A stretch of 64,000 nucleotides of DNA from NCBI GenBank assembly GCA_949299015.1, contig CASFYT010000004.1, forward strand, positions 1-64,000. Reading direction: 5' to 3'. Shown here piece by piece: positions 1-64,000 of this stretch (its first letter is position 1; each line of letters opens with the position of its first letter). The notes below the pieces were generated by a model. It did no database searches. It saw nothing but the letters and a program-made list of their open reading frames with translations, and was not told the DNA's origin. Source of the stretch: an uncultured Bacillota bacterium. GTDB taxonomy: Bacteria > Bacillota_I > Bacilli_A > RFN20 > CAG-288. The position numbers and the translations under genes are program-made.

Positions 1-23
1 TTTCAGGGGGCGGGCCCCTTCCC

Positions 24-131
<108 letters not shown>

Positions 132-151
132 TTTTTCGTGCCCGCGCCCCC

Positions 152-181
152 TTGACCCGGGACCCCGCGCGGTGGTAGAAT
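152..181 (+). promoter_or_regulatory. Promoter of rplU operon
   Basis: TTGACC at 152-157 and TAGAAT at 176-181 are separated by 18 bp. They lie directly after the 5S terminator and about 100 bp ahead of rplU. Transcription would start near 188 and leave an untranslated leader of almost 100 nt. Confidence 0.7.
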
Positions 182-188
182 ATGCCCG

Positions 189-285
189 TTGTATGGCCTC
201 CAGAGCCTGCAACCGCATAGAAACGGTCAATCTGCAATCGCAGTACCGTAATAGCGAGTCATCAAATCAAAAAGGAGGCATTTGC
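189..285 (+). promoter_or_regulatory. Leader of rplU, candidate L21 autoregulatory leader
   Basis: The untranslated leader contains CTGCAACCGCA and CTGCAATCGCAG elements that can form small hairpins, followed by AAAGGAGG just before the rplU ATG. Firmicutes rplU operons often carry a structured L21 leader thought to bind the ribosomal protein. Position, length and the repeated CTGCAA elements fit. Membership in that RNA family is inferred, not tested. Confidence 0.45.
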
Positions 286-597
286 ATGTACGCTATCGTT
301 TTTACTGGCGGTAAGCAAGTCAAAGCCGAAATCGGCAAGACAATCTTTACCGAAAAGATCGAGGGCGAACCTGGATCTGAAGTTATTTTGGATAAGGTTC
401 TCTATGTTGAATCCGATCAGACCATTTTTGGACATCCCTTTGTTGAAGGGGCTTCTGTCAAGGCCAAAATCATCAAAACGGGAAAGCAGCCCAAGATTCA
501 TGTTCTTCGCTATCGTTCCAAGAGCAATGTTCGCGTTCGCAAGGGACATCGTCAGCCCTACACGGCATTGTCTGTTGAAGCTATCAGTCTGAAGTAA
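286..597 (+). CDS. rplU: Large-subunit ribosomal protein L21
   Basis: Ribosomal protein L21 (103 aa) binds 23S rRNA in the large subunit. The start MYAIVFTGGKQ and the C-terminal RKGHRQPYT segment are typical of L21, and the length is standard. The ATG at 286 is chosen because AAAGGAGG sits just before it; the upstream in-frame extension is leader sequence. It is the first gene of rplU-prp-rpmA and is transcribed from the promoter behind the 5S gene. The order L21, Prp protease, L27 is the usual Firmicutes arrangement. Confidence 0.97.
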   Translation: MYAIVFTGGKQVKAEIGKTIFTEKIEGEPGSEVILDKVLYVESDQTIFGHPFVEGASVKAKIIKTGKQPKIHVLRYRSKSNVRVRKGHRQPYTALSVEAISLK

Positions 598-600
598 CCT

Positions 601-930
601 ATGATTCGCGCTGTTGCTTTCTATGAGGATGAGGTGTTTCGTTCCCTGACCATCAAAGGCCATGGGGATCCTCTGGTTTGCTCCGCGGTATCTGCCATTC
701 TTATTGGTTCCTGCAATGCGTTCATCTTTCCCGAAAGGTTCGATATCCGACTGATCAGCGGCGATTCATCTATTGTCAAAAATGACATATTCGTCACTTG
801 TCTCTTTGACAATATTGTCATTGACACCCTCTTGGCACAGCTTTCGTCGATTGGCAAGAAGTATCCTAATGAATTAAAAGTCCAAGTATCTTGGCAGAAA
901 GGGTCAAAAAAGCATGTTCGTAAAATTTGA
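601..930 (+). CDS. prp: Ribosomal-processing cysteine protease Prp (YsxB)
   Basis: Prp removes the N-terminal extension of ribosomal protein L27 in Firmicutes before L27 enters the 50S subunit. This 109-residue protein keeps the catalytic pair as H21 (KGHGD) and C27 (LVCSAVSA), and the following [10 protein letters not shown] helix is typical. His and Cys are only six residues apart, whereas the Staphylococcus aureus enzyme, as I recall it, has about twelve. The flexible substrate loop between them is therefore largely deleted. The gene lies 3 bp after rplU and overlaps rpmA by 17 bp, so the protease and its substrate are translated together. Confidence 0.88.
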
Positions 931-1222
931 GGTAAAGCTTGATCTCTTCGCTTCTCACAAAGGTGTCTCGTCCACGAAGAACGGACGTGATTCTCAGTCG
1001 AAACGTCTCGGAGCGAAGCTCTATGATGGGCAATGGTGCCATTCCGGCTCTATCATCTATCGTCAGCGCGGGACGAAGATTCATCCTGGAAACAACGTGA
1101 AGCGCGCTGGAGATGACACGTTGTTCGCTGTCATTGATGGCTATGTGAAATACGAGAGACTGGATCGTCGTCGCAAGAAGGTTTCTGTCTATCCTTCTCG
1201 GCCTGAAGTCGCTGCGAAGTAA
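914..1222 (+). CDS. rpmA: Large-subunit ribosomal protein L27 with cleavable N-terminal extension
   Basis: L27 (102 aa) reaches into the peptidyl-transferase centre. The body is standard: [20 protein letters not shown], then [11 protein letters not shown] and GDDTLFA. Ahead of it is the extension [13 protein letters not shown], whose end LDLFA/SHKG resembles the Prp cleavage site of Firmicutes L27. Cleavage is expected between A13 and S14. The ATG at 914 is the only start codon in frame that includes the extension, and it lies inside the end of prp. A weak AGAAAGGG lies about 10 nt upstream. Confidence 0.96.
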
Positions 1223-1229
1223 GATTCTG

Positions 1230-1258
1230 AGGCTTCGGCTTACTGCTGAAGCCTTTTT
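1230..1258 (+). terminator. Intrinsic terminator after rpmA
   Basis: AGGCTTC (1230-1236) pairs with GAAGCCT (1248-1254), followed by five T. It ends only 15 bp before the obg start, so it probably attenuates rather than fully blocks read-through into obg. Confidence 0.7.
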
Positions 1259-1272
1259 CAGTGAGGTGTTCC

Positions 1273-2559
1273 ATGCTTGATCATATCCATATTACAATTC
1301 GTTCCGGCAAGGGGGGAGATGGCGCAATCGCCTTCCGCCATGAAAAATCAATTGCCAAAGGCGGCCCATATGGTGGCAATGGTGGTCGTGGTGGGTCCGT
1401 CTATATGAAGGCGAGCAAAGACGTAGAGTCTTTTGCCCAGTTTCGTTTGCGTCAGCATTTCTTTGCCGAAGATGGCGAAAACGGAAAAAGCAAGCTGTGC
1501 AATGGAAGGGATGGAAAGGATGTGACGATTGTCGTTCCTGTTGGAACTCTTGTGACTGATGAATCGGGAAACTTGCTCGCGGATCTGAATTTTGATGGGG
1601 ATACGATCTGCATCGCGCATGGTGGTCGCGGCGGTCGCGGAAATGCTTCTTTCAAGTCGGCGACTCGAAGAACCCCGAACATCGCAGAGAATGGACATCC
1701 GGGTACTGAGCTGAACTTGCAACTTGAACTCAGGTTGATGGCTGATGCCGGCCTCATCGGTTTTCCTAACGCCGGAAAGTCTTCCCTGCTTGTTCATATG
1801 ACAAGGGCGAGGAGCATTGTTGCCGAATATAAGTTCTCGACCATTGAACCGGTCGTTGGTGTCTATCATCTGGATGATCTGCTTCCGCGGTTTGTCCTGG
1901 CCGACATTCCTGGATTGATTGTCGGCGCCAGTCAAGGACGCGGGATGGGCTTTGAGTTTCTTCGGCACATCATGCGTACGCGCGTTCTCGTCCATTGCAT
2001 CGATCCGTTGGATTATGAACACGAAGACTTGGAAAAGTCTTTTACGGAAATCAACGACGAACTGCGCCAATTTTCCACAGTTCTTGCCGATAAGCCTCAA
2101 ATTGTTGTCTTTACGAAGATGGATTTGGTCAAAGACCGTGCGCCGATCGATGCCTTTATCGCCGCTCATCCGTCCACGACGGTCTGTTGCGTTTCCGTCC
2201 ATGATGTCGATAGCCTCAAACGCCTTGCGAAGATGATTTCCGAGTTTGTCTGCAGGGAAAAAGAACGGGCCGACTCGCATCCCCTTGATACAGAGGAGAA
2301 AGTCTATGGTGTCAAGGAACAGGATCGCGGAAGGATTCCCTCTTTCCAAATCGTCGCCCTCGAGCCGAACCGGTATGAAATTCTGGGCGACAGGGTGGTT
2401 TTGACCAAGCGCCTGATCAATCTCTCTACTGATGAGGGTATGGACCGCCTTCTCCAATATCTCGATCGTATCGGCATCAATTCGAGACTTGAGGAGATGG
2501 GGGTCGAGGAAGGGGCAATCATTCTCCTAGATGGGTTTGAGTTCGAATATCTCCCATGA
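1273..2559 (+). CDS. obgE: GTPase Obg (CgtA family), ribosome assembly
   Basis: Obg is an essential GTPase of 50S assembly and stress signalling. The 428-residue protein has all three domains. The Gly-rich Obg fold (about 1-158) contains GGPYGGNGGRGGS. The G domain has GFPNAGKSS (P-loop), ADIPGLIVGAS (G3) and FTKMD (G4). The C-terminal OCT domain spans about 340-428. The ATG at 1273 is preceded by GTGAGGT; a GTG four codons upstream is less likely. It follows rplU-prp-rpmA, as is common, and is followed by ruvAB. Confidence 0.97.
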   Translation: MLDHIHITIRSGKGGDGAIAFRHEKSIAKGGPYGGNGGRGGSVYMKASKDVESFAQFRLRQHFFAEDGENGKSKLCNGRDGKDVTIVVPVGTLVTDESGNLLADLNFDGDTICIAHGGRGGRGNASFKSATRRTPNIAENGHPGTELNLQLELRLMADAGLIGFPNAGKSSLLVHMTRARSIVAEYKFSTIEPVVGVYHLDDLLPRFVLADIPGLIVGASQGRGMGFEFLRHIMRTRVLVHCIDPLDYEHEDLEKSFTEINDELRQFSTVLADKPQIVVFTKMDLVKDRAPIDAFIAAHPSTTVCCVSVHDVDSLKRLAKMISEFVCREKERADSHPLDTEEKVYGVKEQDRGRIPSFQIVALEPNRYEILGDRVVLTKRLINLSTDEGMDRLLQYLDRIGINSRLEEMGVEEGAIILLDGFEFEYLP

Positions 2560-2605
2560 TGAACAAATCTATCAATTCAAGACAATAACGATTGAGGGCG
2601 GATCT

Positions 2606-3166
2606 ATGTACTATTATCTTCATGGTATGGTGACGATGCACATCGAAGACAAGATCGTCGTTGAATGCAACGGAATCGGTTTTGAGTGCCTCGTTGCTCA
2701 TCCTGACGATTTCCCCATCGGTGAGACGATGTTCGTCTTTACATCCCACTATCTGCACGATGACGAGCAATATCTCATTGGATTTCGCACGCTTGAGCAG
2801 CGCCGTATCTTTCTCAAGCTGACGAGCGTCTCGGGGGTCGGCCCGAAGACAGCCCTTTCTCTCTTGGCTTCGACCTCTGTCGATCGTCTCAAGAAGGCCA
2901 TCGATGAGTCGGATCAGTCCTTTTTGGTCCGCCTTCCCGGAATCGGAAAGAAGACGGCGTCCCAAATCATCCTGGATCTGAGGGGAAAACTCGTCGAGGC
3001 TCCTTCCAAGGAGACTGATGCGGAAGTGGCTTTGGCTTACGATGGATTGAAGAACCTTGGGTTCCAGGTTCGCGAAATCGACGAAGCCTTTTCGCAGATA
3101 CCGGAGCGTGGACTGAAGGTCGACGAATATATGACTCGCGCGCTTCGCATTCTCAATCGGCGCTGA
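2606..3166 (+). CDS. ruvA: Holliday junction branch-migration protein RuvA
   Basis: RuvA (186 aa) forms a tetramer that holds the four-way junction and loads RuvB. The N-terminal OB fold begins MYYYLHG. Two helix-hairpin-helix motifs follow, SVSGVGPKTA and RLPGIGKKTA. The C-terminal domain (about 140-186) binds RuvB. The ATG at 2606 is preferred over in-frame upstream starts because it gives the usual N-terminus and has GAGGGCGG in front. ruvB starts 3 bp after the stop, and no ruvC is adjacent. Confidence 0.96.
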   Translation: MYYYLHGMVTMHIEDKIVVECNGIGFECLVAHPDDFPIGETMFVFTSHYLHDDEQYLIGFRTLEQRRIFLKLTSVSGVGPKTALSLLASTSVDRLKKAIDESDQSFLVRLPGIGKKTASQIILDLRGKLVEAPSKETDAEVALAYDGLKNLGFQVREIDEAFSQIPERGLKVDEYMTRALRILNRR

Positions 3167-3169
3167 GAG

Positions 3170-4183
3170 ATGGAACGGGAAGGCATGGTTGCCAGAGAAC
3201 TCTCTGGGCGAGAAGACGACGTCGATGTCACCCTTCGTCCACAGCGGCTCTCGGAATATATCGGTCAAGATGAGCTCAAGCACGAACTGAATATCGCCAT
3301 TTCTGCTGCAAGGTTGCGAAACGAATCGCTCGACCACGTTCTTTTCTTCGGACCGCCCGGGCTTGGAAAGACAACCCTGGCTTGTATTGTGGCGAACGAA
3401 CTAGGAACGCAGATCAAAGTGACGAATGGCTCTGCCTTGATTCGGACGGGAGACCTTGCTGCCATCCTTTCCTCCTTGAATCCCGGCGACGTGCTCTTCA
3501 TTGACGAAGTCCATCGCATGCCCGTGATCGTTCAGGAGGTTCTGTATTCGGCGATGGAGGATTATTCCCTCTCGCTGATCGTCGGTCGTGGAGTCGATGC
3601 TCGCACGCTGACGATCCCCCTTCCTCCCTTCACCTTGATTGGAGCAACGACCGATCCCGGAAGACTCTCTGCCCCTCTTCGCGATCGATTCGGGATTCTT
3701 CTCTCCTTGCAATACTATTCGCCGACGGAATTATTGGAGATCATCCAGCGGACAAGCCATGCGCTTTCCTTTCCGATTACCGTGGATGCTGCATACGCGA
3801 TTGCCCTGCGAGGACGGGGAACGCCTCGCATCGCCAATCGGCTCTTTCGACGCGTTCGCGACTACGCGACCTATGCGGGAAAATCCATCATCGATGCGGA
3901 GGCAACCCAGAAGGCGATGGAATCCCTTCGAATCGACGAGCTCGGCCTGGACCAGACGGACCGGAAGATTTTGGAGTGTTTGATCCTCCGCTATGAAGGG
4001 AAGCCTGTCGGATTGTCCTCTCTTGCCTCGGCTATTGGTGAAAACGTCGAAAACATCTCCGATGTCTACGAACCGTACCTTGTCCAGATCGGCCTGATCA
4101 ATCGGACGCCGAAGGGACGGATTCCGACGAAGAAGGCCTATGTCCATCTGGGAATTCCTTTTCCGGCCAAAGGCGAGGCTTAG
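3170..4183 (+). CDS. ruvB: Holliday junction helicase motor RuvB
   Basis: RuvB is the AAA+ motor that drives branch migration with RuvA. The 337-residue protein begins its conserved part at [12 protein letters not shown]. It has Walker A (GPPGLGKTT), Walker B (LFIDEVHRM), sensor 1 (GATTDPG) and a C-terminal winged helix with TPKGR. The start is uncertain: ATG 3170 is 3 bp after ruvA, while ATG 3185 has the better upstream GGGAAGG; both leave the conserved domain intact. The next gene, secDF, has its own promoter. Confidence 0.96.
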
Positions 4184-4192
4184 GATTCAATC

Positions 4193-4221
4193 TTGAAAGG
4201 GAATTATCCATTTGATAAATT
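4193..4221 (+). promoter_or_regulatory. Promoter of secDF
   Basis: TTGAAA (4193-4198), 17 bp, then TAAATT (4216-4221) with an extended -10 TG at 4213-4214. It lies in the 84-bp gap after ruvB, and AAAGGAGGG precedes the secDF ATG. Confidence 0.6.
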
Positions 4222-4267
4222 ATTAAGGTTACATTTTTGCCTGTGCGATTTCAAAGGAGGGTAAGCA

Positions 4268-7036
4268 ATGCGCCGACTCTTAGCTTATCTGATCATGATG
4301 CTCACTGCCATTGGCGTCATCGTCTTCAACGTCCAATCGGTCCTTGAGACGACGAACGATGGAATGGAATTCGGCCGTGGAACGGAACTCGTCTTCGCGT
4401 TGGAACAACGAAATCCCGACGACTACGATTCCACTCTCTATCCCGACACGATCAACGAAGGGACGCAAAGCCTTGAGGACATCGACGTCGCCGAGGCTGT
4501 CATGGATCGTCTTGACGTCGCGGGCGTCCGCAACGCCGATGTCCAGGTCGTCGAGGGGGATGCCGAGACGGGTGAGGGCTACGAGCTTCGCGTGACGATG
4601 TCCCCCCTTTCGAGCAATGAGCTCAATAACGTTCGCAAAGTCCTTTCGATGACGGGTTCCCTGACCATCGGAACCTTCGGCGACGACTATCTGATGTCGC
4701 AGGAGGCCAATCAGTTCTTTGCGGAGGGGACCGTCGCCGAGATCGTCTACAACGGAACGACTCCCTACGTCGCCGTGAACCTTGGTTCGACGACCGATTT
4801 CGAGACGATGCGCGACCAGGCTTCGGAAGCCGGGACGAATCATGCGGACGACACGGTCGCCGGCGAGGATTCGACCGATACCTCCTCGGACGAGGAATCG
4901 GACAGCACGGAAAGCGACACGAAGGGCACAACCCTGTATCTTTGGGCCAACAAGATGGTCGACGACACCTTTGAAGAAGCCTATGGCGTCAACGATGCCG
5001 TCGTGATGGAGGATGTCAAGAACAAAGTTCTTGCCGAAATGGTCGTCAGCAACTATGACGAGACCACCCAGCAGATCGTCATCACCTCCGACATCGATGG
5101 CAACGCGTTTACGGTCGCCTCGGCGAGGGCGTTGGTCAACTGCCTCAACGCCAGCGACTATGGCTTCAACATCACGTATCTGTATGAAAATGCTGTTGCT
5201 CCGACCTTTGGGAACGGTTCGATCTCCGAGGCCTACCTCTATTGCGGCCTCGCCTTGTTGGTCGTTGCGGTCCTCCTCGTCCTCTTCTTCGGACTTTCGG
5301 GTCTCACGGGATCGGTGACGATGGTGTTGTCGACGTTTGGCTCCCTTTGGCTGGTGACGATGCTGGGATTCGAATTGTCGGTCTCGACACTCGTCGGCCT
5401 TTTCGTCGTCTCCGCCCTCTCCGTCTTCCTCTCGCTGAACTACTTCTGCCACGTCCGTCGCGAGTACAAGCTCAAGGGCGACCTGGAAAAAGCCAACCGC
5501 GAAGGATATCGGCAGGCCTATTTCCTCTCCTTGGATGCCTCGGTCGTCGTCCTGATCGTCTCCCTCTTCGGTTTCCTCTTTGCCACCGGTCTCTTCCAGA
5601 CCTTCTTTGGAACGGTCATGATCGGTTCGATCATCACCTTCCTGGTGACGAACTACCTCAACAAATGGGCGACGTACTGGCTGACGAAGGATAGCAAGAG
5701 GGATTTGGTTCCCACATTCGCCCTTTTCACCCTTCGGTCGAAGAATGAGCGAAAGACCGTCCTTGTCTCGACGAATCCGAAGCATTTCTCCCGCTATGCC
5801 TGGCCGATCTTCGGCTCCCTTTCCCTGCTCGTCCTCGCTCTCGCCCTTCCTCTGGCGCAGGCCTTCGGCGGAGTGGGCTTCACCGTCTTCAACAATTCGG
5901 GAAGCTTCCAGGAAGGTTACACGCTGTCCGTCAACTATCGTACGGAATTCGAAGCCTATGACCGACTGTCTACCTCGGAACGGTTCTTGGGCTATGTCAA
6001 GGCGCTTGGCGAACCTGTCGAAGACGGGAACTCGTTCGCTGCCGTCAGCTCAGAGGAGCTGGCCGACTACGAAAGCACCCATGGTTCCCTGGATTCCTTT
6101 GGCTTTGTCTATTATCCGGAGACGGCTTCGGTCAACACGATCGAGAAGAAGGACGAAGACAACAACTCCTATTTCCTGACGTATTTCTCCGTTGACGTCG
6201 ATCGGGATCTGAGCGCCCTGGCCCTTCAGGACGGACAGCTCTTTACGAGCTTCCTCGAGCAGGGCATTCGCGAGCGGATCGTCCTTGTCGACAATGTCAC
6301 GGTCTCGCTTGGAAACGATGCCCACTTCGACTCTTCCTCCCTTCAGGTCGGAGCGTACGTCCTCTCGCCGACCAACGTCTACCATTCTTCGGTCAACCTC
6401 TTCCTGATCCTCTTCGTCCTTCCGCTGTTCGCCGCCCTCTACCTCTTCCTCCGCTACGGAATCCTGGTCAGCCTGACGACGCTGGCGACGGGCGAAGTCT
6501 ACTCGGCCCTGGCGATCGGTCTGCTTTCGGCCACCCGTATTCCTTTCAACAGCTATTCGGCCTTCGGCGTTCTCGCGACGTTCCTTGTCCTTCTCTTCCT
6601 CCTCGTGCCGCTCCTCGGTCGCAACAAGGTGCTGCTGAAGGAGCTCCATGCCCGTCGAGATGCCGACGCCCAGCTCAGGACGGACATCTGCAACGACGTC
6701 GCCTGGCGCTCCCTGCCGTCGGTGACCGGAACGTCGATTGCCCTCCTTCTCTTCTCGCTCTCCTTCTTCCTGCTCAACACCGCTACGGTTCCGATGGCTG
6801 GCGTTTTGGTCCTCGGATCGATCCTTGTCGTCACGGCCCTTCTTCTCTTCGCTCTTCCCTTCTATCATTTCCTGGCCCTCCACATCAGCTTCCGCCGCTT
6901 CCACGAGATGATGGAACGGAGGCGCGAAAGGAAGGGAATCGAGAAGTCGAAGCCCGCCAAGGACGGCATCGTCTACGTCGATGAGGATTCTCCTCACGAG
7001 ACGATCATCCCGGGTCTCAACGACTTCCATCATTGA
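4268..7036 (+). CDS. secDF: SecDF protein-export membrane protein, motif-degenerate
   Basis: SecDF assists late stages of Sec-dependent export. This 922-residue protein has the two-half architecture of Bacilli SecDF: an N-terminal TM helix (about 7-25), a large external domain with an acidic Asp/Ser/Thr insert (about 195-215), TM bundle (about 318-475), a second N-terminal TM (about 510), a second external domain and a final TM bundle (about 705-890). The SecD TM4 segment, normally VDANV followed by IFER, reads SVFLSLNYFCHVRRE here, so the proton-relay Asp becomes Phe at about residue 387. The SecF half likewise lacks NDTVVVFDR. The later LDAS motif is kept. Function in export is inferred from architecture and the recJ neighbour. 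Confidence 0.85.
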   Translation: MRRLLAYLIMMLTAIGVIVFNVQSVLETTNDGMEFGRGTELVFALEQRNPDDYDSTLYPDTINEGTQSLEDIDVAEAVMDRLDVAGVRNADVQVVEGDAETGEGYELRVTMSPLSSNELNNVRKVLSMTGSLTIGTFGDDYLMSQEANQFFAEGTVAEIVYNGTTPYVAVNLGSTTDFETMRDQASEAGTNHADDTVAGEDSTDTSSDEESDSTESDTKGTTLYLWANKMVDDTFEEAYGVNDAVVMEDVKNKVLAEMVVSNYDETTQQIVITSDIDGNAFTVASARALVNCLNASDYGFNITYLYENAVAPTFGNGSISEAYLYCGLALLVVAVLLVLFFGLSGLTGSVTMVLSTFGSLWLVTMLGFELSVSTLVGLFVVSALSVFLSLNYFCHVRREYKLKGDLEKANREGYRQAYFLSLDASVVVLIVSLFGFLFATGLFQTFFGTVMIGSIITFLVTNYLNKWATYWLTKDSKRDLVPTFALFTLRSKNERKTVLVSTNPKHFSRYAWPIFGSLSLLVLALALPLAQAFGGVGFTVFNNSGSFQEGYTLSVNYRTEFEAYDRLSTSERFLGYVKALGEPVEDGNSFAAVSSEELADYESTHGSLDSFGFVYYPETASVNTIEKKDEDNNSYFLTYFSVDVDRDLSALALQDGQLFTSFLEQGIRERIVLVDNVTVSLGNDAHFDSSSLQVGAYVLSPTNVYHSSVNLFLILFVLPLFAALYLFLRYGILVSLTTLATGEVYSALAIGLLSATRIPFNSYSAFGVLATFLVLLFLLVPLLGRNKVLLKELHARRDADAQLRTDICNDVAWRSLPSVTGTSIALLLFSLSFFLLNTATVPMAGVLVLGSILVVTALLLFALPFYHFLALHISFRRFHEMMERRRERKGIEKSKPAKDGIVYVDEDSPHETIIPGLNDFHH

Positions 7037-7038
7037 TC

Positions 7039-8601
7039 ATGTCCTTCCTGACCAACCTTCTGGAACGATATCGTCTGACGCTTCAAGACCTCAGGGCTCG
7101 TTCGGCCCCGGGGTCTTTTCGACGTCTCCGGGTTCCGGATTCGCTCCCTGACTTTGCATCGGTCGTCTCCCGCCTGAAGAAGGCGATCGAACATCACGAG
7201 AAGGTCGTCATCTACGGCGACTACGACGTCGATGGGCTGACGTCGACGGCAATCCTGAAGCTTGCCTTGAAAGAGGCTGGAAGCGAAGTGGGTTTCTTTG
7301 TCCCGAGCCGCTATGTCGAAGGATATGGATTGGAGGCGAGTCGCGTCCGCCAGTTCCGGGAGAAGGGATACCAGCTGATCGTGCTGGTGGACAACGGCGT
7401 CCGATGCTTCGATTCCGTTCGTCTGGCCCGCGAGCTGGGAATGGATGTCGTCGCCATCGACCATCATCTTCCGGATTCGACCCTTCCCTCCCTGTCGGCC
7501 CTCTTCCATCATCGCCTGAGCGGATTCTTGGACTACGACTGCTCCGCGGCCTCCCTCTGCTACTTCGTCGCCCGGTCGCTTCTTGGACGGGACGACCCCT
7601 ACCTGGCTTTCCTTGCTGGACTTGCCGTCTTTTCCGACTGCATGCCCCTGGTCGGAAACAACCTCGAATTTGCCAAGATCGCCCTCCTTTCGCAAAATCG
7701 CCTTCATTTTCCCAATGTCAGCCTCCTGCTTCCGGAACGGGCCACCTTCGACGACCTTGTCTTTCGCCTGATTCCGGCCTTGAATGCCGTCGGTCGCATC
7801 CAGGAGGACAGCCTTTCGACGAACCGAGCCTGCTGGTTTTTGATCCGTTGGGAGGATTCTCGATATGCCAAGGAGGCCGCTCAATGGCTGGAGGAGACCA
7901 ATCGTCGACGAAAGGATCTCGTCCGGCAGATCGTTCCGTCGGCGGGGAAGAGCCTCTCGACGGCCGGTGGACGTTGCCTGGTCATCGAGGCTCCTTCCGG
8001 AATCGCCGGGCTCTACGCCAATCGCCTCCTGCGCGAGATTGGCCTGCCGGTTGCCGTCTTCGCTCGGAGCGAAGCGCGAAAAGGTTGCCTCGTCGGATCT
8101 CTCCGGGCGCCGGAGGGATATCGCCTGATGGACTTTCTCGGGTCCTTGAAGAAGGCTCCCCTCGCCTTTGGCGGTCATCCTCTTGCGTGCGGCGTGACGA
8201 TCGAGGAGCGGGACTACTTCCAGTTTGCGACCTCCTTCCTTTCCTATGTCGAGAAGACGCGCCTGGAAGGCCTTCCGCCCGCCGCGGAGCCGATCGACAT
8301 CACCCTGGAAGACCTCACGGCGGAGAACTATGCCGTCCTCGAGCAATTCGAGCCTTTCGGCGTGGATTTCCCTCGTCCTTCCTTCGCCCTGACCTGTTCC
8401 GTGGAGGATCTCCGGCAGGGAAACGGATATTTCTTCGTCGCCAGCCCCGATTGTTCCGCCAAGGCGATCTGCTTCCAACCCTTCGACAAGGTCCATCGCG
8501 AACAATCCGAGTCGGCCGTCTTCGTCGGTTCCTTTTCGTGCGACGAGTTTCGTGGCAAAAGGACCTATGTCCTCAAGGCCGAGTCCTATCGGGAAGAATG
8601 A
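7039..8601 (+). CDS. recJ: Single-stranded-DNA exonuclease RecJ
   Basis: RecJ degrades single-stranded DNA 5' to 3' in repair and recombination. The 520-residue protein has the DHH phosphoesterase motifs: YGDYDVDG (motif I), VDNGV (II), IDHHLPD (III) and FSDCMPL (IV). The DHHA1 motif FGGHPLACG follows, and a C-terminal OB-like region closes the protein. It is a short RecJ without the long C-terminal extension of the Bacillus subtilis enzyme. ATG 7039 lies 2 bp after secDF; a TTG at 7033 is the alternative. secDF-recJ adjacency is normal in Bacilli, but apt-relA lies 30 kb away here. Confidence 0.92.
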   Translation: MSFLTNLLERYRLTLQDLRARSAPGSFRRLRVPDSLPDFASVVSRLKKAIEHHEKVVIYGDYDVDGLTSTAILKLALKEAGSEVGFFVPSRYVEGYGLEASRVRQFREKGYQLIVLVDNGVRCFDSVRLARELGMDVVAIDHHLPDSTLPSLSALFHHRLSGFLDYDCSAASLCYFVARSLLGRDDPYLAFLAGLAVFSDCMPLVGNNLEFAKIALLSQNRLHFPNVSLLLPERATFDDLVFRLIPALNAVGRIQEDSLSTNRACWFLIRWEDSRYAKEAAQWLEETNRRRKDLVRQIVPSAGKSLSTAGGRCLVIEAPSGIAGLYANRLLREIGLPVAVFARSEARKGCLVGSLRAPEGYRLMDFLGSLKKAPLAFGGHPLACGVTIEERDYFQFATSFLSYVEKTRLEGLPPAAEPIDITLEDLTAENYAVLEQFEPFGVDFPRPSFALTCSVEDLRQGNGYFFVASPDCSAKAICFQPFDKVHREQSESAVFVGSFSCDEFRGKRTYVLKAESYREE

Positions 8602-9053
8602 CGTCTTTGTCCCGATTGCCGGTCCTTCTTCCGTTGTCCTTCCCTTTCGTCGCCTTCCTTGGCATCCTCTTGGCGGAGGATCGTCAAATGGAATGTCATT
8701 ACCGGACCGATGTGGAGAGGCGGCTGAGAGAGCGGATTGCGAAGCTGCTCGATCCGCGGGAGGAGCTGAAGGGCCTCAGCCGGGTCATCCTTCAAGCCGT
8801 CGAAATCGGCGAGCCTTGCTATGCCTACGTGATCCCTTATCGGCGCCTGGAGATTCCGCGTGCCGGCTATTTCTTCGCACTCTTCCTCAAGACGCCGGGC
8901 GAGAGGCGTTTGGCCGTCTTCGACCGCGCCTATCGAGACTATCGCGAATGCCAGAAGGCGGCGAACCAGTATCTTCGCTACTTTCCCCTCTTCCTCTATT
9001 CCAGTCGGTTTCTCCTTCCGCCGCCATGGAAGGCGGAAAAACAGGACTCGTAG
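8598..9053 (+). CDS. Hypothetical protein with N-terminal hydrophobic segment
   Basis: I do not recognise this 151-residue product. It overlaps the recJ stop by four bases (ATGA), which suggests translational coupling. Residues about 8-25 (VLLPLSFPFVAFLGILLA) form one hydrophobic segment, either a signal anchor or a signal peptide. The rest is soluble, rich in Arg and aromatic residues, with a pair of YRxY-like motifs. The reading frame fills the space between recJ and divIB and has neighbour-like base composition. It could belong with the divIB-ftsA-ftsZ group. No function is assigned. Confidence 0.55.
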   Translation: MTSLSRLPVLLPLSFPFVAFLGILLAEDRQMECHYRTDVERRLRERIAKLLDPREELKGLSRVILQAVEIGEPCYAYVIPYRRLEIPRAGYFFALFLKTPGERRLAVFDRAYRDYRECQKAANQYLRYFPLFLYSSRFLLPPPWKAEKQDS

Positions 9054-9099
9054 CAATTTCCTTTCCCTTTCCTTCCGGGATTCGTTAGAATAAAAGGGT

Positions 9100-10050
9100 A
9101 TGAATCCTGAGGAAAAGATCGGCGAACATCCGGACATCCCAGCGGCCGTGCTTCCGCCTCGCCAAAGGCTGGAGAGGAGGAGAAGGATCATCCTTTTGCA
9201 GCGTGTCCTGGCGTCCTTTCTGTTTCTCGTCCTCCTGCTTCTGGGTGTGCTTTATTTTTCGCTCGACACCTTCTCGACGCCGCGGGGCGTCCGCGTCGAA
9301 GGGAACTCCCTCCTCTCGCGGAACCTCGCCCTTGAACTGGCCGGCCTTCGGCAGCGGCGTTCCCTTCTGTTTCTCGACTCGAAGAATGCCGAGGAACAGG
9401 TTCTTGCCAATGGTTCGGGCGTCGTTTCGGGCGTCTCCTTGTCGGGCTCTCTCTTCGGATATACCATGGAAGTGGAGGAAGTCGTTCCCGTCTTCCGCGC
9501 CGAGGACGGACTTCGTTTCAGCGACGGCTCGACGCTTCCCGAATACCAGCGTCACCTGGAGGAAGCCCTTTCGGCTGTCGGCTCTTCCTCTTCGGCGAGG
9601 GATGAAATCCTCGGGGCTATCGTTTCCCACTACGATGATTTCCTGACGCCCCATGGTCCGGCTTCGATGGCCGGCGACTGGGGAGGCCTGCTTTCCGATG
9701 CCGATGCCTATGGTTCGTACTTCCGCCTGGACTTTTCGTTCCTGGCGGGGCAGGAATGCCTCGTGCCGACCGGCATCGAATTTCCGCAGGCGACCCCCCT
9801 TTCCTTCGGAGAAAGTGCCAATATCCTGCTTTCCGACCCGACGACGGAAGGATCGTATCTCATCAAGGACGTGCCCCTTTCCTCGCTTTCCGACCTTCTC
9901 TCGGCATCCTCGCTCCCTTCCCTTCGCTCGCAGATGGAGAAGGAGGTCGATGCCGGAATGGCCACCCTGGAGACGTTTGCCTTCGCCGACGCCCCTTCGG
10001 AGGCCTACTCCTGCTACATCTTCGCCCTCCAGGGAGGAACGCTGGGCTGA
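9100..10050 (+). CDS. divIB: Cell-division protein DivIB/FtsQ-like
   Basis: DivIB/FtsQ is a bitopic division protein that scaffolds the septal complex with FtsL and DivIC. The 316 residues show a cytoplasmic basic tail (LERRRR), one TM helix (about 34-54) and then a POTRA-like start: VRVEGNSLLSRNLALEL, a typical FtsQ beta-strand and helix. The C-terminal part is poorly conserved, so the call rests on topology, the POTRA signature and position immediately before ftsA and ftsZ. AAAAGGG precedes the ATG. A TAGAAT eight bases upstream could be a -10 box but has no partner. Confidence 0.8.
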   Translation: MNPEEKIGEHPDIPAAVLPPRQRLERRRRIILLQRVLASFLFLVLLLLGVLYFSLDTFSTPRGVRVEGNSLLSRNLALELAGLRQRRSLLFLDSKNAEEQVLANGSGVVSGVSLSGSLFGYTMEVEEVVPVFRAEDGLRFSDGSTLPEYQRHLEEALSAVGSSSSARDEILGAIVSHYDDFLTPHGPASMAGDWGGLLSDADAYGSYFRLDFSFLAGQECLVPTGIEFPQATPLSFGESANILLSDPTTEGSYLIKDVPLSSLSDLLSASSLPSLRSQMEKEVDAGMATLETFAFADAPSEAYSCYIFALQGGTLG

Positions 10051-10074
10051 GGCAGGATCGGAAGGAGAACAACG

Positions 10075-11253
10075 ATGAAAAACAAGTTTTTAGTCATTGA
10101 GGCGACGAAGAAGGACGTGCGCCTTCTCTACGGCTCCCTTCGCCAGGGCGAAGTCGAGATCCTCTTCTCGGACCAATCCGGTCCCTTTTCCGCTTCCGAC
10201 GGCCTCTTTCCGCTGGAGGCGGCGACGAAGGCCTTGTCTTCGTCCCTCGACAGACTTCTGAAGGCCGGTCTTGTCGACAACCTCGCCCTGACGCCGACGA
10301 TCGCCGTCCTTCCTTCCGACGGCCTCGCCATCAAGGAGGGGTCGGCGCGCAGCTATTCGACGGATACCGGTGGATTTCTGCGCCGCCTCGACTATCGCAA
10401 CTGCCTCTACCTCATCCAACGCCAGGGGCAGGAGGAAGGCTACGTCTCCCTCTGCTGCTATCCCTATCTCTTCGCCTGCGGGGACGAGGAGTGCGAGCAG
10501 TTTCCGCTCCAGCAGAAGTCCGACCTCCTTACGGTCCATGCCGACCACTATCTGCTTCCCGATGCGGTCTTCGAACGCTACCGGAGACTGTTCCTGGCGG
10601 TCGGAATCAAGCCCTATCTCCTCTATTTCGAGAACTTGGCGGCCTGCCACTACCTTCCGGTGAGCCAGAAGCGGCGCGAGTTCTTCCTCCTGAATCTCAC
10701 GGAGGAGGCGAGCGTCCTCTCCCTCGTCAAGGACAATCGTCTTTTGGCCAACCGATATCTCGGTCGGGGTCTTGACGTCACCTACCGGGCCGCCGCGGAA
10801 CGCTTTTCCCTGACGCTGTCCGAAGCAAGGGATTCCGTCCGGCTCTTCGGCTTCGACGGACCGGAGGAAGATATCCCCTATCCCGTCGCGAAGATTCCCA
10901 GCACGAGGGACTTCCGGCGCACGACCCAGGAGGAATACGACAAGGTCCTGACGGAGATCGGCCGAGAGATCGACTCGCTGGACGAGGGGCACCTCAATCC
11001 CGTCGTCGTCTTCGGAAACGCCCTGGAGGTTCCGGGCGGAGAAGGACTGCTCTCGACGCGGATCCCCCGCCTGCACTCGATGATTCGCACTCCGATCGTC
11101 GGGGCGCATCGGCAGGATTTCATCCCTTGCCTGGGTGCGCTGAAGATGGCCTACGAGAACTTCCAGGCTCCGTTCGAGGAGGTCCGCAAGTCCCTCGAGA
11201 ACGATCTGATGCGAGATTCCGCCTTCGGGCGCAACGAAAGGAGAAACGGCTAA
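10075..11253 (+). CDS. ftsA: FtsA-like protein, degenerate actin fold
   Basis: FtsA tethers FtsZ to the membrane. This 392-residue protein lies between divIB and ftsZ and has the size and spacing of FtsA, but the actin-family nucleotide signatures are gone. Phosphate-1, normally IDIGTS, reads VIEATKKDVRLL near residue 7. Phosphate-2, normally GGGTTD, reads NLTEEASVLSLV near 208. The adenosine motif, normally GGGA and LPG, reads VVVFGNALEVPGGEG near 313. No clear C-terminal amphipathic helix is visible. AAGGAG precedes the ATG. The identity is inferred mainly from position and residual pattern. Confidence 0.65.
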   Translation: MKNKFLVIEATKKDVRLLYGSLRQGEVEILFSDQSGPFSASDGLFPLEAATKALSSSLDRLLKAGLVDNLALTPTIAVLPSDGLAIKEGSARSYSTDTGGFLRRLDYRNCLYLIQRQGQEEGYVSLCCYPYLFACGDEECEQFPLQQKSDLLTVHADHYLLPDAVFERYRRLFLAVGIKPYLLYFENLAACHYLPVSQKRREFFLLNLTEEASVLSLVKDNRLLANRYLGRGLDVTYRAAAERFSLTLSEARDSVRLFGFDGPEEDIPYPVAKIPSTRDFRRTTQEEYDKVLTEIGREIDSLDEGHLNPVVVFGNALEVPGGEGLLSTRIPRLHSMIRTPIVGAHRQDFIPCLGALKMAYENFQAPFEEVRKSLENDLMRDSAFGRNERRNG

Positions 11254-11255
11254 AC

Positions 11256-12452
11256 ATGGAAACCAGAGAACTTCGGCCGATGGTCGACGAAGAAGAGCTC
11301 AAGACCAATGCCAAGATCAAGGTCATCGGCATCGGCGGCGGCGGATCCAACGCCGTCAATCAGATGATTCACGACAAGGAGGGGCAGGTCGAATACTGGG
11401 TCTTCAATACCGACAACCAGGCCCTGTCCAACTCCCCCTGCGTCAATCGCCTCGTCCTGGGACGGAACGTCACCAAGGGCCTCGGGGCGGGTGGAAACCC
11501 GGAGATGGGACGCAAGGCGGCCGAGGATTCCTACGAGGACATCAGCCTGATCGTCCAGGGGGCCGACATGGTCTTCATCGCCGTCGGCGAAGGTGGCGGA
11601 ACCGGAACCGGAGCCGCTCCGGTCGTCGCGCGTGCGGCCCGCGAGGCGGGAGCCTTGGTCCTGGCTATCGTCACGCGTCCCTTCAACTTCGAGGGCAAGG
11701 CGCGCAAGGTCAACGCCACCGAGGGCATGAACGAGCTCGTCAAGGAAGTCGACGCCCTCATCGTCGTCTCCAACGACCGCCTCATGTTCAACAAGGGCGG
11801 CCTTCCCGTCACCGATGCCTTTGCCGTCAGCGACCAGACCTTGGTCGACGCGGTCAACACGGTCACGGACCTGATCCTCGTCCACGGCATCATCAACCTC
11901 GACTTTGCCGACGTCAAGGCGACGCTGAAGGACAAGGGAATCTCCCTCATCGGAATCGGTTCGGGCAAGGGGGAGAGGAAGGCCATCGACGCGGCGACCA
12001 ATGCCATCACCTCCCCTCTCCTGGAGGCTTCGATCCACGGAAGCCGGTCGATGCTGATCAACCTGACGGTTTCGGCCGATACGAAGCTCGAGGACGTCCA
12101 GTACGCGATCGACTACATCACGGAAGCGGCCTCGGGCGGTAACGAGAGCAACGTCAACATCATCTTCGGCGTCCAGCTCAGCCAGGACTTCCAGGACGAG
12201 ATGCGCGTCGCGATCATCGCGACGGACTTCGAGAAGGAAATCGACTTCTCCTCGGCACCGGCCTTGACCCGCACGAAGCGCAGCGCATCCGATGCGCCGG
12301 CTCCGAGTCCGGACCTGCCGCCGAAGGGCAAGAGCGAGACGGAGAAGGAGATGGAGGAGCGCGAGGAGGACACCGTCCTTCCGAGCTACTTCCAAAGCCT
12401 GCTTTCCAGGAAGGAAAAGGGGGACGAAGGAGGGGCCAATGGAAATCGCTGA
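11256..12452 (+). CDS. ftsZ: Cell-division tubulin homologue FtsZ
   Basis: FtsZ is the GTP-dependent ring-forming protein of cytokinesis. The 398-residue protein has [14 protein letters not shown] at the N-terminus, the tubulin signature [10 protein letters not shown], the T7 synergy loop NLDFADV and a C-terminal linker rich in Glu and Lys. The tail [14 protein letters not shown] replaces the usual conserved peptide, consistent with a changed FtsA partner. The ATG at 11256 is 2 bp after ftsA and is preceded by AAAGGAGAAA. The 3' end overlaps pheS by 14 bp. Confidence 0.97.
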
Positions 12453-13482
12453 GATCAAGGCCGTCATCGAACAGGAAAAGGAGGCCGCTCGGGCGGAAGC
12501 CGACGGCGTTCGCGACCGAACGGCCCTCCAACTCTTCAAGAGCGTCCGGATGGGAAAGAAGAGCGTTCTTTCCTCGCTCTATCCGCAGCTGAAGTCCGTA
12601 CCCGAGGAGCGGAAGAAGGAATTCGGCCGCGAGATCTCGGGTCTGAAGGAATATCTCGAGAACCTTTTTCAGGAGGCTTTCCAACGGATCCACGAGCAGG
12701 AGCTGCGGAGGAAGATGGAGGAGAAGAAGGTCGACATCACCCTTCCGGGGTACGGCATCGAGCTTGGCTCCCTGCATCCCTATCAGGCCGTCGTCCGCGA
12801 GGTGACCGACTTCTTCCTCGGCCTCGGCTTCGAAGTCGCCGACGGACCGGAAGTCGAGACGGACGAGAACAACTTCGAGCGCATGAACATCCCGAAGGAC
12901 CACCCGGCCCGCGACATGCAGGACTCCTTCCAGATCGCGGAGGGAATCGTGCTTCGCAGCCACACCTCTTCGGTTCAATCCCGCGTCATGAAGGAAAATT
13001 GTCCCCACCCGGTCAAGGTCATCTGCCCGGGAAAGGTCTACCGCAGGGACAACGATGCGACGCATTCCCATCAGTTCGGCCAGATCGAGGGTCTTGTCCT
13101 TTCTCCCGACGCGACCTTTGCCAACCTGCTCTCCCTCCTCACGAAGCTCCTCCGCCATCTCTTCGGAGAGAAGCGGGAGGTCCGTTTCCGTCCTTCCTAC
13201 TTCCCCTTCACCGAGCCTTCGATCGAGGCGGACATCTCCTGCTTCGAATGCGGCGGGAAGGGTTGTGCCTTCTGCAAGCAGACCGGATGGATCGAGATCC
13301 TTGGCGCCGGAATGGTGCATCCCAACGTCCTGCGGATCAACGGATACGACGACAAGGTCATGCAGGGCTTTGCCTTTGGTCTGGGCATCGACCGCGTGGC
13401 GATGCTCAAATACGGCATTGACGACATCAAGAAGCTGTACGAGGACGACGTCGACTTCCTCGCCCAGTTCAGAAAGGAGTAG
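12439..13482 (+). CDS. pheS: Phenylalanyl-tRNA synthetase alpha subunit
   Basis: PheS is the catalytic subunit of the heterotetrameric phenylalanyl-tRNA synthetase. The 347-residue protein has an N-terminal coiled-coil arm (about 1-95), then the class II core: motif 1 near GYGIELGSLHP, motif 2 GKVYRRDNDATHSHQFGQIEG, and motif 3 GFAFGLGIDRVAML. ATG 12439 lies inside the end of ftsZ, preceded by GAAGGAGGGG. pheT follows after 3 bp. Coupling of pheST to ftsZ is an unusual but compact arrangement. Confidence 0.97.
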   Translation: MEIAEIKAVIEQEKEAARAEADGVRDRTALQLFKSVRMGKKSVLSSLYPQLKSVPEERKKEFGREISGLKEYLENLFQEAFQRIHEQELRRKMEEKKVDITLPGYGIELGSLHPYQAVVREVTDFFLGLGFEVADGPEVETDENNFERMNIPKDHPARDMQDSFQIAEGIVLRSHTSSVQSRVMKENCPHPVKVICPGKVYRRDNDATHSHQFGQIEGLVLSPDATFANLLSLLTKLLRHLFGEKREVRFRPSYFPFTEPSIEADISCFECGGKGCAFCKQTGWIEILGAGMVHPNVLRINGYDDKVMQGFAFGLGIDRVAMLKYGIDDIKKLYEDDVDFLAQFRKE

Positions 13483-13485
13483 GAC

Positions 13486-15843
13486 ATGCTTTTCTCCTAT
13501 CGTTTGCTCTCCGAATACGTCGACCTGGACGGTCTTTCCCCGAAGGACGTCGCGAGCCGTCTGACCTTCTCCGGGTTTGAGGTGGAGTCCCTTCGCCCCG
13601 TGGCGGAGGCGTCCTCCCTCGTCATCGGCCAGATCATCGAGGAGCGTCCCCATCCCGACAGCGACCACCTTCATCTCCTGAAGGTCGACTGCGGTCCGGA
13701 GGGAATCCTCGACATCGTCTGCGGCGCCCCCAATGCGCGCAAGGGCCTCAAGGTCATCGTCGCCCTCCCCGGGTGCGACCTTCCCGCCATCGGCGAGACG
13801 ATCCGCGTCGGCACGATCCGCGGAATCCCTTCGCATGGAATGTGCTGCTCTCTTGCCGAGCTGGGCGTTGACCGCGAGCGGCTTGACGAACGTCAGCTCT
13901 CCGGAATCGAGGAGCTCCCGGCGGACGCGCCTGTCGGCGAACGCCAGGTCCTTTCCTATCTCGGCCTGGACGACTGGATCCTGGACGTCAACGTCCTTCC
14001 CAACCGTCCCGACTGCCTGTCGGTCTTCGGCTTGGCCCGGGAACTCTCCTCGCTCTTCGAGCGACGGACCCGATCAATCCCGCTTCCCCTTTCCCTTCCG
14101 AAGTCGGACGTGGAAGTCCGCTCCGAAACTTCCGCCTGCCCCCGCTTCGACGTCCTGAGCCTGACGGACCTCGTCCCCCTGGAGGAGACGCCCGTTTCCG
14201 TCCGCCGGGCCCTCGAAGCCAGCGGCATCCGTCCGCTGAATCCGATCGTCGACCTGGGAAACTATGCGATGCTTTTGACAGGACAGCCGGTCAACCTCTA
14301 CGACGCGCGCCAAGTTCCGAACCGGAGATATCTGGTCCGTGAGGATATGGCGATGACCTTCCCCCTTTTCGATGGGCGGAAGGTCGACCTCGTTGCTGGG
14401 GACCTCGTCGTGACCGACGGCGAACGTCCGCTTTGCCTGGCCGGCATCGCGGCCGGCGCGCTGGGCATGGTCACGGGCGAGACGAAGGCCGTCGACATCG
14501 AGATGGCCTGCTTCTATCACAAGAACATCCGCCACACGTCCGCACGCCTGGGCCTCTCCTCCTTCTCCTCTCAGCTCTTCTGCAAGGAGCGCAATCCCTT
14601 CCTGATTCCCGAATGCGCGGCGACGATCCTCGCCCTGCTCCCTCTCTTCTTCCGATCGTGGAAGGTCGTCGGCCTTTCCAGCTTCTCCTCTCTTGAGGAG
14701 TCGGACCGTTCCTTCCCCTTCTCCCTCGAGCGCCTGAACCACCGTCTCGGCAGCGACTTCACGATGGAGGAGGTCGACCGGGTCCTTCGAAACATCCGCG
14801 TCCGTCGCGAAGGCGATCGTCTCTTCCCTCCCGTCGACCGCGTCGATCTGACCGAACAGTGCGACATTGATGAGGAGGTCTTCCGCTACTATCCTGCCGA
14901 CCGCATCGTCCCCAGCCTTGAGCACTTCCCGGTCTCGACGGGCGGACTCCATCCTTCCCAGAAGGCCGTCCGCCGCCTGGAGGACCTTCTGCGCGATCGG
15001 GGCTACCTCCAGTCCATCACCTATACCCTGGTCGACGAGGAAACCGACCGCTCGATTCGAGTCTTCTCGGATGGCGAATCCTTCCGCGTCCAGAATCCGA
15101 TGACGCGGGACCACGAGATCGTCCGCTCGGACCTCCTGCCTTCCCTCCTGATGGCGGTCAACCGCAACCGGGCAAAGCAGAAGAACGACGTTCGGCTCTT
15201 CGAGATCTCGCCTCTGGATACGCCCAAGGGCGAATGCCTCTACCTCGGCCTGGCGGAGGCCGGGTCGACCTACCATCAGGATCGTTCCGGGCCCCTTCCG
15301 TGCTCGTACCTCTCGATGAAGGGAACCGTCACCCAGGTCCTTTCGGCGCTGGGCCTGGGCGAAGGCCGCTACCAGCTCGTTCCCTCGACCAATCCTGCCT
15401 TCAATCCCCTGGCGAGCGCGGACGTCTTCGTCGGACGAAGGAAGGTCGGGACCTTCGGCTTCCTTTCTCCGGAACTCGACAAGGACGAATGCGTCCTTTG
15501 CGAGCTCGACCTCGGCGCGCTCTTCACCCTTTCCTCCGGGCGCACGAAGGCCAAGGACTATCCTTCCTTCGCCCCGGTTCGCCGCGACCTCTCCCTGCGA
15601 TGGGAGGAGGGAGTTTCCTTCGCGGACATCCGCCGCGTCCTTCTCCGCCTGCCGGACAGCCACATCAGCGACGTCCATCTCTTCGACCTCTTCGTCGACA
15701 AGGACGGAAGCCGCTATCTAGGCCTTTCCCTCTCGCTCTCGTCCGACCGGAAGGCGCTGACCGAGAAGGAGATCGCCGCGGACCTTGAGAAGGCCACGGG
15801 AGCGCTCCGCGACAAGCTCGGCCTGACTTTGAGGGGAGCCTGA
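13486..15843 (+). CDS. pheT: Phenylalanyl-tRNA synthetase beta subunit
   Basis: PheT partners PheS, recognises tRNA and carries the editing site. The 785-residue protein has the N-terminal tRNA-binding EMAP-like OB fold (VIGQIIEERPHPDSDHL, about 47-64), the B3/B4 editing domain (about 205-380), the B5 domain, the catalytic-like domain (about 480-680) and a C-terminal ferredoxin-fold anticodon-binding domain (PVRRDLSLRWEEGVSF). The length is close to that of Bacillus PheT. It begins 3 bp after pheS with AAAGGAG in front of the ATG, and thyX begins 1 bp after its stop. Confidence 0.96.
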   Translation: MLFSYRLLSEYVDLDGLSPKDVASRLTFSGFEVESLRPVAEASSLVIGQIIEERPHPDSDHLHLLKVDCGPEGILDIVCGAPNARKGLKVIVALPGCDLPAIGETIRVGTIRGIPSHGMCCSLAELGVDRERLDERQLSGIEELPADAPVGERQVLSYLGLDDWILDVNVLPNRPDCLSVFGLARELSSLFERRTRSIPLPLSLPKSDVEVRSETSACPRFDVLSLTDLVPLEETPVSVRRALEASGIRPLNPIVDLGNYAMLLTGQPVNLYDARQVPNRRYLVREDMAMTFPLFDGRKVDLVAGDLVVTDGERPLCLAGIAAGALGMVTGETKAVDIEMACFYHKNIRHTSARLGLSSFSSQLFCKERNPFLIPECAATILALLPLFFRSWKVVGLSSFSSLEESDRSFPFSLERLNHRLGSDFTMEEVDRVLRNIRVRREGDRLFPPVDRVDLTEQCDIDEEVFRYYPADRIVPSLEHFPVSTGGLHPSQKAVRRLEDLLRDRGYLQSITYTLVDEETDRSIRVFSDGESFRVQNPMTRDHEIVRSDLLPSLLMAVNRNRAKQKNDVRLFEISPLDTPKGECLYLGLAEAGSTYHQDRSGPLPCSYLSMKGTVTQVLSALGLGEGRYQLVPSTNPAFNPLASADVFVGRRKVGTFGFLSPELDKDECVLCELDLGALFTLSSGRTKAKDYPSFAPVRRDLSLRWEEGVSFADIRRVLLRLPDSHISDVHLFDLFVDKDGSRYLGLSLSLSSDRKALTEKEIAADLEKATGALRDKLGLTLRGA

Positions 15844-15844
15844 C

Positions 15845-16735
15845 ATGAACGCCTCCTTCCGCCTCGTCGAGGATTCCTTCGAATTCTATCCGGCCCGTGA
15901 CTTCTTCGACCACGTCGCCCTCTGCGCCCACAACTGCTACCAGGTCTCGGCGAAGGACCACGCCAGCAACGTTCTCTTCGTCGGCCGCCTGATCGCCAAC
16001 GGCCATTTGGCGATGATCGAGCACGCTCGCTTTCTCTTCCGTCTTGAGGAGGAGGCGTGGAAGCGTCTCTTTGCCCTGCAGAATCCCTATGTCCTGCTCC
16101 GGCAGGACAAAGGTCGCTTTTACGCGTCCCTGAGCCTGCGCCCGATTTTGGAGGCGAAGGATGAGTCGCGTCGGGCTTTCCTTCCCCTCATCGCCGCCCT
16201 TCCTCCGGAAATCCGCTCCCTCTTCGGCGTGGAAGTCGATTCTCCGGGTGCCGTCCTCGTTCCTCCGGAGTCGGAAGGCCTGGAGCGCTCGAACCTCGAG
16301 TCTTTCGTCTTCTGGACCTATCTTCTGATCACCGACCGCGGGGTCAGCCATGAGCTGGTCCGCCATCGTCCGTGTTCCTTCGCCCAGGAGTCGACGCGCT
16401 ACTGCAACTATTCGAAGGAGAAGTTCGATTCCTGTCTGACCTTCCTGCGCCCCTTGGGCTACGAGAACAACAAGGCGACCTACGACGCCTACTTCCAGGA
16501 AGTCTCCCGCACCTACTTCCGGCTTCTTTCTGCCGGTCTGACGCCGCAAGAGGCGCGAAGCGTCCTCCCCAACGCGCTGAAGACGAGCATCATCGTGACG
16601 GCCTCCCTCTCCGAATGGGACCACATCTTCGCGCTTCGGTGCTCTCCTCATGCCCATCCGGACATCCGCCGACTGATGGAGAAGGTCCGGAAGGATCAGG
16701 AGGAGCGGAAGGAGGCCCTCTTCCATGGCGCGTAG
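15845..16735 (+). CDS. thyX: Flavin-dependent thymidylate synthase ThyX
   Basis: ThyX makes dTMP from dUMP with methylene-tetrahydrofolate, FAD and NADPH. The signature RHRPCSFAQES at residues 173-183 matches the family motif RHR, seven residues, Ser. The protein is 296 aa, somewhat longer than the common 220-250, with an insertion at about 105-150. It starts 1 bp after pheT, so it belongs to the ftsZ-pheST transcription unit, and the next gene overlaps its end. No thyA is seen in the window. Confidence 0.93.
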   Translation: MNASFRLVEDSFEFYPARDFFDHVALCAHNCYQVSAKDHASNVLFVGRLIANGHLAMIEHARFLFRLEEEAWKRLFALQNPYVLLRQDKGRFYASLSLRPILEAKDESRRAFLPLIAALPPEIRSLFGVEVDSPGAVLVPPESEGLERSNLESFVFWTYLLITDRGVSHELVRHRPCSFAQESTRYCNYSKEKFDSCLTFLRPLGYENNKATYDAYFQEVSRTYFRLLSAGLTPQEARSVLPNALKTSIIVTASLSEWDHIFALRCSPHAHPDIRRLMEKVRKDQEERKEALFHGA

Positions 16736-17333
16736 ATATCGGCGCCTGAGACGGCCTTGCCGTCCGTGCGTCGCCCCCTACTACGTCAGCCCCTCGCTCC
16801 TGCTGTCTTCCCCGGATCGGGCGGAGTCGTTCGACCTGTCCCTGGGCGAAGGCGTCCTTCCCCTTCTTCCCAATCTCTTCCTTCGGGAGGACGTCCGTGC
16901 GACCGTCCAGCTTCTGGGAGCGGAAGGAAACCTCCTCTCGCTCTCCCTGTCCTCAGACGTCGACTTCTTCTCCCTTCGGCACCGGCGTTTTTCGCGTTTC
17001 CGCGCCCAGATTCGGACCTTCCTTCCCATCGACCTCGACGAGGGGACGATCGGTGGCCTTCCCCTTCCGAAGGAAGGCATCGACCTCGCCTCCGTCACCG
17101 TCGCCCTTCTCTCCTATTACGAACCGCTGGGGAGATCCTTCTGTCCGCTTCGGGAGACCGGGACGGCGGAGCTGGGACTCGTCCAAGGGGAGGACTACCG
17201 GAGGCTGAAGGAGCGCGTGGACGTTCTCTCCGCCAACGTCTTGCCCGAAGCGGCACGACGAAAGGGCCCCCTCTCCTCGGCCTCTTCCCTGGAAAGGAAG
17301 AAGAAAGGCCGCGATCCCAAGAAGAAGGGCTGA
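16725..17333 (+). CDS. Uncharacterised protein, possible divergent YlbN/YceD (DUF177)
   Basis: This 202-residue protein overlaps the end of thyX by 11 bp. Residues about 100-155 (LPIDLDEG, then IDLASVTVALLSYYEPLGRSFCPL) loosely follow the DUF177 pattern of an IDL segment, a helix and a P..PLC motif. YlbN/YceD usually precedes rpmF and, in Bacillus, lies upstream of mraZ as here. However, the usual cysteines are not all present and no rpmF follows. The C-terminus is strongly basic (KKKGRDPKKKG), suggesting RNA or ribosome contact. The family call is tentative. Confidence 0.45.
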   Translation: MARRYRRLRRPCRPCVAPYYVSPSLLLSSPDRAESFDLSLGEGVLPLLPNLFLREDVRATVQLLGAEGNLLSLSLSSDVDFFSLRHRRFSRFRAQIRTFLPIDLDEGTIGGLPLPKEGIDLASVTVALLSYYEPLGRSFCPLRETGTAELGLVQGEDYRRLKERVDVLSANVLPEAARRKGPLSSASSLERKKKGRDPKKKG

Positions 17334-17422
17334 TTCTCCCACTTTTCTCCCTTCTTCTTTTTTTATGGAAATGGCGTGATTTTTGAAGAAAAGGCCGCCT
17401 GATTTGCTTCCTTTGCCGTCTC

Positions 17423-17449
17423 GTCCAGGAGAATGTTCCTGGACTTTTT
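17423..17449 (+). terminator. Intrinsic terminator before mraZ
   Basis: GTCCAGGA (17423-17430) pairs with TCCTGGAC (17437-17444), with a six-base loop and a run of T. It ends the ftsZ-pheST-thyX transcription unit just before the mraZ promoter. The stretch from 17334 to 17422 is T-rich and shows no gene. Confidence 0.85.
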
Positions 17450-17458
17450 CATTTCGGG

Positions 17459-17508
17459 TTGTCATGCGTGGATGAAATGTGTATAATTGTGGAAGGAAGT
17501 GGAAGAAA
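17459..17508 (+). promoter_or_regulatory. mraZ promoter with candidate MraZ boxes
   Basis: TTGTCA (17459-17464), 17 bp, TATAAT (17482-17487) form a near-consensus promoter. Three direct GTGGA repeats lie at 17468, 17489 and 17499, on the same face of the helix at 21- and 10-bp offsets. MraZ proteins bind short G-rich direct repeats with about 10-bp period upstream of their own gene, so autoregulation is likely. The last repeat also provides the ribosome-binding purines. Confidence 0.7.
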
Positions 17509-17943
17509 ATGTTCCTAGGACAGAAAGAACAGACCATCGACGAGAAGAATCGGTTGGTCCTGCCGTCTCTCTACCGAAACGACTTTCCGGGCGATACGCT
17601 CTACGTCACCTTGGGAATGGATTCGTGCCTCGAGCTCTTTCCCGAAGACGTCTACGCCCGCAAGGCGGAGCAGTATTCTTCGATGAACGACTTCGATCCG
17701 GCCCAGCGCCGGGTCAAGCGTGCCTTCCTCAGCAACACCTTCGCGCTCAGCATCGACAGCCATGCGCGCATCCTCCTTCCTCGTCCTTTGACCGAACGCC
17801 TGAAGATCGGGCGGAAGGTCACCCTTGTCGGCATCATGGACCACCTGGAGCTCTGGGACAAGGAAGCCTACGAGAAGGTCTCACAGGACGAATGGCAGAA
17901 CTTCGCCTCCTACGCACAGGAAGTCTACGGGACGAAGCCATGA
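17509..17943 (+). CDS. mraZ: Transcriptional regulator MraZ
   Basis: MraZ is an AbrB-like DNA-binding ring protein that controls its own division-gene operon. The 144-residue protein has the two tandem SpoVT/AbrB-like repeats: IDEKNRLVLPSLYR at about 10-23 and SIDSHARILLPRPLTE at about 83-98. The ATG at 17509 is used because GTGGAAG lies 3 nt upstream and the protein begins with the usual MFLG. It overlaps rsmH by four bases (ATGA). Confidence 0.96.
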   Translation: MFLGQKEQTIDEKNRLVLPSLYRNDFPGDTLYVTLGMDSCLELFPEDVYARKAEQYSSMNDFDPAQRRVKRAFLSNTFALSIDSHARILLPRPLTERLKIGRKVTLVGIMDHLELWDKEAYEKVSQDEWQNFASYAQEVYGTKP

Positions 17944-18881
17944 AGAACCTTCCCCACGTTCCCATCCTCCTGGACGAAGTCGCCGCACTCGCCCCGAAAG
18001 GGAAAGCCGTGTATCTCGACTTGACCTTGGGAAGGGCCGGGCACGCCCGGAGGATCCTTGGCCAGCTGGTGGAAGGGAGTCTCTTCATCGGTGTCGACAG
18101 GGACGAGACGGCCATCCGGGAATCCAAGGCGCTGCTTCAGGCGGCGTTCCCGAAGATCGCGATGCACTTCCTGCACTGCGCCGATTCCCAGGCCATCGGA
18201 CGAATCCGTGAATTGGGAATCGCCTCGGCCGACTTCATCCTCATGGACATCGGCGTCTCCTCGCCGCAGTTCGACGATCCGGAACGGGGCTTCTCTTATC
18301 GCTTCGACGGTCCCCTGGACATGCGGATGGACGTCCGACAGGGCCGAACGGCCGCCGACATCCTGAACCAGGCGGACGCCCAGACCCTGGAGACGATCTT
18401 CTCGCGCTATGGGCAATGTCCCTCCAGCCGCCTCGTCGCCCGAAACGTCCTCCTCCGCCGGCGGGAACGACCCTTCCGGACGACGCTGGACTTCGTCGAC
18501 TTCCTCGAGCGGACGCTTCCCTCCTGGGAGAAGAGCCGAAAGGGACATCCCGCGAAGCAGTACTTCCTCGCCCTCCGGTATGCCGTCAACCGCGAACCGG
18601 AGGAATTGGAGGCGACGCTCCAAGAGGCCCTTGACTTCCTCGCTCCTTCCGGTCGCCTCGTCGTCCTCTCCTTCAACTTCCTCGAGGACCGAATCGTCAA
18701 GGAGATGTTCCGCGAGAAGACCCGCCGGAAGTCCCACGACAAGTACCGGGACGGGCCGGACGAGACGATACGATACGAGCTGTTGACCAGGAAACCCATC
18801 GTTCCAACGCCGGAAGAGACGGAAAGGAATCCGCGCTCCAAGAGCGCCATCCTTCGGGCAATCGAAAGGAGGTCGCCATGA
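17940..18881 (+). CDS. rsmH: 16S rRNA (cytosine1402-N4)-methyltransferase RsmH
   Basis: RsmH (MraW) methylates C1402 of 16S rRNA with S-adenosylmethionine. The 313-residue protein begins HVPILLDEV, has a SAM motif I of LDLTLGRAGHARRIL (the common GRGGH is GRAGH here), then FILMDIGVSSPQFDDPERGFSYR, and C-terminal SNF-like LSFNFLEDRIVK followed by NPRSKSA.LRA. It is translationally coupled to mraZ by ATGA and to the next small gene in the same way. Confidence 0.96.
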   Translation: MKNLPHVPILLDEVAALAPKGKAVYLDLTLGRAGHARRILGQLVEGSLFIGVDRDETAIRESKALLQAAFPKIAMHFLHCADSQAIGRIRELGIASADFILMDIGVSSPQFDDPERGFSYRFDGPLDMRMDVRQGRTAADILNQADAQTLETIFSRYGQCPSSRLVARNVLLRRRERPFRTTLDFVDFLERTLPSWEKSRKGHPAKQYFLALRYAVNREPEELEATLQEALDFLAPSGRLVVLSFNFLEDRIVKEMFREKTRRKSHDKYRDGPDETIRYELLTRKPIVPTPEETERNPRSKSAILRAIERRSP

Positions 18882-19096
18882 AAGACAGGCTCACCCGCAC
18901 GAACAGCCGCAAGGCGAGCCACCGACTGAAGAGGACGTGCTTCGGCATCTCCGTCTTTGCCCTTGCCCTCTCGGCGCTGACCCTTTCCCTGTTCCTGACG
19001 AAGACGATCGACTTGAAGGCTCAAAGCCCGACGTATACGGTGCAGGCGGAAGAGCGGATCGAGCCGCCCCAGACCCTGCAGCAGGGCGCCGATTAG
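18878..19096 (+). CDS. Small single-span membrane protein in the ftsL position
   Basis: This 72-residue protein overlaps the rsmH stop by four bases. It has a basic cytoplasmic N-terminus (about 1-23), one TM helix (about 24-44) and a short external tail of about 28 residues. FtsL is expected after rsmH in this cluster and has this topology, but normally also a coiled coil of about 50 residues that is missing here. It may be a truncated or very divergent FtsL. No pbpB or mraY follows; the transcript ends at a terminator. Confidence 0.6.
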   Translation: MKDRLTRTNSRKASHRLKRTCFGISVFALALSALTLSLFLTKTIDLKAQSPTYTVQAEERIEPPQTLQQGAD

Positions 19097-19134
19097 ACCA
19101 GTGGCAGCCTCGGCTGCTTTGATAACCTCCTTTC

Positions 19135-19158
19135 AGGCCAGGAAACTGGCCTCTTTTT
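19135..19158 (+). terminator. Intrinsic terminator of the mraZ operon
   Basis: AGGCCAG (19135-19141), a GAAA loop and CTGGCCT (19146-19152) are followed by TTTTT. It stops the plus-strand mraZ-rsmH unit before the opposing thrS gene. A weaker GCAGCC/GGCTGC hairpin lies at 19103-19116. Confidence 0.88.
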
Positions 19159-19165
19159 CATATCG

Positions 19166-19191
19166 AAAAAAGCCTTCCCCGAAGGGAAGGC
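19166..19191 (-). terminator. Intrinsic terminator of the pyk-ROK-thrS unit
   Basis: On the minus strand GCCTTCCC pairs with GGGAAGGC around a TTCG tetraloop, followed by TTTTTT. It lies 8 bp beyond the thrS stop. Confidence 0.9.
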
Positions 19192-19198
19192 GGAACGA

Positions 19199-21133
19199 CT
19201 AGTTCGGATAGGAGCGACGGGCCTTCTTGGTCCGGATGTCCTTTCTCAGCAGGGAGAGGAATTCGGACAGCGGGACCGTCCTCGTGTCCTTGGCACCGTG
19301 GATTCGATAGGTGACCAGACGAGACTGGGCTTCCTTGGCTCCGACGACCAAGGTATAGCTGACCTTGAGCGTCTGCGAGTCGTGGATGCGATAGGAAAGC
19401 TTCTCGTTGCGATCGTCGACCTTGGAACGGACCTCGTCCTTCTGCAGGAGCTTCTGGATCTCCTGGGCGTAGGCCGCCTGTTCGGCGTCCTCCGGGGCGA
19501 CAGGAAGGATGCGGACCTGTTCGGGGGCGAGCCACGTGGGGAAGGATCCCTTGAAGTTCTCCGTCAGGATTCCGACGAAGCGCTCGATGGAACCGAAGAT
19601 GGCGCGGTGGAGCATGACCGGCTCCTTCTTCTCTCCGTCCTTGTCGATGTAGGTCAGGTGGAAGCGATGGGGAAGCTGCATGTCCAGCTGGATGGTTCCG
19701 CATTGCCACACGCGGTTGAGGGAGTCGCGGAACTTGAAGTCGAGCTTCGGGCCGTAGAAGGCTCCGTCTCCCGGATTGATCTGATACGGGATGTGATTCT
19801 CCTCCAGGCAGAGCTTGAGCTCATCCTCGGCCTTGTTCCAGGTCGAGATCTTTCCGACGTACTTGTCCAGCGGACGCGTCGACAGCTCGATGTGATAGTC
19901 GAGTTCGAAGAGCCGGTAGACGTAGTCGAAGATCTTCAGGAGGCGGCGAATCTCGTCTCCGATCTGGTCGAAGGCGAGGATGACGTGCGCATCGTCCTGG
20001 GTGAAGCAGCGGACGCGGAAGAGTCCGTTGAGGGCACCGCTGGCCTCATGTCGATGGACCAGGCCCAGCTCGGCGTAGCGGATGGGCAGCTCGCGGTAGG
20101 AATGGAGGCTGTTCTGGTAGACGAGCATGGCGCCGGGGCAGTTCATGGGCTTGATGGCGAAGGGCTTCCCGTCGATCTTCGTGATGTACATGTTCTGCTT
20201 GTATTCGCGCCAATGTCCCGACGTCTCCCAGAGCTCGCGGGAAAGCATCTGCGGCGTGCGGACGACCTGGTACTGATTGTCCATCATCAGCTTCCACCAG
20301 AACTCCTCCAGCTGATGCCGCAGGATCATTCCGTTGGGAAGCCAGAAGGGAAATCCCGGACCATAGTCCGAAATCATGAAGAGGCCCATGTCGCGGCCGA
20401 TCTTCTTGTGGTCGCTTTCCTTCCGTTCCTCCAGAAGCTGGAGATAGGCATCCAGGTCGGCCTGGGAGAAGAAGGCCGTTCCATAGATGCGGGTCAGGCT
20501 GTCGTTGTTCTTGTCGCCCTGGAAGTAGCATGCGGATGTCGACATCAGCTTGACGGCCTTGATCTGGCTCGTCGACCTCATATGAGGCCCGAGGCAGAGG
20601 TCGACAAAGTCGCCCTGACGGTAGGCCGAAAGACTCTTGCCATCCTTGGCGAGTTCGTCGATGTGGATGAGCTTGTACTTCTGTCCTGCGAACGTCTGCC
20701 GCGCCTGTTCGCCCGTCAGGTCCTCGCGAACGATGGGGATGTTTTCCTGTATCAGCCTCTTCATCTCGGCCTCGATCCGGGGAAGGTCGTCGCTTTCGCT
20801 CAGCGGACGGCTGAACTTGATGTCGTAGAAGAAGCCCTCCTCCGTCGAAGGACCATAGGCGAACTGAGCCTCCGGGAAGAGGTGGAGGACGGCCTGAGCC
20901 AAAAGGTGGGCGGCGGAGTGTCGAAGGACGGAGAGGGCCTCAGGCGATTTCTTGGTGACGACTTCGAAGGTGCAGCCGTCCGGAAGGACTTCCGCAAGAT
21001 CGAAGAGGTTGCCGTTGACCTTGGCGCAGATGGCCTCCTTTCCGAGGGAAAGGGAGATCGACTTGGCGGCATCCAGGGCCGTGGAACGGTCGGGAAGCTG
21101 CTTCTTGGAATGGTCAGGTAAAACGATATACAT
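19199..21133 (-). CDS. thrS: Threonyl-tRNA synthetase
   Basis: ThrRS (644 aa) charges tRNA-Thr. It has the N-terminal TGS domain (about 1-62), the N2 editing domain with HSAAHLLAQAV, and the class II core with motif 2 (RVRCFTQDDAH) and a C-terminal anticodon-binding domain (about 530-644). The start MYIVLPDHSKKQ at 21133 has AGAAAGAAGG upstream; an ATG seven codons earlier is less likely. It lies 36 bp after the ROK gene and is probably the last gene of the pyk operon. I see no T-box leader in front of it. Confidence 0.97.
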   Translation of the reverse strand: MYIVLPDHSKKQLPDRSTALDAAKSISLSLGKEAICAKVNGNLFDLAEVLPDGCTFEVVTKKSPEALSVLRHSAAHLLAQAVLHLFPEAQFAYGPSTEEGFFYDIKFSRPLSESDDLPRIEAEMKRLIQENIPIVREDLTGEQARQTFAGQKYKLIHIDELAKDGKSLSAYRQGDFVDLCLGPHMRSTSQIKAVKLMSTSACYFQGDKNNDSLTRIYGTAFFSQADLDAYLQLLEERKESDHKKIGRDMGLFMISDYGPGFPFWLPNGMILRHQLEEFWWKLMMDNQYQVVRTPQMLSRELWETSGHWREYKQNMYITKIDGKPFAIKPMNCPGAMLVYQNSLHSYRELPIRYAELGLVHRHEASGALNGLFRVRCFTQDDAHVILAFDQIGDEIRRLLKIFDYVYRLFELDYHIELSTRPLDKYVGKISTWNKAEDELKLCLEENHIPYQINPGDGAFYGPKLDFKFRDSLNRVWQCGTIQLDMQLPHRFHLTYIDKDGEKKEPVMLHRAIFGSIERFVGILTENFKGSFPTWLAPEQVRILPVAPEDAEQAAYAQEIQKLLQKDEVRSKVDDRNEKLSYRIHDSQTLKVSYTLVVGAKEAQSRLVTYRIHGAKDTRTVPLSEFLSLLRKDIRTKKARRSYPN

Positions 21134-21169
21134 GGTAATTGCCTTCTTTCTCAATGACAGAGGCGGAGA

Positions 21170-22048
21170 CTATTTCTCCAGCTCGTGAAGGGCTAGTGCG
21201 GCGGCACCGGCCAGGCCGACATCTTCTTCGAAATGGGCTGAGCGTAGGACGATGGGGTGGAGATGCCAGCAGGCGATGGAGGCGTTGGCGACCTTGACAA
21301 GGTCTTCAAGGTAAATGTCGTGAGCGCGCCACGTCCCTCCGGAGACGGCATAGGCCTCAAGGTTGAAGAGAAGCTGAAGATTCGCAAACCACGTACCCAG
21401 GAGCCGAATCCAGATGTCGTAGATGCGAAGGGCGTTCAGGTCGTGGGCAGCAACGGCATCAAAGAATTCCTTGGCCTTGGAAATGGAGAAGACCTCCATC
21501 TCGCAGAGACGGACGATTCCGTTCCCAGACAGGAGATACTCCGATTCATACATCTTTCCGCGGTACTCCAGAAGGAGTCGTCCTCCCTCCATGGGCGTGT
21601 CGATCATCTCACCGGAATGGACGATTCCCAGACCGATGCCGGAAGAGATCGTGACGAAGGCAGAGTCCGAAAGGCCCTTGTTCGAACCAAATCGATTTTC
21701 AACGTAGGCGGAACAGTTGCCGTCATTGGCAATCCGAATAGGCACATTTGGAAATGCTTTTTGGAAATGGCCAAGGAAGTCATAGCCGTTCTCCAGGCCG
21801 AGATTGCCGCAGCGGCCGACGACATTGTGGCTGACGATGCCGCAGATGGACATGCCGATGGCATCGATGGAGACGTTTGCCGAGGACTGGACCGTGTGAA
21901 TCAGGTCGCACATCCTTTCAGCCAACTGATATCCGTCCCCATGGACGGAGGGAACACGCTCGACCGCAAGGATTTTGAGGTTTTCGTCCATGACAGCGAC
22001 ACGAAGGTTCGTTCCTCCGCAATCAATGGAAATTACGTGCTTAGGCAT
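21170..22048 (-). CDS. ROK-family sugar kinase-like protein
   Basis: The 292-residue protein begins VISIDCGGTNLRVAVMD, the ROK/glucokinase phosphate-binding signature, and has NDGNCSAYVE (catalytic Asp region) and SSGIGLGIV. The ROK zinc motif (CxCGxxGCxE) is absent: the corresponding part reads EGGRLLLEYRGKMYESEYLLSG. It may be a glucokinase or another hexose or amino-sugar kinase. Its position 11 bp after pyruvate kinase suggests a glycolytic role. Confidence 0.8.
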   Translation of the reverse strand: MPKHVISIDCGGTNLRVAVMDENLKILAVERVPSVHGDGYQLAERMCDLIHTVQSSANVSIDAIGMSICGIVSHNVVGRCGNLGLENGYDFLGHFQKAFPNVPIRIANDGNCSAYVENRFGSNKGLSDSAFVTISSGIGLGIVHSGEMIDTPMEGGRLLLEYRGKMYESEYLLSGNGIVRLCEMEVFSISKAKEFFDAVAAHDLNALRIYDIWIRLLGTWFANLQLLFNLEAYAVSGGTWRAHDIYLEDLVKVANASIACWHLHPIVLRSAHFEEDVGLAGAAALALHELEK

Positions 22049-22059
22049 GAGGGACCTCG

Positions 22060-23520
22060 TTAGTCTTCGATGACGCCCTGATCGTTGAGGGAGAGAACCT
22101 TGAGGAAGTTCGTCTTGCCGGCACCGACGGGAGTGCCTCCCGTCAGGATGATCTTGCTTCCTTTCTCCAGTTCGTAGTCCTTGGCGATCTTGAGTGCAAG
22201 GACCTCCATCTCCTCGAGGAACTGAGGGACTTTGTTGACCTGGTAGGGATAGTTTCCGTAGTAGAGCATCGAATGGGCAAGAGCATCACGATCCGAGGAG
22301 ACGACGATGGTCGGGCAGACCGGCCGCGTCTTGCTGATGCGGACGGCGGTGGCACCGGAGACGGAGAAGCAGACGATCAGCTTGGCATTGACCAGCTGAG
22401 CGGTATCCGCAACGGCTGCGGCGATCGCGTCGTTGGTGGTCTTCTTCGAGGAATCGAAGGCCTTGTGGGAAGCGGACTCATAGTCGAATCTCTGCTCCAT
22501 GGTCCTCGCGATCCTCGCCTGCATCTGGACGGCCTGGACCGGATAATCGCCGTTGGCGGACTCGCCCGAAAGCATGACGGCATCGGTTCCTTCCTCGATC
22601 GTCCATGCGACGTCCGAGACTTCGGCACGCGTCGGATAGGGATTGCGAATCATCGAATCGAGCATCTGAGTCGCCGTGATGACCGGCTTTCCGAGCTCCC
22701 GGCACTTCTGAATCATATACTTTTGATAGACAGGGACCATTTCCGGCGGAATCTCGATTCCGAGGTCTCCGCGGGCAATCATGATGCCGTCCGAAGCCTC
22801 GATGATGGAATCCAGGTTCTCGATGGCTTCCGTGTTCTCGATCTTGGAGAAGATCAGGATGTTGTCGCCGCCATTCTCGTGGAAGAGACGGCGGATTTCC
22901 TCGACGTCCTTGACGCTGCGGATGAAGGAGGCGGAGCAGATGTCGACATGGTTCTTGCAGCCGAAGATCAGATCGGCCTTGTCCTGTTCGGAGAGATAGT
23001 CCATCGTCAGGTGCGCACCGGGGCAGTTGACGCCGCGGCGGTCCTTGCAGACGTGGTCGTTGAGGACTTCCATGATGAGTTCCTTCTTTTCCTCGTCCTT
23101 GCCGATGCAGCGCATCTCGAGGTTGCCATCGTCAAGACGGATATCCGATCCGACAGCGACATCGTTGTAAAGGCTGGTATAGGTGACGCCGAAGGCCGTC
23201 TTGTTTCCGATCCTCTCGGTGCCCATGTAGATGCGAACTTCGTCGCCCGCATGGAATTCGGCCTTTCCGCCCTCGAACTTGCCTGTCCGGATTTCCGGTC
23301 CCTTCGTGTCGAGGCAGATGGGGATGATGATATTCTCCTCTTTCTCGATTTCGCGGAGAGTCAGGATTTTTCCGAGTTGCTCCTCATGGTCGCCGTGGCT
23401 GAAGTTCAGTCGCATGCAGGTCATACCGTTGCGAAGAAGTTCCCTCAGGGTCTCCTTGTTTTGGCTGGAAGGGCCGATGGTGCAGACAATCTTCGTCTTC
23501 TTGTCGATTCTGTAGTTCAT
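22060..23520 (-). CDS. pyk: Pyruvate kinase
   Basis: Pyruvate kinase converts phosphoenolpyruvate and ADP to pyruvate and ATP. The 486-residue protein has KIVCTIGPSS, MRLNFSHGDHEE, the active-site segment IMIARGDLGIEIPPE, and TATQMLDSMI with AEVSDVAWTIEEGTDAVMLSGE. It lacks the extra C-terminal PEP-utiliser domain found in Bacillus pyruvate kinases. GGAGAGAG precedes the ATG. It is the first gene of pyk-ROK-thrS, so glycolysis and tRNA charging share a transcript. Confidence 0.97.
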   Translation of the reverse strand: MNYRIDKKTKIVCTIGPSSQNKETLRELLRNGMTCMRLNFSHGDHEEQLGKILTLREIEKEENIIIPICLDTKGPEIRTGKFEGGKAEFHAGDEVRIYMGTERIGNKTAFGVTYTSLYNDVAVGSDIRLDDGNLEMRCIGKDEEKKELIMEVLNDHVCKDRRGVNCPGAHLTMDYLSEQDKADLIFGCKNHVDICSASFIRSVKDVEEIRRLFHENGGDNILIFSKIENTEAIENLDSIIEASDGIMIARGDLGIEIPPEMVPVYQKYMIQKCRELGKPVITATQMLDSMIRNPYPTRAEVSDVAWTIEEGTDAVMLSGESANGDYPVQAVQMQARIARTMEQRFDYESASHKAFDSSKKTTNDAIAAAVADTAQLVNAKLIVCFSVSGATAVRISKTRPVCPTIVVSSDRDALAHSMLYYGNYPYQVNKVPQFLEEMEVLALKIAKDYELEKGSKIILTGGTPVGAGKTNFLKVLSLNDQGVIED

Positions 23521-23573
23521 GATCTCTCTCCTTTTCGAGTCAGAATGGCGTCAAGCATAACGAACAGGAACGG

Positions 23574-23579
23574 ATTATA
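23574..23579 (-). promoter_or_regulatory. Candidate -10 box of pyk promoter
   Basis: A perfect TATAAT reads on the minus strand about 54 bp ahead of the pyk start, in an A+T-rich stretch (23571-23593). No convincing -35 box is visible at 17 bp. The pyk-dnaB divergent gap (23521-23690) holds only this and the dnaB promoter. Confidence 0.4.
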
Positions 23580-23674
23580 CATATAATTTTATAGAAGAAG
23601 GGCACCGAAAAATCAATGCTTCCGAGCAGGCGCGAAACTTTTTCCTTTCCGAAAACAGAGATTCCTTGTTGCAA

Positions 23675-23683
23675 TGGTATAAT
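23675..23683 (+). promoter_or_regulatory. Extended -10 promoter of dnaB, leaderless
   Basis: TGG directly before TATAAT (23678-23683) makes an extended -10. Only seven bases separate it from the dnaB ATG at 23691, so transcription would begin at or within one base of the start codon. No Shine-Dalgarno sequence is possible. Confidence 0.65.
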
Positions 23684-23690
23684 AGACGAT

Positions 23691-24878
23691 ATGGAAAGAA
23701 TCGAGAAAGACGCTTTCTTCAGCGTTCACACAAGGCTGACGCTCTCAAAGACCGACGAGGAAGTCCTCTCTCTGCTCTATCTTCCCATCGTCAAGGGACC
23801 GGCCTATGCCCTGTATCATCATCTGCTTTCCCTTGCCCGAATGGAGGAGTCGGGGTACGAACGCTTCGACGAACTTTTCGTCGACATGGAACTTGAGGAG
23901 CATTCCCTTCTTCAGGCATTTTGTCGCCTCGAAGCCATTGGACTCTTGGAAAGCTATCGTCGGGAGCAAAACGGAATCGTCTATTACATTCTCGTTCCTT
24001 TTCCGCCTGCGACCCCCAAGAAGTTCTTCGCGGATGTCGCGCTAAGCCGTCTCCTCGCTCAGAACCTTGGTGGAAAGAGATTCCAACGGATCCGGTTCTC
24101 CTTCTCGGAAGGGGAAAGGATGCCCCTGGGGTATCAGCGGACGACGACGAGCTTTTCGGATGTCTACGCCTTGGAACCAAATCCGGCGGAGGAGAGCGGA
24201 AGCGAGGAGATCGAGGAAAAGAATTATCGTTCCGTTGTCCAATTCGATTGGAACGACATGCTCTCCCTCCTCGAAGCAACGGAGCAGAGGGCCGTGACGC
24301 CCGCGAAAGATCCGATCGTCGAGCTTTCCGCACTCTACGGAATCTCCGAGGGGGATGCCGCCGAATTGATTCGTAAGAACATCGACACCGCCGGAACGTT
24401 TTACATCGAAGGGTTCCGCAAGGACGTTCGTCAATACCATCGATTCCAGAATCCGACATCCCCGTCCCGAATCGGCTCTGGGTCGAAGAACCGTCTCGCC
24501 AGGCAGCTGGAGGAGCTGACGCCGCAACGCTATCTCGCCAATCGCCTGGAGACGTCTCCCGCCCCGTTCATGCTCGACTTCGTCGAACACCTTTCCCACG
24601 ACATGGGGATGAGCAATCCTCTCATCAATGCCGCCCTGGAATACTCCTTCCGCAAGACCAAGGGTCGATTCGTCGATTCCTATATCGAGAAGGTCTGCTA
24701 CACGCTGAAGGCCAACAAGGTCCGGACCAGCTACGACGCCTTGGTTCTTTTGATGGAACAGGACTATGACAGAAACGCAACGACAAGAAAGAAAAAGAAG
24801 ATTGAGAAAAGAGAGGAGGAAACGACCTCTGAGGATGATGAGAGGATTTCGGCTTTGGAAGAGGAACTGAGAATATGA
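23691..24878 (+). CDS. dnaB: Replication-initiation protein DnaB (helicase-loading, DnaD/DnaB family)
   Basis: This is the Bacilli-type DnaB, a helicase co-loader acting at oriC and the membrane, not the replicative helicase. The 395-residue protein has an N-terminal winged-helix region (KTDEEVLSLLYLPIVKGPAY) and a C-terminal DnaD-like domain (about 270-375), ending in a charged Lys/Glu tail. It precedes dnaI with an ATGA overlap, as in Bacillus dnaB-dnaI. The start follows a promoter at leaderless distance; longer in-frame starts upstream would overlap that -10 box. Confidence 0.88.
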   Translation: MERIEKDAFFSVHTRLTLSKTDEEVLSLLYLPIVKGPAYALYHHLLSLARMEESGYERFDELFVDMELEEHSLLQAFCRLEAIGLLESYRREQNGIVYYILVPFPPATPKKFFADVALSRLLAQNLGGKRFQRIRFSFSEGERMPLGYQRTTTSFSDVYALEPNPAEESGSEEIEEKNYRSVVQFDWNDMLSLLEATEQRAVTPAKDPIVELSALYGISEGDAAELIRKNIDTAGTFYIEGFRKDVRQYHRFQNPTSPSRIGSGSKNRLARQLEELTPQRYLANRLETSPAPFMLDFVEHLSHDMGMSNPLINAALEYSFRKTKGRFVDSYIEKVCYTLKANKVRTSYDALVLLMEQDYDRNATTRKKKKIEKREEETTSEDDERISALEEELRI

Positions 24879-25831
24879 GCAACGGAGAAATGCCAAAGAA
24901 GGTTTCGGATACGTCCGTCGGCCGAGGAGAGATTGAGATTCCGGAACAGGACGTCCAGCGCCTTTCGAATGAAGTCGAATCGCGGCTGTCACGCGATTTG
25001 CGGTCGTCCGCCCGAATCCATGCGCTCATGAAGACGGAGAACACCTTCCGAAACTCCCTCGGAGACCTCTATGAATACCTCCAGGACCTTGATGAGTGCC
25101 AACAATGCGGCGGGACCCTTTCCACCTGCGCAAAGAGAAGGACGGGCTATCGCCTCGTCCCCACCTATGACGAAGACCGGGATCAGGTCCGCCTTTTGAG
25201 CCAGCCCTGTCCTCTTCAACTGGAACTTGAAGAGTCCCTTTCGCACATCGATCCCTGGACGATGGCGGGCGGTGAGATCTACCGCCATGCCTTGGCACTA
25301 CAGGACCTTGTCCACGACGAACCTGACCGTCGGGATGTCGTCCAGGCCTTTCGTCATGTTCTCAAGGTCTTCGATGACTTTCGACACGGCCTTCCGATAC
25401 GCGGTTTTCTCTTCACGAGCCTGAAGCCGACGTCCTATCCACTGGATCTCCTTGCCTTCTCATGCTACCTGTTTGCCCGTCAGAAGATTTCCTGTTCGTT
25501 CGTGTCCCTGTCCTTCCTCGCCGACGTCACTAGCGCCAACTATGACACTCGGCGCCTCGCTCTCCTCGACCATCAGGCAATCTGCCGGGTTCCGGCCCTG
25601 TTCCTGATGGACGTCGACGTTCTCCCGAACACCTTCCGCCCGGAGGTTGCCACGGCCCTCGAGCAGCTCATCGACTCTCGTCGTGCGGAAGGAAAGGTCA
25701 CCTTCGCGACATCCACGCAAAGGAAGCCTTCCTCCGCCCTCCGCCTCGCCCTGCGCGGCAGGGACGGCGCATCCTCCCGCGCCGATGCCTTGGAGGAGAT
25801 GATGACGCCCATCGTGCTTCGGGACTTTTGA
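24875..25831 (+). CDS. dnaI: DnaI-like primosomal protein without P-loop
   Basis: DnaI loads the replicative helicase using an AAA+ domain. This 318-residue protein has the N-terminal zinc module (C75, C78, C85 and C112 as likely ligands) and the fold order of DnaI, and it follows dnaB directly. The Walker A site is lost: where GxxGxGKT is expected (about 181-188) the sequence is TSLKPTSY. Walker B is also altered (ALFLMDVD at 241-248). It could still act as a structural helicase adaptor. The identity rests on the zinc module, position and residual similarity. Confidence 0.7.
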   Translation: MSNGEMPKKVSDTSVGRGEIEIPEQDVQRLSNEVESRLSRDLRSSARIHALMKTENTFRNSLGDLYEYLQDLDECQQCGGTLSTCAKRRTGYRLVPTYDEDRDQVRLLSQPCPLQLELEESLSHIDPWTMAGGEIYRHALALQDLVHDEPDRRDVVQAFRHVLKVFDDFRHGLPIRGFLFTSLKPTSYPLDLLAFSCYLFARQKISCSFVSLSFLADVTSANYDTRRLALLDHQAICRVPALFLMDVDVLPNTFRPEVATALEQLIDSRRAEGKVTFATSTQRKPSSALRLALRGRDGASSRADALEEMMTPIVLRDF

Positions 25832-25880
25832 TGGACAAAAGGCCTCTCCGCCGGCAAGAGTAGGTGGAGGTGGATGTTCT

Positions 25881-27116
25881 ATGGTTTATCAGACGGAGAC
25901 GATGGATTGCGGAAAGGCCTGCGTACGGGACGTCCTCTATCTTGCCTACGAAGACGAAGCCTTTCGTGTCGCTTCGCTCACGGAACGATGCGAGACCTTT
26001 GGGGAAATCCTTCGGGAGCTGAAGCGCTTTGGCCTCGACTACGTCGCCTATGAAGCGGACGTCCGGGACGGATTGGACAAGGAGAACCTTCCTGCCATCG
26101 CCTTGACGGAACAGGCGGGGAAGGCCCATTTCGTGGTCCTTCGCAAGGTGACGAAGCGAGTGGTCCTCCTCGACGATCCGGAATTCGGCGAGATTCGGCT
26201 GACACAGGAAGAATTTCGCCAGGTCTTTCGACATCGACTTCTTCTTCGGGAAGGAAAGGGAAGCCGACCGGCCTGCCCACGGGTCCGTTATTTTCGAAAG
26301 CGTGAGATCCTCGCGTTCGGCCTGCTCTTCCTGCTTCTGCTTGCCTCGTCGGTCCTCGCGTTCCATGCCCTGGGGAATTCCGAATCTCTGGTCCTGTCCC
26401 TTGCAGGATTCGTCTCTTTCCTTCTCTGCCTAGGCTTGCTGTTCCTTGCGCTCCAGAGGACGCGGAGGCGATTCGATTCCGATTACTTCCTTCCCTTCCT
26501 CGAATTCAGCCGCGATCGCCGTGACGCCGCGTTCTTGGGACGATACCTTGACGGCAAGATTCGGACGGTCGTCGACATGGTCGCCTATTCCTTGGTCTTG
26601 TTTCTGCTGCTTCTTCTCATCGTCGCCAACGGCACCTTCTATATCCTCGTGGGCGTCCTGGGATTGCTCTTCGCGCTCTTTGCTCCGCTCGAGAGAAGGG
26701 AGAGGAACCGCGTCAATCGTTCCTGTTCGATTCAGGAAGAAGGATACCTGGCTTCGCTCAAGGGACGCGGGGCCGACGAGAAAGGGTTTCTTGTCAGTCG
26801 AAAGAAGGCAAGCGGATATCTGACGCGACGGGTGCTCTTCCAGCTCTCCAAGCATGGAATTGTCGCCATGGTCATCCTTGCCTTCATGGCAATCGATGGG
26901 CAGGCCGGACTGAACTATTTCTTCTTCGCCTTCTTTCTCGCGTTCTCCGTCGAAACCTCCGCCTCCCGTCTCTTCCTTGCCGGAAACGACGAAACAGAGG
27001 AGCGTCTGCTGAATTCCCTCTCTGCCTCCTTTCCCGCCTTCCTTCTTAAAAAGCAGCTTCTTTTTCGCTATAATAGGCGAAAGGAGGCGAATGGAGATGG
27101 CGACAGGCATCCTTGA
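25881..27116 (+). CDS. C39-peptidase domain fused to six-helix membrane domain, no ATPase
   Basis: Residues 1-135 are a peptidase C39 domain of the type that trims double-Gly leader peptides in bacteriocin exporters: Q4, C10 in MDCGKACV, H83 in KAHFVVLRKV and D99 in LLDDPEFGEI. About six TM helices follow (about 143-163, 169-191, 233-250, 252-270, 326-340, 343-358), as in a PCAT transporter. The protein ends at 411 residues without any nucleotide-binding domain. The next gene is ybeY, not an ATPase. GGAGGTGG precedes the ATG. It may process or export a peptide with an unlinked ATPase, or act only as a membrane protease. Confidence 0.75.
   Translation: MVYQTETMDCGKACVRDVLYLAYEDEAFRVASLTERCETFGEILRELKRFGLDYVAYEADVRDGLDKENLPAIALTEQAGKAHFVVLRKVTKRVVLLDDPEFGEIRLTQEEFRQVFRHRLLLREGKGSRPACPRVRYFRKREILAFGLLFLLLLASSVLAFHALGNSESLVLSLAGFVSFLLCLGLLFLALQRTRRRFDSDYFLPFLEFSRDRRDAAFLGRYLDGKIRTVVDMVAYSLVLFLLLLLIVANGTFYILVGVLGLLFALFAPLERRERNRVNRSCSIQEEGYLASLKGRGADEKGFLVSRKKASGYLTRRVLFQLSKHGIVAMVILAFMAIDGQAGLNYFFFAFFLAFSVETSASRLFLAGNDETEERLLNSLSASFPAFLLKKQLLFRYNRRKEANGDGDRHP
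27046..27074 (+). promoter_or_regulatory. Promoter of ybeY-cdd
   Basis: TTAAAA (27046-27051), 17 bp, TATAAT (27069-27074), inside the 3' end of the C39 gene. AAAGGAGG follows at 27080-27087 ahead of the ybeY start. Confidence 0.6.
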
Positions 27117-27966
27117 CTATCTGGACAAGACACACGGCAAGAGGAAGTGGAAACCGCTCTTCGAAAAGACGTTCGACCACGTCCTTGAGCGCTTCGAACG
27201 CTTCGGAACATGCGAAGTCAGCCTTTCCCTCGTCACGGACGAGGAACAGCGCGAATTGAACCGAACCTATCGACAGATCGACCGAACGACGGATGTCCTG
27301 ACCTTTGCCTACTTGGAGGATGGGGACGAGGCGGACCGCAATCTGCCGATGACGGACCTTGGGACGATTACGATTTCCCCGACGGTCGCCCGAAGGCAGG
27401 CAAAGGAATTCGCTCACCCGCTGGAAAGGGAGCTCGCCTTCCTCTTCATCCATGGACTGCTTCACATCTTCGGCTACGACCATGTCAAAGAGGATGAGGC
27501 AAAGGTCATGTTCGAGCTTCAGAATTCCCTACTTAATTCTTTGGAGTACGACTTCTATACAAACTTGCCCCGCCTGAAGAAGGAGTTGAAGAAAGCTCAG
27601 GAAAACGCCGTAGCCACATATTCGCATTTTCGCGTTGGTGCGGTCGTCGTCACGAAGGACGGACATTACATTCCGGGTTTCAACATTGAAAACGCCTCGT
27701 ATCCCGCCACGATCTGCGCGGAAAGGGTGGCTCTCGCTGCCGCCTATAGCCGCGGATACCGAAAGGATGACATTGCCAGTCTCGGCTGTCTGACGGACAG
27801 CCACCGCGTCGGGACCTGCTGTGGCGTCTGCCGACAGGTGATGGCGGAACTGATGCCGATGAACGCCCCGGTCTACATCTTTTCGTCCGATTTGAAGGAT
27901 CAGCTCTTTACCACGGTCAAGGATCTGCTTCCTTCCGCCTTTACCATGGAGGATCTACACGCATGA
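27097..27966 (+). CDS. ybeY-cdd: Fusion of YbeY rRNA endoribonuclease and cytidine deaminase
   Basis: One 289-residue frame joins two enzymes that are usually neighbours. Residues 1 to about 145 are YbeY, the metal-dependent endoribonuclease of 16S 3'-end maturation and ribosome quality control, with ligands H119, H123 and H129 in HGLLHIFGYDH. Residues about 158-289 are cytidine deaminase: NIENASY, CAER (C207, E209) and CCGVCRQV (C242, C245). No stop or frameshift separates them. ATG 27097 is 9 nt from AAGGAGG; ATG 27091 is the alternative. era overlaps the stop by ATGA. The dgkA gene that often lies between them is missing. Confidence 0.92.
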   Translation: MATGILDYLDKTHGKRKWKPLFEKTFDHVLERFERFGTCEVSLSLVTDEEQRELNRTYRQIDRTTDVLTFAYLEDGDEADRNLPMTDLGTITISPTVARRQAKEFAHPLERELAFLFIHGLLHIFGYDHVKEDEAKVMFELQNSLLNSLEYDFYTNLPRLKKELKKAQENAVATYSHFRVGAVVVTKDGHYIPGFNIENASYPATICAERVALAAAYSRGYRKDDIASLGCLTDSHRVGTCCGVCRQVMAELMPMNAPVYIFSSDLKDQLFTTVKDLLPSAFTMEDLHA

Positions 27967-28832
27967 AATCAGGAATCGTGGCAGTCTATGGCCGAGCCAA
28001 CGCCGGGAAGTCCACCCTGATCAATTCCTGCCTTGGCTTCAAGCTTCTCCCTGTTTCCTCGAAGCCGCAGACGACACGAGACAACGTCCGTGCCATCTAC
28101 AACGACGAGGAATGCCAAATCGTGTTTACGGATTCCCCGGGCGTGTTTCGGCCACATGGGAAACTCGGCAGCATTCTTCTTCGAGATGCGGAAAGCGCCA
28201 AGGATGGGGCCGACGTCATTGCCTATGTCGTCGACGCGAAGGAGGTTCCGGACTTCACTCTTGCCGAGCGTCTCCGGGCGGAGACTGCGCCGATCATCTT
28301 CTGCTTCAACAAGGTCGACCTCGTCCATGCCGACATCGGGGAAGAACGCCTTGCGCGCTATCTTTCGGTACTTCCCAAGCCGGCTGCCGTCATCCGGATG
28401 TCCTGCAAGGAAGGCTTCGGCGTCGCTGATTTTCTTCGTGCGGTCAAGGACCTCCTTCCGGAAGGCGACCTGATCTATCCGAAGGACATGGTTTCCGACC
28501 GTCCGAAGGAATACGTCATTGCGGAGATGATCCGCGAGAAGTGCCTTCGCCTGTTGAAGGCCGAGGTCCCGCATTCCATCTACATCGACATGCGCCATGT
28601 CGAGGAGGAAGGCGACCGGTGGACGATCTATGCCGACATCATCGTCGAAAAGGAATCCGAAAAGGCCATCGTCATCGGACGAAACGGTCGGTTGATTTCC
28701 AAGATCCGAGCCTATAGCGAGCAGAGCATCGGGAGCTATTTTTCTGTCCGCGCCGAGGTCGACCTGCACGTGAAGTGCATCCCGAACTGGCGTGAGCAGG
28801 ACCGATACCTTCGAAAGTTTGGCTACGAGTGA
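27963..28832 (+). CDS. era: GTPase Era
   Basis: Era binds the 3' end of 16S rRNA during 30S assembly. The 289-residue protein has GRANAGKSTLIN (P-loop), the switch TTRDNVRAI, FTDSPGV (G3), FNKVD (G4) and a C-terminal KH domain with IVIGRNGRLISKI. It is coupled to the ybeY-cdd gene by ATGA. A YbeY and Era pairing in ribosome assembly is known in other bacteria, so the joint operon is functional rather than incidental. Confidence 0.97.
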   Translation: MKSGIVAVYGRANAGKSTLINSCLGFKLLPVSSKPQTTRDNVRAIYNDEECQIVFTDSPGVFRPHGKLGSILLRDAESAKDGADVIAYVVDAKEVPDFTLAERLRAETAPIIFCFNKVDLVHADIGEERLARYLSVLPKPAAVIRMSCKEGFGVADFLRAVKDLLPEGDLIYPKDMVSDRPKEYVIAEMIREKCLRLLKAEVPHSIYIDMRHVEEEGDRWTIYADIIVEKESEKAIVIGRNGRLISKIRAYSEQSIGSYFSVRAEVDLHVKCIPNWREQDRYLRKFGYE

Positions 28833-29581
28833 TGCGCGGAGCCCTTGTGCGGTTGCGCGGACTTGTCCTGAACGTCTCCCCCTATTCCGAGGACTCGGCC
28901 GTCTGCAGCCTTGCGACGAAGGACGGAATCCGACCGATCCTCGCCAACCGAGTCTATCGTCCCAAGAGCTTTCTTAAGCCTCTCCTGGTCCCGGGATCGA
29001 TCGTCGTCGTGGACGGCATGGAGGGAGGAAAGGGTCTCTTTCTGGCCAAACAATGCGATTGCCAATATGATTCCTCGCCTCTACTCGTCGATCGTCGATG
29101 TCATGTCTTTCTTTTGTTTCTACAGGATGTTTCAGAATCTTTGTTTCGATATGGAGATTCATTCCCAACGGATGATGTCATTCAAGTTCTTAAAGGAATT
29201 TATGATGGAAAAGATCTTCTGTCCCTGAGCCTTCTTTTTCTCGGGGCGATCTACAAGTCCCTTGGCATCCCGATGGAGGTGCATTCCTGTGTCCGTTGCG
29301 GAAAGCGGGAGACATCGACTTTCTCCCTTGGCGAAGGCGGTCTTCTCTGCGCGGATTGCTCACGTTCCATCGGTGCGGGGGCACATACGACTATGGAAGC
29401 GTTCGTCTTCAAGTATGCATTTCTGCCGCCGACCGAGCGGAATCTCTCCCGCGTCGTCCCTCTCACGGAGGGACTTGGCGTGCTTTCCCTTCTCTGCAGC
29501 CATCTTTGCGGATACTTCGACCTCTCTCCCCTGCGGACACTTTCCCTGCTGAGGAAAGAGTGCTCAAACAGACCGACATGA
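28832..29581 (+). CDS. recO: DNA repair protein RecO
   Basis: RecO helps load RecA on single-stranded DNA covered by SSB. The 249-residue protein has an N-terminal OB fold (LRGLVLNVSPYSEDSAVC), a helical middle and a four-Cys zinc knuckle (CVRCGK ... CADC). The start is ATG 28832, overlapping the era stop by one base; GTG 28829 is the alternative. The middle part (about 29050-29230) is more A+T-rich than its neighbours. recO after era is the standard Firmicutes order. Confidence 0.93.
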   Translation: MRGALVRLRGLVLNVSPYSEDSAVCSLATKDGIRPILANRVYRPKSFLKPLLVPGSIVVVDGMEGGKGLFLAKQCDCQYDSSPLLVDRRCHVFLLFLQDVSESLFRYGDSFPTDDVIQVLKGIYDGKDLLSLSLLFLGAIYKSLGIPMEVHSCVRCGKRETSTFSLGEGGLLCADCSRSIGAGAHTTMEAFVFKYAFLPPTERNLSRVVPLTEGLGVLSLLCSHLCGYFDLSPLRTLSLLRKECSNRPT

Positions 29582-29583
29582 GA

Positions 29584-29589
29584 TATAAT
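29584..29589 (+). promoter_or_regulatory. Candidate -10 box of glyQS
   Basis: TATAAT lies just after the recO stop, 25 bp before the glyQS ATG, with GGAGG in between. No good -35 box is visible. Confidence 0.5.
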
Positions 29590-29614
29590 AGCGTGCTTGA
29601 GAATGGAGGTTACC

Positions 29615-31012
29615 ATGCCCGAAAAAGATGATGCTTTCGAAAAGATCACGACCCACCTCATCACTTCCGGCTTCGTCTATCCCGGAAGCGAGATTTACGG
29701 TGGTCTGTCCAATTCCTGGGACTATGGCCCGCTGGGCGTCCTGTTGAAGAACCATCTGAAGGACCTTTGGCTGCGTCATTTCGTCCGTGAGATCGACTAC
29801 AATGTCCAGATCGATCCGGCGATTATCATGAATCCCAAGGTCTGGGAGGCGACGGGACACGTGGCCAACTTCCACGATCCCCTGGTCGACTGCAAGTACT
29901 GCCGAAGCCGCTTCCGGGCCGACGACCTCGTCAAGGAGGAATGCCCGGACCTCGACGTCGATTCCCTCTCCCAGGAGGAGCTCAACGGCGTCGTCCAGTC
30001 GGGGCGCATCACCTGCCCGAAATGCGGCAAGACGCAGTTCACCGACATTCGCCAGTTCCAGATGATGTTCAAGACCTTCATCGGCGTCACGGAGGAGAAG
30101 AGCTCGACGGTCTATCTTCGTCCGGAGACGGCCCAGGGCATCTTCGTCAACTTCCGGAACGTTCTGCGGACGACCCGTCGAAAGCTCCCCATCGGAATCT
30201 GCGACATCGGAAAGGCTTTCCGCAACGAGATCACTCCCGGCAACTTCACGTTCCGGACGCGTGAGTTCGAGCAGATGGAAATCGAATTCTTCTTCCGCCC
30301 GGGCGAGGACGAGAAATGGTTCGAGTTCTACAAGGAGAACTGCCGTTCGTTCGTCGAGCGCCTCGGCCTGAAGAAGGACCATGTCCGTTTCCGGGACCAC
30401 GAAAAGGAGGAGCTCGCCTTCTATAGCTCCGCGACGACCGACATCGAATACCTCTTCCCGACCCTGGGATGGGGCGAACTGATGGGAATCGCCTGTCGAG
30501 GAGACTACGACCTGAAGCGTCACATGGAGAAGAGCTCCCAGGATTTGACCTATCTCGATCCGGAGACCCACGAGAAGTACGTCCCCCACGTCGTGGAGCC
30601 GTCCTTCGGCCTGGACCGCCTGATGCTGGCGCTGCTGATGGACAGCTACGACGTCGAAACCCTCGAGGAGGGGAAGGATTCGAGAATCGTCATGCATCTC
30701 GCCTACGAGCTGGCTCCGTATACCGTTGCCGTCATGCCGCTCTCCAACGCGTTGAAGGAGGGCGCCGAGGCCGTCTTCCGTCAGCTGCACCCTGACTTCG
30801 ATGCCATCTTTGACACGACGGGCTCCATCGGCAAGAGATATCGACGCGAGGACGCCATCGGCACGCCCTTCTGCGTGACGTACGACTTCGATTCGGCAAA
30901 CGACCACATGGTCACCGTCCGCGAACGCGATTCGATGCGGCAGGAACGCGTGGCCATTGCGGACCTCGCGGACTACCTTCATTCGCAGCTGAGGAGGGAT
31001 CGTCGTCTTTGA
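29615..31012 (+). CDS. glyQS: Glycyl-tRNA synthetase, single-chain alpha2 type
   Basis: This 465-residue class II enzyme charges tRNA-Gly as a homodimer; it is not the heterotetrameric glyQ/glyS form. Visible features are VYPGSEIYGGLSNSWDYGPLG, an insertion with CKYC and CPKC zinc pairs, RPETAQGIF (motif 2 region), FRTREFEQMEIEFF and a C-terminal anticodon-binding domain. ATG 29615 is chosen for its GGAGG 5 nt upstream. It overlaps dnaG by one base. Confidence 0.96.
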   Translation: MPEKDDAFEKITTHLITSGFVYPGSEIYGGLSNSWDYGPLGVLLKNHLKDLWLRHFVREIDYNVQIDPAIIMNPKVWEATGHVANFHDPLVDCKYCRSRFRADDLVKEECPDLDVDSLSQEELNGVVQSGRITCPKCGKTQFTDIRQFQMMFKTFIGVTEEKSSTVYLRPETAQGIFVNFRNVLRTTRRKLPIGICDIGKAFRNEITPGNFTFRTREFEQMEIEFFFRPGEDEKWFEFYKENCRSFVERLGLKKDHVRFRDHEKEELAFYSSATTDIEYLFPTLGWGELMGIACRGDYDLKRHMEKSSQDLTYLDPETHEKYVPHVVEPSFGLDRLMLALLMDSYDVETLEEGKDSRIVMHLAYELAPYTVAVMPLSNALKEGAEAVFRQLHPDFDAIFDTTGSIGKRYRREDAIGTPFCVTYDFDSANDHMVTVRERDSMRQERVAIADLADYLHSQLRRDRRL

Positions 31013-33036
31013 TGGCCCAGAGCCAGGAAAACAATTTGTTTCGGGAGGTCGCCAAGAAGAGCGACATCGTTGAGGTCATCGGCTTCTATCTCGGGAGCAG
31101 TGCGCTGAAGAAATCGGGGAAGAAGTACCTTTGCCTCTGCCCTTTTCACAACGATTCCCATCCTTCGATGCAGGTCGACCCGCAGCGGAACACCTTCCAT
31201 TGCTACGTCTGCGACACGTATGGGGATTCGATCACCTTCGTCGAGAAGTTCGCCCACCTTCCTCCGATCGAAGCCCTGAGGAAAGTCGCCGACATCTGTC
31301 AGATCCCGATTCCGAAAACCTACGAGAAGCGCAAGGAGTCCGATCCTCTCTTCGAACGCTTTCCCAAGGAACTCAAGGCTCTGGAGGAGCTGTCCAACTT
31401 CTACCGGCTTTCCCTTCAGGCACGGGACGGGAAGCTCGCCCGCGACTATCTCTCCTCCCGAGGGATGGATGCCAAGACGATCGAACACTTCGGAATCGGC
31501 TTCGCCCCCTTCGATCCGCGAAAATCCGTCGCCGCCCTCCGCGGTCTCGGCTTTGACGTACCGACATTGGAACGTGCCGGAATCCTTGCTCCATCGGCGG
31601 ACATCAAGGACCGGCAGGACGGAAGGATCATCTTTCCCATCACCGACCATCGGGGGCACGTCGTCGGCTTCTCCGGTCGGAAGTTCCTTCCCGACCAGGA
31701 AGGAGGGAAGTATGTCAATTCCCCGGAGACGGAGCTCTTCCACAAAGGGCGGATCCTCTACCACCTTGACCATGCCCGGGAGAGCGCCCGCAAGGACGGA
31801 TACGTCTACGTCGTCGAAGGCTATATGGATTGCATCGCCTTTCAACGCGCCGGCATCGATTCGGTCGTCGCGCTGATGGGAGCTGCCTTGACGTCGGAAC
31901 AGGCGGACGCCCTGAAGGAACTGAACGTCGAATGCCGACTTTTCCTGGATTCCGACGAACCCGGCCAAATGGGAGAGGAACGTTCCCTCCCCCTCCTCCA
32001 CGAACGAAAGATTCCGACTCGAATCGGCTGGAAGCTCACGGGAGGAAAGGATGCCGACGAAATCCTCACCAAGCTGGGCCCAGAGGAACTTCTCCGTCAG
32101 GCCCAGCGACTTTACGACGTTCCCATGTTCCTTCTCGGCCGTCGGCTCAAAGGACGGAAGATCCTGGCGGAGAGTCAGGAAATCGAGCGGTATCTCTCCG
32201 AAATCCGGCCTTATTTTCAGGACCTCGGCGCGATTTCGCGGGCCAAGGACGTTCGCCAGATCGCCCGGCGGACAAGCCTGACGGAGGAGGAAATCCTGCC
32301 TTTGCTTCAGGTCGAGGACAAGAAGGAAGAGGTCGCCCCCAAGAAGACGTCTTCTTCCACAATGGAGTCCGCCCGTCGACCTTCGTTTCCGCCTCGTCCG
32401 ACACGAAACGAGCCGATCCGAAACGTCACGCTTGCGCCGAAGTATACGGGGACCGACGTCTTTCATCGTCTCTTCCTCTTCCTTCGCGACCTCCACTCGG
32501 GAGAAGGCATGGCGGGGAGCCTTGTCAAGAACGAGCTGATCATCGTCCTGACCCTTCCGCGAAGTCGAGAGGCCTATGCCGACTTCCTTCGCAGCCACGT
32601 CGTCTTCTGCCAGAAGGAACTCAACGTCCTCGCGGACCTGATCGGCAACGTCTACCTGTCTGACGAGTCTCTCGTCGCCTTCGGGGCGACGGAATACGAA
32701 CGCCTGCTGGGAAGCCTTCAGCAGGAGTCGGCCGCCCAGAAGACGGAACCGGAGGAAGAAGACGACTTCGACCTCGACGACGGCCAGGACGAGGCGCTCT
32801 CGATGACCAACGACGTGCGCGTCGCATTGGTCCAGATCGTCCAGGAAAGCCGTCTCCTCGAGTCTCCCGGATATGACCCGCAGTCCTTCCGGAACTATCT
32901 TCAGAACGAGCAGAACCTTCTCAGGATCCGCCGCTTCGAGGAGGAGGTCCATCAGGAAAGGGCGGAAGGCGAGGTCCTCAGCGTCGACGTCGTCTCGCAG
33001 TCCTTCCAGACCTATCGGAAGAAGAATTCTCGCTGA
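31012..33036 (+). CDS. dnaG: DNA primase DnaG
   Basis: DnaG makes RNA primers for lagging-strand synthesis. The 674-residue protein has the CHC2 zinc module (CPFHNDSHPS ... FHCYVC), the RNA-polymerase core with TOPRIM motifs VVEGYMDCIAF and FLDSDEPGQ, and a long C-terminal helicase-interacting region (from about 460) rich in acidic residues. GAGGAGGG precedes the ATG at 31012. dnaG-rpoD in tandem is the conserved macromolecular-synthesis operon. Confidence 0.97.
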   Translation: MAQSQENNLFREVAKKSDIVEVIGFYLGSSALKKSGKKYLCLCPFHNDSHPSMQVDPQRNTFHCYVCDTYGDSITFVEKFAHLPPIEALRKVADICQIPIPKTYEKRKESDPLFERFPKELKALEELSNFYRLSLQARDGKLARDYLSSRGMDAKTIEHFGIGFAPFDPRKSVAALRGLGFDVPTLERAGILAPSADIKDRQDGRIIFPITDHRGHVVGFSGRKFLPDQEGGKYVNSPETELFHKGRILYHLDHARESARKDGYVYVVEGYMDCIAFQRAGIDSVVALMGAALTSEQADALKELNVECRLFLDSDEPGQMGEERSLPLLHERKIPTRIGWKLTGGKDADEILTKLGPEELLRQAQRLYDVPMFLLGRRLKGRKILAESQEIERYLSEIRPYFQDLGAISRAKDVRQIARRTSLTEEEILPLLQVEDKKEEVAPKKTSSSTMESARRPSFPPRPTRNEPIRNVTLAPKYTGTDVFHRLFLFLRDLHSGEGMAGSLVKNELIIVLTLPRSREAYADFLRSHVVFCQKELNVLADLIGNVYLSDESLVAFGATEYERLLGSLQQESAAQKTEPEEEDDFDLDDGQDEALSMTNDVRVALVQIVQESRLLESPGYDPQSFRNYLQNEQNLLRIRRFEEEVHQERAEGEVLSVDVVSQSFQTYRKKNSR

Positions 33037-33051
33037 TTTGTCGTGTTTTAG

Positions 33052-33080
33052 TTGGAAAATCGGACAAGGAAGTCTAATAA
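33052..33080 (+). promoter_or_regulatory. Candidate promoter of rpoD
   Basis: TTGGAA (33052-33057), 17 bp, TAATAA (33075-33080), in the 66-bp gap after dnaG. GGGAGG follows ahead of the rpoD ATG. The -10 is a weak match. Confidence 0.45.
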
Positions 33081-33102
33081 TAGTATTTTGGGAGGTATCG
33101 AC

Positions 33103-34518
<1,416 letters not shown>

Positions 34519-34520
34519 TC

Positions 34521-35177
34521 GTGAATCCGGACCATCTGAGCCCAAGGCTTTCCCTTGCCCTGTCTCTCGTCCCTCGCCATGGAACCGTCCTCGACGTCGG
34601 TTCGGATCGTGGCGACTTTGCGATTGCACTCGAAAGGCGCGGTCAGAAGGCCTATGCCGCCGAGAACAAGGAAGGTCCTTACCGGACGCTCTGCGAGAAC
34701 CTTCATCGGCATCGCTCCATGGTCGTCCCTCTCTTCCAGGACGGACTCGCCGCCTGTCCGGCGGACGTCGTGGGTCTGACGATCCTCGGAATGGGAGGAA
34801 GGACGATCGAGCACATTCTGCGGGAAGGGTCCTCTCGTCTTTCGGCCATCGAATGGATCTTGATCTCGCCGCAGTCGGATTTCCCAGCCCCCATCGGATT
34901 CCTCGCAGCGAACGGGTACCGCAACGTCGATGGCCGATACGTCGACGAGACGCGGCAGTACCCCATCCTTCTCTTCGAACGAGGATGGGAGGACATCGAC
35001 GAGGATGAGCTCCGCTATGGTCCCGTTCCCTGGCGACGAAAGGATCCCGTCCTTGGCAAGATGCTCTTGGCGCAGGATCGTCGCCTCCGCGAACTTCCCG
35101 CGGAAATCCAGGACCTTCGGAAGGCAGAAATCGAATCGTGCGAAAGGAGGCTGAGACGATGGAACTTGGCTCGTTGA
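34521..35177 (+). CDS. trmK: tRNA (adenine22-N1)-methyltransferase TrmK
   Basis: TrmK methylates N1 of A22 in tRNA. The 218-residue protein has LSLALSLVPRHGTVLDVGSD (SAM motif I), LGMGGRTIEHIL and ISPQSD, the family's catalytic region, which usually reads LQP. A helical C-terminal tail follows. It starts at GTG 34521, 2 bp after rpoD, and overlaps the Nif3-like gene by 19 bp. rpoD-trmK-nif3 is the usual Bacilli order. Confidence 0.9.
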   Translation: MNPDHLSPRLSLALSLVPRHGTVLDVGSDRGDFAIALERRGQKAYAAENKEGPYRTLCENLHRHRSMVVPLFQDGLAACPADVVGLTILGMGGRTIEHILREGSSRLSAIEWILISPQSDFPAPIGFLAANGYRNVDGRYVDETRQYPILLFERGWEDIDEDELRYGPVPWRRKDPVLGKMLLAQDRRLRELPAEIQDLRKAEIESCERRLRRWNLAR

Positions 35178-35920
35178 TCAAGAAGCTGGGACGAAAGGCA
35201 CCTCTCGCGAAAAGCGAACCATGGGACTTTCCGGGATACCAGGACGGCCCCGTCGACCGTTCGAAGGAGGTCCGGAGCGTCTTCCTCTGCCTGGACCTGC
35301 TCCCATCCTGCCTCGATGCGCTTTCCTCTTCGTCCTTCGACCTCGTCCTCACGCACCATCCTTTCTTCTTCGGAAGGAAGGAGGAAATCCTCGACACCTT
35401 TCCGTGGAAGAAGGAGCTTCATCGATGTCTTTGGGAACAAGGCCTTCCCGTCTATTCGTACCATACGTGCTTCGACCGGGCGAAAGGCGGCATGAACGAC
35501 GCGCTGATCGAACGTCTCGGCCTTGTCCCGCACGAGAGCTCGGACCCCTATCTTCGCTTTGCGGATTGCGACTTCCGTTCGCTGTCGGAGCTGAAGGAAA
35601 GGGTTCGCTCCGCCTTTGGCCTTCCCGCCCTCCTTTCCCTTGCGGCAAAGGAGGGGCCCATCCGGCGCATCGGCGTGGTCGGCGGCGGCGGTTCCTCGAT
35701 GTATCCCGCGGCGCTGGCGGCGGGCTGCGAGGTCTTTCTCTCCGGCGACAGCTCCCACCATGCGAGGATCGAGATGAGGGAGGCGGGCCTCAGCTTCCTC
35801 GAACTGCCTCATGAATGCGAAGAGACCGGATTCTTCCTCGGCATGTCGCGGATGCTCCAGGAAATCGATCCGACGTTGAGGATCGTCGCCCCTTCCCTGC
35901 AGAAGGCGATGGAGGTCTGA
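35159..35920 (+). CDS. Nif3-like dinuclear metal-centre protein (YqfO family)
   Basis: The 253-residue protein has the NIF3 metal motifs LTHHPFFF, YSYHTCFD (usual form HTxxD) and LSGDSSHH. These place it in the family with GTP cyclohydrolase I type 2-like folds; its physiological role is not settled. It lacks the extra PII-like middle domain of Bacillus YqfO. AAAGGAGG precedes ATG 35159. It overlaps trmK and is followed by a sigma factor after 2 bp. Confidence 0.88.
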   Translation: MELGSLIKKLGRKAPLAKSEPWDFPGYQDGPVDRSKEVRSVFLCLDLLPSCLDALSSSSFDLVLTHHPFFFGRKEEILDTFPWKKELHRCLWEQGLPVYSYHTCFDRAKGGMNDALIERLGLVPHESSDPYLRFADCDFRSLSELKERVRSAFGLPALLSLAAKEGPIRRIGVVGGGGSSMYPAALAAGCEVFLSGDSSHHARIEMREAGLSFLELPHECEETGFFLGMSRMLQEIDPTLRIVAPSLQKAMEV

Positions 35921-35922
35921 CG

Positions 35923-36744
35923 ATGGCGCGCAACAACGAGAGCCAGCCGAAGGCGATCGACCTTCCGAGCTATCCCGACGGCAACGCGGGAACCCCGCGC
36001 GACAAGCTTCTCGAATATCGCCAGACCCGGGACATCGCCCTTCGGAACGAGATCGTCGAAGAGAACCTTCGTCTCGTCGTCAAGATCGCTTCGGAATACG
36101 CCCGACGCCTCCACCTTCCCATCGAGGACCTCTTTCAGGAGGGAAGCCTGGGATTGATCAAGGCCGTCGAAGATTTCGATCCCGAAAAGAAATTCGCCTT
36201 TTCGACGTTGGCGACGGCCTACATCCGGAACAGCATCTTTCGCTATATCACCAACGATGCCAGGACGATCCGGATCGGCACGCACGACCTGACCAAGTAT
36301 CGCAAGATCGCGTCGGCCGAGGAGGAGCTGATTCATTCGCTCAAGCGGGACGTCACCGACCAAGAGATCTTCCAGAAGCTCGGCGGGACGATTTCGGAGA
36401 GGGAAATCGCCCGCCTTCGCAATGGTCCCAGCCGGATCCTCTCCCTGGATACGTCCACAAAGGACAGAGACGGTCAGGAGACCGGACGCAGCCTTGGAGA
36501 AAGGTTTGCCGACGACTCGGCCGACCCCCGCGTCCTCTCCCTGGACAACGAGCGGGACGAGATGCTCCTGAAGGCGCTTTCCTGCCTCGATGCGGAGGAC
36601 CGGGACATCGTCCTTTCCCGCCACCAGGAAAAGCCCGTCACCCTGCAGGAACTTGCGAAACGGTATGGCATTTCCGCGGAGGCGGTCCGCCAACGCGAAG
36701 GACGCGCCCTACGAAAGCTCAAGAGCCTTCTCACGAAGGACTAG
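35923..36744 (+). CDS. Second sigma-70 family factor
   Basis: The 273-residue protein has sigma region 2 (EENLRLVVKIASEYARR, LFQEGSLGLIKAVEDF, FSTLATAYIRNSIFRYI), a region 3-like middle and region 4 helix-turn-helix (LQELAKRYGISAEAVRQREG). It has no region 1.1 or 1.2. The region 2.4 segment differs from RpoD (ATAYIRNSIFRY instead of [12 protein letters not shown]), so promoter choice should differ. It is encoded 1.4 kb after rpoD in the same direction, behind trmK and nif3. No anti-sigma gene is adjacent. The 3' end overlaps ispH tail to tail by 36 bp. Confidence 0.85.
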   Translation: MARNNESQPKAIDLPSYPDGNAGTPRDKLLEYRQTRDIALRNEIVEENLRLVVKIASEYARRLHLPIEDLFQEGSLGLIKAVEDFDPEKKFAFSTLATAYIRNSIFRYITNDARTIRIGTHDLTKYRKIASAEEELIHSLKRDVTDQEIFQKLGGTISEREIARLRNGPSRILSLDTSTKDRDGQETGRSLGERFADDSADPRVLSLDNERDEMLLKALSCLDAEDRDIVLSRHQEKPVTLQELAKRYGISAEAVRQREGRALRKLKSLLTKD

Positions 36745-37569
36745 TTCCCGGTACATCCTTTCGACTTCCTCCCCGCTGATGCTCGTGGAAGAGCCGAGGA
36801 GAACGTCCTTCCTGCCGAGGACGTCGGATGGAAAGGAGGCGCTGGTCGGGCAGATGGAGCCCTCGAGACCGGGAAATCCTTCGAGGACGGAACGGAGGAT
36901 TTCGTTCGCGTTGGAGGAGAGGGGGTCGCCGGCGACGGCAAAGAAGAAATCCTTCGGCTCCTTTCCCTGCAGGAAGGAGAAGGCCTCCTCGACCCGTTTC
37001 CGGTAGAGGGGGCAGAGCGGGAATTCCTGGACGACCTTCGTCCGTCCCTCCAACAGTCGGAGGGCCTCGATTCGCGTCGATTCGGCGATGGTCGTCTGGC
37101 AGACGAGGACGACTTCCTTCGGAAGGACAATCCGTGCAAGCTGCTCGGAGAGGTTCTTTCGGGCATCGAGAAGAACCATCGCGGGAAAGCGGGAGAGAAA
37201 GCCGATCGTTTCCGGATGTCCGTCCTTTCCCAGGAACAGGATCGGCATCTTCCTTACGCCTTCCAGCTCGCGGTATCGCCTGGAGATCAGGGGGCAGGTC
37301 GCATCGAAGAGCTGGGCTCCCGAAAACCTCCTTTCGTCGCGGACGTCGTGGCCATGGGCGGAAAAGACGACGTTGCCGGTGTGGACTTCCTCATCCGGTG
37401 CACAAAGGCGGGCATGGTAGGCCTCCAGAAGGGCCTGGTTCTCCTTCTTGTTGTGAAGGAGCGGATGCGTGAGATAGAGGGCACCTGGAAGCTCCGCGGC
37501 CCGTGCCATCACGGAAATCGCGTTCTTCACCCCGGCGCAGAAGCCGTAGTCCGGCAGAAGGTAGATCAT
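36709..37569 (-). CDS. ispH: 4-hydroxy-3-methylbut-2-enyl diphosphate reductase IspH
   Basis: IspH makes IPP and DMAPP in the last step of the MEP isoprenoid pathway and carries an iron-sulphur cluster. The 286-residue protein has the three cluster cysteines (C11 in GFCAGV, C92 in DATCPLI, and the Cys of ICPTS), plus FSAHGH. The start MIYLLPDYGFCAGV at 37569 fits the family; in-frame starts upstream would lie inside the promoter. No Shine-Dalgarno is present. The 3' end overlaps the opposing sigma-factor gene by 36 bp. Confidence 0.94.
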   Translation of the reverse strand: MIYLLPDYGFCAGVKNAISVMARAAELPGALYLTHPLLHNKKENQALLEAYHARLCAPDEEVHTGNVVFSAHGHDVRDERRFSGAQLFDATCPLISRRYRELEGVRKMPILFLGKDGHPETIGFLSRFPAMVLLDARKNLSEQLARIVLPKEVVLVCQTTIAESTRIEALRLLEGRTKVVQEFPLCPLYRKRVEEAFSFLQGKEPKDFFFAVAGDPLSSNANEILRSVLEGFPGLEGSICPTSASFPSDVLGRKDVLLGSSTSISGEEVERMYRELVLREKALELS

Positions 37570-37575
37570 GAGAGA

Positions 37576-37604
37576 ATTGTAGGTCATCGACCGCAATCTG
37601 TCTA
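37576..37604 (-). promoter_or_regulatory. Promoter of ispH, leaderless
   Basis: On the minus strand TAGACA (37604-37599), 17 bp, TACAAT (37581-37576): five of six matches in each box. The -10 ends six bases before the ispH ATG, placing the transcription start at the start codon itself. Confidence 0.75.
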
Positions 37605-37625
37605 GAAGAGCGCGCGCCCATGCGC

Positions 37626-37631
37626 TAGAAT
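37626..37631 (+). promoter_or_regulatory. Candidate -10 box of apt-relA
   Basis: TAGAAT lies 30 bp before the apt ATG, with GGGAGGAGAG between. A TAGAAG 17 bp upstream is a weak -35. It diverges from the ispH promoter. Confidence 0.5.
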
Positions 37632-37660
37632 GGAGAAGTGAAAACGGGAGGAGAGATGCG

Positions 37661-38170
37661 ATGGACTACTCGAAATACATTGGCGTGACGATGGACTTTC
37701 CGACAAAGGGGATTTCCTTCAAGGATATCTCCCCCCTCCTGAGGGACAAGGAAGCCTTCCACCACTGCATCGACGACATGGCGAAGCTCGCGGAGCCGTA
37801 CCATCCGGACCTGCTCTGCGGTCCGGAAAGCCGCGCCTTCCTCTTCGGTGCCGCCCTGGCCTACCGCATGGGCATCGGCTTCGTCATGGCTCGAAAGGCG
37901 GGAAAGCTTCCGGGAGTCGTCTATCAGATCAGCTACCAGCTCGAATATGGGTCGGCAACGCTTGCGATTCCGAAGAACAGCTTCGTTCCCGGCCAGCGCG
38001 TCCTGATGATCGACGACCTGATGGCGACCGGCGGGACGTTCTCGGCGCTCAAGGAACTGATCTCGATGGCCGGCGGTGACCCGGTCGGGGCATTGACGCT
38101 GATTCGGCTGAAGGAGCTTGAGGGCGAGAAGAACCTCGACGTCCCCTGTTCCTCCCTGATGGATCTCTGA
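37661..38170 (+). CDS. apt: Adenine phosphoribosyltransferase
   Basis: Apt salvages adenine to AMP with PRPP. The 169-residue protein has FPTKGISFKDISPLL at the N-terminus and the PRPP loop VLMIDDLMATGGT. GGGAGGAGAG precedes the ATG. It is followed after 1 bp by relA, the same pair seen in Bacillus (secDF-recJ-apt-relA), although secDF-recJ is 30 kb away here. Confidence 0.95.
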   Translation: MDYSKYIGVTMDFPTKGISFKDISPLLRDKEAFHHCIDDMAKLAEPYHPDLLCGPESRAFLFGAALAYRMGIGFVMARKAGKLPGVVYQISYQLEYGSATLAIPKNSFVPGQRVLMIDDLMATGGTFSALKELISMAGGDPVGALTLIRLKELEGEKNLDVPCSSLMDL

Positions 38171-38171
38171 C

Positions 38172-40376
38172 ATGGCCGACGAAAACCATCTTGTCACCTT
38201 TGACGAACTGAAGGCGACCTATTCCCGATACATCCACCGCGCCGAGGACCTGAAGCTCCTGGAGCGAGCGTATCTTTTTGCTGAGAAGAAACATGAGGGA
38301 CAATTCCGGAAATCCGGTGACCCCTACGTCACCCACTGCCTTGGCGTCGCCAAGATCCTCGCCGAGCTGGAGGTCGGCCCGCAGACCATCTGCGCCGGTC
38401 TCCTCCACGACACGATCGAGGACACGGGGACGACGAAGGAGGAGATCGCCTCGGCCTTTACCGACGAGATCGCGAACTTGGTCGAGGCCTTGACCAAGGT
38501 CACCCGGCTGAGCGACTACAAGAACGTCGAGTTCACGGCGGAGAACCATCGGAAGATCTTCGTGGCGATGGCGCGCGACGTCCGCGTCATCATCGTCAAG
38601 CTGGCCGACCGTCTCCACAACATGAGGACGCTCCAGTTCCAGCCGGAAGCCAAGCAGAAGCGCATCTCCCAGGAAACCCTCGAGGTCTATGCGCCGATCG
38701 CCCACCGCCTTGGACTTTACAAAATTCAGACCGAGCTGGAGGACCTTTCCCTGCGCTATTCGGAGCCGGAGCGCTTCCGCGAGATTCAGGACAAGGTCCA
38801 GGCAGTCTACGAGGATGCACATGCCTCCCTGGACGCCTTGAAGGACGAACTCATCACGATCCTGGGCCCGACCCACATTCCCTTTGTCATCCTCGATCGC
38901 GTCAAGTCGGTCTACTCGATCTACAAGAAGATGTACGTGAAGCATCACTCGTTTGAGCAGATTTATGACATCATGGCCCTTCGCGTAATCACGAAGACGG
39001 AGCAGAACTGCTACGAGATTCTTGGCTACGTTCATGCCAACTTCAAGCCCGTTCCAGGACGTTTCAAGGATTACATCGCCATGCCCAAGCCCAACATGTA
39101 TCAGTCGCTCCATACGACCATCGTGACGGACACCGGCCACTTCTTCGAAATCCAGATACGGACGGAGAAGATGGATGAGACGGCCGAGGGCGGCATTGCG
39201 GCCCACTGGCGCTACAAGGAAGGATCCAACTACGACCCCAAGAAGGAGCAGGTGGAGATCGAGAACCAGCTGCACTGGTTCAAGGACTTCGTCTCGATGA
39301 CCAACGAAGGCTCCCTGCAGGAGAACGCGAAGGACTACGTCGAGACCCTCTCCCACGATATCTTCGAGGCGCATGTCTACGTCTTCACGCCCAAGGGGAA
39401 CGTCATCTGCCTCCCCAACGGGTCGACGCCGATCGATTTCGCCTATCGCATCCACTCGGACATCGGAGAGCATCTCTCGGGCAGCCGAGTCAACAACACG
39501 CTCGTGCCGATCTCGACACCGCTGAAGACCGGTGACATCGTCGAGGTCATCACGAGCAAGAACGCCTCTCCCAATTCGGAGTGGCTCAACATCGCCAAGA
39601 CCAACTTCGCCCGGAACAAGATCCGGAAGTATCTGGTTCGTCAGAACGCCGACTACGTCCGCGACGATGCCATCAAGCGCGGGAAGCAGGCTCTGACGGA
39701 CGGGCTCAGGGAGCGAAAGATCAATCTCGATCCTTCCAAACTGGTGACCAAGAAGGTCCTCGACTCCCTCCGGTGTTCCACAGCGGAGGATCTCTATCTC
39801 CTCGTGGGGAACAGGACGATCAGTCCGCAGCAGGTCATCGACGCCAATGAAAACATCTTCTATTCGCCGAGGAAATCCGAGGAACAGCTTGCGGAGGAGA
39901 TCAACGCCAAGCAGGCGAAGAAGAATCGTTCCGACAGCGTTCTGCTGGCCAACGGCGACAGCGTCATGATCACGCTGGCGAACTGCTGCCTTCCGATTCC
40001 GGGAGACGACATCGTCGGCTTCGTCTCGACGGGGCAGGGCGTCAAGGTCCACCGCTCCGACTGCCCCAACATCCAGCACGTCGACAAGGCCCGCCTGCTT
40101 CCCGTCGTCTGGAATCCGGACGCCCTCCAGGCGGAGTACATGGTCGACCTGGCCGTCCAATGCCATGATCGCGACGGCCTGCTCATGGACGTCCTGAACA
40201 TCCTCAACAGCAATCAGGCCAAGCTCTACAAGGTGAATGCCAAGTACCATCCGGGAAGTTCCACGACGACGATCCTGCTCTCCCTTGCGGTCAAGAGCAA
40301 GGAGAACCTCGACAAGTACCTGCACCTGCTCTCCGGCGTCAAGTCGGTCTTCCAGGTCGACCGGATCCGCCATTAG
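38172..40376 (+). CDS. relA: Bifunctional (p)ppGpp synthetase/hydrolase Rel
   Basis: Rel makes and degrades the alarmone (p)ppGpp. The 734-residue protein keeps both catalytic domains: HD hydrolase (GLLHDTIEDTG at about 76-86, with VKLADRLHNMRTL) and synthetase (GRFKDYIAMPKPNMYQSLHT). TGS (VFTPKGNVICLPNGSTPIDF), a Cys-containing zinc-finger region (LANCCLPIPGD) and a C-terminal ACT domain follow. The RFKD motif is the form seen in bifunctional enzymes. It follows apt after 1 bp. Confidence 0.97.
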   Translation: MADENHLVTFDELKATYSRYIHRAEDLKLLERAYLFAEKKHEGQFRKSGDPYVTHCLGVAKILAELEVGPQTICAGLLHDTIEDTGTTKEEIASAFTDEIANLVEALTKVTRLSDYKNVEFTAENHRKIFVAMARDVRVIIVKLADRLHNMRTLQFQPEAKQKRISQETLEVYAPIAHRLGLYKIQTELEDLSLRYSEPERFREIQDKVQAVYEDAHASLDALKDELITILGPTHIPFVILDRVKSVYSIYKKMYVKHHSFEQIYDIMALRVITKTEQNCYEILGYVHANFKPVPGRFKDYIAMPKPNMYQSLHTTIVTDTGHFFEIQIRTEKMDETAEGGIAAHWRYKEGSNYDPKKEQVEIENQLHWFKDFVSMTNEGSLQENAKDYVETLSHDIFEAHVYVFTPKGNVICLPNGSTPIDFAYRIHSDIGEHLSGSRVNNTLVPISTPLKTGDIVEVITSKNASPNSEWLNIAKTNFARNKIRKYLVRQNADYVRDDAIKRGKQALTDGLRERKINLDPSKLVTKKVLDSLRCSTAEDLYLLVGNRTISPQQVIDANENIFYSPRKSEEQLAEEINAKQAKKNRSDSVLLANGDSVMITLANCCLPIPGDDIVGFVSTGQGVKVHRSDCPNIQHVDKARLLPVVWNPDALQAEYMVDLAVQCHDRDGLLMDVLNILNSNQAKLYKVNAKYHPGSSTTTILLSLAVKSKENLDKYLHLLSGVKSVFQVDRIRH

Positions 40377-40401
40377 TCTTCCTTCTCAAAGAGAAATATC
40401 A

Positions 40402-40407
40402 TATAAT
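40402..40407 (+). promoter_or_regulatory. Candidate -10 box of hisS-aspS
   Basis: TATAAT lies in the 59-bp gap after relA, followed by TAGGAGG and the hisS ATG. There is no clear -35. Confidence 0.5.
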
Positions 40408-40435
40408 CGTTAGGCTTTTTTAGGAGGTTTTTTCG

Positions 40436-41695
40436 ATGAGCGATCAAGGCATCAGACGGCCGCGTGGAACGACCGACTACTATGGGCAGGATGCCCAAAG
40501 GCTCGTGAGGCTGAGAGACCTTCTCATGGACGAGTCCCGCCGCTATGGGGCCCTGGAGGTCGATCCTCCCGTCTTCGAGGAGAGCCGCCTTTTCCACCGC
40601 TCGGTCGGCGAGAGCTCCGACATCGTCCGAAAGGAGACCTTCGACCTGGTCCGCAAGGGCGACAAGGACTACACGCTGCGCCCGGAATTCACGGCCGGAG
40701 TCAACCGGATGGCGCTGGAGAACAAGCTCTATGCCTCGCCGGACCTTCCGCTCCGCCTTTCCTACTTCGGCAAGGTCTTCCGCTACGAAAGGCCTCAATC
40801 GGGCCGGCTTCGGGAGTTTTATCAATACGGCGTCGAGTTCCTGGACCGCACCGTCGACCTCGACACGTCGATGGACTGCCTCCTCCTCTCCCTTTCGGCC
40901 GTCCAGAGGGCGCTGGGAAAGCAGGTTCGGGTCAAGCTCAACTTCCTGGGCAGCTTCGCATCGCGCGAACGATACAAGCACGCCCTGTACGACTTCTTCT
41001 CCCCGCTGGCCTCCTCGATGTGCGAGGACTGCCAGAGCCGGCTGAAGACCAATCCGCTCCGCATCCTCGACTGCAAGGTCCCGGAAGACCAGAACCTGGC
41101 CCGCACGGCGCCGCGGATCGAGGATTACCTTGACGAGGCCGATCGGCAGGAGTACCAGACCATGCTTCGAACCCTCGACGAAATGGGCGTCGACTACGAG
41201 AAGGACGACGGTCTCGTCCGCGGGCTCGATTACTACACGGGTTTGGTCTGGGAGATCTACGACAAGGAGAATCCCTCCTTCCCGGCCCTGGGGGGAGGCG
41301 GAAAGTATGCCTCGCTGATGAAGGACATCGGCGGACCGGAGTTCGAGGGCATCGGCTTCTCCCTGGGCGTCGAACGACTCCTCCTGGACATGGACGAGGA
41401 GCGGCGGGCTCAGCTCGTCGAAGGGGACGGAACCGACTTCTTCGTCATCGACCTGGAACGGAAGGGCAAGGCCCTTCGCCTGATGCGGGAAATCCGTCTT
41501 TCGGGCCGATGCTGCCTGACCCCCTCCTTCTCCCGCGCGCTTGGCGGTGCCTTCAAGATGGCCGACCGCTTCCGCGCCCGAAAGGTGCTCATCGTCTTCG
41601 AGGACGGTCACCTGGAGCTGAAGGACATGGAGAGCAGGACGCAGGAACGGATCGAGGAGGACGATTTCCTCCGATCGCTGAAAGGAGAGAACTGA
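40436..41695 (+). CDS. hisS: Histidyl-tRNA synthetase
   Basis: HisRS (419 aa) is a class II enzyme. It has RRPRGTTDYYG (motif 1 region), YTLRPEFTAGVNR and FRYERPQSGRLREFYQYGVE (motif 2), the histidine-specific GLDYYTGLVWEI, and LGVERLLL (motif 3), with a C-terminal anticodon-binding domain. AGGAGG precedes the ATG. hisS-aspS is a conserved Firmicutes pair; here the spacing is 3 bp. Confidence 0.96.
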   Translation: MSDQGIRRPRGTTDYYGQDAQRLVRLRDLLMDESRRYGALEVDPPVFEESRLFHRSVGESSDIVRKETFDLVRKGDKDYTLRPEFTAGVNRMALENKLYASPDLPLRLSYFGKVFRYERPQSGRLREFYQYGVEFLDRTVDLDTSMDCLLLSLSAVQRALGKQVRVKLNFLGSFASRERYKHALYDFFSPLASSMCEDCQSRLKTNPLRILDCKVPEDQNLARTAPRIEDYLDEADRQEYQTMLRTLDEMGVDYEKDDGLVRGLDYYTGLVWEIYDKENPSFPALGGGGKYASLMKDIGGPEFEGIGFSLGVERLLLDMDEERRAQLVEGDGTDFFVIDLERKGKALRLMREIRLSGRCCLTPSFSRALGGAFKMADRFRARKVLIVFEDGHLELKDMESRTQERIEEDDFLRSLKGEN

Positions 41696-41698
41696 ACG

Positions 41699-43438
41699 AT
41701 GCTTCGAACACATACTTGCGGCGAGCTGACCGCCCATGACGTCGGAAAGGAAGTCCGCCTCTGCGGCTTCGTCGACGGCGTCCGCAACCTCGGATCCCTC
41801 GTCTTCGTCGATCTGCGCGATTGCTACGGCATCACCCAGCTCAACGTCAAGCCGGCCGACCAGGAACGCTGGCATCTCCGCAGCGAGGACTCGATCCAGG
41901 CAAAGGGGACCGTGGTCCTTCGCAGCGCTCCCAACCACGACCTTCCGACGGGAGAGATCGAGATCGACGTCCACGAGGTGACCGTCTATTCCGAGAGCGA
42001 GACGACGCCTTTTCCCATCCAGGACGAGGTCACGGCCAGCGAGGAGACGCGGCTGGAGTACCGCTACCTCGACCTGCGCCGCCCCAAGATGTTCCGCTAT
42101 CTCAAGACGCGGGCCCTGATCTCCCAATACGCCCGTGAATTTCTGACGAAGGAGGGTTTCCTCGAAGTCGACACGCCGACCCTGATCAAGTCGACGCCGG
42201 AAGGGGCAAGGGACTACCTGGTCCCCAGCCGCACCTTCCCAGGCTCGTTCTACGCCCTCCCGCAGTCGCCTCAGCTCTACAAGCAGCTCCTGATGGTCGC
42301 CGGAGTCGACCGCTACTTCCAGCTCGCCCACTGCTATCGCGACGAGGACCAGAGGGCGGACCGGCAGCCGGAGTTCATGCAGATCGACTGCGAGATGTCC
42401 TACGTCGAGCGCGAGGACGTGCTGAGGATCATCGAAGGGCTGCTCAAGGACCTTTTCCGCCGCATCAAGGGCGTCGAGCTTCCCGATTTCGCGCGCCTTT
42501 CCTACAAGGAGGCCATCGAACGGTATGGGTCGGACAAGCCCGACCTTCGCTTCGGCATGACCCTGGAGGAGGTGACGGACGTCCTGGGCCGCTCCGGCTT
42601 CAAGGCGTACGAGGGGAAGACAATCGAGGCCCTCCTGGTTCCGCAGATGGCCGCGAAGGTCTCACGCAAGCACATGGACGAGGACAACGTCCTGGCGAAG
42701 AAGTTCGGCGTCTTCGGCGTCAGCCACCTGAAGTTCGAGGAAGGAAAGTGGAATGCCTCCATCGTCAAGAACATCCAGCCCGAGGCGCTGGAGGAACTCA
42801 CGAGGCGTCTGCGTCCGCAGGAAGGAGACCTCCTCCTGCTCTGCGCCGACCTGGACAAGGAGAGGGCCTGTCTGGCCCTGGGCGCGCTTCGTCTCGAGTA
42901 CGGGAAGAAGCTAGGCCTGATGTCCAAGGACGACTACCGGCCGCTCTTCGTCATCGACTGGCCGCTCTTCGAGCGCGACAAGGACGGAAGGATCGTCTCC
43001 CTCTCCAATCCCTTCACAAGGCCCGTTGACGAAGACCTCCCCTACCTCGACAGCGATCCCACGAGGATCCGTTCGACCTCCTACGATACGGTCCTCAACG
43101 GCGTCGAGCTCTCCTCGGGCGCGCTTCGCATCCATGACGCGAAGGTCCAGCGGAAGGTCTTTTCCCTCCTCGGCCTGACGGAGGAGGACATCGATGTCCG
43201 CTTCGGATTCCTGGTGAAGGCCCTTCGCTTCGGCGTCCCGCCGGAGGGAGGCTTCGGAATCGGCATCGAGCGCCTGGCGATGGAGCTCTGCCAGACGGAC
43301 AACGTGCGCGACGTCGTCGCCTTCCCGAAGAACCTTCGCGGTGCCGAACCGATGTCCGAATGTCCGAGCCCCGTCCCTCAGGAAGACCTGGACGTTCTTT
43401 CGCTGCAGATCGTCAGGAAGGGAGAGGACCATGTCTGA
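41699..43438 (+). CDS. aspS: Aspartyl-tRNA synthetase
   Basis: AspRS (579 aa) of the bacterial type. It has the N-terminal OB anticodon-binding domain (VRLCGFVDGVRNLGSLVFVD), class II motif 2 (FQLAHCYRDEDQRADRQPEF), the bacterial GAD insertion (about 285-410) and motif 3 (GFGIGIERLAM). GAAAGGAG lies ahead of the ATG. It overlaps the following helicase gene by 8 bp. Confidence 0.97.
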   Translation: MLRTHTCGELTAHDVGKEVRLCGFVDGVRNLGSLVFVDLRDCYGITQLNVKPADQERWHLRSEDSIQAKGTVVLRSAPNHDLPTGEIEIDVHEVTVYSESETTPFPIQDEVTASEETRLEYRYLDLRRPKMFRYLKTRALISQYAREFLTKEGFLEVDTPTLIKSTPEGARDYLVPSRTFPGSFYALPQSPQLYKQLLMVAGVDRYFQLAHCYRDEDQRADRQPEFMQIDCEMSYVEREDVLRIIEGLLKDLFRRIKGVELPDFARLSYKEAIERYGSDKPDLRFGMTLEEVTDVLGRSGFKAYEGKTIEALLVPQMAAKVSRKHMDEDNVLAKKFGVFGVSHLKFEEGKWNASIVKNIQPEALEELTRRLRPQEGDLLLLCADLDKERACLALGALRLEYGKKLGLMSKDDYRPLFVIDWPLFERDKDGRIVSLSNPFTRPVDEDLPYLDSDPTRIRSTSYDTVLNGVELSSGALRIHDAKVQRKVFSLLGLTEEDIDVRFGFLVKALRFGVPPEGGFGIGIERLAMELCQTDNVRDVVAFPKNLRGAEPMSECPSPVPQEDLDVLSLQIVRKGEDHV

Positions 43439-44795
43439 CACGGGCCTTCCCTTTTCCTCCCTGGCCCTGGATCGTTGCCTGACCGACGTCCTTTCGAAGA
43501 ACGGATTCCTCCGGATGTCCCCCGTCCAGGAGAAGACGATCCCCTTCCTTCTCCGAGGAGAGAACGTCCTCTCCCTTTCTCCGACCGGAACGGGAAAGAC
43601 GCTGGCCTATGCCGCCCCGCTCCTGGAGAAGGCGCTGAAGAGCGAGAAGCCGACGTCGATCCTTCTCTTTCCGACCGTCGCCCTGCTCGACCAGGTCCAT
43701 CAGGTCCTCCGAACGCTGGCCAGGGACCTCTTCGGCGAAGAGGCGGTGAAGGCGCTCCGTTCGCGGAAGGATTTCACGCGCGGCAATCCGCGCATCCTCC
43801 TTTCCACTCCGCACCTCTACCCGGAGATCCTTGCCCGCTACGACACCTCGATGGTCCAGGACGTCGTCCTTGACGAAGGGGACATGCTGGTCTACGACGG
43901 CTTTTCCGAGATCCTCTCCCTCCTTTCCAGCGCCATCCGCAAGGGGTCCGTCTCCTTCTTCTCGGCCTCCCTTCCGACGCAGAAGGTCCGGGAGGTCACC
44001 AAGTCGCTCAGGATCTCGAACGTCGTCGACGTGCGAGATGCGATCACCGCCCACGGCGTCCGACATCACTTCGTCTTCGCCCGTTCGATGGGCCCGGAGG
44101 AAGCCTTCCTCTCCCTTGTCCGCGCCCTCCTTCCGACGAAGATGATCGTCTTCGTCAGCCGCGGCGACACGCTGCCCCGTCTCTCCTCCCTCCTCAAGAA
44201 GGAAGGAATCGAGTTCCTTTCCCTCCAGGGACAGGAGGACAAGCGCGACATCCGGCGAAAGGTCGAGCTCTTCCGACGGATGCCGATCGGAATCCTGCTG
44301 GCGACCGACTATCTCTCGCGAGGCATCGACGTCCCCGACTGCAAGGTCGTCCTTTCCTACGACCTTCCCCGACGCGCGGACTACTATTTCCACCGCGCCG
44401 GACGGACCGGCCGCTTCGGAACGGAAGGCGACTCCTACGTCCTGGTCCTGGATGACGAGGAATCGTTGGACAACGCGCGGCGGCTCTCGCGCCGGGAGGA
44501 GTCCTTCGACCTCTTCGCCCTCACCCGGGAAGGGCTGAAGAGCCAGCGCGGGCAGTACCTGTTCAAGAGCCTCGGAAAGAAGGACCAATCCAACGAAAGG
44601 CTTCAGAAGCAGATTCGACATGCCGTCAACGAGACGAAGTCGAAGAAGGTCAAGCCCAACTACAAGAAGAAGGTCCAAAAGGCCGTCGACCTCGTCAAGC
44701 TGAAACACCGGAAGAAGGTCGTCCTGACCAACATCGCCCGCAAGGGTGGGAAGGCGCAGGACTATCATGAGGACGAAAGGCGCAGGAAGCGCTGA
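43431..44795 (+). CDS. DEAD-box-family RNA helicase, DEGD variant
   Basis: The 454-residue protein has the helicase motifs Q (RMSPVQEKTIP), I (SPTGTGKT at 50-57), II (VLDEGD at 146-151), III (FFSASLP), V (LATDYLSRGIDVPD) and VI (HRAGRTGRFG). Motif II is DEGD where DEAD is expected, and motif III is SAS rather than SAT. A Lys/Arg-rich tail (from about 400) should bind RNA. The enzyme resembles cold-shock or ribosome-assembly helicases such as CshB, but the exact subfamily is not assigned. It overlaps aspS by 8 bp. Confidence 0.88.
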   Translation: MSDTGLPFSSLALDRCLTDVLSKNGFLRMSPVQEKTIPFLLRGENVLSLSPTGTGKTLAYAAPLLEKALKSEKPTSILLFPTVALLDQVHQVLRTLARDLFGEEAVKALRSRKDFTRGNPRILLSTPHLYPEILARYDTSMVQDVVLDEGDMLVYDGFSEILSLLSSAIRKGSVSFFSASLPTQKVREVTKSLRISNVVDVRDAITAHGVRHHFVFARSMGPEEAFLSLVRALLPTKMIVFVSRGDTLPRLSSLLKKEGIEFLSLQGQEDKRDIRRKVELFRRMPIGILLATDYLSRGIDVPDCKVVLSYDLPRRADYYFHRAGRTGRFGTEGDSYVLVLDDEESLDNARRLSRREESFDLFALTREGLKSQRGQYLFKSLGKKDQSNERLQKQIRHAVNETKSKKVKPNYKKKVQKAVDLVKLKHRKKVVLTNIARKGGKAQDYHEDERRRKR

Positions 44796-44796
44796 C

Positions 44797-45834
44797 CTAG
44801 AATTCCTTCAGGAACGACCGGAGGCGCATCAGCGCCTCCTTTTTTTCATAGAGGCCGAGGCTCCTTCCCTTGGCGAAGAGAAGGTAGACGCCGGGAGCAC
44901 CACTTCCGGCGATTCCGATGTCGGCATCCTTCGCTTCGCCGACGCCGTTGACGGGACACCCCATGACGGCAACCTTGACATCCTTGAAGATAAAATCCAG
45001 GATGTCGGCGACTTCCTTCGCCAGTTCCTTCACGTCGACCAGCGTGCGACCGCAGGTCGGACAGACGACGAGTTCCGGGATGTCCTTCCGACGTCCTGCC
45101 TGCCGGAGCAGGGTCTTGGCGACGCGAAGCTCCTCCTTCCGCTCGTCGCTGAGGGAGACGCGGAGCGTATCCCCGATTCCTTCCCGGAGGAGGGGGTAGA
45201 GGGCCAGGGCGGACTTGGCGGCGCCCATGACGCCGAACCCCGATTCCGTCAGGCCGACATGGAGGGGATAGGGATAGCGGCCGTAGGCCTCCCGGTAGAG
45301 GCGAAGCGTCCGCTCGGGAGAGGAGGACTTCAGGGAGAGGACGATGCGGTCGAAGCCCAGGTCCCGGAAGACGGCGAGCGTGGCGTCGAGGGCGAGGAAA
45401 TAGTCCTCGACCTCGTCTCGCCCCTTTCCCTTGTAGAAGGAGAGGGAACCGGAGTTGACGCCGATCCGGATGGGGACGTTGCGCCTCTTCGCCTCCTCGA
45501 CGACCGACCGGAGGCGCGCCTCTCCGCCGATGTTCCCCGGATTGATGCGGATCTTGTCGACGCCGGCTTCCATCGCGCGGATGGCATAGGCGGCGTTGAA
45601 GTGGATGTCGGCGATGACGGGCACGTGGACCCGCCTCTTGATCTCCGCAAGGGCCTTGAGGTCCGCCTCGTCGAGCACGGAAAAGCGCATCATGTCCAGG
45701 CCCATCGACTGCAGGAGGTTCGTCTCCTCGACGAGAGGCTCGACCAAGGCGGTCTTCCGGTCGCCCATCGACTGCAGGAGGACCTTCCCGTCTCCGAGAG
45801 TCCTGTTGCCGACGGCAAAAGCGATTCGTTTCAT
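44797..45834 (-). CDS. ispG: 4-hydroxy-3-methylbut-2-enyl-diphosphate synthase IspG
   Basis: IspG converts MEcPP to HMBPP in the MEP pathway with a 4Fe-4S cluster. The 345-residue protein has VIADIHFN, KIRINPGNIGG, VCPTCGRTLVDV and VMGCPVNGVGEA, giving the three cluster Cys and the Glu ligand. A strong extended -10 box lies six bases before the ATG. It converges with the DEAD-box gene with a 1-bp gap, and its 3' coding end contains that gene's terminator. Confidence 0.95.
   Translation of the reverse strand: MKRIAFAVGNRTLGDGKVLLQSMGDRKTALVEPLVEETNLLQSMGLDMMRFSVLDEADLKALAEIKRRVHVPVIADIHFNAAYAIRAMEAGVDKIRINPGNIGGEARLRSVVEEAKRRNVPIRIGVNSGSLSFYKGKGRDEVEDYFLALDATLAVFRDLGFDRIVLSLKSSSPERTLRLYREAYGRYPYPLHVGLTESGFGVMGAAKSALALYPLLREGIGDTLRVSLSDERKEELRVAKTLLRQAGRRKDIPELVVCPTCGRTLVDVKELAKEVADILDFIFKDVKVAVMGCPVNGVGEAKDADIGIAGSGAPGVYLLFAKGRSLGLYEKKEALMRLRSFLKEF
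44820..44846 (+). terminator. Terminator of the hisS-aspS-helicase unit, inside ispG
   Basis: GGAGGCGC (44820-44827) and GCGCCTCC (44832-44839) form a perfect 8-bp stem with an ATCA loop and seven T. It lies wholly within the 3' coding end of the opposing ispG gene. Confidence 0.9.
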
Positions 45835-45840
45835 GCCTTC

Positions 45841-45849
45841 ATTCTACCA
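45841..45849 (-). promoter_or_regulatory. Extended -10 promoter of ispG, leaderless
   Basis: On the minus strand TGG precedes TAGAAT (45846-45841). Six bases separate it from the ispG ATG at 45834, so the transcript should start at the A of ATG. The -35 region is weak. Confidence 0.65.
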
Positions 45850-45873
45850 CAGGGCGAAAATCTTGGAAGATAG

Positions 45874-45903
45874 TTGCCTTTTCTCTCTCTTCAGAGATAT
45901 AAT
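45874..45903 (+). promoter_or_regulatory. Promoter of rpmG-efp-yneF
   Basis: TTGCCT (45874-45879), 18 bp, TATAAT (45898-45903), followed by GAGGAGG before the rpmG ATG. It diverges from the ispG promoter. Confidence 0.7.
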
Positions 45904-45930
45904 CAATAAGTTTTCACGAGGAGGTTACCT

Positions 45931-46092
45931 ATGGCCGAGAACAAGAGAATCAACATAATCCTCCGCTGCTCCGTCTGCAAGCGCGAGAATTATATCACGG
46001 AGAAGAACAAGCGTCTTCATCCGGAGCGTTTCTCCACGAAGAAGTACTGCCCTCACTGCAACCAGATGACGTTGCATGAGGAGAAGAAGTAA
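45931..46092 (+). CDS. rpmG: Large-subunit ribosomal protein L33, zinc form
   Basis: This 53-residue protein reads [21 protein letters not shown] near the start and ends with [17 protein letters not shown]. The CxxC pairs (CSVC and CPHC) mark the zinc-binding form of L33. ATG 45931 is preceded by GAGGAGG. efp follows after 17 bp. Confidence 0.96.
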
Positions 46093-46109
46093 AGAGGAGG
46101 TCGGGCGCG

Positions 46110-46688
46110 ATGGCAGACATGGTCGATGCCGGCGAATTGGGTCCGGGCAAGGTCTTCCTCTACGACAATCAGCTCCTTCAGGTGGTCGACATCCAGCACA
46201 ACAAGACCGCCATGGCGAAGATGAAGCACAAGATCAAGGCGAAGAACCTTCGCTCGGGAGCCATCAGCGAGATGATGCTCTTCAGCGGCACGAAGGTGGA
46301 GCTCGCCTTCCTCGACAAGAAGGAGATGCAGTTCCTCTACGCCGACGACGGAGAAAGCGGATTCGCCTATTTCATGGACAACGAGACCTACGACCAGATC
46401 CAGCTCCCGAAGGAGCGGGTCAAGTGGGAGCTTCAGTTCCTCGCCCCCAATTCCAACGTCCTGATCACCTACTATCAGAACGAGATCCTGGGCATCCAGC
46501 TTCCCGACAAGGTCGTGCTCAAGATCGTCGAGACGGACGACAACGCCGTCCCGGGCGATACGGTCAACAAGGCGACCAAGGAGGCCGTCCTCGAGACCGG
46601 ATATAAGCTCCGCGTCCCGATGTTCGTCAAGAACGGAACGCAGATCGTCGTCCGCACGGCGACGGGCGAATACGATTCGCGGGCCTAA
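46110..46688 (+). CDS. efp: Elongation factor P with methionine at the tip position
   Basis: EF-P enters the E site and relieves ribosomes stalled at polyproline. The 192-residue protein has the three-domain fold, with KNLRSGA, NETYDQIQLP and the C-terminal signature GYKLRVPMFVKNGTQIVV. The domain I loop that normally reads KPGKG is KTAMA at residues 32-36, so the tip residue, usually a modified Lys or Arg, is M35. The flanking glycines and Pro are also replaced. GAGGAGG precedes the ATG. Either an unmodified loop or a different rescue mechanism is implied. Confidence 0.95.
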   Translation: MADMVDAGELGPGKVFLYDNQLLQVVDIQHNKTAMAKMKHKIKAKNLRSGAISEMMLFSGTKVELAFLDKKEMQFLYADDGESGFAYFMDNETYDQIQLPKERVKWELQFLAPNSNVLITYYQNEILGIQLPDKVVLKIVETDDNAVPGDTVNKATKEAVLETGYKLRVPMFVKNGTQIVVRTATGEYDSRA

Positions 46689-46693
46689 GCAGG

Positions 46694-46939
46694 ATGATGG
46701 AGATCGCCATCTGGGGCTTCGTCCTCTCGCTCATTGGCTGCCTGCTGGTCGGCCTCGTGATCGGCTACTTCGTCTCGCGCAAGCTCTTCCAGAGCGCGCT
46801 GAAGAAGAATCCGCCCATCACGCGCAACATGATCAAGGCGATGTACCGCTCGATGGGCCAGACGCCCAGCGAGGCGCGCATCAATCAGACGATGCGTGCG
46901 ATCGAGGAGGCACAGAAGAATCCCCACCGCAAGGGATGA
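46694..46939 (+). CDS. yneF: Small membrane protein YneF (UPF0154)
   Basis: This 81-residue protein has one N-terminal TM helix (about 7-28) followed by SRKLFQSALKKNPPITRNMI and YRSMGQTPSEARI, characteristic of UPF0154/YneF. Function is unknown. It begins 5 bp after efp, at ATG 46694 or the adjacent ATG 46697, and is closed by a terminator. Confidence 0.93.
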   Translation: MMEIAIWGFVLSLIGCLLVGLVIGYFVSRKLFQSALKKNPPITRNMIKAMYRSMGQTPSEARINQTMRAIEEAQKNPHRKG

Positions 46940-46946
46940 CAAAGGA

Positions 46947-46972
46947 AAAGGCTCGCGACGCGAGCCTTTTTT
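46947..46972 (+). terminator. Intrinsic terminator after yneF
   Basis: GGCTCGC (46950-46956), a GAC loop and GCGAGCC (46960-46966) are followed by six T. AAA upstream extends the stem, so it could also work for the opposing plsY transcript. Confidence 0.88.
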
Positions 46973-46980
46973 CGATTCGA

Positions 46981-47709
46981 TCAATCCTGCTTGAACTTCG
47001 TCTCCGGTTCCTCTCCGCGATTGAGACGCCGGATGTTGGAGAGATGCCTTAGGACCACCAGGAGCGCCAGGAGGAAGCTGACGAGGAGCGTCACGTACGA
47101 GAGGTGGAGCAGGCAGTCCGGGCCGAAGTAGGCGCCGCCGTCGAACTGGGTCGGAAGCGGCAGGACGGTCCAGTCCAGGACAGCCGGGACGAGGAAGAGG
47201 AGAAGGGCGAACGGCACCGCGACGACGGAGGAGAGCGAGATCCGGTGGAAGAGGCGGAAGAGGACGAAGAAGAGCGTGCAGGCGAGGACGAAGATGATCG
47301 GGGAGACGAAGATGACGTAGCCCGCGTAGCAGGCGACGCACTTTCCGCCCCGGAAGCCGGCGTAGAGCGGGAAGGTATGGCCGAGGCAGACGCCGACGGC
47401 GACCAGGTTGACGAGGAGCTCCTTCCGGTGCTTGAAGTCGGCGAGGAAGGGCATCGGAACGTAGGTCAGGACGAGGAAGGCCGCAAGACAGGGCAGGAAG
47501 GCCTTGAGGATGTCCAGGACGATCGTCAGGATTCCGGCCTTCTTCCCGACCACGCGTCCGACGTTGGTTCCGCCGGCGTTGTGGGAGCCGTAGTTGCGGA
47601 TATCGATGCCGTGGAGCCGACCGATGATGATGGACGTCGGGATCGAACCGATCAGATAGCCGGAAAGCAGGAAGAGAAGGCCGAACAATGCGAGAAAGAG
47701 AACTTCCAT
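46981..47709 (-). CDS. plsY: Acyl-phosphate:glycerol-3-phosphate acyltransferase PlsY
   Basis: PlsY makes lysophosphatidic acid in the membrane. The 242-residue protein has five to seven TM segments and the family motifs GSIPTSIIIGR, GSHNAGGTNVGR and GHTFPLYAGFRGGKCVA. In the third motif the usual GKGVA is GKCVA. ATG 47709 has TTGGAGG upstream. It stands alone on the minus strand, converging with yneF and diverging from parE. Confidence 0.94.
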   Translation of the reverse strand: MEVLFLALFGLLFLLSGYLIGSIPTSIIIGRLHGIDIRNYGSHNAGGTNVGRVVGKKAGILTIVLDILKAFLPCLAAFLVLTYVPMPFLADFKHRKELLVNLVAVGVCLGHTFPLYAGFRGGKCVACYAGYVIFVSPIIFVLACTLFFVLFRLFHRISLSSVVAVPFALLLFLVPAVLDWTVLPLPTQFDGGAYFGPDCLLHLSYVTLLVSFLLALLVVLRHLSNIRRLNRGEEPETKFKQD

Positions 47710-47730
47710 TGGAAACCTCCAAGCGCCTCT

Positions 47731-47736
47731 ATTATA
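47731..47736 (-). promoter_or_regulatory. Candidate -10 box of plsY
   Basis: A perfect TATAAT reads on the minus strand 21 bp before the plsY ATG, with TTGGAGG in between. The -35 is poor. Confidence 0.5.
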
Positions 47737-47796
47737 CAAGTTTCGTCTTTCATTTCCGAGGAATGGAACTTAAAATTATATGTTGAGGTATCTTCT

Positions 47797-49731
47797 ATGG
47801 CAAATGATTATTCGGCCTCGGAGCTCAAGGTTCTCCATGGTCTCGAACCCGTCCGTCAAAGGCCGGGCATGTATATCGGTTCGACGGATACCGTCGGCCT
47901 TCACCACCTCGTCTGGGAGATCGTCGACAACGCCGTCGACGAAGCCAACGAAGGCCATGGCAAGCACATCTACGTCACCATCCATGACGACGGTTCCCTT
48001 GAGGTCCAGGACCAGGGACGCGGCATCCCCTACGATTACAACAAGGCGGAGAAGAAGAACGGCTTCCAGATCGTCTACCAGACCCTCCATGGCGGAGGCA
48101 AGTTCGACGAGAACCTGTACAAGAGCGCCGGCGGCCTCCACGGCGTGGGCGCCTCGGTCACCAATGCGCTCTCCCGCTGGCTGGAGGTCCACTCCTTCCG
48201 CGACGGCCGGGATCATTTCATGCGCTTCGAGGACGGTGGGAAGAAGGCCTCGGAACTCAAGGACCTCGGTCCGACCAACAAGAGGGGGACCGACGTCCGC
48301 TTCTATCCCGACGACCGCATCTTCTCCGACATCACCTTCTCCTTCGACCGCATCGCGCAGCACCTGGACGACCAGGCCTGCCTGACGCGCGGGGTCACCT
48401 TCCACCTCAAGGACGAACGCACCGGCCGGAGCCAGGATTTCTTCTACGAGAACGGCCTGCTCGAATACTTCCAGCGCCATACGGTGAACAAGGAGGGCCT
48501 GACCGCCCCCATCCATATCGAAGGGACGTCGGACGAGGGCGTCCGCGTCGAGTGCGTCTTCGGCTTCCTGAAGGACAACTACGACGAAAAGATCATCTCC
48601 TTCGCCAACGGCGTCCGCACGACCGACGGCGGATACCACGTCACGGGCCTGAAGAAGGCCCTCACCAACTGCTTCAACTCCTACGCGATCAATCACCGCC
48701 TGATCCGCTCGAGCGAATCGCTGGACGGCGATTGCCTCCGCGAAGGCCTGGTCGCCATCCTTTCCGCCTGGATTCCCGAGCATCTGCTCCAGTTCGAAGG
48801 GCAGACGAAGGGAAAGCTGGGCACGAAGGAAGCCCTCAACGCCGTCGACCGGACGGTGGAGAGCCGACTCGCCTACTATCTCGAGGAGCACGAGGGCGAG
48901 GCGACCTCGGTCTGCCGCAAGACCATCGACGAGATGCGCGTCCGCGCCAAGGCGGAGACGGAACGAAAGAAGGAACGCGAGCTCCTGAAGAACAAGGTGG
49001 GAGGCTTCACGCTTTCGGACAAGCTGACCCCCTGCTCCAGCAAGGAATACGCCCTGAACGAACTCTTCATCGTCGAAGGCGACTCGGCCGGAGGCAGCGC
49101 GAAGAAGGGACGGAACCCGAAGCACCAGGCGATCCTTCCGCTGAGGGGAAAGCCGAAGAACACGACCGACGTCGAAGACGAAAAGGCCCTCCTGGGAAAC
49201 AAGGAGATCGCGACCCTGATCTATACGATCGGAGCCGGCTTCGATTCGGATTTCAAGGTCAAGGACATCCATTACGGCAAGGTCATCATCATGACCGATG
49301 CCGATGACGACGGCAGCCACATCCAGTCGCTGCTTCTGACCTTCTTCTACAACCATATGAAGCCGCTGCTGGAGACGGGGCACGTCTACATCGCCTGCCC
49401 GCCGCTCTACCGCGTCTATTCCGGAAAGAAGGAGATCTACTGCTACGACGACGACGAACTGGAGAAGGCCAAGGCCGAAGTCGGCAAGGGCTATCGCGTC
49501 AACCGTTACAAGGGATTGGGCGAGATGAACTACGACCAGCTCTCCCGGACGACGATGCTTCCCGAGAAGAGGAAGCTTCTGCGCGTCTTCATCCAGGACG
49601 ACGACGAATGCAAGGACAAGGTGAACATCTTCCTGGGACGCGACACCGACCGCCGCAAGGAATGGATCGAGAACAACATCGACTTCACCACGAAGGACAG
49701 CTTCACCAAGGAGGTGACCCGTGAGAAGTAG
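47797..49731 (+). CDS. parE: DNA topoisomerase IV subunit B
   Basis: ParE is the ATPase subunit of topoisomerase IV, which decatenates daughter chromosomes. The 644-residue protein has the GHKL ATPase motifs (WEIVDNAVDEA, DQGRGIP, GGLHGVGASV), QTKGKLGTKEA, and TOPRIM motifs (VEGDSAGGSAKKGRNPKHQA, IIMTDADDDGSHI). ParE is chosen over GyrB because of NKEIATLIYTIGAG and the absence of GyrB-specific inserts. GTTGAGG lies upstream. A TAAAAT at 47771 may be its -10. It overlaps parC by 11 bp. Confidence 0.92.
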   Translation: MANDYSASELKVLHGLEPVRQRPGMYIGSTDTVGLHHLVWEIVDNAVDEANEGHGKHIYVTIHDDGSLEVQDQGRGIPYDYNKAEKKNGFQIVYQTLHGGGKFDENLYKSAGGLHGVGASVTNALSRWLEVHSFRDGRDHFMRFEDGGKKASELKDLGPTNKRGTDVRFYPDDRIFSDITFSFDRIAQHLDDQACLTRGVTFHLKDERTGRSQDFFYENGLLEYFQRHTVNKEGLTAPIHIEGTSDEGVRVECVFGFLKDNYDEKIISFANGVRTTDGGYHVTGLKKALTNCFNSYAINHRLIRSSESLDGDCLREGLVAILSAWIPEHLLQFEGQTKGKLGTKEALNAVDRTVESRLAYYLEEHEGEATSVCRKTIDEMRVRAKAETERKKERELLKNKVGGFTLSDKLTPCSSKEYALNELFIVEGDSAGGSAKKGRNPKHQAILPLRGKPKNTTDVEDEKALLGNKEIATLIYTIGAGFDSDFKVKDIHYGKVIIMTDADDDGSHIQSLLLTFFYNHMKPLLETGHVYIACPPLYRVYSGKKEIYCYDDDELEKAKAEVGKGYRVNRYKGLGEMNYDQLSRTTMLPEKRKLLRVFIQDDDECKDKVNIFLGRDTDRRKEWIENNIDFTTKDSFTKEVTREK

Positions 49732-52324
49732 CAAGAAGGCAGCCGTCTTGACCAGCGAGGAGATCGTTCCCTCGCAGCTGAGCGACGTCCTGGTTTCGGC
49801 GTTCAACCGCTATGCCAAGGCCGTCATCACCGACCGTGCAATCCCGGACGTCCGCGACGGTCTCAAGCCCGTCCAGCGCCGCATCGTCTACGACATGTTC
49901 GAGCAGGGGGACGTCTTCGAGAAGCCCACGGTCAAGTGCGCGACCATCGTCGGTCACGTCATGGGACATTACCATCCTCACGGCGACAGCTCGATCTACG
50001 ATGCCCTCGTCCACCTCTCCCAGGGATGGAAGATGGAAGAACCTCTCGTCGACTTCCAGGGAAACAACGGTTCGATCGACGACGATCCCGCTGCCGCCAA
50101 CCGCTATACGGAGGCCCGTCTTTCCAAGCTCAGCGAGTACCTGGTCAAGGATATCGACAAGGACCTGGTCGAGATGGTCCCCACCTTCGACGACAAGTCT
50201 CTAGAACCGACCGTCCTTCCGGCGCGCTTTCCCAACCTCCTGGTCAACGGAACTCAGGGCATCGCCGTCGGTTCGACGACCTATATCCCCAGCCACAACC
50301 TCAAGGAGGTCATCGATGCGGCGATCTACCGCATCCAGCACCGGAGGGTCAACCTCGACGACATCCTGAACTTCATCCAGGGACCGGACTTTCCGACGGG
50401 TGGCGTCATCGACGACAAGGAAGCCATCCGCTCCCTCTACGAGACGGGAAAGGGTTCCTTCTACCTCTATTGCAACACGATCATCGATGAGCAGAACAAT
50501 ACCATCGTCATCGATGAGATCCCTTATGGTACCGTCAAGAAGGACTTCGTAACAACTCTTCAGAAACGGAAAGAGTCGGACAATCTCGACAACATCGAGG
50601 AAATCATCGATGAGTCCGCGAAGGACGACGTGCGGATCGTCCTCTACATCAAGCAGGGGGCCTCCCCGTCCGACGTGCTCAACTACCTCCAGGGCAAGGG
50701 CCTTCTTCGGACCACCATCAGCTGCAACTTCCTCGCCATCGACAAGGGCCATCCGAAGACGATGCCGCTCATCGACATCCTGGACGCCTTCATCGACCAC
50801 CAGCGCGACATCCAGACACGCTCCTCCGCCTACGACCTGAGGAAGGACCAGCAGCGCCTGGAGATCGTCTCCGGCCTGATCAAGGTCTATTCGATCCTCG
50901 ACGAGGTCATCGAGAAGATCAAGAAGTGCTCCGGCAAGGAATCCGTCAAGAAGATGCTCCAGAGCGACTATGGCTTTACCGAAATGCAGTCGGAGGCCAT
51001 CGCGATGCTTCCTCTCTACCGCCTTTCCAACACCGACATCCAGGCCCTTCGCAGTGAGGACGAATCGCTACGCCAGGACATCGAGAGGCTCAAGGGCCTC
51101 CTTTCGGATTCCGAAAAGCTCGACCGCGAGATCATCAAGGTCCTCAAGGAGGTCAGCGGCGCCTTCCGCCGCGACCGGCGGACGAAGATCCTCGGCGAGA
51201 AGCTCGTCTTCACCGCCATCGACCAGACCAAGCTCATCGCAAAGGAAGACTGTTACGTCGCCATCACGATGGACGGGTATGCCAAGCGGACGACCCCGAA
51301 GTCCTATCAGGCTTCCTGCGATGCCAACAAGGACGATCCCCTCGTCCTGCCCAAGCTCAAGCCTGGCGACCGGGTCGTCTTCCGCCGTCGCTGCTCCACG
51401 CACGATTCGATCCTCTTCTTCACGGACCGCGGAAACTACGGCTACGTCCCGATCTACCTTCTCTCGGAGCTGAAGTGGAAGGAGGAGGGCAAGCACCTCA
51501 ACAACCTCCTGACGCTCAAGCCGAGCGAGAAGATCGTCCGCGCCTTCCTCTGCGACGAGTTCCGTTCCGGGATCGACGTGGTGATCCTGACGAAGGAGAA
51601 CAAGATCAAGAGGACCCCGCTTGCCGAATTCCGCCAGTCCGGACTGACGAAGAGGACGTTCCGCGCCTGCAAGCTGATGGGCGAAAGCGACGAGGTCGTC
51701 GGCGTCGAGATGACCGGTGGAAACAGCGATGTGATCGTCGTCGACAATCTCGGCCGCGCCAGCCGGTTCAACGAGTCCGATATTCCGGAGGTGTCGCTCA
51801 CGGCGATGGGCGTCAAGGCGATCTCCAGCTCCATCGACAACGCCCCGCTGGTCTCCCTGGTCACGCTGCACAGCAACGAAGCCTCCCTGCTCCTGATCCT
51901 CGCCGACCGTCGCTGCTGCCGGCTGGTCTCCTCCGCGGACATCGAGACGACGACCCGCCTCGGCGCCAAGACGAACCTGGTGCGCATCTTCAAGAAGAAT
52001 CCTCTGCTCCTGGTCTCCCTCTCGAAGGTCGAGAAGATCCGCGGCCAGCGGAACGTCGTCGGCGTCACCACCCCGACGCAGACCGCCGTGATCGACCTCG
52101 GAAGCCTCGCCCCTGTCTCCCTCAACTCCGAGATGAGGGAGAACATCGCGGAGCTCGGAAAGGAGACGATCGTCGGTAGGAACGACGACGGCGAAGTCAT
52201 CGACGAGAATTTCCGCATCGAGACGCCGAAGGTCGTCAAGGTCAGCCCCGTCAAGGCCTCCCCTGATCGGACCGACACGCAGCTTTCCCTCTTCGACCTC
52301 TTCGAGAAAGACAAACAGGGATGA
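49721..52324 (+). CDS. parC: DNA topoisomerase IV subunit A
   Basis: ParC is the DNA-cleaving subunit of topoisomerase IV. The 867-residue protein has IPDVRDGLKPVQRRI, HPHGDSSIYDALVHLSQ (quinolone-resistance region), the catalytic Tyr in ANRYTEARL, a coiled-coil arm and a C-terminal beta-pinwheel (from about 490) without a GyrA box. It starts at GTG 49721 after AAGGAGGTGA, inside the end of parE. ParC works at the terminus and septum; the candidate dif site lies 4 kb downstream. Confidence 0.94.
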   Translation: MRSSKKAAVLTSEEIVPSQLSDVLVSAFNRYAKAVITDRAIPDVRDGLKPVQRRIVYDMFEQGDVFEKPTVKCATIVGHVMGHYHPHGDSSIYDALVHLSQGWKMEEPLVDFQGNNGSIDDDPAAANRYTEARLSKLSEYLVKDIDKDLVEMVPTFDDKSLEPTVLPARFPNLLVNGTQGIAVGSTTYIPSHNLKEVIDAAIYRIQHRRVNLDDILNFIQGPDFPTGGVIDDKEAIRSLYETGKGSFYLYCNTIIDEQNNTIVIDEIPYGTVKKDFVTTLQKRKESDNLDNIEEIIDESAKDDVRIVLYIKQGASPSDVLNYLQGKGLLRTTISCNFLAIDKGHPKTMPLIDILDAFIDHQRDIQTRSSAYDLRKDQQRLEIVSGLIKVYSILDEVIEKIKKCSGKESVKKMLQSDYGFTEMQSEAIAMLPLYRLSNTDIQALRSEDESLRQDIERLKGLLSDSEKLDREIIKVLKEVSGAFRRDRRTKILGEKLVFTAIDQTKLIAKEDCYVAITMDGYAKRTTPKSYQASCDANKDDPLVLPKLKPGDRVVFRRRCSTHDSILFFTDRGNYGYVPIYLLSELKWKEEGKHLNNLLTLKPSEKIVRAFLCDEFRSGIDVVILTKENKIKRTPLAEFRQSGLTKRTFRACKLMGESDEVVGVEMTGGNSDVIVVDNLGRASRFNESDIPEVSLTAMGVKAISSSIDNAPLVSLVTLHSNEASLLLILADRRCCRLVSSADIETTTRLGAKTNLVRIFKKNPLLLVSLSKVEKIRGQRNVVGVTTPTQTAVIDLGSLAPVSLNSEMRENIAELGKETIVGRNDDGEVIDENFRIETPKVVKVSPVKASPDRTDTQLSLFDLFEKDKQG

Positions 52325-52327
52325 TTC

Positions 52328-52336
52328 TGCTATAAT
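52328..52336 (+). promoter_or_regulatory. Extended -10 promoter of yqeG operon, leaderless
   Basis: TGC followed by TATAAT (52331-52336) is a perfect extended -10, with AAGACA 17 bp upstream as a partial -35. Six bases separate it from the yqeG ATG at 52343, so the mRNA should begin at the A of ATG. Confidence 0.75.
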
Positions 52337-52342
52337 CGGGCT

Positions 52343-52882
52343 ATGAGAAAGTTACCCAAGGTGGCCTACCACGCTTCATCCATCTATGACATCGACATTC
52401 GTTTTTTCCAGCAGCACGCCAAGTACTTGATTATCGACCTCGACAATACGCTCGATCCCGCGGACGTCAAGCATCCCTCTTCGAGAGCGGTAAGATTGTT
52501 GAAGGAACTCCACAATGCCGGCCTCCTTGTCCACATCCTGTCCAACAATACGAAGGAGAGATGCCGGGAATATTGCCAGGATCTCGATGTTCCCTACCTG
52601 CCCAACGCCTTCAAGTACAGCGCCTTCTTCATCCGCCGGTACCTGAAGGAACAGGGCATCGCCGTCCGGGACTGTCTCTTCGTCGGCGATCAGATCTTCA
52701 CCGATCGCATCTACGTACGCAAGCTCAAGGGACGGCTCATCCTGACGGAGCCGCTCTCGGAAAAGGACAATTGGGTGACGAAGGTTCCGCGCTTCTTCGA
52801 CCGTCGAATTCGGCGGAAGTGGCGAGAAAAAGGTCTCCTGGGAGAGCAATGTCCCCGGAGGGAAAAGGAGGTAGAAGCATGA
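52343..52882 (+). CDS. yqeG: HAD-family phosphatase YqeG
   Basis: YqeG is a HAD-superfamily IIIA phosphatase. The 179-residue protein has the nucleophile motif LIIDLDNTLDP, the Thr/Ser motif HILSNNTKERC and the acidic motif VGDQIFTDRIY. Its substrate is uncertain; it may be phosphatidylglycerophosphate. It heads the conserved yqeG-yqeH-yqeK-rsfS-mtn cluster and overlaps yqeH by four bases. Confidence 0.92.
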   Translation: MRKLPKVAYHASSIYDIDIRFFQQHAKYLIIDLDNTLDPADVKHPSSRAVRLLKELHNAGLLVHILSNNTKERCREYCQDLDVPYLPNAFKYSAFFIRRYLKEQGIAVRDCLFVGDQIFTDRIYVRKLKGRLILTEPLSEKDNWVTKVPRFFDRRIRRKWREKGLLGEQCPRREKEVEA

Positions 52883-54039
52883 TCTTCAAGAAAGCGAAGA
52901 CGACCGGAGTGACGCAGGAGATTCGCATCCGCCGCTGCTATGGTTGCGGCGCGATCCTTCAGGACACGGATCCCACCGAAATCGGCTATGTTCCCAAGGA
53001 GATGTTCGAATCCGGAGAGGATGCCCTCTGCGAACGCTGCTACAAGCTGCGGCACTATTCTACGTACAAGCAGACACCGGACTTCAACACCGACTACATC
53101 GCCATCCTCAACGATGCCAAGGAGGAAGGGGCTCTTGTCGTCTACGTCCTGAACGCCTTCTGCCTCACGGGTTCCCTGCTGGACGGAATCGGCAAGTACC
53201 TGCCGGAAAACGTCCTCGTCGTGGTCAACAAGAGGGACGTGCTTCCCCGCAACTATTCGGACGAGTTCCTGACACGGTACGTCGAGAGCAAGCTCAGGCC
53301 GGAATCAATCGAACCCAAAGGCGTTCTCCTGACGTCCACGTCCAAGGGCATCAACATCGAAAAGATGATGTCGGAGATCAATCGCCTCCGAAACGGAAAG
53401 AACGTCTACTTCATCGGCGCCTACCAGGTCGGAAAGTCTTCCCTCATCAACTCCCTTCTGAAGGAATTCCAGAACTCCACGGAAAAGATGATCACGACCT
53501 CTCCCTATCCCGGTACGACGCTCGACGTCATCTCGATTCCGCTGGACAACGATTCCTACATCTATGACACCCCTGGCATCTACAATCCCAAGAGCATCGT
53601 CTCCTTCATCGAGCCGGAGATTGTCAAATATGTCATCCCACGCAATGAAATCCGACCGGAACGCTATCCGACGAAGGCCGGACAATCCTTCCTCTTGAGC
53701 AACCTGGCCCGCATCGATTACCTCGAAGGCCCGAAATGCGACATCGTCTTCTACAAGTCCAACGACGTCTCCATCGAACGATGCAAGGTCAGCAAGGCGG
53801 ACCAGACCTTCAACGCCATCTGCCAGAATGGTTCGCTCCGCTTCCGGACGCAGAAGGTCCAGAAGATCGGCGACCTCGTCAAGACGACCTTCGAAGTCCG
53901 AGAGAACACCCCTTACCGGATTCGAATCGTCGGCCTGGGATTCTTCGATTTCATCGGCGACGGCCAGGTCATCGATGTCTATGCCCCCAAGGGCGTCCGA
54001 CTGATTGCGGAGAAGAACGAGATCTCGAACGCCGAATGA
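52879..54039 (+). CDS. yqeH: Ribosome-biogenesis GTPase YqeH
   Basis: YqeH is a circularly permuted GTPase of 30S assembly. The 386-residue protein has an N-terminal zinc finger (CYGCGA ... CERCYK), then G4 (NKRDVLP), G5-like (TSTSKGINI), G1 (GAYQVGKSSLIN) and G3 (DTPGI) in the permuted order. A C-terminal domain with several beta strands follows. AAAGGAGG precedes ATG 52879. yhbY, aroE and a full nadD, often found after yqeH, are absent. Confidence 0.95.
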   Translation: MIFKKAKTTGVTQEIRIRRCYGCGAILQDTDPTEIGYVPKEMFESGEDALCERCYKLRHYSTYKQTPDFNTDYIAILNDAKEEGALVVYVLNAFCLTGSLLDGIGKYLPENVLVVVNKRDVLPRNYSDEFLTRYVESKLRPESIEPKGVLLTSTSKGINIEKMMSEINRLRNGKNVYFIGAYQVGKSSLINSLLKEFQNSTEKMITTSPYPGTTLDVISIPLDNDSYIYDTPGIYNPKSIVSFIEPEIVKYVIPRNEIRPERYPTKAGQSFLLSNLARIDYLEGPKCDIVFYKSNDVSIERCKVSKADQTFNAICQNGSLRFRTQKVQKIGDLVKTTFEVRENTPYRIRIVGLGFFDFIGDGQVIDVYAPKGVRLIAEKNEISNAE

Positions 54040-54965
54040 TTGGTATCGTCGATTCCTTCCTTCCCCTCGTCGACGACCATCTCTCGTTTTTGGCAGGTGT
54101 AATCAAAAAGAATCCAAACGAACCGATTTTTCTGATTGGACCGAAGATGGAAGAAATGGCGACAATCGTGGGGGAATTACAAAAACTGATTGGAAGATTT
54201 TCGAATGTTTCGATTATTTCATCTTCGAGAGCGAAGAAATATTCCTTTACAACACTCTACTGCAGCCAAAAAAAGATGGCGGAATCTTTTCGCGCCGATC
54301 ACATCGTTGTCCGGACTTCTCTGGCCTCAAAGCGGGAAAAGGTCTCTTCCGGCGCCTCCTTCCACGCACCAATCTCCATGTTGGAGGCGATGGCCGATCA
54401 GGAACTCTTCTTCTGCCACGACATCAGATCGGCCATGTCCAAGGAGCGCTACGGGCACACCGTCAGCGTCGCCAAGACGGCAAGGGCGATTGCCGAATCC
54501 CACGGCATCGATGGTCGGAAAGCCTTTCTTGCCGGAATGCTCCATGACGTCGCCAAGGACATGCCAAAGGATCGACAACGAAAGATGGTCCACCGGTACT
54601 TTCCGCGATATGAATTCTATCCCGGTTTTTCGCTCCATCAATTCGCTTCCCGGATTGTCGCGGAATCAAAGTTTCATCTACGTGACAGGGAAATCCTTTC
54701 CGCCATCCAGTGGCATTGCACTGGAAAGGGGAGGATGACACCCCTCGAAATCATCGTCTACGTTGCCGACAAATGTGAGCCGACGCGGCCTTTTCCGACG
54801 AAGGAAATCGAAAGGGAAGCGCACCATGATCTCTTGAGCGCCTTCCGGATGGTCCTTCGAGATCAGATTCGCTACCTCAGACGGCACAATATCGATTATC
54901 ATACCAATGCTTCCAGCATTGCGATGTTTCACCATTACCTAGGGGAGGATGCAGAATGCCATTGA
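54036..54965 (+). CDS. yqeK: YqeK HD hydrolase with degenerate NadD-like N-terminal domain
   Basis: The C-terminal half (about 135-309) is YqeK, a di-iron HD hydrolase of diadenosine tetraphosphate: H141, HD pair H170-D171 (MLHDVAKDMP), GFSLHQFAS, HCTGKGRMTPLEIIVYVADK. The N-terminal 125 residues sit where NadD is fused or adjacent in relatives and begin MIGIVDSFLPLVDDHLSF, reminiscent of GGTFDPxHxGH. The HxGH nucleotide motif is lost, and this stretch is A+T-richer than its neighbours. NAD adenylyl-transfer is therefore unlikely. The ATG overlaps the yqeH stop. Confidence 0.85.
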   Translation: MIGIVDSFLPLVDDHLSFLAGVIKKNPNEPIFLIGPKMEEMATIVGELQKLIGRFSNVSIISSSRAKKYSFTTLYCSQKKMAESFRADHIVVRTSLASKREKVSSGASFHAPISMLEAMADQELFFCHDIRSAMSKERYGHTVSVAKTARAIAESHGIDGRKAFLAGMLHDVAKDMPKDRQRKMVHRYFPRYEFYPGFSLHQFASRIVAESKFHLRDREILSAIQWHCTGKGRMTPLEIIVYVADKCEPTRPFPTKEIEREAHHDLLSAFRMVLRDQIRYLRRHNIDYHTNASSIAMFHHYLGEDAECH

Positions 54966-55408
54966 TCAGAGAACAGAAGAAAACGAAGGAAACGCAGTTG
55001 AAAACGACAGGACGTATCGAAAGCGCCCGCGTCCGGCACGTCGCCGAAGAGCTATCCTGGAACTATGGCACGGATGTCGTCGTCTACGACGTCCGGAGCC
55101 GGACGCCCTATGTCAGCTATTATGTCGTCTGCTCGGCCAGCAACGACCATCGCCTGCGTTCCTTAGTCACGACTGCCGACGAAGCCCTCTACGACAACTT
55201 CTTTGACTTGCACCACAAGGAAGGAAAGAACGGATCGACGTGGATTCTTCTCGACGCCAAGACCATCGTCGTCCAGCTTTTTACGAAGGAAATGCGCGAT
55301 CACGTTCAATTCGATGCCCTCTACGAGGATTGCCCCCATGAAGTCATCGTCGCCGAAGAGGAACCAAAGTATCCCAAGCGCCGAAAGGCGAACGGGAGGG
55401 CCGCATGA
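54956..55408 (+). CDS. rsfS: Ribosomal silencing factor RsfS
   Basis: RsfS (Iojap/YqeL) binds L14 and blocks subunit joining when nutrients are scarce. The 150-residue protein has VVVYDVRSRTPYVSYYVVCS, GSTWILLDAKTIVVQLFTKE and R.HVQFDALYED, matching the family pattern of a YFVI segment, a WILLD segment and a C-terminal LE.LW-like helix. Charged tails extend both ends. It overlaps yqeK by 10 bp. Confidence 0.92.
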   Translation: MPLIREQKKTKETQLKTTGRIESARVRHVAEELSWNYGTDVVVYDVRSRTPYVSYYVVCSASNDHRLRSLVTTADEALYDNFFDLHHKEGKNGSTWILLDAKTIVVQLFTKEMRDHVQFDALYEDCPHEVIVAEEEPKYPKRRKANGRAA

Positions 55409-56085
55409 AAAGCGTCCTGATGGTCGTCGCGACCGAAGAAGAGCTCCACGCGCTTCGTCGCGTCTGTCCACTCAAGTCGGAGGGCGTGGGCGCCAATTTT
55501 GTCTACCGCTGTCAGGAATCGAATTATCAGATCGATGTCATCCGAGGAGGCATTGGAAAGGCAGCGATGGCCTTCGCCCTTGGCGCGTGCTTTGCTCGCA
55601 AACATTACGACCTCGTGTTCAACATCGGGGTCGCCGGAACGGTTTCTCCTCGTCTTAAGGCGATGGACATCTTCTGCGCGACAAAGTCCTGCTACTACGA
55701 CGTCTCCCTTCCCGGACTGAAACGTGGACAGATGGACGGAATGCCCCTTTTCTTCGAATGCGATCCTCGAATCGTCGAAATCGCAAGAGAGTTGAATCCT
55801 GAGATTCGAACGGGAATCGTGATTACGGGCGATCAGTTCGTCACGAAGGACAATCTCCCTCCACACCTCGAGGATTTTGAAGATCCGCTTGCCATCGACA
55901 TGGAATCGGCATCGGTCGGTGAGTCGACCTATTTGACAGGAACCCCCTATGCGATTTTGCGCACGATCTCCGACGATGCGACGACGTCTCCGGACGAAGC
56001 CGAATATGAGAAAAATGTCGAGAAAGCAAGTAATCGTGCTGCGACAACGGCGCTGCAAATTATCGAAAAGTATTTTAGTATTTAA
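55405..56085 (+). CDS. mtnN: 5'-methylthioadenosine/S-adenosylhomocysteine nucleosidase
   Basis: MtnN (Pfs) cleaves methylthioadenosine and S-adenosylhomocysteine to adenine and a thioribose product. The 226-residue protein has MVVATEEELHAL at the N-terminus, VFNIGVAGTVSPRLKAMDI, ITGDQFV and AIDMESASV, followed by ILRTISDDA (catalytic Asp). It is the last gene of the yqeG operon. Its final codons run into the first TAGTA box of the A+T-rich island. Confidence 0.93.
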   Translation: MKSVLMVVATEEELHALRRVCPLKSEGVGANFVYRCQESNYQIDVIRGGIGKAAMAFALGACFARKHYDLVFNIGVAGTVSPRLKAMDIFCATKSCYYDVSLPGLKRGQMDGMPLFFECDPRIVEIARELNPEIRTGIVITGDQFVTKDNLPPHLEDFEDPLAIDMESASVGESTYLTGTPYAILRTISDDATTSPDEAEYEKNVEKASNRAATTALQIIEKYFSI

Positions 56086-56132
56086 TTAGTACTAGTGAAA
56101 TACTAAACCCAGAAATTTTGAGAATCCAAATT

Positions 56133-56164
56133 ATAGTATATATTCGGTACTGAATATATACTAT
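56133..56164. repeat. Perfect 13-bp inverted repeat with 6-bp centre
   Basis: ATAGTATATATTC (56133-56145) is exactly inverted at 56152-56164, with GGTACT between. TTTTTAT follows on the plus strand, so it could terminate the mtnN transcript, but the stem is almost all A/T. The 13-6-13 geometry also resembles a binding or recombination site. Confidence 0.85.
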
Positions 56165-56294
56165 TTTTATAAGAAAGTTGATTAGGGTCCTTAATCAATG
56201 AATGATAAGTCAAATTTATTATCAAAAATAGTAAACAAATGGTATTTATGAACGATAACCAAGAAATATGTGAAAAATCATCGCAATTTATTTT

Positions 56295-56322
56295 AATGCG
56301 GATAATGTTAATTATGTTAATA
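56295..56322 (+). other. dif: Candidate dif site (XerC/XerD recombination site)
   Basis: The left arm AATGCGGATAA, centre TGTTAA and right arm TTATGTTAATA match 8/11, 4/6 and 9/11 positions of the Escherichia coli dif site as I recall it, 21 of 28 in all, with the XerC arm on the left. Both inner half-sites (ATAA and TTATG) are intact. It sits in the middle of an A+T-rich island where gene orientation flips from mostly plus to entirely minus, as expected at a replication terminus. A XerD-like recombinase gene is 3.2 kb away. Confidence 0.7.
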
Positions 56323-56451
56323 GATTTTGGATTTGAATAGTCGATATATAGTAATAAAATTGAATTCATAAAAATAGTGATATATCAGTACTAGAGTAAT
56401 ACTAATAATTCATTAACTAATATTGCTGTGTTTTATAGTACTATATTTATA

Positions 56452-57231
56452 CTATTTTTCAATATTTGCAAAACCGTCTCTGCTCTTCAATCGCTTCTTC
56501 GCCAAATGTAACAAGAAGTCCATCACTAGGATGAGGATAAGGCAGATCAAGACATACGCCATCATTTCCCGGTAATCCAGATTCTGATAGGAGGTATTGA
56601 TGAGATTGCCTAATCCAAGGTCGTCCGTTCGATAGGTGAACGTCTCCGCCATGATTTCAATTTTCAGTCCCAATCCCAAAGCCTGTGTCCATCCCAATAG
56701 AACGTAGTCCATCGAGAGCGGAAGGATGATTCGGGTGATATTGCTTAAGTGATATTTTCCCTTCAACAGCAAGGACATCTCATATCTTTGATAGATGGTT
56801 CGAGCTCCGGAATAGGAGGCCTGGTACAGCATCGGAAACAGGACGAGACTCACCACCCAGATGGCTGTCTCAGGGACGAAGACAATCAAAAGCAGGATGA
56901 GGGCAATCGTCGGAAAGGACCTCAGGACCGTCATCAACGGGGTCAAGATCATCCCTAGCGATGAAAAATAGCCGGCCAACGTACCAAGGAGCATTCCTAA
57001 GGCGCCGCTGCCCAAAAGCGATGCCACGAGACGCAAAAGGGTATTTCCGAGCGCCAGGTAGGTCGTTTTCTCTCCAAGCTTTTCGACGAGCTGGGAGCAT
57101 GTCGAAAAGAATTCAGGCAAAAAGAGCTGAGATGTGGAAAATGCGACGATTTCCCATACGACAACAACCAAAAGGAGCCCAAGAAGGATCAGAAAGGACG
57201 GATGGAGGAAAAACTTCTTGAGCTTCTTCAT
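56452..57231 (-). CDS. ABC-transporter permease, SsuC/TauC-like
   Basis: The 259-residue protein has six TM segments and the binding-protein-dependent permease fold. The EAA-like loop reads YQASYSGARTIYQRYEMSLLL and ends near LPLSMDYVLLGWTQALGLG. It resembles permeases for sulphonates, nitrate, thiamine precursors or similar small substrates; the substrate is unknown. It lies 3 bp after the lipoprotein gene. No ATPase gene follows: the frame ends in the A+T-rich island. Confidence 0.85.
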   Translation of the reverse strand: MKKLKKFFLHPSFLILLGLLLVVVVWEIVAFSTSQLFLPEFFSTCSQLVEKLGEKTTYLALGNTLLRLVASLLGSGALGMLLGTLAGYFSSLGMILTPLMTVLRSFPTIALILLLIVFVPETAIWVVSLVLFPMLYQASYSGARTIYQRYEMSLLLKGKYHLSNITRIILPLSMDYVLLGWTQALGLGLKIEIMAETFTYRTDDLGLGNLINTSYQNLDYREMMAYVLICLILILVMDFLLHLAKKRLKSRDGFANIEK

Positions 57232-57234
57232 CGT

Positions 57235-58242
57235 TCATTGAGCGGGATAATAGGTTGAAAGGATTCCTTCCGGAAGCGAGATTCCAAGGGAAGAAAAGGC
57301 AAGGAATTCCTCCGCGGACGGGTTCTTGTCCGCCGAAAGGAAGGCGAGTCCATTCTGCTCCTGCGATTTGCTCAGGACGTTGGCATTGAATCCGAAACGC
57401 GCCTGTTGTGTCGTCAGATCACCATAAGCTTCGAGATTGGAGACGGCTCTTGAAGCACCATGAATCAAGTCGAGGACGTCCTCATCGAAAAGCGAGAGGA
57501 AATGCTCGATTTCGTCACGCCTTGAGCCATCGTCCTGAAGGCTTTTCTTGATGAAAAGCCCGGCCTGAGGGAAGCCGTCCGTACCATATTTCTTTCCGTA
57601 CTCTTCAGCGATGTCCGCCACAACCTGAACGTCTGTCGGCTTCGTGTCGTCCAGAAGAATCTGGGTGATGACGGGATAGCTGGAAACGACATAGTCGACT
57701 CTTTCGCCCTGGTACATACCACTCTTGAGAACAGGCGCCGTATCGCTGACCGAAGATCCGTAGGCATCGACGGTGAGGTCCATGCTGGCCTTGAAGGCCC
57801 GATCGGGGACAAGGCCCTCTCCGTAGGAAAAGACGAAATCGTCGTCCGTCGGGATGCCGTCCTCGTCGTTTCCTGTGGAGAGCAGATACAGATTTCCGAA
57901 GGTCACCATGCGTACCAGACGATAGTTATCGCCGGAAAGTTTCATCCCATTGACGGAATCGAAGACGATGAAGTCCGCATCGGCTGAGGAAAAGGAGGCT
58001 TGAACGACAGGGGCGCCAGCGAGCTGGAGCGAGTCATCGTTCGCGTACCGAGTGAAGCTGGCTGCGGGAGCACCTTGTGGGCAGACGATGGAAAAGTCCG
58101 TGCCAACCTCGGCTTGTGATGAAGAGGTGCTAGTTGATGAAGAACCATTCGTTGAAGAGCTTGACAGGGACTGGCTCGAAGGACCAGAACAAGAAACGAA
58201 GAAGGGGAGTGAGACAAGGAGCAGAAGCGATTTGCGATTCAT
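57235..58242 (-). CDS. Solute-binding lipoprotein of ABC transporter, SsuA/NMT1-like
   Basis: The 335-residue protein has a lipoprotein signal (LLLLVSLPFFVSC, lipid on the Cys at about 18) and a Ser/Thr-rich linker (about 19-45). The two-lobe binding domain after it has the SsuA/NMT1 pattern: an IVCPQGAPAASF opening, DADFIVFDSVNG, GFPQAGLFIKKSL and a helical C-terminal region with NPSAEEFLAF. The ligand is not predictable. It lies 12 bp after deoB and 3 bp before the permease, so the three are likely cotranscribed. Confidence 0.82.
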   Translation of the reverse strand: MNRKSLLLLVSLPFFVSCSGPSSQSLSSSSTNGSSSTSTSSSQAEVGTDFSIVCPQGAPAASFTRYANDDSLQLAGAPVVQASFSSADADFIVFDSVNGMKLSGDNYRLVRMVTFGNLYLLSTGNDEDGIPTDDDFVFSYGEGLVPDRAFKASMDLTVDAYGSSVSDTAPVLKSGMYQGERVDYVVSSYPVITQILLDDTKPTDVQVVADIAEEYGKKYGTDGFPQAGLFIKKSLQDDGSRRDEIEHFLSLFDEDVLDLIHGASRAVSNLEAYGDLTTQQARFGFNANVLSKSQEQNGLAFLSADKNPSAEEFLAFSSLGISLPEGILSTYYPAQ

Positions 58243-58254
58243 GGTGATGCCTTT

Positions 58255-59451
58255 CTATGCTTTTGTATCGAGTAACGTCAGAATCGGTTTGCCGATTTGA
58301 TTGGATGTCGGAACAAGCCCGAAGTTTCGAAGGATTGTCTGGCCAATCGTAGCGAAGGTCTCCTCTTCAGGAAGCTTGGTGCCGTGGAGGTATCGCGGGG
58401 AATAGCTCAGGAGTGGGACACGCTCTCGCGTGTGATCGGTTCCCGTGTGGGTCGGATCGTTTCCATGGTCCGCGGTGACCATGAGGAGGTCATCCTCCCT
58501 CAGCAGCGGGAGAAGCTGTCCCAGACGTCGGTCGAAGGCCTCAATCGCCTTTCCGTACCCAATCGGATTCCGACGATGGCCATAGAGAGAGTCGAATTCG
58601 ACGAGGTTGACGAAGCAGAGACCATTGAATTTCGACCGAGCGATGTCCATCGTCTTGTCCATCCCGTCCTCGTTGCTTTCCGTATGGACGGATGCCGTAA
58701 TCCCCTGACCATTGAAGATATCGTGAATCTTACCGACGGCAAGGACATCCCTTCCGCCTTTCTTCAAGACGTCGAGAGCTGTCACGCCGGAAGGCGAGAG
58801 AGCATAGTCGCGACGATCCGAAGTCCTCTTGAAATTCGTCTTGTCCGTTCCAATGTAAGGCCGAGCGATAACCCTTCCGACCTTCCACTCGGGACGCATC
58901 GTGATCTCGCGGGCAATCTCACAGGCTCGATAGAGTTCTTCAAGAGGCATCTTATCGACATTGGCTGCAATTTGAAGAACAGAATCGGCAGAAGTATAGA
59001 CAATCAAAGACCCATCTCGCGTTTGCTCTTCGCCAAGCTTTTCAAGGATAACCGTTCCGCTTTCCGAGTAGTTTCCGATGACTTTTCTTCCCGTTCGCGC
59101 TTCGAGTTCATCGATCAATTCCTTCGGAAATCCCGTCTCAGTGAAAGTGACGAGGGGATTCGGGGTCAGGATTCCCATCATCTCCCAGTGCCCCGTCAGA
59201 GTGTCCTTTCCATTCGATTTCTCGCGCAGCGTCTGGACGTAGCTTTGAGGATGCAAGACAGTCGACGTCCCACGGACGTCGGCCAGATCATGAAGTCCGA
59301 GCGCATTGAGAACGGGAATGTCCAATCCGCCGCAGGCCTCGGCCGTATGGACAAACGTATTGGTTCCGACATCGCCGAAGCGTTCGGCATCCGGTTCAGC
59401 GCCGATGCCGACGGAATCCATCACGATGAGGAAGATTCGTCGAAATGACAT
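58255..59451 (-). CDS. deoB: Phosphopentomutase
   Basis: DeoB interconverts (deoxy)ribose 1- and 5-phosphates in nucleoside breakdown. The 398-residue protein has the alkaline-phosphatase-type metal motifs IFLIVMDSVGIGAEPDA, TGHWEMMG, TADHGNDPTHTGTDHTRE and the phospho-Thr region DVGTNT. The length is typical. AGGAAAGGGG precedes the ATG, 24 bp after a TATAAT. xerD-deoB adjacency is the same as ripX-drm in Bacillus subtilis. Confidence 0.97.
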   Translation of the reverse strand: MSFRRIFLIVMDSVGIGAEPDAERFGDVGTNTFVHTAEACGGLDIPVLNALGLHDLADVRGTSTVLHPQSYVQTLREKSNGKDTLTGHWEMMGILTPNPLVTFTETGFPKELIDELEARTGRKVIGNYSESGTVILEKLGEEQTRDGSLIVYTSADSVLQIAANVDKMPLEELYRACEIAREITMRPEWKVGRVIARPYIGTDKTNFKRTSDRRDYALSPSGVTALDVLKKGGRDVLAVGKIHDIFNGQGITASVHTESNEDGMDKTMDIARSKFNGLCFVNLVEFDSLYGHRRNPIGYGKAIEAFDRRLGQLLPLLREDDLLMVTADHGNDPTHTGTDHTRERVPLLSYSPRYLHGTKLPEEETFATIGQTILRNFGLVPTSNQIGKPILTLLDTKA

Positions 59452-59474
59452 ATGGTTTCGCCCCTTTCCTGTCT

Positions 59475-59480
59475 ATTATA
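59475..59480 (-). promoter_or_regulatory. Candidate -10 box of deoB operon
   Basis: TATAAT on the minus strand (59480-59475), 23 bp before the deoB start, with AGGAAAGGGG between. The -35 is weak. Confidence 0.5.
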
Positions 59481-59512
59481 CGACTCTTTTCCGCCCGTTG
59501 CAGAAACGACGA

Positions 59513-60391
59513 TCAATCTTCTCCTTCGCCCATCGCCTTGTCGTATCCCTCGCGCTTCATCTTCGAGGAGACCTTCGTGTAGATCATCGTCGTCTCCACC
59601 TGGCTGTGTCCAAGGAGTTCCTGGACTTGGCGAATCGGAGCCCCGTTTTCCAGCAGGGTCGTCGCGAAGCTATGCCGGAGCATGTGCGGATGGACGTCGC
59701 TGCCTAGTCCCGCCTTCTCCGCCGCCTTGCGGAGCTCGAGATAGAAGTATTGACGCGAAACCCGTCCCCGGTCCTCGTGAAGAAAGAGGTTCCTTTCCTT
59801 CGTCTTCAGTCCCTTCCTTCGGTCGAGATATTCGGAAAGATAGAATCGGCATTCCTGATTCATCGGAACGATCCTCTCCTTGTCGCCCTTTCCCCGAATC
59901 TTCAGGTATCCATCCGGGACGTTGACCTGACCGAGCTTCAGGTTGCACAGTTCGGAGACGCGAAGGCCGCAGGAATAGCAGACCTCCATCATGGTGAGGT
60001 TGAGGAGCCCCTTGAAGGTCTCGGCTTCCTGCGATTGAAACAGGAGACGGACTTCGCGGTCGGTCAGGACACGCGGGAGGCTCCGTCCCTTCTTGGGGAC
60101 CTCCATCTCTCCCAAGGTGACCCGAAGGACGTTCTCTCCCTTGAGGAAACGGTAGAATCCCTTCACGGCCATCGCCTTGCGCACCAGGCTTGTCTTGGAA
60201 TAGCCCTTAGAGGTCAGGAAGGCTAGATAGTCGTCATAATCGCTCAGGCCGAGTTCTTCGGCAGGCTTTTCGCCGATGAGGTCTTGGAATTGGCGCAGGT
60301 CGCCCTCATACGCCTCAACCGTCCTTCGGCTGTCCCCCTTTTCGGAAAGAAGGTAGGCGAAGAAGCGTTCCATCGCATCGCGCAGGGTCAT
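59513..60391 (-). CDS. xerD: Tyrosine recombinase XerD-like
   Basis: XerC/XerD resolve chromosome dimers at dif. The 292-residue protein has an N-terminal SAM-like core-binding domain (about 1-90) and the catalytic domain with R144 (CGLRVSEL), K168 (GKGDKER), H236 and R239 ([12 protein letters not shown]), H262 (LLGHSQV) and Y271 (MIYTKV). The size and adjacency to deoB favour XerD rather than XerC or a phage integrase. ATG 60391 overlaps dinB by four bases. A candidate substrate is the dif-like site at 56295. Confidence 0.9.
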
Positions 60392-61428
60392 GACGGATCC
60401 TTTCCCCGGTTGCCGACCTTGTCGACGCCGACACCGATCAGGCGAAGGCTTTCGCCATGGTAGCATTCCTCGAAGATGCGCATCGCCTCCGCAAAGATGG
60501 AGGCCGAACCCTCGACAGGAGAAGGGAGAGCCTTCCTCCTCGACCAGGTCCTGAATCGGTCGTCACGAAGCTTGACGACGACGACGGAGGCCGACTTCCG
60601 ATATTTCTCCAGCTCTGCGGCAACTTCTTCCGAGCAGATGCGGATCATGTCGCGGATCTCGTCGTAGTCGGTGATGTCCTCCGAAAAGGTCCGCTCGGCG
60701 GAACACGACTTGGGATCGAAGGCCTCGGGATGGACATGGTCGTCTCCGAAACCGTTGGCTTCCGACTGGTAATAGTCGAAGAGGTTGCCCAGAAGGCGAC
60801 GGACGTCCGGATTCTGCGTCCGTGCCAGGTCGCCGATCGTCTGGATGCCCAGGGCTTGGAGCCGTGGCGCGGTCTTCCGGCCGATGCCGTACATCTTGTC
60901 GATCGACAGAGGCCAGAGAAGAGATTCGATGTTCTCCCGATTCAGGAGGGTCAGTCCCATCGGCTTTCGCAGGTCGCTGGCCATCTTGGCGAGAAACCGG
61001 TTGGCGCCATGTCCGATCGAGCACTTGAGCCTTGTATGGCGGTAGAGCGAAAGCTGGAGGTCGAAGAGATAGCCATGGCGGTCTTCGCGGTCGATCTCCG
61101 CTGTCATGTCGATATAGCATTCATCGATGGAAGCCTGTTCGATCAAAGAAAAACGATTTCGTAGATATGAAAAGAATTTTTTAGACAAATAACGATAATA
61201 ATCATAGTGACCGTTGACGATGATCAAGTCCTTGCAAATTTCCTTGGCCTGACTCATGGGCATCCCGGACCGGACGCCGAACTTCCTCGCCTCATAGGAG
61301 CAGGTCGCGACGACTCCGCGGCGTCCGTCGTAGCCGACGGCCAGGGCCTTTTCGTTGAGGGTAGGATCGCGCAGGCACTCCGCCTGGGCGAAGAAGGCGT
61401 TCAGGTCGATGTGAACGATCTCTTTCAT
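60388..61428 (-). CDS. dinB: DNA polymerase IV (Y family)
   Basis: DinB is a translesion polymerase. The 346-residue protein has [27 protein letters not shown], the catalytic [27 protein letters not shown] and a helix-hairpin-helix ([17 protein letters not shown]) before the little-finger domain. There is no beta-clamp QL.LF box at the C-terminus that I can identify. It overlaps xerD and recN by four bases each, so recN-dinB-xerD form a tight repair and recombination operon. Confidence 0.95.
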
Positions 61429-63068
61429 CGTCGCCCTTCGTCGTAGAGCTCACGGGCCTGGAGAAGGGCGGATTCGGTCTTCTTGCGGCCGGAGATCATC
61501 TTCGCCAGCTCCTGGACGACCTCGTCGCCGTCGAGGAGCCTGAATTGAGAAGCGGTCACGCCTTCGACGACCTCCTTCCGGACGCCGACGTGAGCCTTGG
61601 CGAGGGCGACGACCTGTGGAAGGTGGGAGATGACGAGAACCATGCTGTCCTTCGAGATCTCCCGCATCTTCTCTCCCATCAGCCGCGCCATGCGGCCCGA
61701 GACTCCGGCGTCGATTTCGTCGAAGACGAGGAGGAGGGCCGGATCCAATCGGTTGAGGACGGCCTTGATTGCCAGCATCAGGCGGGCTCCTTCTCCCCCG
61801 GAGGCGACCTTCGAGAGTTCGTGGGAGGAGAGCCCCTGGTTGAGCTGGACGAGGAATTCGCACTCGTCCATGCCGTCCTCCTTCAGATCCGTATTCTTCC
61901 ATGCGAGGGCGATGCCATCCTCGGGCAGGCCGAGGTCCTTCATCTGCCCTCCGATTTTCTCCTGAAGCACCTGGGAGACTTCCTGACGCTTCCGGGAAAG
62001 TTCCCGACCTTTCTCGGTGGCGGCGCGCCGCGCCTCCTCCTTCTCTTCTTCCATGTGCCTCTTCGTCGCGTCGAACTGGTCGATCTGCTCCCGCCGCGCC
62101 TTGAATTCCTCCAAACGGGAGAGAATCTCTTGGGTCGTCGCCCCAAACTTTCGCTGGAGGGGCTTCAGCTCAAAGAGCCGCTGGTTCATCTCGTCGACGG
62201 CCTCGGCCTTCTCCTGGATCTGGCGGAATCCGTCGCGCAGGTCCTCCAGGGAGAAGAGGAGGCTTCTTGCCTTATCGGAAACCTCCTTTGCCTGTTGGGC
62301 AAGGCTGGTTTCGGAAAGGGGACGCAGGCTGTCCAGGGCGGTCGAGAGGAGGTCGAAGAGGTCCCCCTCTTCCAACTGAGACGAGAGATGGAAGCGTTCG
62401 AGGACCGTCTGGATCTTATCGACGTCCCGCAGCTTGGAGAGCTCTTCCGTCAGTTCTTCGATCTCGCCGGGAACGAGGCGATGCTTCTCGATCTCCTGGA
62501 TCTGGAAGTCGAGGTAGTCTCGGTCCATCTCCTTTTCCGAGGAGAGAAGTTCCGCCAGTCGCTCGGATTTCTCCACGTAGTCCTGGTAGGCCTCAGAATA
62601 GGAGCGCCTTGCTTCGGCCAGTTCCCGGACTCCGAAACAATCGACATAGCGAAGGGCAGACCGCGGGTCGAAGAGCTCTTCGTTCTGTCCCTGGCGATGG
62701 ACGGAGAGGGCCTTCTCCGTCCGTTCTCGGAGCTCGCGAAGCGAGACGGGGTCCCCGTTGATCCACTGGCGGCTCGTCCCATCCTTCCGAATCACCCGTC
62801 GAAGGGTCGCCTCCCCTTCTTCGTCGAAGAGGGGAGGGAGGCTCCCTTCGGAGCCGTCCGAGGAGAAAAGGGCCTGGACCTCGCATTCCTCCTCCCCGTC
62901 GCGGAGCAGCGTCCGGTCAAAGCGGGCCCCCTTGAGGAGAAGGAGGGCGTCGACGACGAGGCTCTTTCCCGCGCCGGTCTCTCCCAGAAGGGCGAGGAAG
63001 GATCCCTCCAGCGGAAGGGTCGCCTTCCGAATGACGGCGAGGTTGCGGATCGTGAGCGTGATGGTCAT
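61425..63068 (-). CDS. recN: DNA repair ATPase RecN
   Basis: RecN is an SMC-like ATPase in double-strand-break repair. The 547-residue protein has Walker A (LLGETGAGKSLVVDALLLL, about 29-47), two coiled-coil arms (about 150-345), an ABC signature near KVASGGEGARLMLAIK and Walker B (LLVFDEIDAGVSGRMA). ATG 63068 is preferred because MTITLTIRNLAVI is the usual RecN start. It overlaps dxs by four bases. The common neighbours yqxC and ahrC between dxs and recN are missing. Confidence 0.95.
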   Translation of the reverse strand: MTITLTIRNLAVIRKATLPLEGSFLALLGETGAGKSLVVDALLLLKGARFDRTLLRDGEEECEVQALFSSDGSEGSLPPLFDEEGEATLRRVIRKDGTSRQWINGDPVSLRELRERTEKALSVHRQGQNEELFDPRSALRYVDCFGVRELAEARRSYSEAYQDYVEKSERLAELLSSEKEMDRDYLDFQIQEIEKHRLVPGEIEELTEELSKLRDVDKIQTVLERFHLSSQLEEGDLFDLLSTALDSLRPLSETSLAQQAKEVSDKARSLLFSLEDLRDGFRQIQEKAEAVDEMNQRLFELKPLQRKFGATTQEILSRLEEFKARREQIDQFDATKRHMEEEKEEARRAATEKGRELSRKRQEVSQVLQEKIGGQMKDLGLPEDGIALAWKNTDLKEDGMDECEFLVQLNQGLSSHELSKVASGGEGARLMLAIKAVLNRLDPALLLVFDEIDAGVSGRMARLMGEKMREISKDSMVLVISHLPQVVALAKAHVGVRKEVVEGVTASQFRLLDGDEVVQELAKMISGRKKTESALLQARELYDEGRR

Positions 63069-64000
63069 AGGAGCTCCTTTCGAATCGATTGGGCGACCTG
63101 CTCGGGAAGGAGGCGGTAGACCTGGTAGAGCGTGGGAAGGTCGCCATGCGTGACAAACGTCCTCGGGAAGGAGAAGGAACGATAGCACACGTTCCTCCCT
63201 TCTCGGGCAAGGAAGGAGGCGATGAATTCGTCCGTTCCCTCCCTCGTGGAATAGGAATCATAGAAGAAGACCCTCTCGTAGCCCTCCAGAAGCCTTCGCA
63301 GCTCTTCCTCCGAGGGAAGGAGATTCAGAAGGATGGCCCGGTCCGTCGGAAGACCTTCAAGGAGCGAGAGAAGCCTGGCCCCGTTGGGCCCCGTGGCCAG
63401 GACGAGCGTTCGGTAAGTGCCGCGTCCGCCGCAGAAGTCGCAGATCTCCGTCTCTTCGCAATTCGGAAGGGCAAAGGGAAGGTCCTTGGGGAGCCGGAAG
63501 AACGTCGGGACAGGGCGATCAAACCATCTTGAATTGACAAGACGGAGAAGGCTCTTCTCGTCATACGGAAGGTAAACTCTCGTTCCGGGAATGCCCTTCA
63601 GGAACGATACATCATAGAGTCCTTGATGCGATTCGCCGTCCTCCCCCACCAATCCCGCCCGTTCGACGAAGAAGAGGACGCCGATCCTCTCGCGGGCGAC
63701 GTCTTCCATGACCTCGTCGTAGCTTCTCTGGAGAAAGGTCGAATAGATGTCGACGATGGGATGCTGTCCCTTCAGGGCGAGGCCAGAGGATAGGGTGACG
63801 GCGTTCTCTTCGGCGATGCCGACGTCCAGCGTCCGCCGTGGAAAGCGGCGGAACAGTTCCTCCAGGCGCGATCCGTAGACCATCGCCGGCGTGATCAGGA
63901 ACGCCTTCCGGTCCTGCTCCATCTTCTCCTGCAGCAGCTTCGCCTTGAGCGAAGTGAAGGAGACGTCCTCCGCCGGCCGCTCTTCCTCGAAGCGTTTGGG
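63065..64000 (-). CDS. dxs: 1-deoxy-D-xylulose-5-phosphate synthase, C-terminal part
   Basis: DXS makes DXP from pyruvate and glyceraldehyde 3-phosphate, the first step of the MEP pathway. The frame is open to the window end, so only the last 311 residues are present: the pyrimidine-binding domain and the C-terminal domain. Visible are DVGIAEENAV, YSTFLQRSYDEVMEDVA, FFVERAGLVGEDGESHQG and PFALPN. The nearly invariant AEQHA reads AEENA here; the catalytic Glu is kept. With ispG and ispH in this window, the pathway appears complete at both ends. Confidence 0.93.
   Translation of the reverse strand, partial: PKRFEEERPAEDVSFTSLKAKLLQEKMEQDRKAFLITPAMVYGSRLEELFRRFPRRTLDVGIAEENAVTLSSGLALKGQHPIVDIYSTFLQRSYDEVMEDVARERIGVLFFVERAGLVGEDGESHQGLYDVSFLKGIPGTRVYLPYDEKSLLRLVNSRWFDRPVPTFFRLPKDLPFALPNCEETEICDFCGGRGTYRTLVLATGPNGARLLSLLEGLPTDRAILLNLLPSEEELRRLLEGYERVFFYDSYSTREGTDEFIASFLAREGRNVCYRSFSFPRTFVTHGDLPTLYQVYRLLPEQVAQSIRKELL

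Follow-up and report, generated by a model that had tools for sequence, protein, structure and literature searches.

Phased TACTA repeats beside the chromosomal dif site of a bacterial order: a possible accessory site for XerCD

The window analysed here, a stretch of 64,000 nucleotides, holds a 28-mer that is strongly supported by sequence as a genuine chromosomal dif site at the replication terminus, and the A+T-rich island surrounding it is filled with an array of TAGTA/TACTA repeats that the preliminary description of this DNA had missed. The rest of the order (RFN20) carries such repeats as direct units, mostly past the XerD arm, with distances to dif that step in whole helical turns. While there is nothing out of the ordinary about dif as such, which belongs to a known kind, the explanation of the array that our analysis comes to favour, if only slightly, is that of an accessory nucleoprotein site acting together with XerCD at dif.

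The dif site and the replication terminus

That the 28-mer is dif and marks the replication terminus had been proposed before, and the proposal is borne out, as the site is single-copy, conserved across the order and situated opposite dnaA at a switch of both skew and gene strand, in a genome encoding XerC-like and XerD-like recombinases and an FtsK with a gamma domain. It is the position, the conservation and the uniqueness of the site that identify it. No further copy with ≤3 mismatches is present in the window (expectation 0.00), nor was a second one found in the 1.14-Mb draft genome, which is 85% complete. The claimed resemblance to the Escherichia coli dif stands at 21 of 28 positions shared, with seven differences. 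Conservation in related genomes, which had been suggested as a check, was seen: of 147 relatives, 129 have a match to a dif-like pattern, as a rule a single one in each genome, the reversed pattern used as a control matching only seldom. From the consensus of 86 loci of the order, ACTTCG[CT]ATAA-N6-TTATGT[TA]AACT, the site of the window differs at arm positions 2, 4 and 7 and retains the inner half-sites. The XerD-like gene is indeed found near the site (Table 1), and the XerC-like one is located on contig C7. Three further integrase-type tyrosine recombinases of this small genome (G000; contigs C16, C6 and C4:103859-104278) probably represent mobile elements.

The position of the terminus was taken from relatives, the window's own genome being too fragmented: on complete or near-complete contigs, the distance from dnaA to dif amounts to 0.51 (G013), 0.485 (G079) and 0.49 (G121) of the chromosome. 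GC skew in 20-kb blocks falls at dif (+0.07 to -0.04) and rises at dnaA (-0.06 to +0.07) in G079, where the coding strand also flips at both loci, so that the skew of this relative is canonical and its switch coincides with dif within the 20-kb resolution. The cumulative skew of the window itself does not show the expected peak, reaching a minimum near 56 kb instead, because the skew of this genus follows the gene strand with reversed sign. Both in the window (1-64000) and in G013 the skew is weak and tracks the coding strand, plus-strand genes being C-rich. As for the gene-orientation switch described at the site, its right side is all minus-strand, as stated, and its left side mostly plus-strand, with the exception of a mixed stretch at 20-40 kb.

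The XerC arm had been considered proteobacteria-like and unusual for this kind of bacterium, which turned out not to be so, as ACTTCG[CT]ATAA is what this order normally has for the arm. A scan of the class also found it in families f15, f20, f24 and f25, alongside other families carrying the arm ACTTCCTATAA, and the version present in the window, AATGCGGATAA, diverges mildly from the consensus of the order. The idea of the arm being a sign of something odd was thus rejected, since the arm belongs natively to this order and is also met with in other parts of the class.

Repeats around dif in the window and across the order

The gene-free A+T-rich island noted earlier is confirmed, having 21.6% G+C over ~320 bp around dif in a genome of ~58% G+C. 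What it contains, between 56076 and 56454, are three 30-bp elements of the palindromic form TAGTA-N6-TAGTACTA-N6-TACTA (one perfect and two slightly changed), one three-quarter element and two half elements (Table 1). Six of the eight dyad matches in the whole genome fall inside the island, within 378 bp, and the other two are isolated; no copy of an array element with ≤1 mismatch occurs elsewhere in the 64-kb window, where 0.05-0.09 would be expected over its whole length. A genome-wide search for extra sites that might betray an autoregulated gene of a binding protein returned only isolated, chance-like matches. The array clusters at dif in 12 of the 13 genomes of the family that were searched (the window's own and eleven others), the thirteenth, G001, having no recognised dif in its assembly. 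It is also diagnostic, since in one of these genomes (G011) it was the cluster that led to dif, which the first dif pattern had overlooked.

Table 1. Coordinates of dif, the repeat elements and the adjoining genes in the window
Feature	Position	Strand	Remarks
Phosphorylase-superfamily (MTAN-like) gene	55405..56085	+	left neighbour of dif; syntenic in the family
Perfect 30-bp palindrome TAGTA-N6-TAGTACTA-N6-TACTA	56076..56105	.	overlaps last codons of the MTAN-like gene
A+T-rich gene-free island with dif and array	56080..56480	.	
30-bp palindromic element TAGTATATATTCGGTACTGAATATATACTA	56134..56163	.	
Half element TAGTA-N6-TGGTA	56229..56244	-	two 11-bp-spaced units
dif, 28-mer AATGCGGATAATGTTAATTATGTTAATA	56295..56322	+	XerC arm AATGCGGATAA, centre TGTTAA, XerD arm TTATGTTAATA; unique in genome, conserved in the order
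Half element TAGTC-N6-TAGTA	56338..56353	-	two 11-bp-spaced units
30-bp palindromic element TAGTGATATATCAGTACTAGAGTAATACTA	56375..56404	.	
Three-quarter element TAGTACTA-N6-TACTA	56436..56454	.	
ABC transporter permease gene	56452..57231	-	right neighbour of dif; syntenic in many relatives
XerD-like tyrosine recombinase gene	59513..60466	-	Pfam Phage_integrase, E=2.4e-45

Elsewhere in the order the repeats take a simpler form, two to four direct 11-bp repeats TACTA-N6-TACTA situated ~95-150 bp beyond the XerD arm. An exact repeat pair is present in 59 of the 69 non-array loci with enough flanking sequence, representing 25 genera, and 94 forward pairs were observed beyond the XerD arm where shuffles preserving dinucleotides lead one to expect ~0.1. 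The reverse orientation prevails on the other side of dif (35 versus 14), so that the polarity of the units is mirrored around it. The complete architecture, defined as the XerD arm followed by 105-135 bp and the repeats, was found in 37 of 55 genomes of the order as opposed to 1 of 340 elsewhere in the class (Fisher p=3e-37); a second, overlapping genome sample gave 39 matches within the order and one outside, and of 20 dif flanks taken from the class outside this order, none showed the repeats. Within the order the repeats occur in families f1, f3 and f5 and are missing from the single f8 flank that was examined in full. Being the more widely distributed, the one-sided direct repeats are presumably the ancestral form, from which the palindromic two-sided arrays of the window's genus would be derived. 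The direct repeats are often preceded by a single oriented DnaA-box-like sequence (TTATCCACA/TTTTCCACA, ~72-96 bp past the XerD arm, e.g., in loci L018, L067 and L102).

The repeats do not lie at just any distance from dif. Their positions relative to it fall at ~95, 102-106, 113-118, 123-127, 136 and 146-148 bp, and in a sample of one locus per genus (25 genera, which are related and not fully independent for these statistics) the distances step in whole helical turns, with R=0.80 at 10.5 bp (p ~1e-7). The same is seen for genomes with a single repeat pair only (R=0.78, p ~1e-6), and the ends of neighbouring genes, taken as a control, are without periodicity (R=0.02 and 0.27). Part of this phasing could stem from the gain or loss of 11-bp units. 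Across the order there is thus conserved non-coding DNA beside the core site at a fixed phase, which is what one would look for in an accessory site; this holds only weakly for the window's genus, where the phasing of the palindromes to dif gave a best R of 0.30-0.49 (uncorrected p 0.002-0.02, with the period fitted over 10.0-11.5 bp).

A candidate accessory complex and its rivals

XerC and XerD are predicted to resolve chromosome dimers on dif at the terminus, and the TAGTA/TACTA elements would be the sites of a putative sequence-specific protein whose 11-bp target units all lie on the same face of the helix, in direct repetition or in the form of overlapping TAGTA-N9-TACTA dyads, and whose binding is, for this reason, probably cooperative. 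The patch thus formed would hold a fixed helical phase to dif, usually past the XerD arm, and would, in view of this fixed phase, most likely touch or shape the XerCD-dif complex; it might promote or gate the synapsis of sister dif sites at division, as the cer/psi complexes do. In the window's genus the one-sided direct repeats would have grown into palindromic arrays on both sides of dif. That a new terminus-specific DNA-binding protein builds a phased complex at dif throughout the order, controlling either XerCD dimer resolution or the placement of the terminus, appears to us reasonably probable, and the accessory complex is preferred because a mere marker of the terminus needs no fixed helical phase.

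The core agrees with the chromosomal dif/XerCD(-FtsK) systems of E. coli and of B. subtilis (CodV/RipX) in the 28-bp length with 11-bp arms and a 6-bp centre, the single copy, the terminus position and the XerC-like, XerD-like and FtsK-gamma genes. The model dif sites, however, are described without flanking accessory sites, whereas a phased array is kept across an order here; the chromosomal dif sites of model bacteria are not known to need accessory sequences, which counts against the accessory reading. At cer (ColE1) and psi (pSC101) the accessory DNA adjoins the XerC arm. These plasmid sites resemble the present system in having some 150-200 bp of accessory DNA next to the core, but their accessory sequences are bound by PepA, ArgR or ArcA, whereas here 11-bp TACTA units stand in place of ArgR/PepA sites, and the present system is chromosomal, with its units on the XerD side or on both sides. 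For plasmid Xer sites, such accessory DNA is the subject of PMC2533119 and PMC5357621.

The main rival is a terminus anchor or fork trap, in which the array would serve as a small centromere of the terminus (a matS-like role) or as a fork barrier, its protein placing, tethering or stopping forks there without acting on XerCD directly, and which we regard as possible and yet somewhat unlikely. The array is restricted to the terminus, in the window's genus it is multi-copy and two-sided, and the mirrored polarity of the units would be expected of a fork trap or a directional loader just as well. Yet a helically phased distance to dif is needless for an independent anchor, and every copy lies within a few hundred bp of dif, with no spread over a terminus domain. 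The matS sites of enterobacteria are spread over ~800 kb and have another sequence; terminus-specific palindromic sites are what the two systems share, whereas the sites of the window's genome keep to their 378 bp, save for the two isolated matches. The RTP/Ter sites of B. subtilis are short, A+T-rich and bipartite, lie near the terminus and contain ACTAA-like words, and the present sites are likewise short, A+T-rich, terminal and in possession of such words, but the spacing of the units differs, the sites are clustered at dif, and RTP, the known Bacillus terminator protein, was found in none of 12 genomes in a search with a positive B. subtilis control.

It is improbable, in our estimation, that the repeats belong to the genes next to an ordinary dif, be it as operators, as terminators or through A+T-rich drift. 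In favour of this reading are the high A+T content of the islands and the overlap between the first element and the end of the MTAN-like gene; the dinucleotide-preserving shuffles, however, yield next to none of the observed pairs, and Rfam has no match for the element. The nadD/yqeK-like and rsfS-like genes (and MTAN) are found directly to the left of dif with opposing genes to the right, the right-hand gene varies among relatives (ABC permease, MazF-like, phosphopentomutase), and the element is kept when that gene changes and is therefore tied to dif and not to the gene. FapR operators have half-sites, TTAGTA..TACTAA, resembling the words of the array, and were set aside since the half-site spacing differs and the sites are restricted to dif.

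Hardly any more credit can be given to a DnaA-based unwinding module, i.e., a DnaA box and CTACTA repeats imitating the basal unwinding system of oriC, even though the box-like sequence TTWTNCACA is oriented on the XerD side in 43 of the 86 loci of the order (as opposed to two in reverse) and has CTACTA words behind it, oriented as at oriC and matching the DnaA-trio triplet (consensus 3'-GAT-5', PMC10201434). The pitch of 11 bp is not divisible by 3, the spacers break the trio rule, the gap from box to repeat exceeds in most loci the 16-bp limit used in PMC8287927, the location is the terminus, several boxes but none of these repeats were seen at oriC in 14 relatives, and the window's genus has the repeats, yet the window's island is without a box. 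Least credible of all is a relic of an Xer-dependent mobile element (an IMEX phage or a plasmid dimer-resolution site) integrated at dif. Such elements commonly target dif, and plasmid Xer sites do have accessory sequences, but the left-hand genes are of the same kind across genera, element genes are absent, a plasmid search gave no matches, and three viral-contig matches to a dif arm plus repeats are without dif and look like chance.

Significance and the adjoining genes

Chromosomal dif is usually regarded as a self-sufficient 28-bp site under FtsK control, and a limited search of the open-access literature brought up no account of phased accessory repeats beside dif on a chromosome, a novelty that is to be taken as provisional. 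How Bacillus translocases activate CodV/RipX recombination at dif is treated as an open question in a review (PMC5357621). Phased, polarised and likely protein-binding sites kept beside dif by an order of that broad group would speak for an accessory factor on the chromosome, and TACTA-N6-TACTA would provide a sequence handle for finding it. If true, this would be, in an order of small genomes, either a chromosomal counterpart of the complexes that assemble at plasmid Xer sites or a centromere of a new kind at the terminus.

Among the neighbouring genes, one encoding a MazF/PemK-like protein (Pfam PF02452, 31.5 bits in L074) adjoins the repeats in several genera of family f5, to the right of dif and within loci L064-L081 (e.g., L074 of G122, L080 and L081). 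No antitoxin gene was noticed beside it in these loci; the PF02452 match is only weak in two divergent copies (L072 and L073), and L064 has an unrelated small gene in its place. The MazF-like gene was considered as a general binder of the repeats and rejected, as it is not next to dif in most loci, the window included. Local G+C in family f1 spans from <30% to ~58% (L012-L016 and other f1 loci versus L018-L022), and the dif island remains A+T-rich in most members of that family despite this range.
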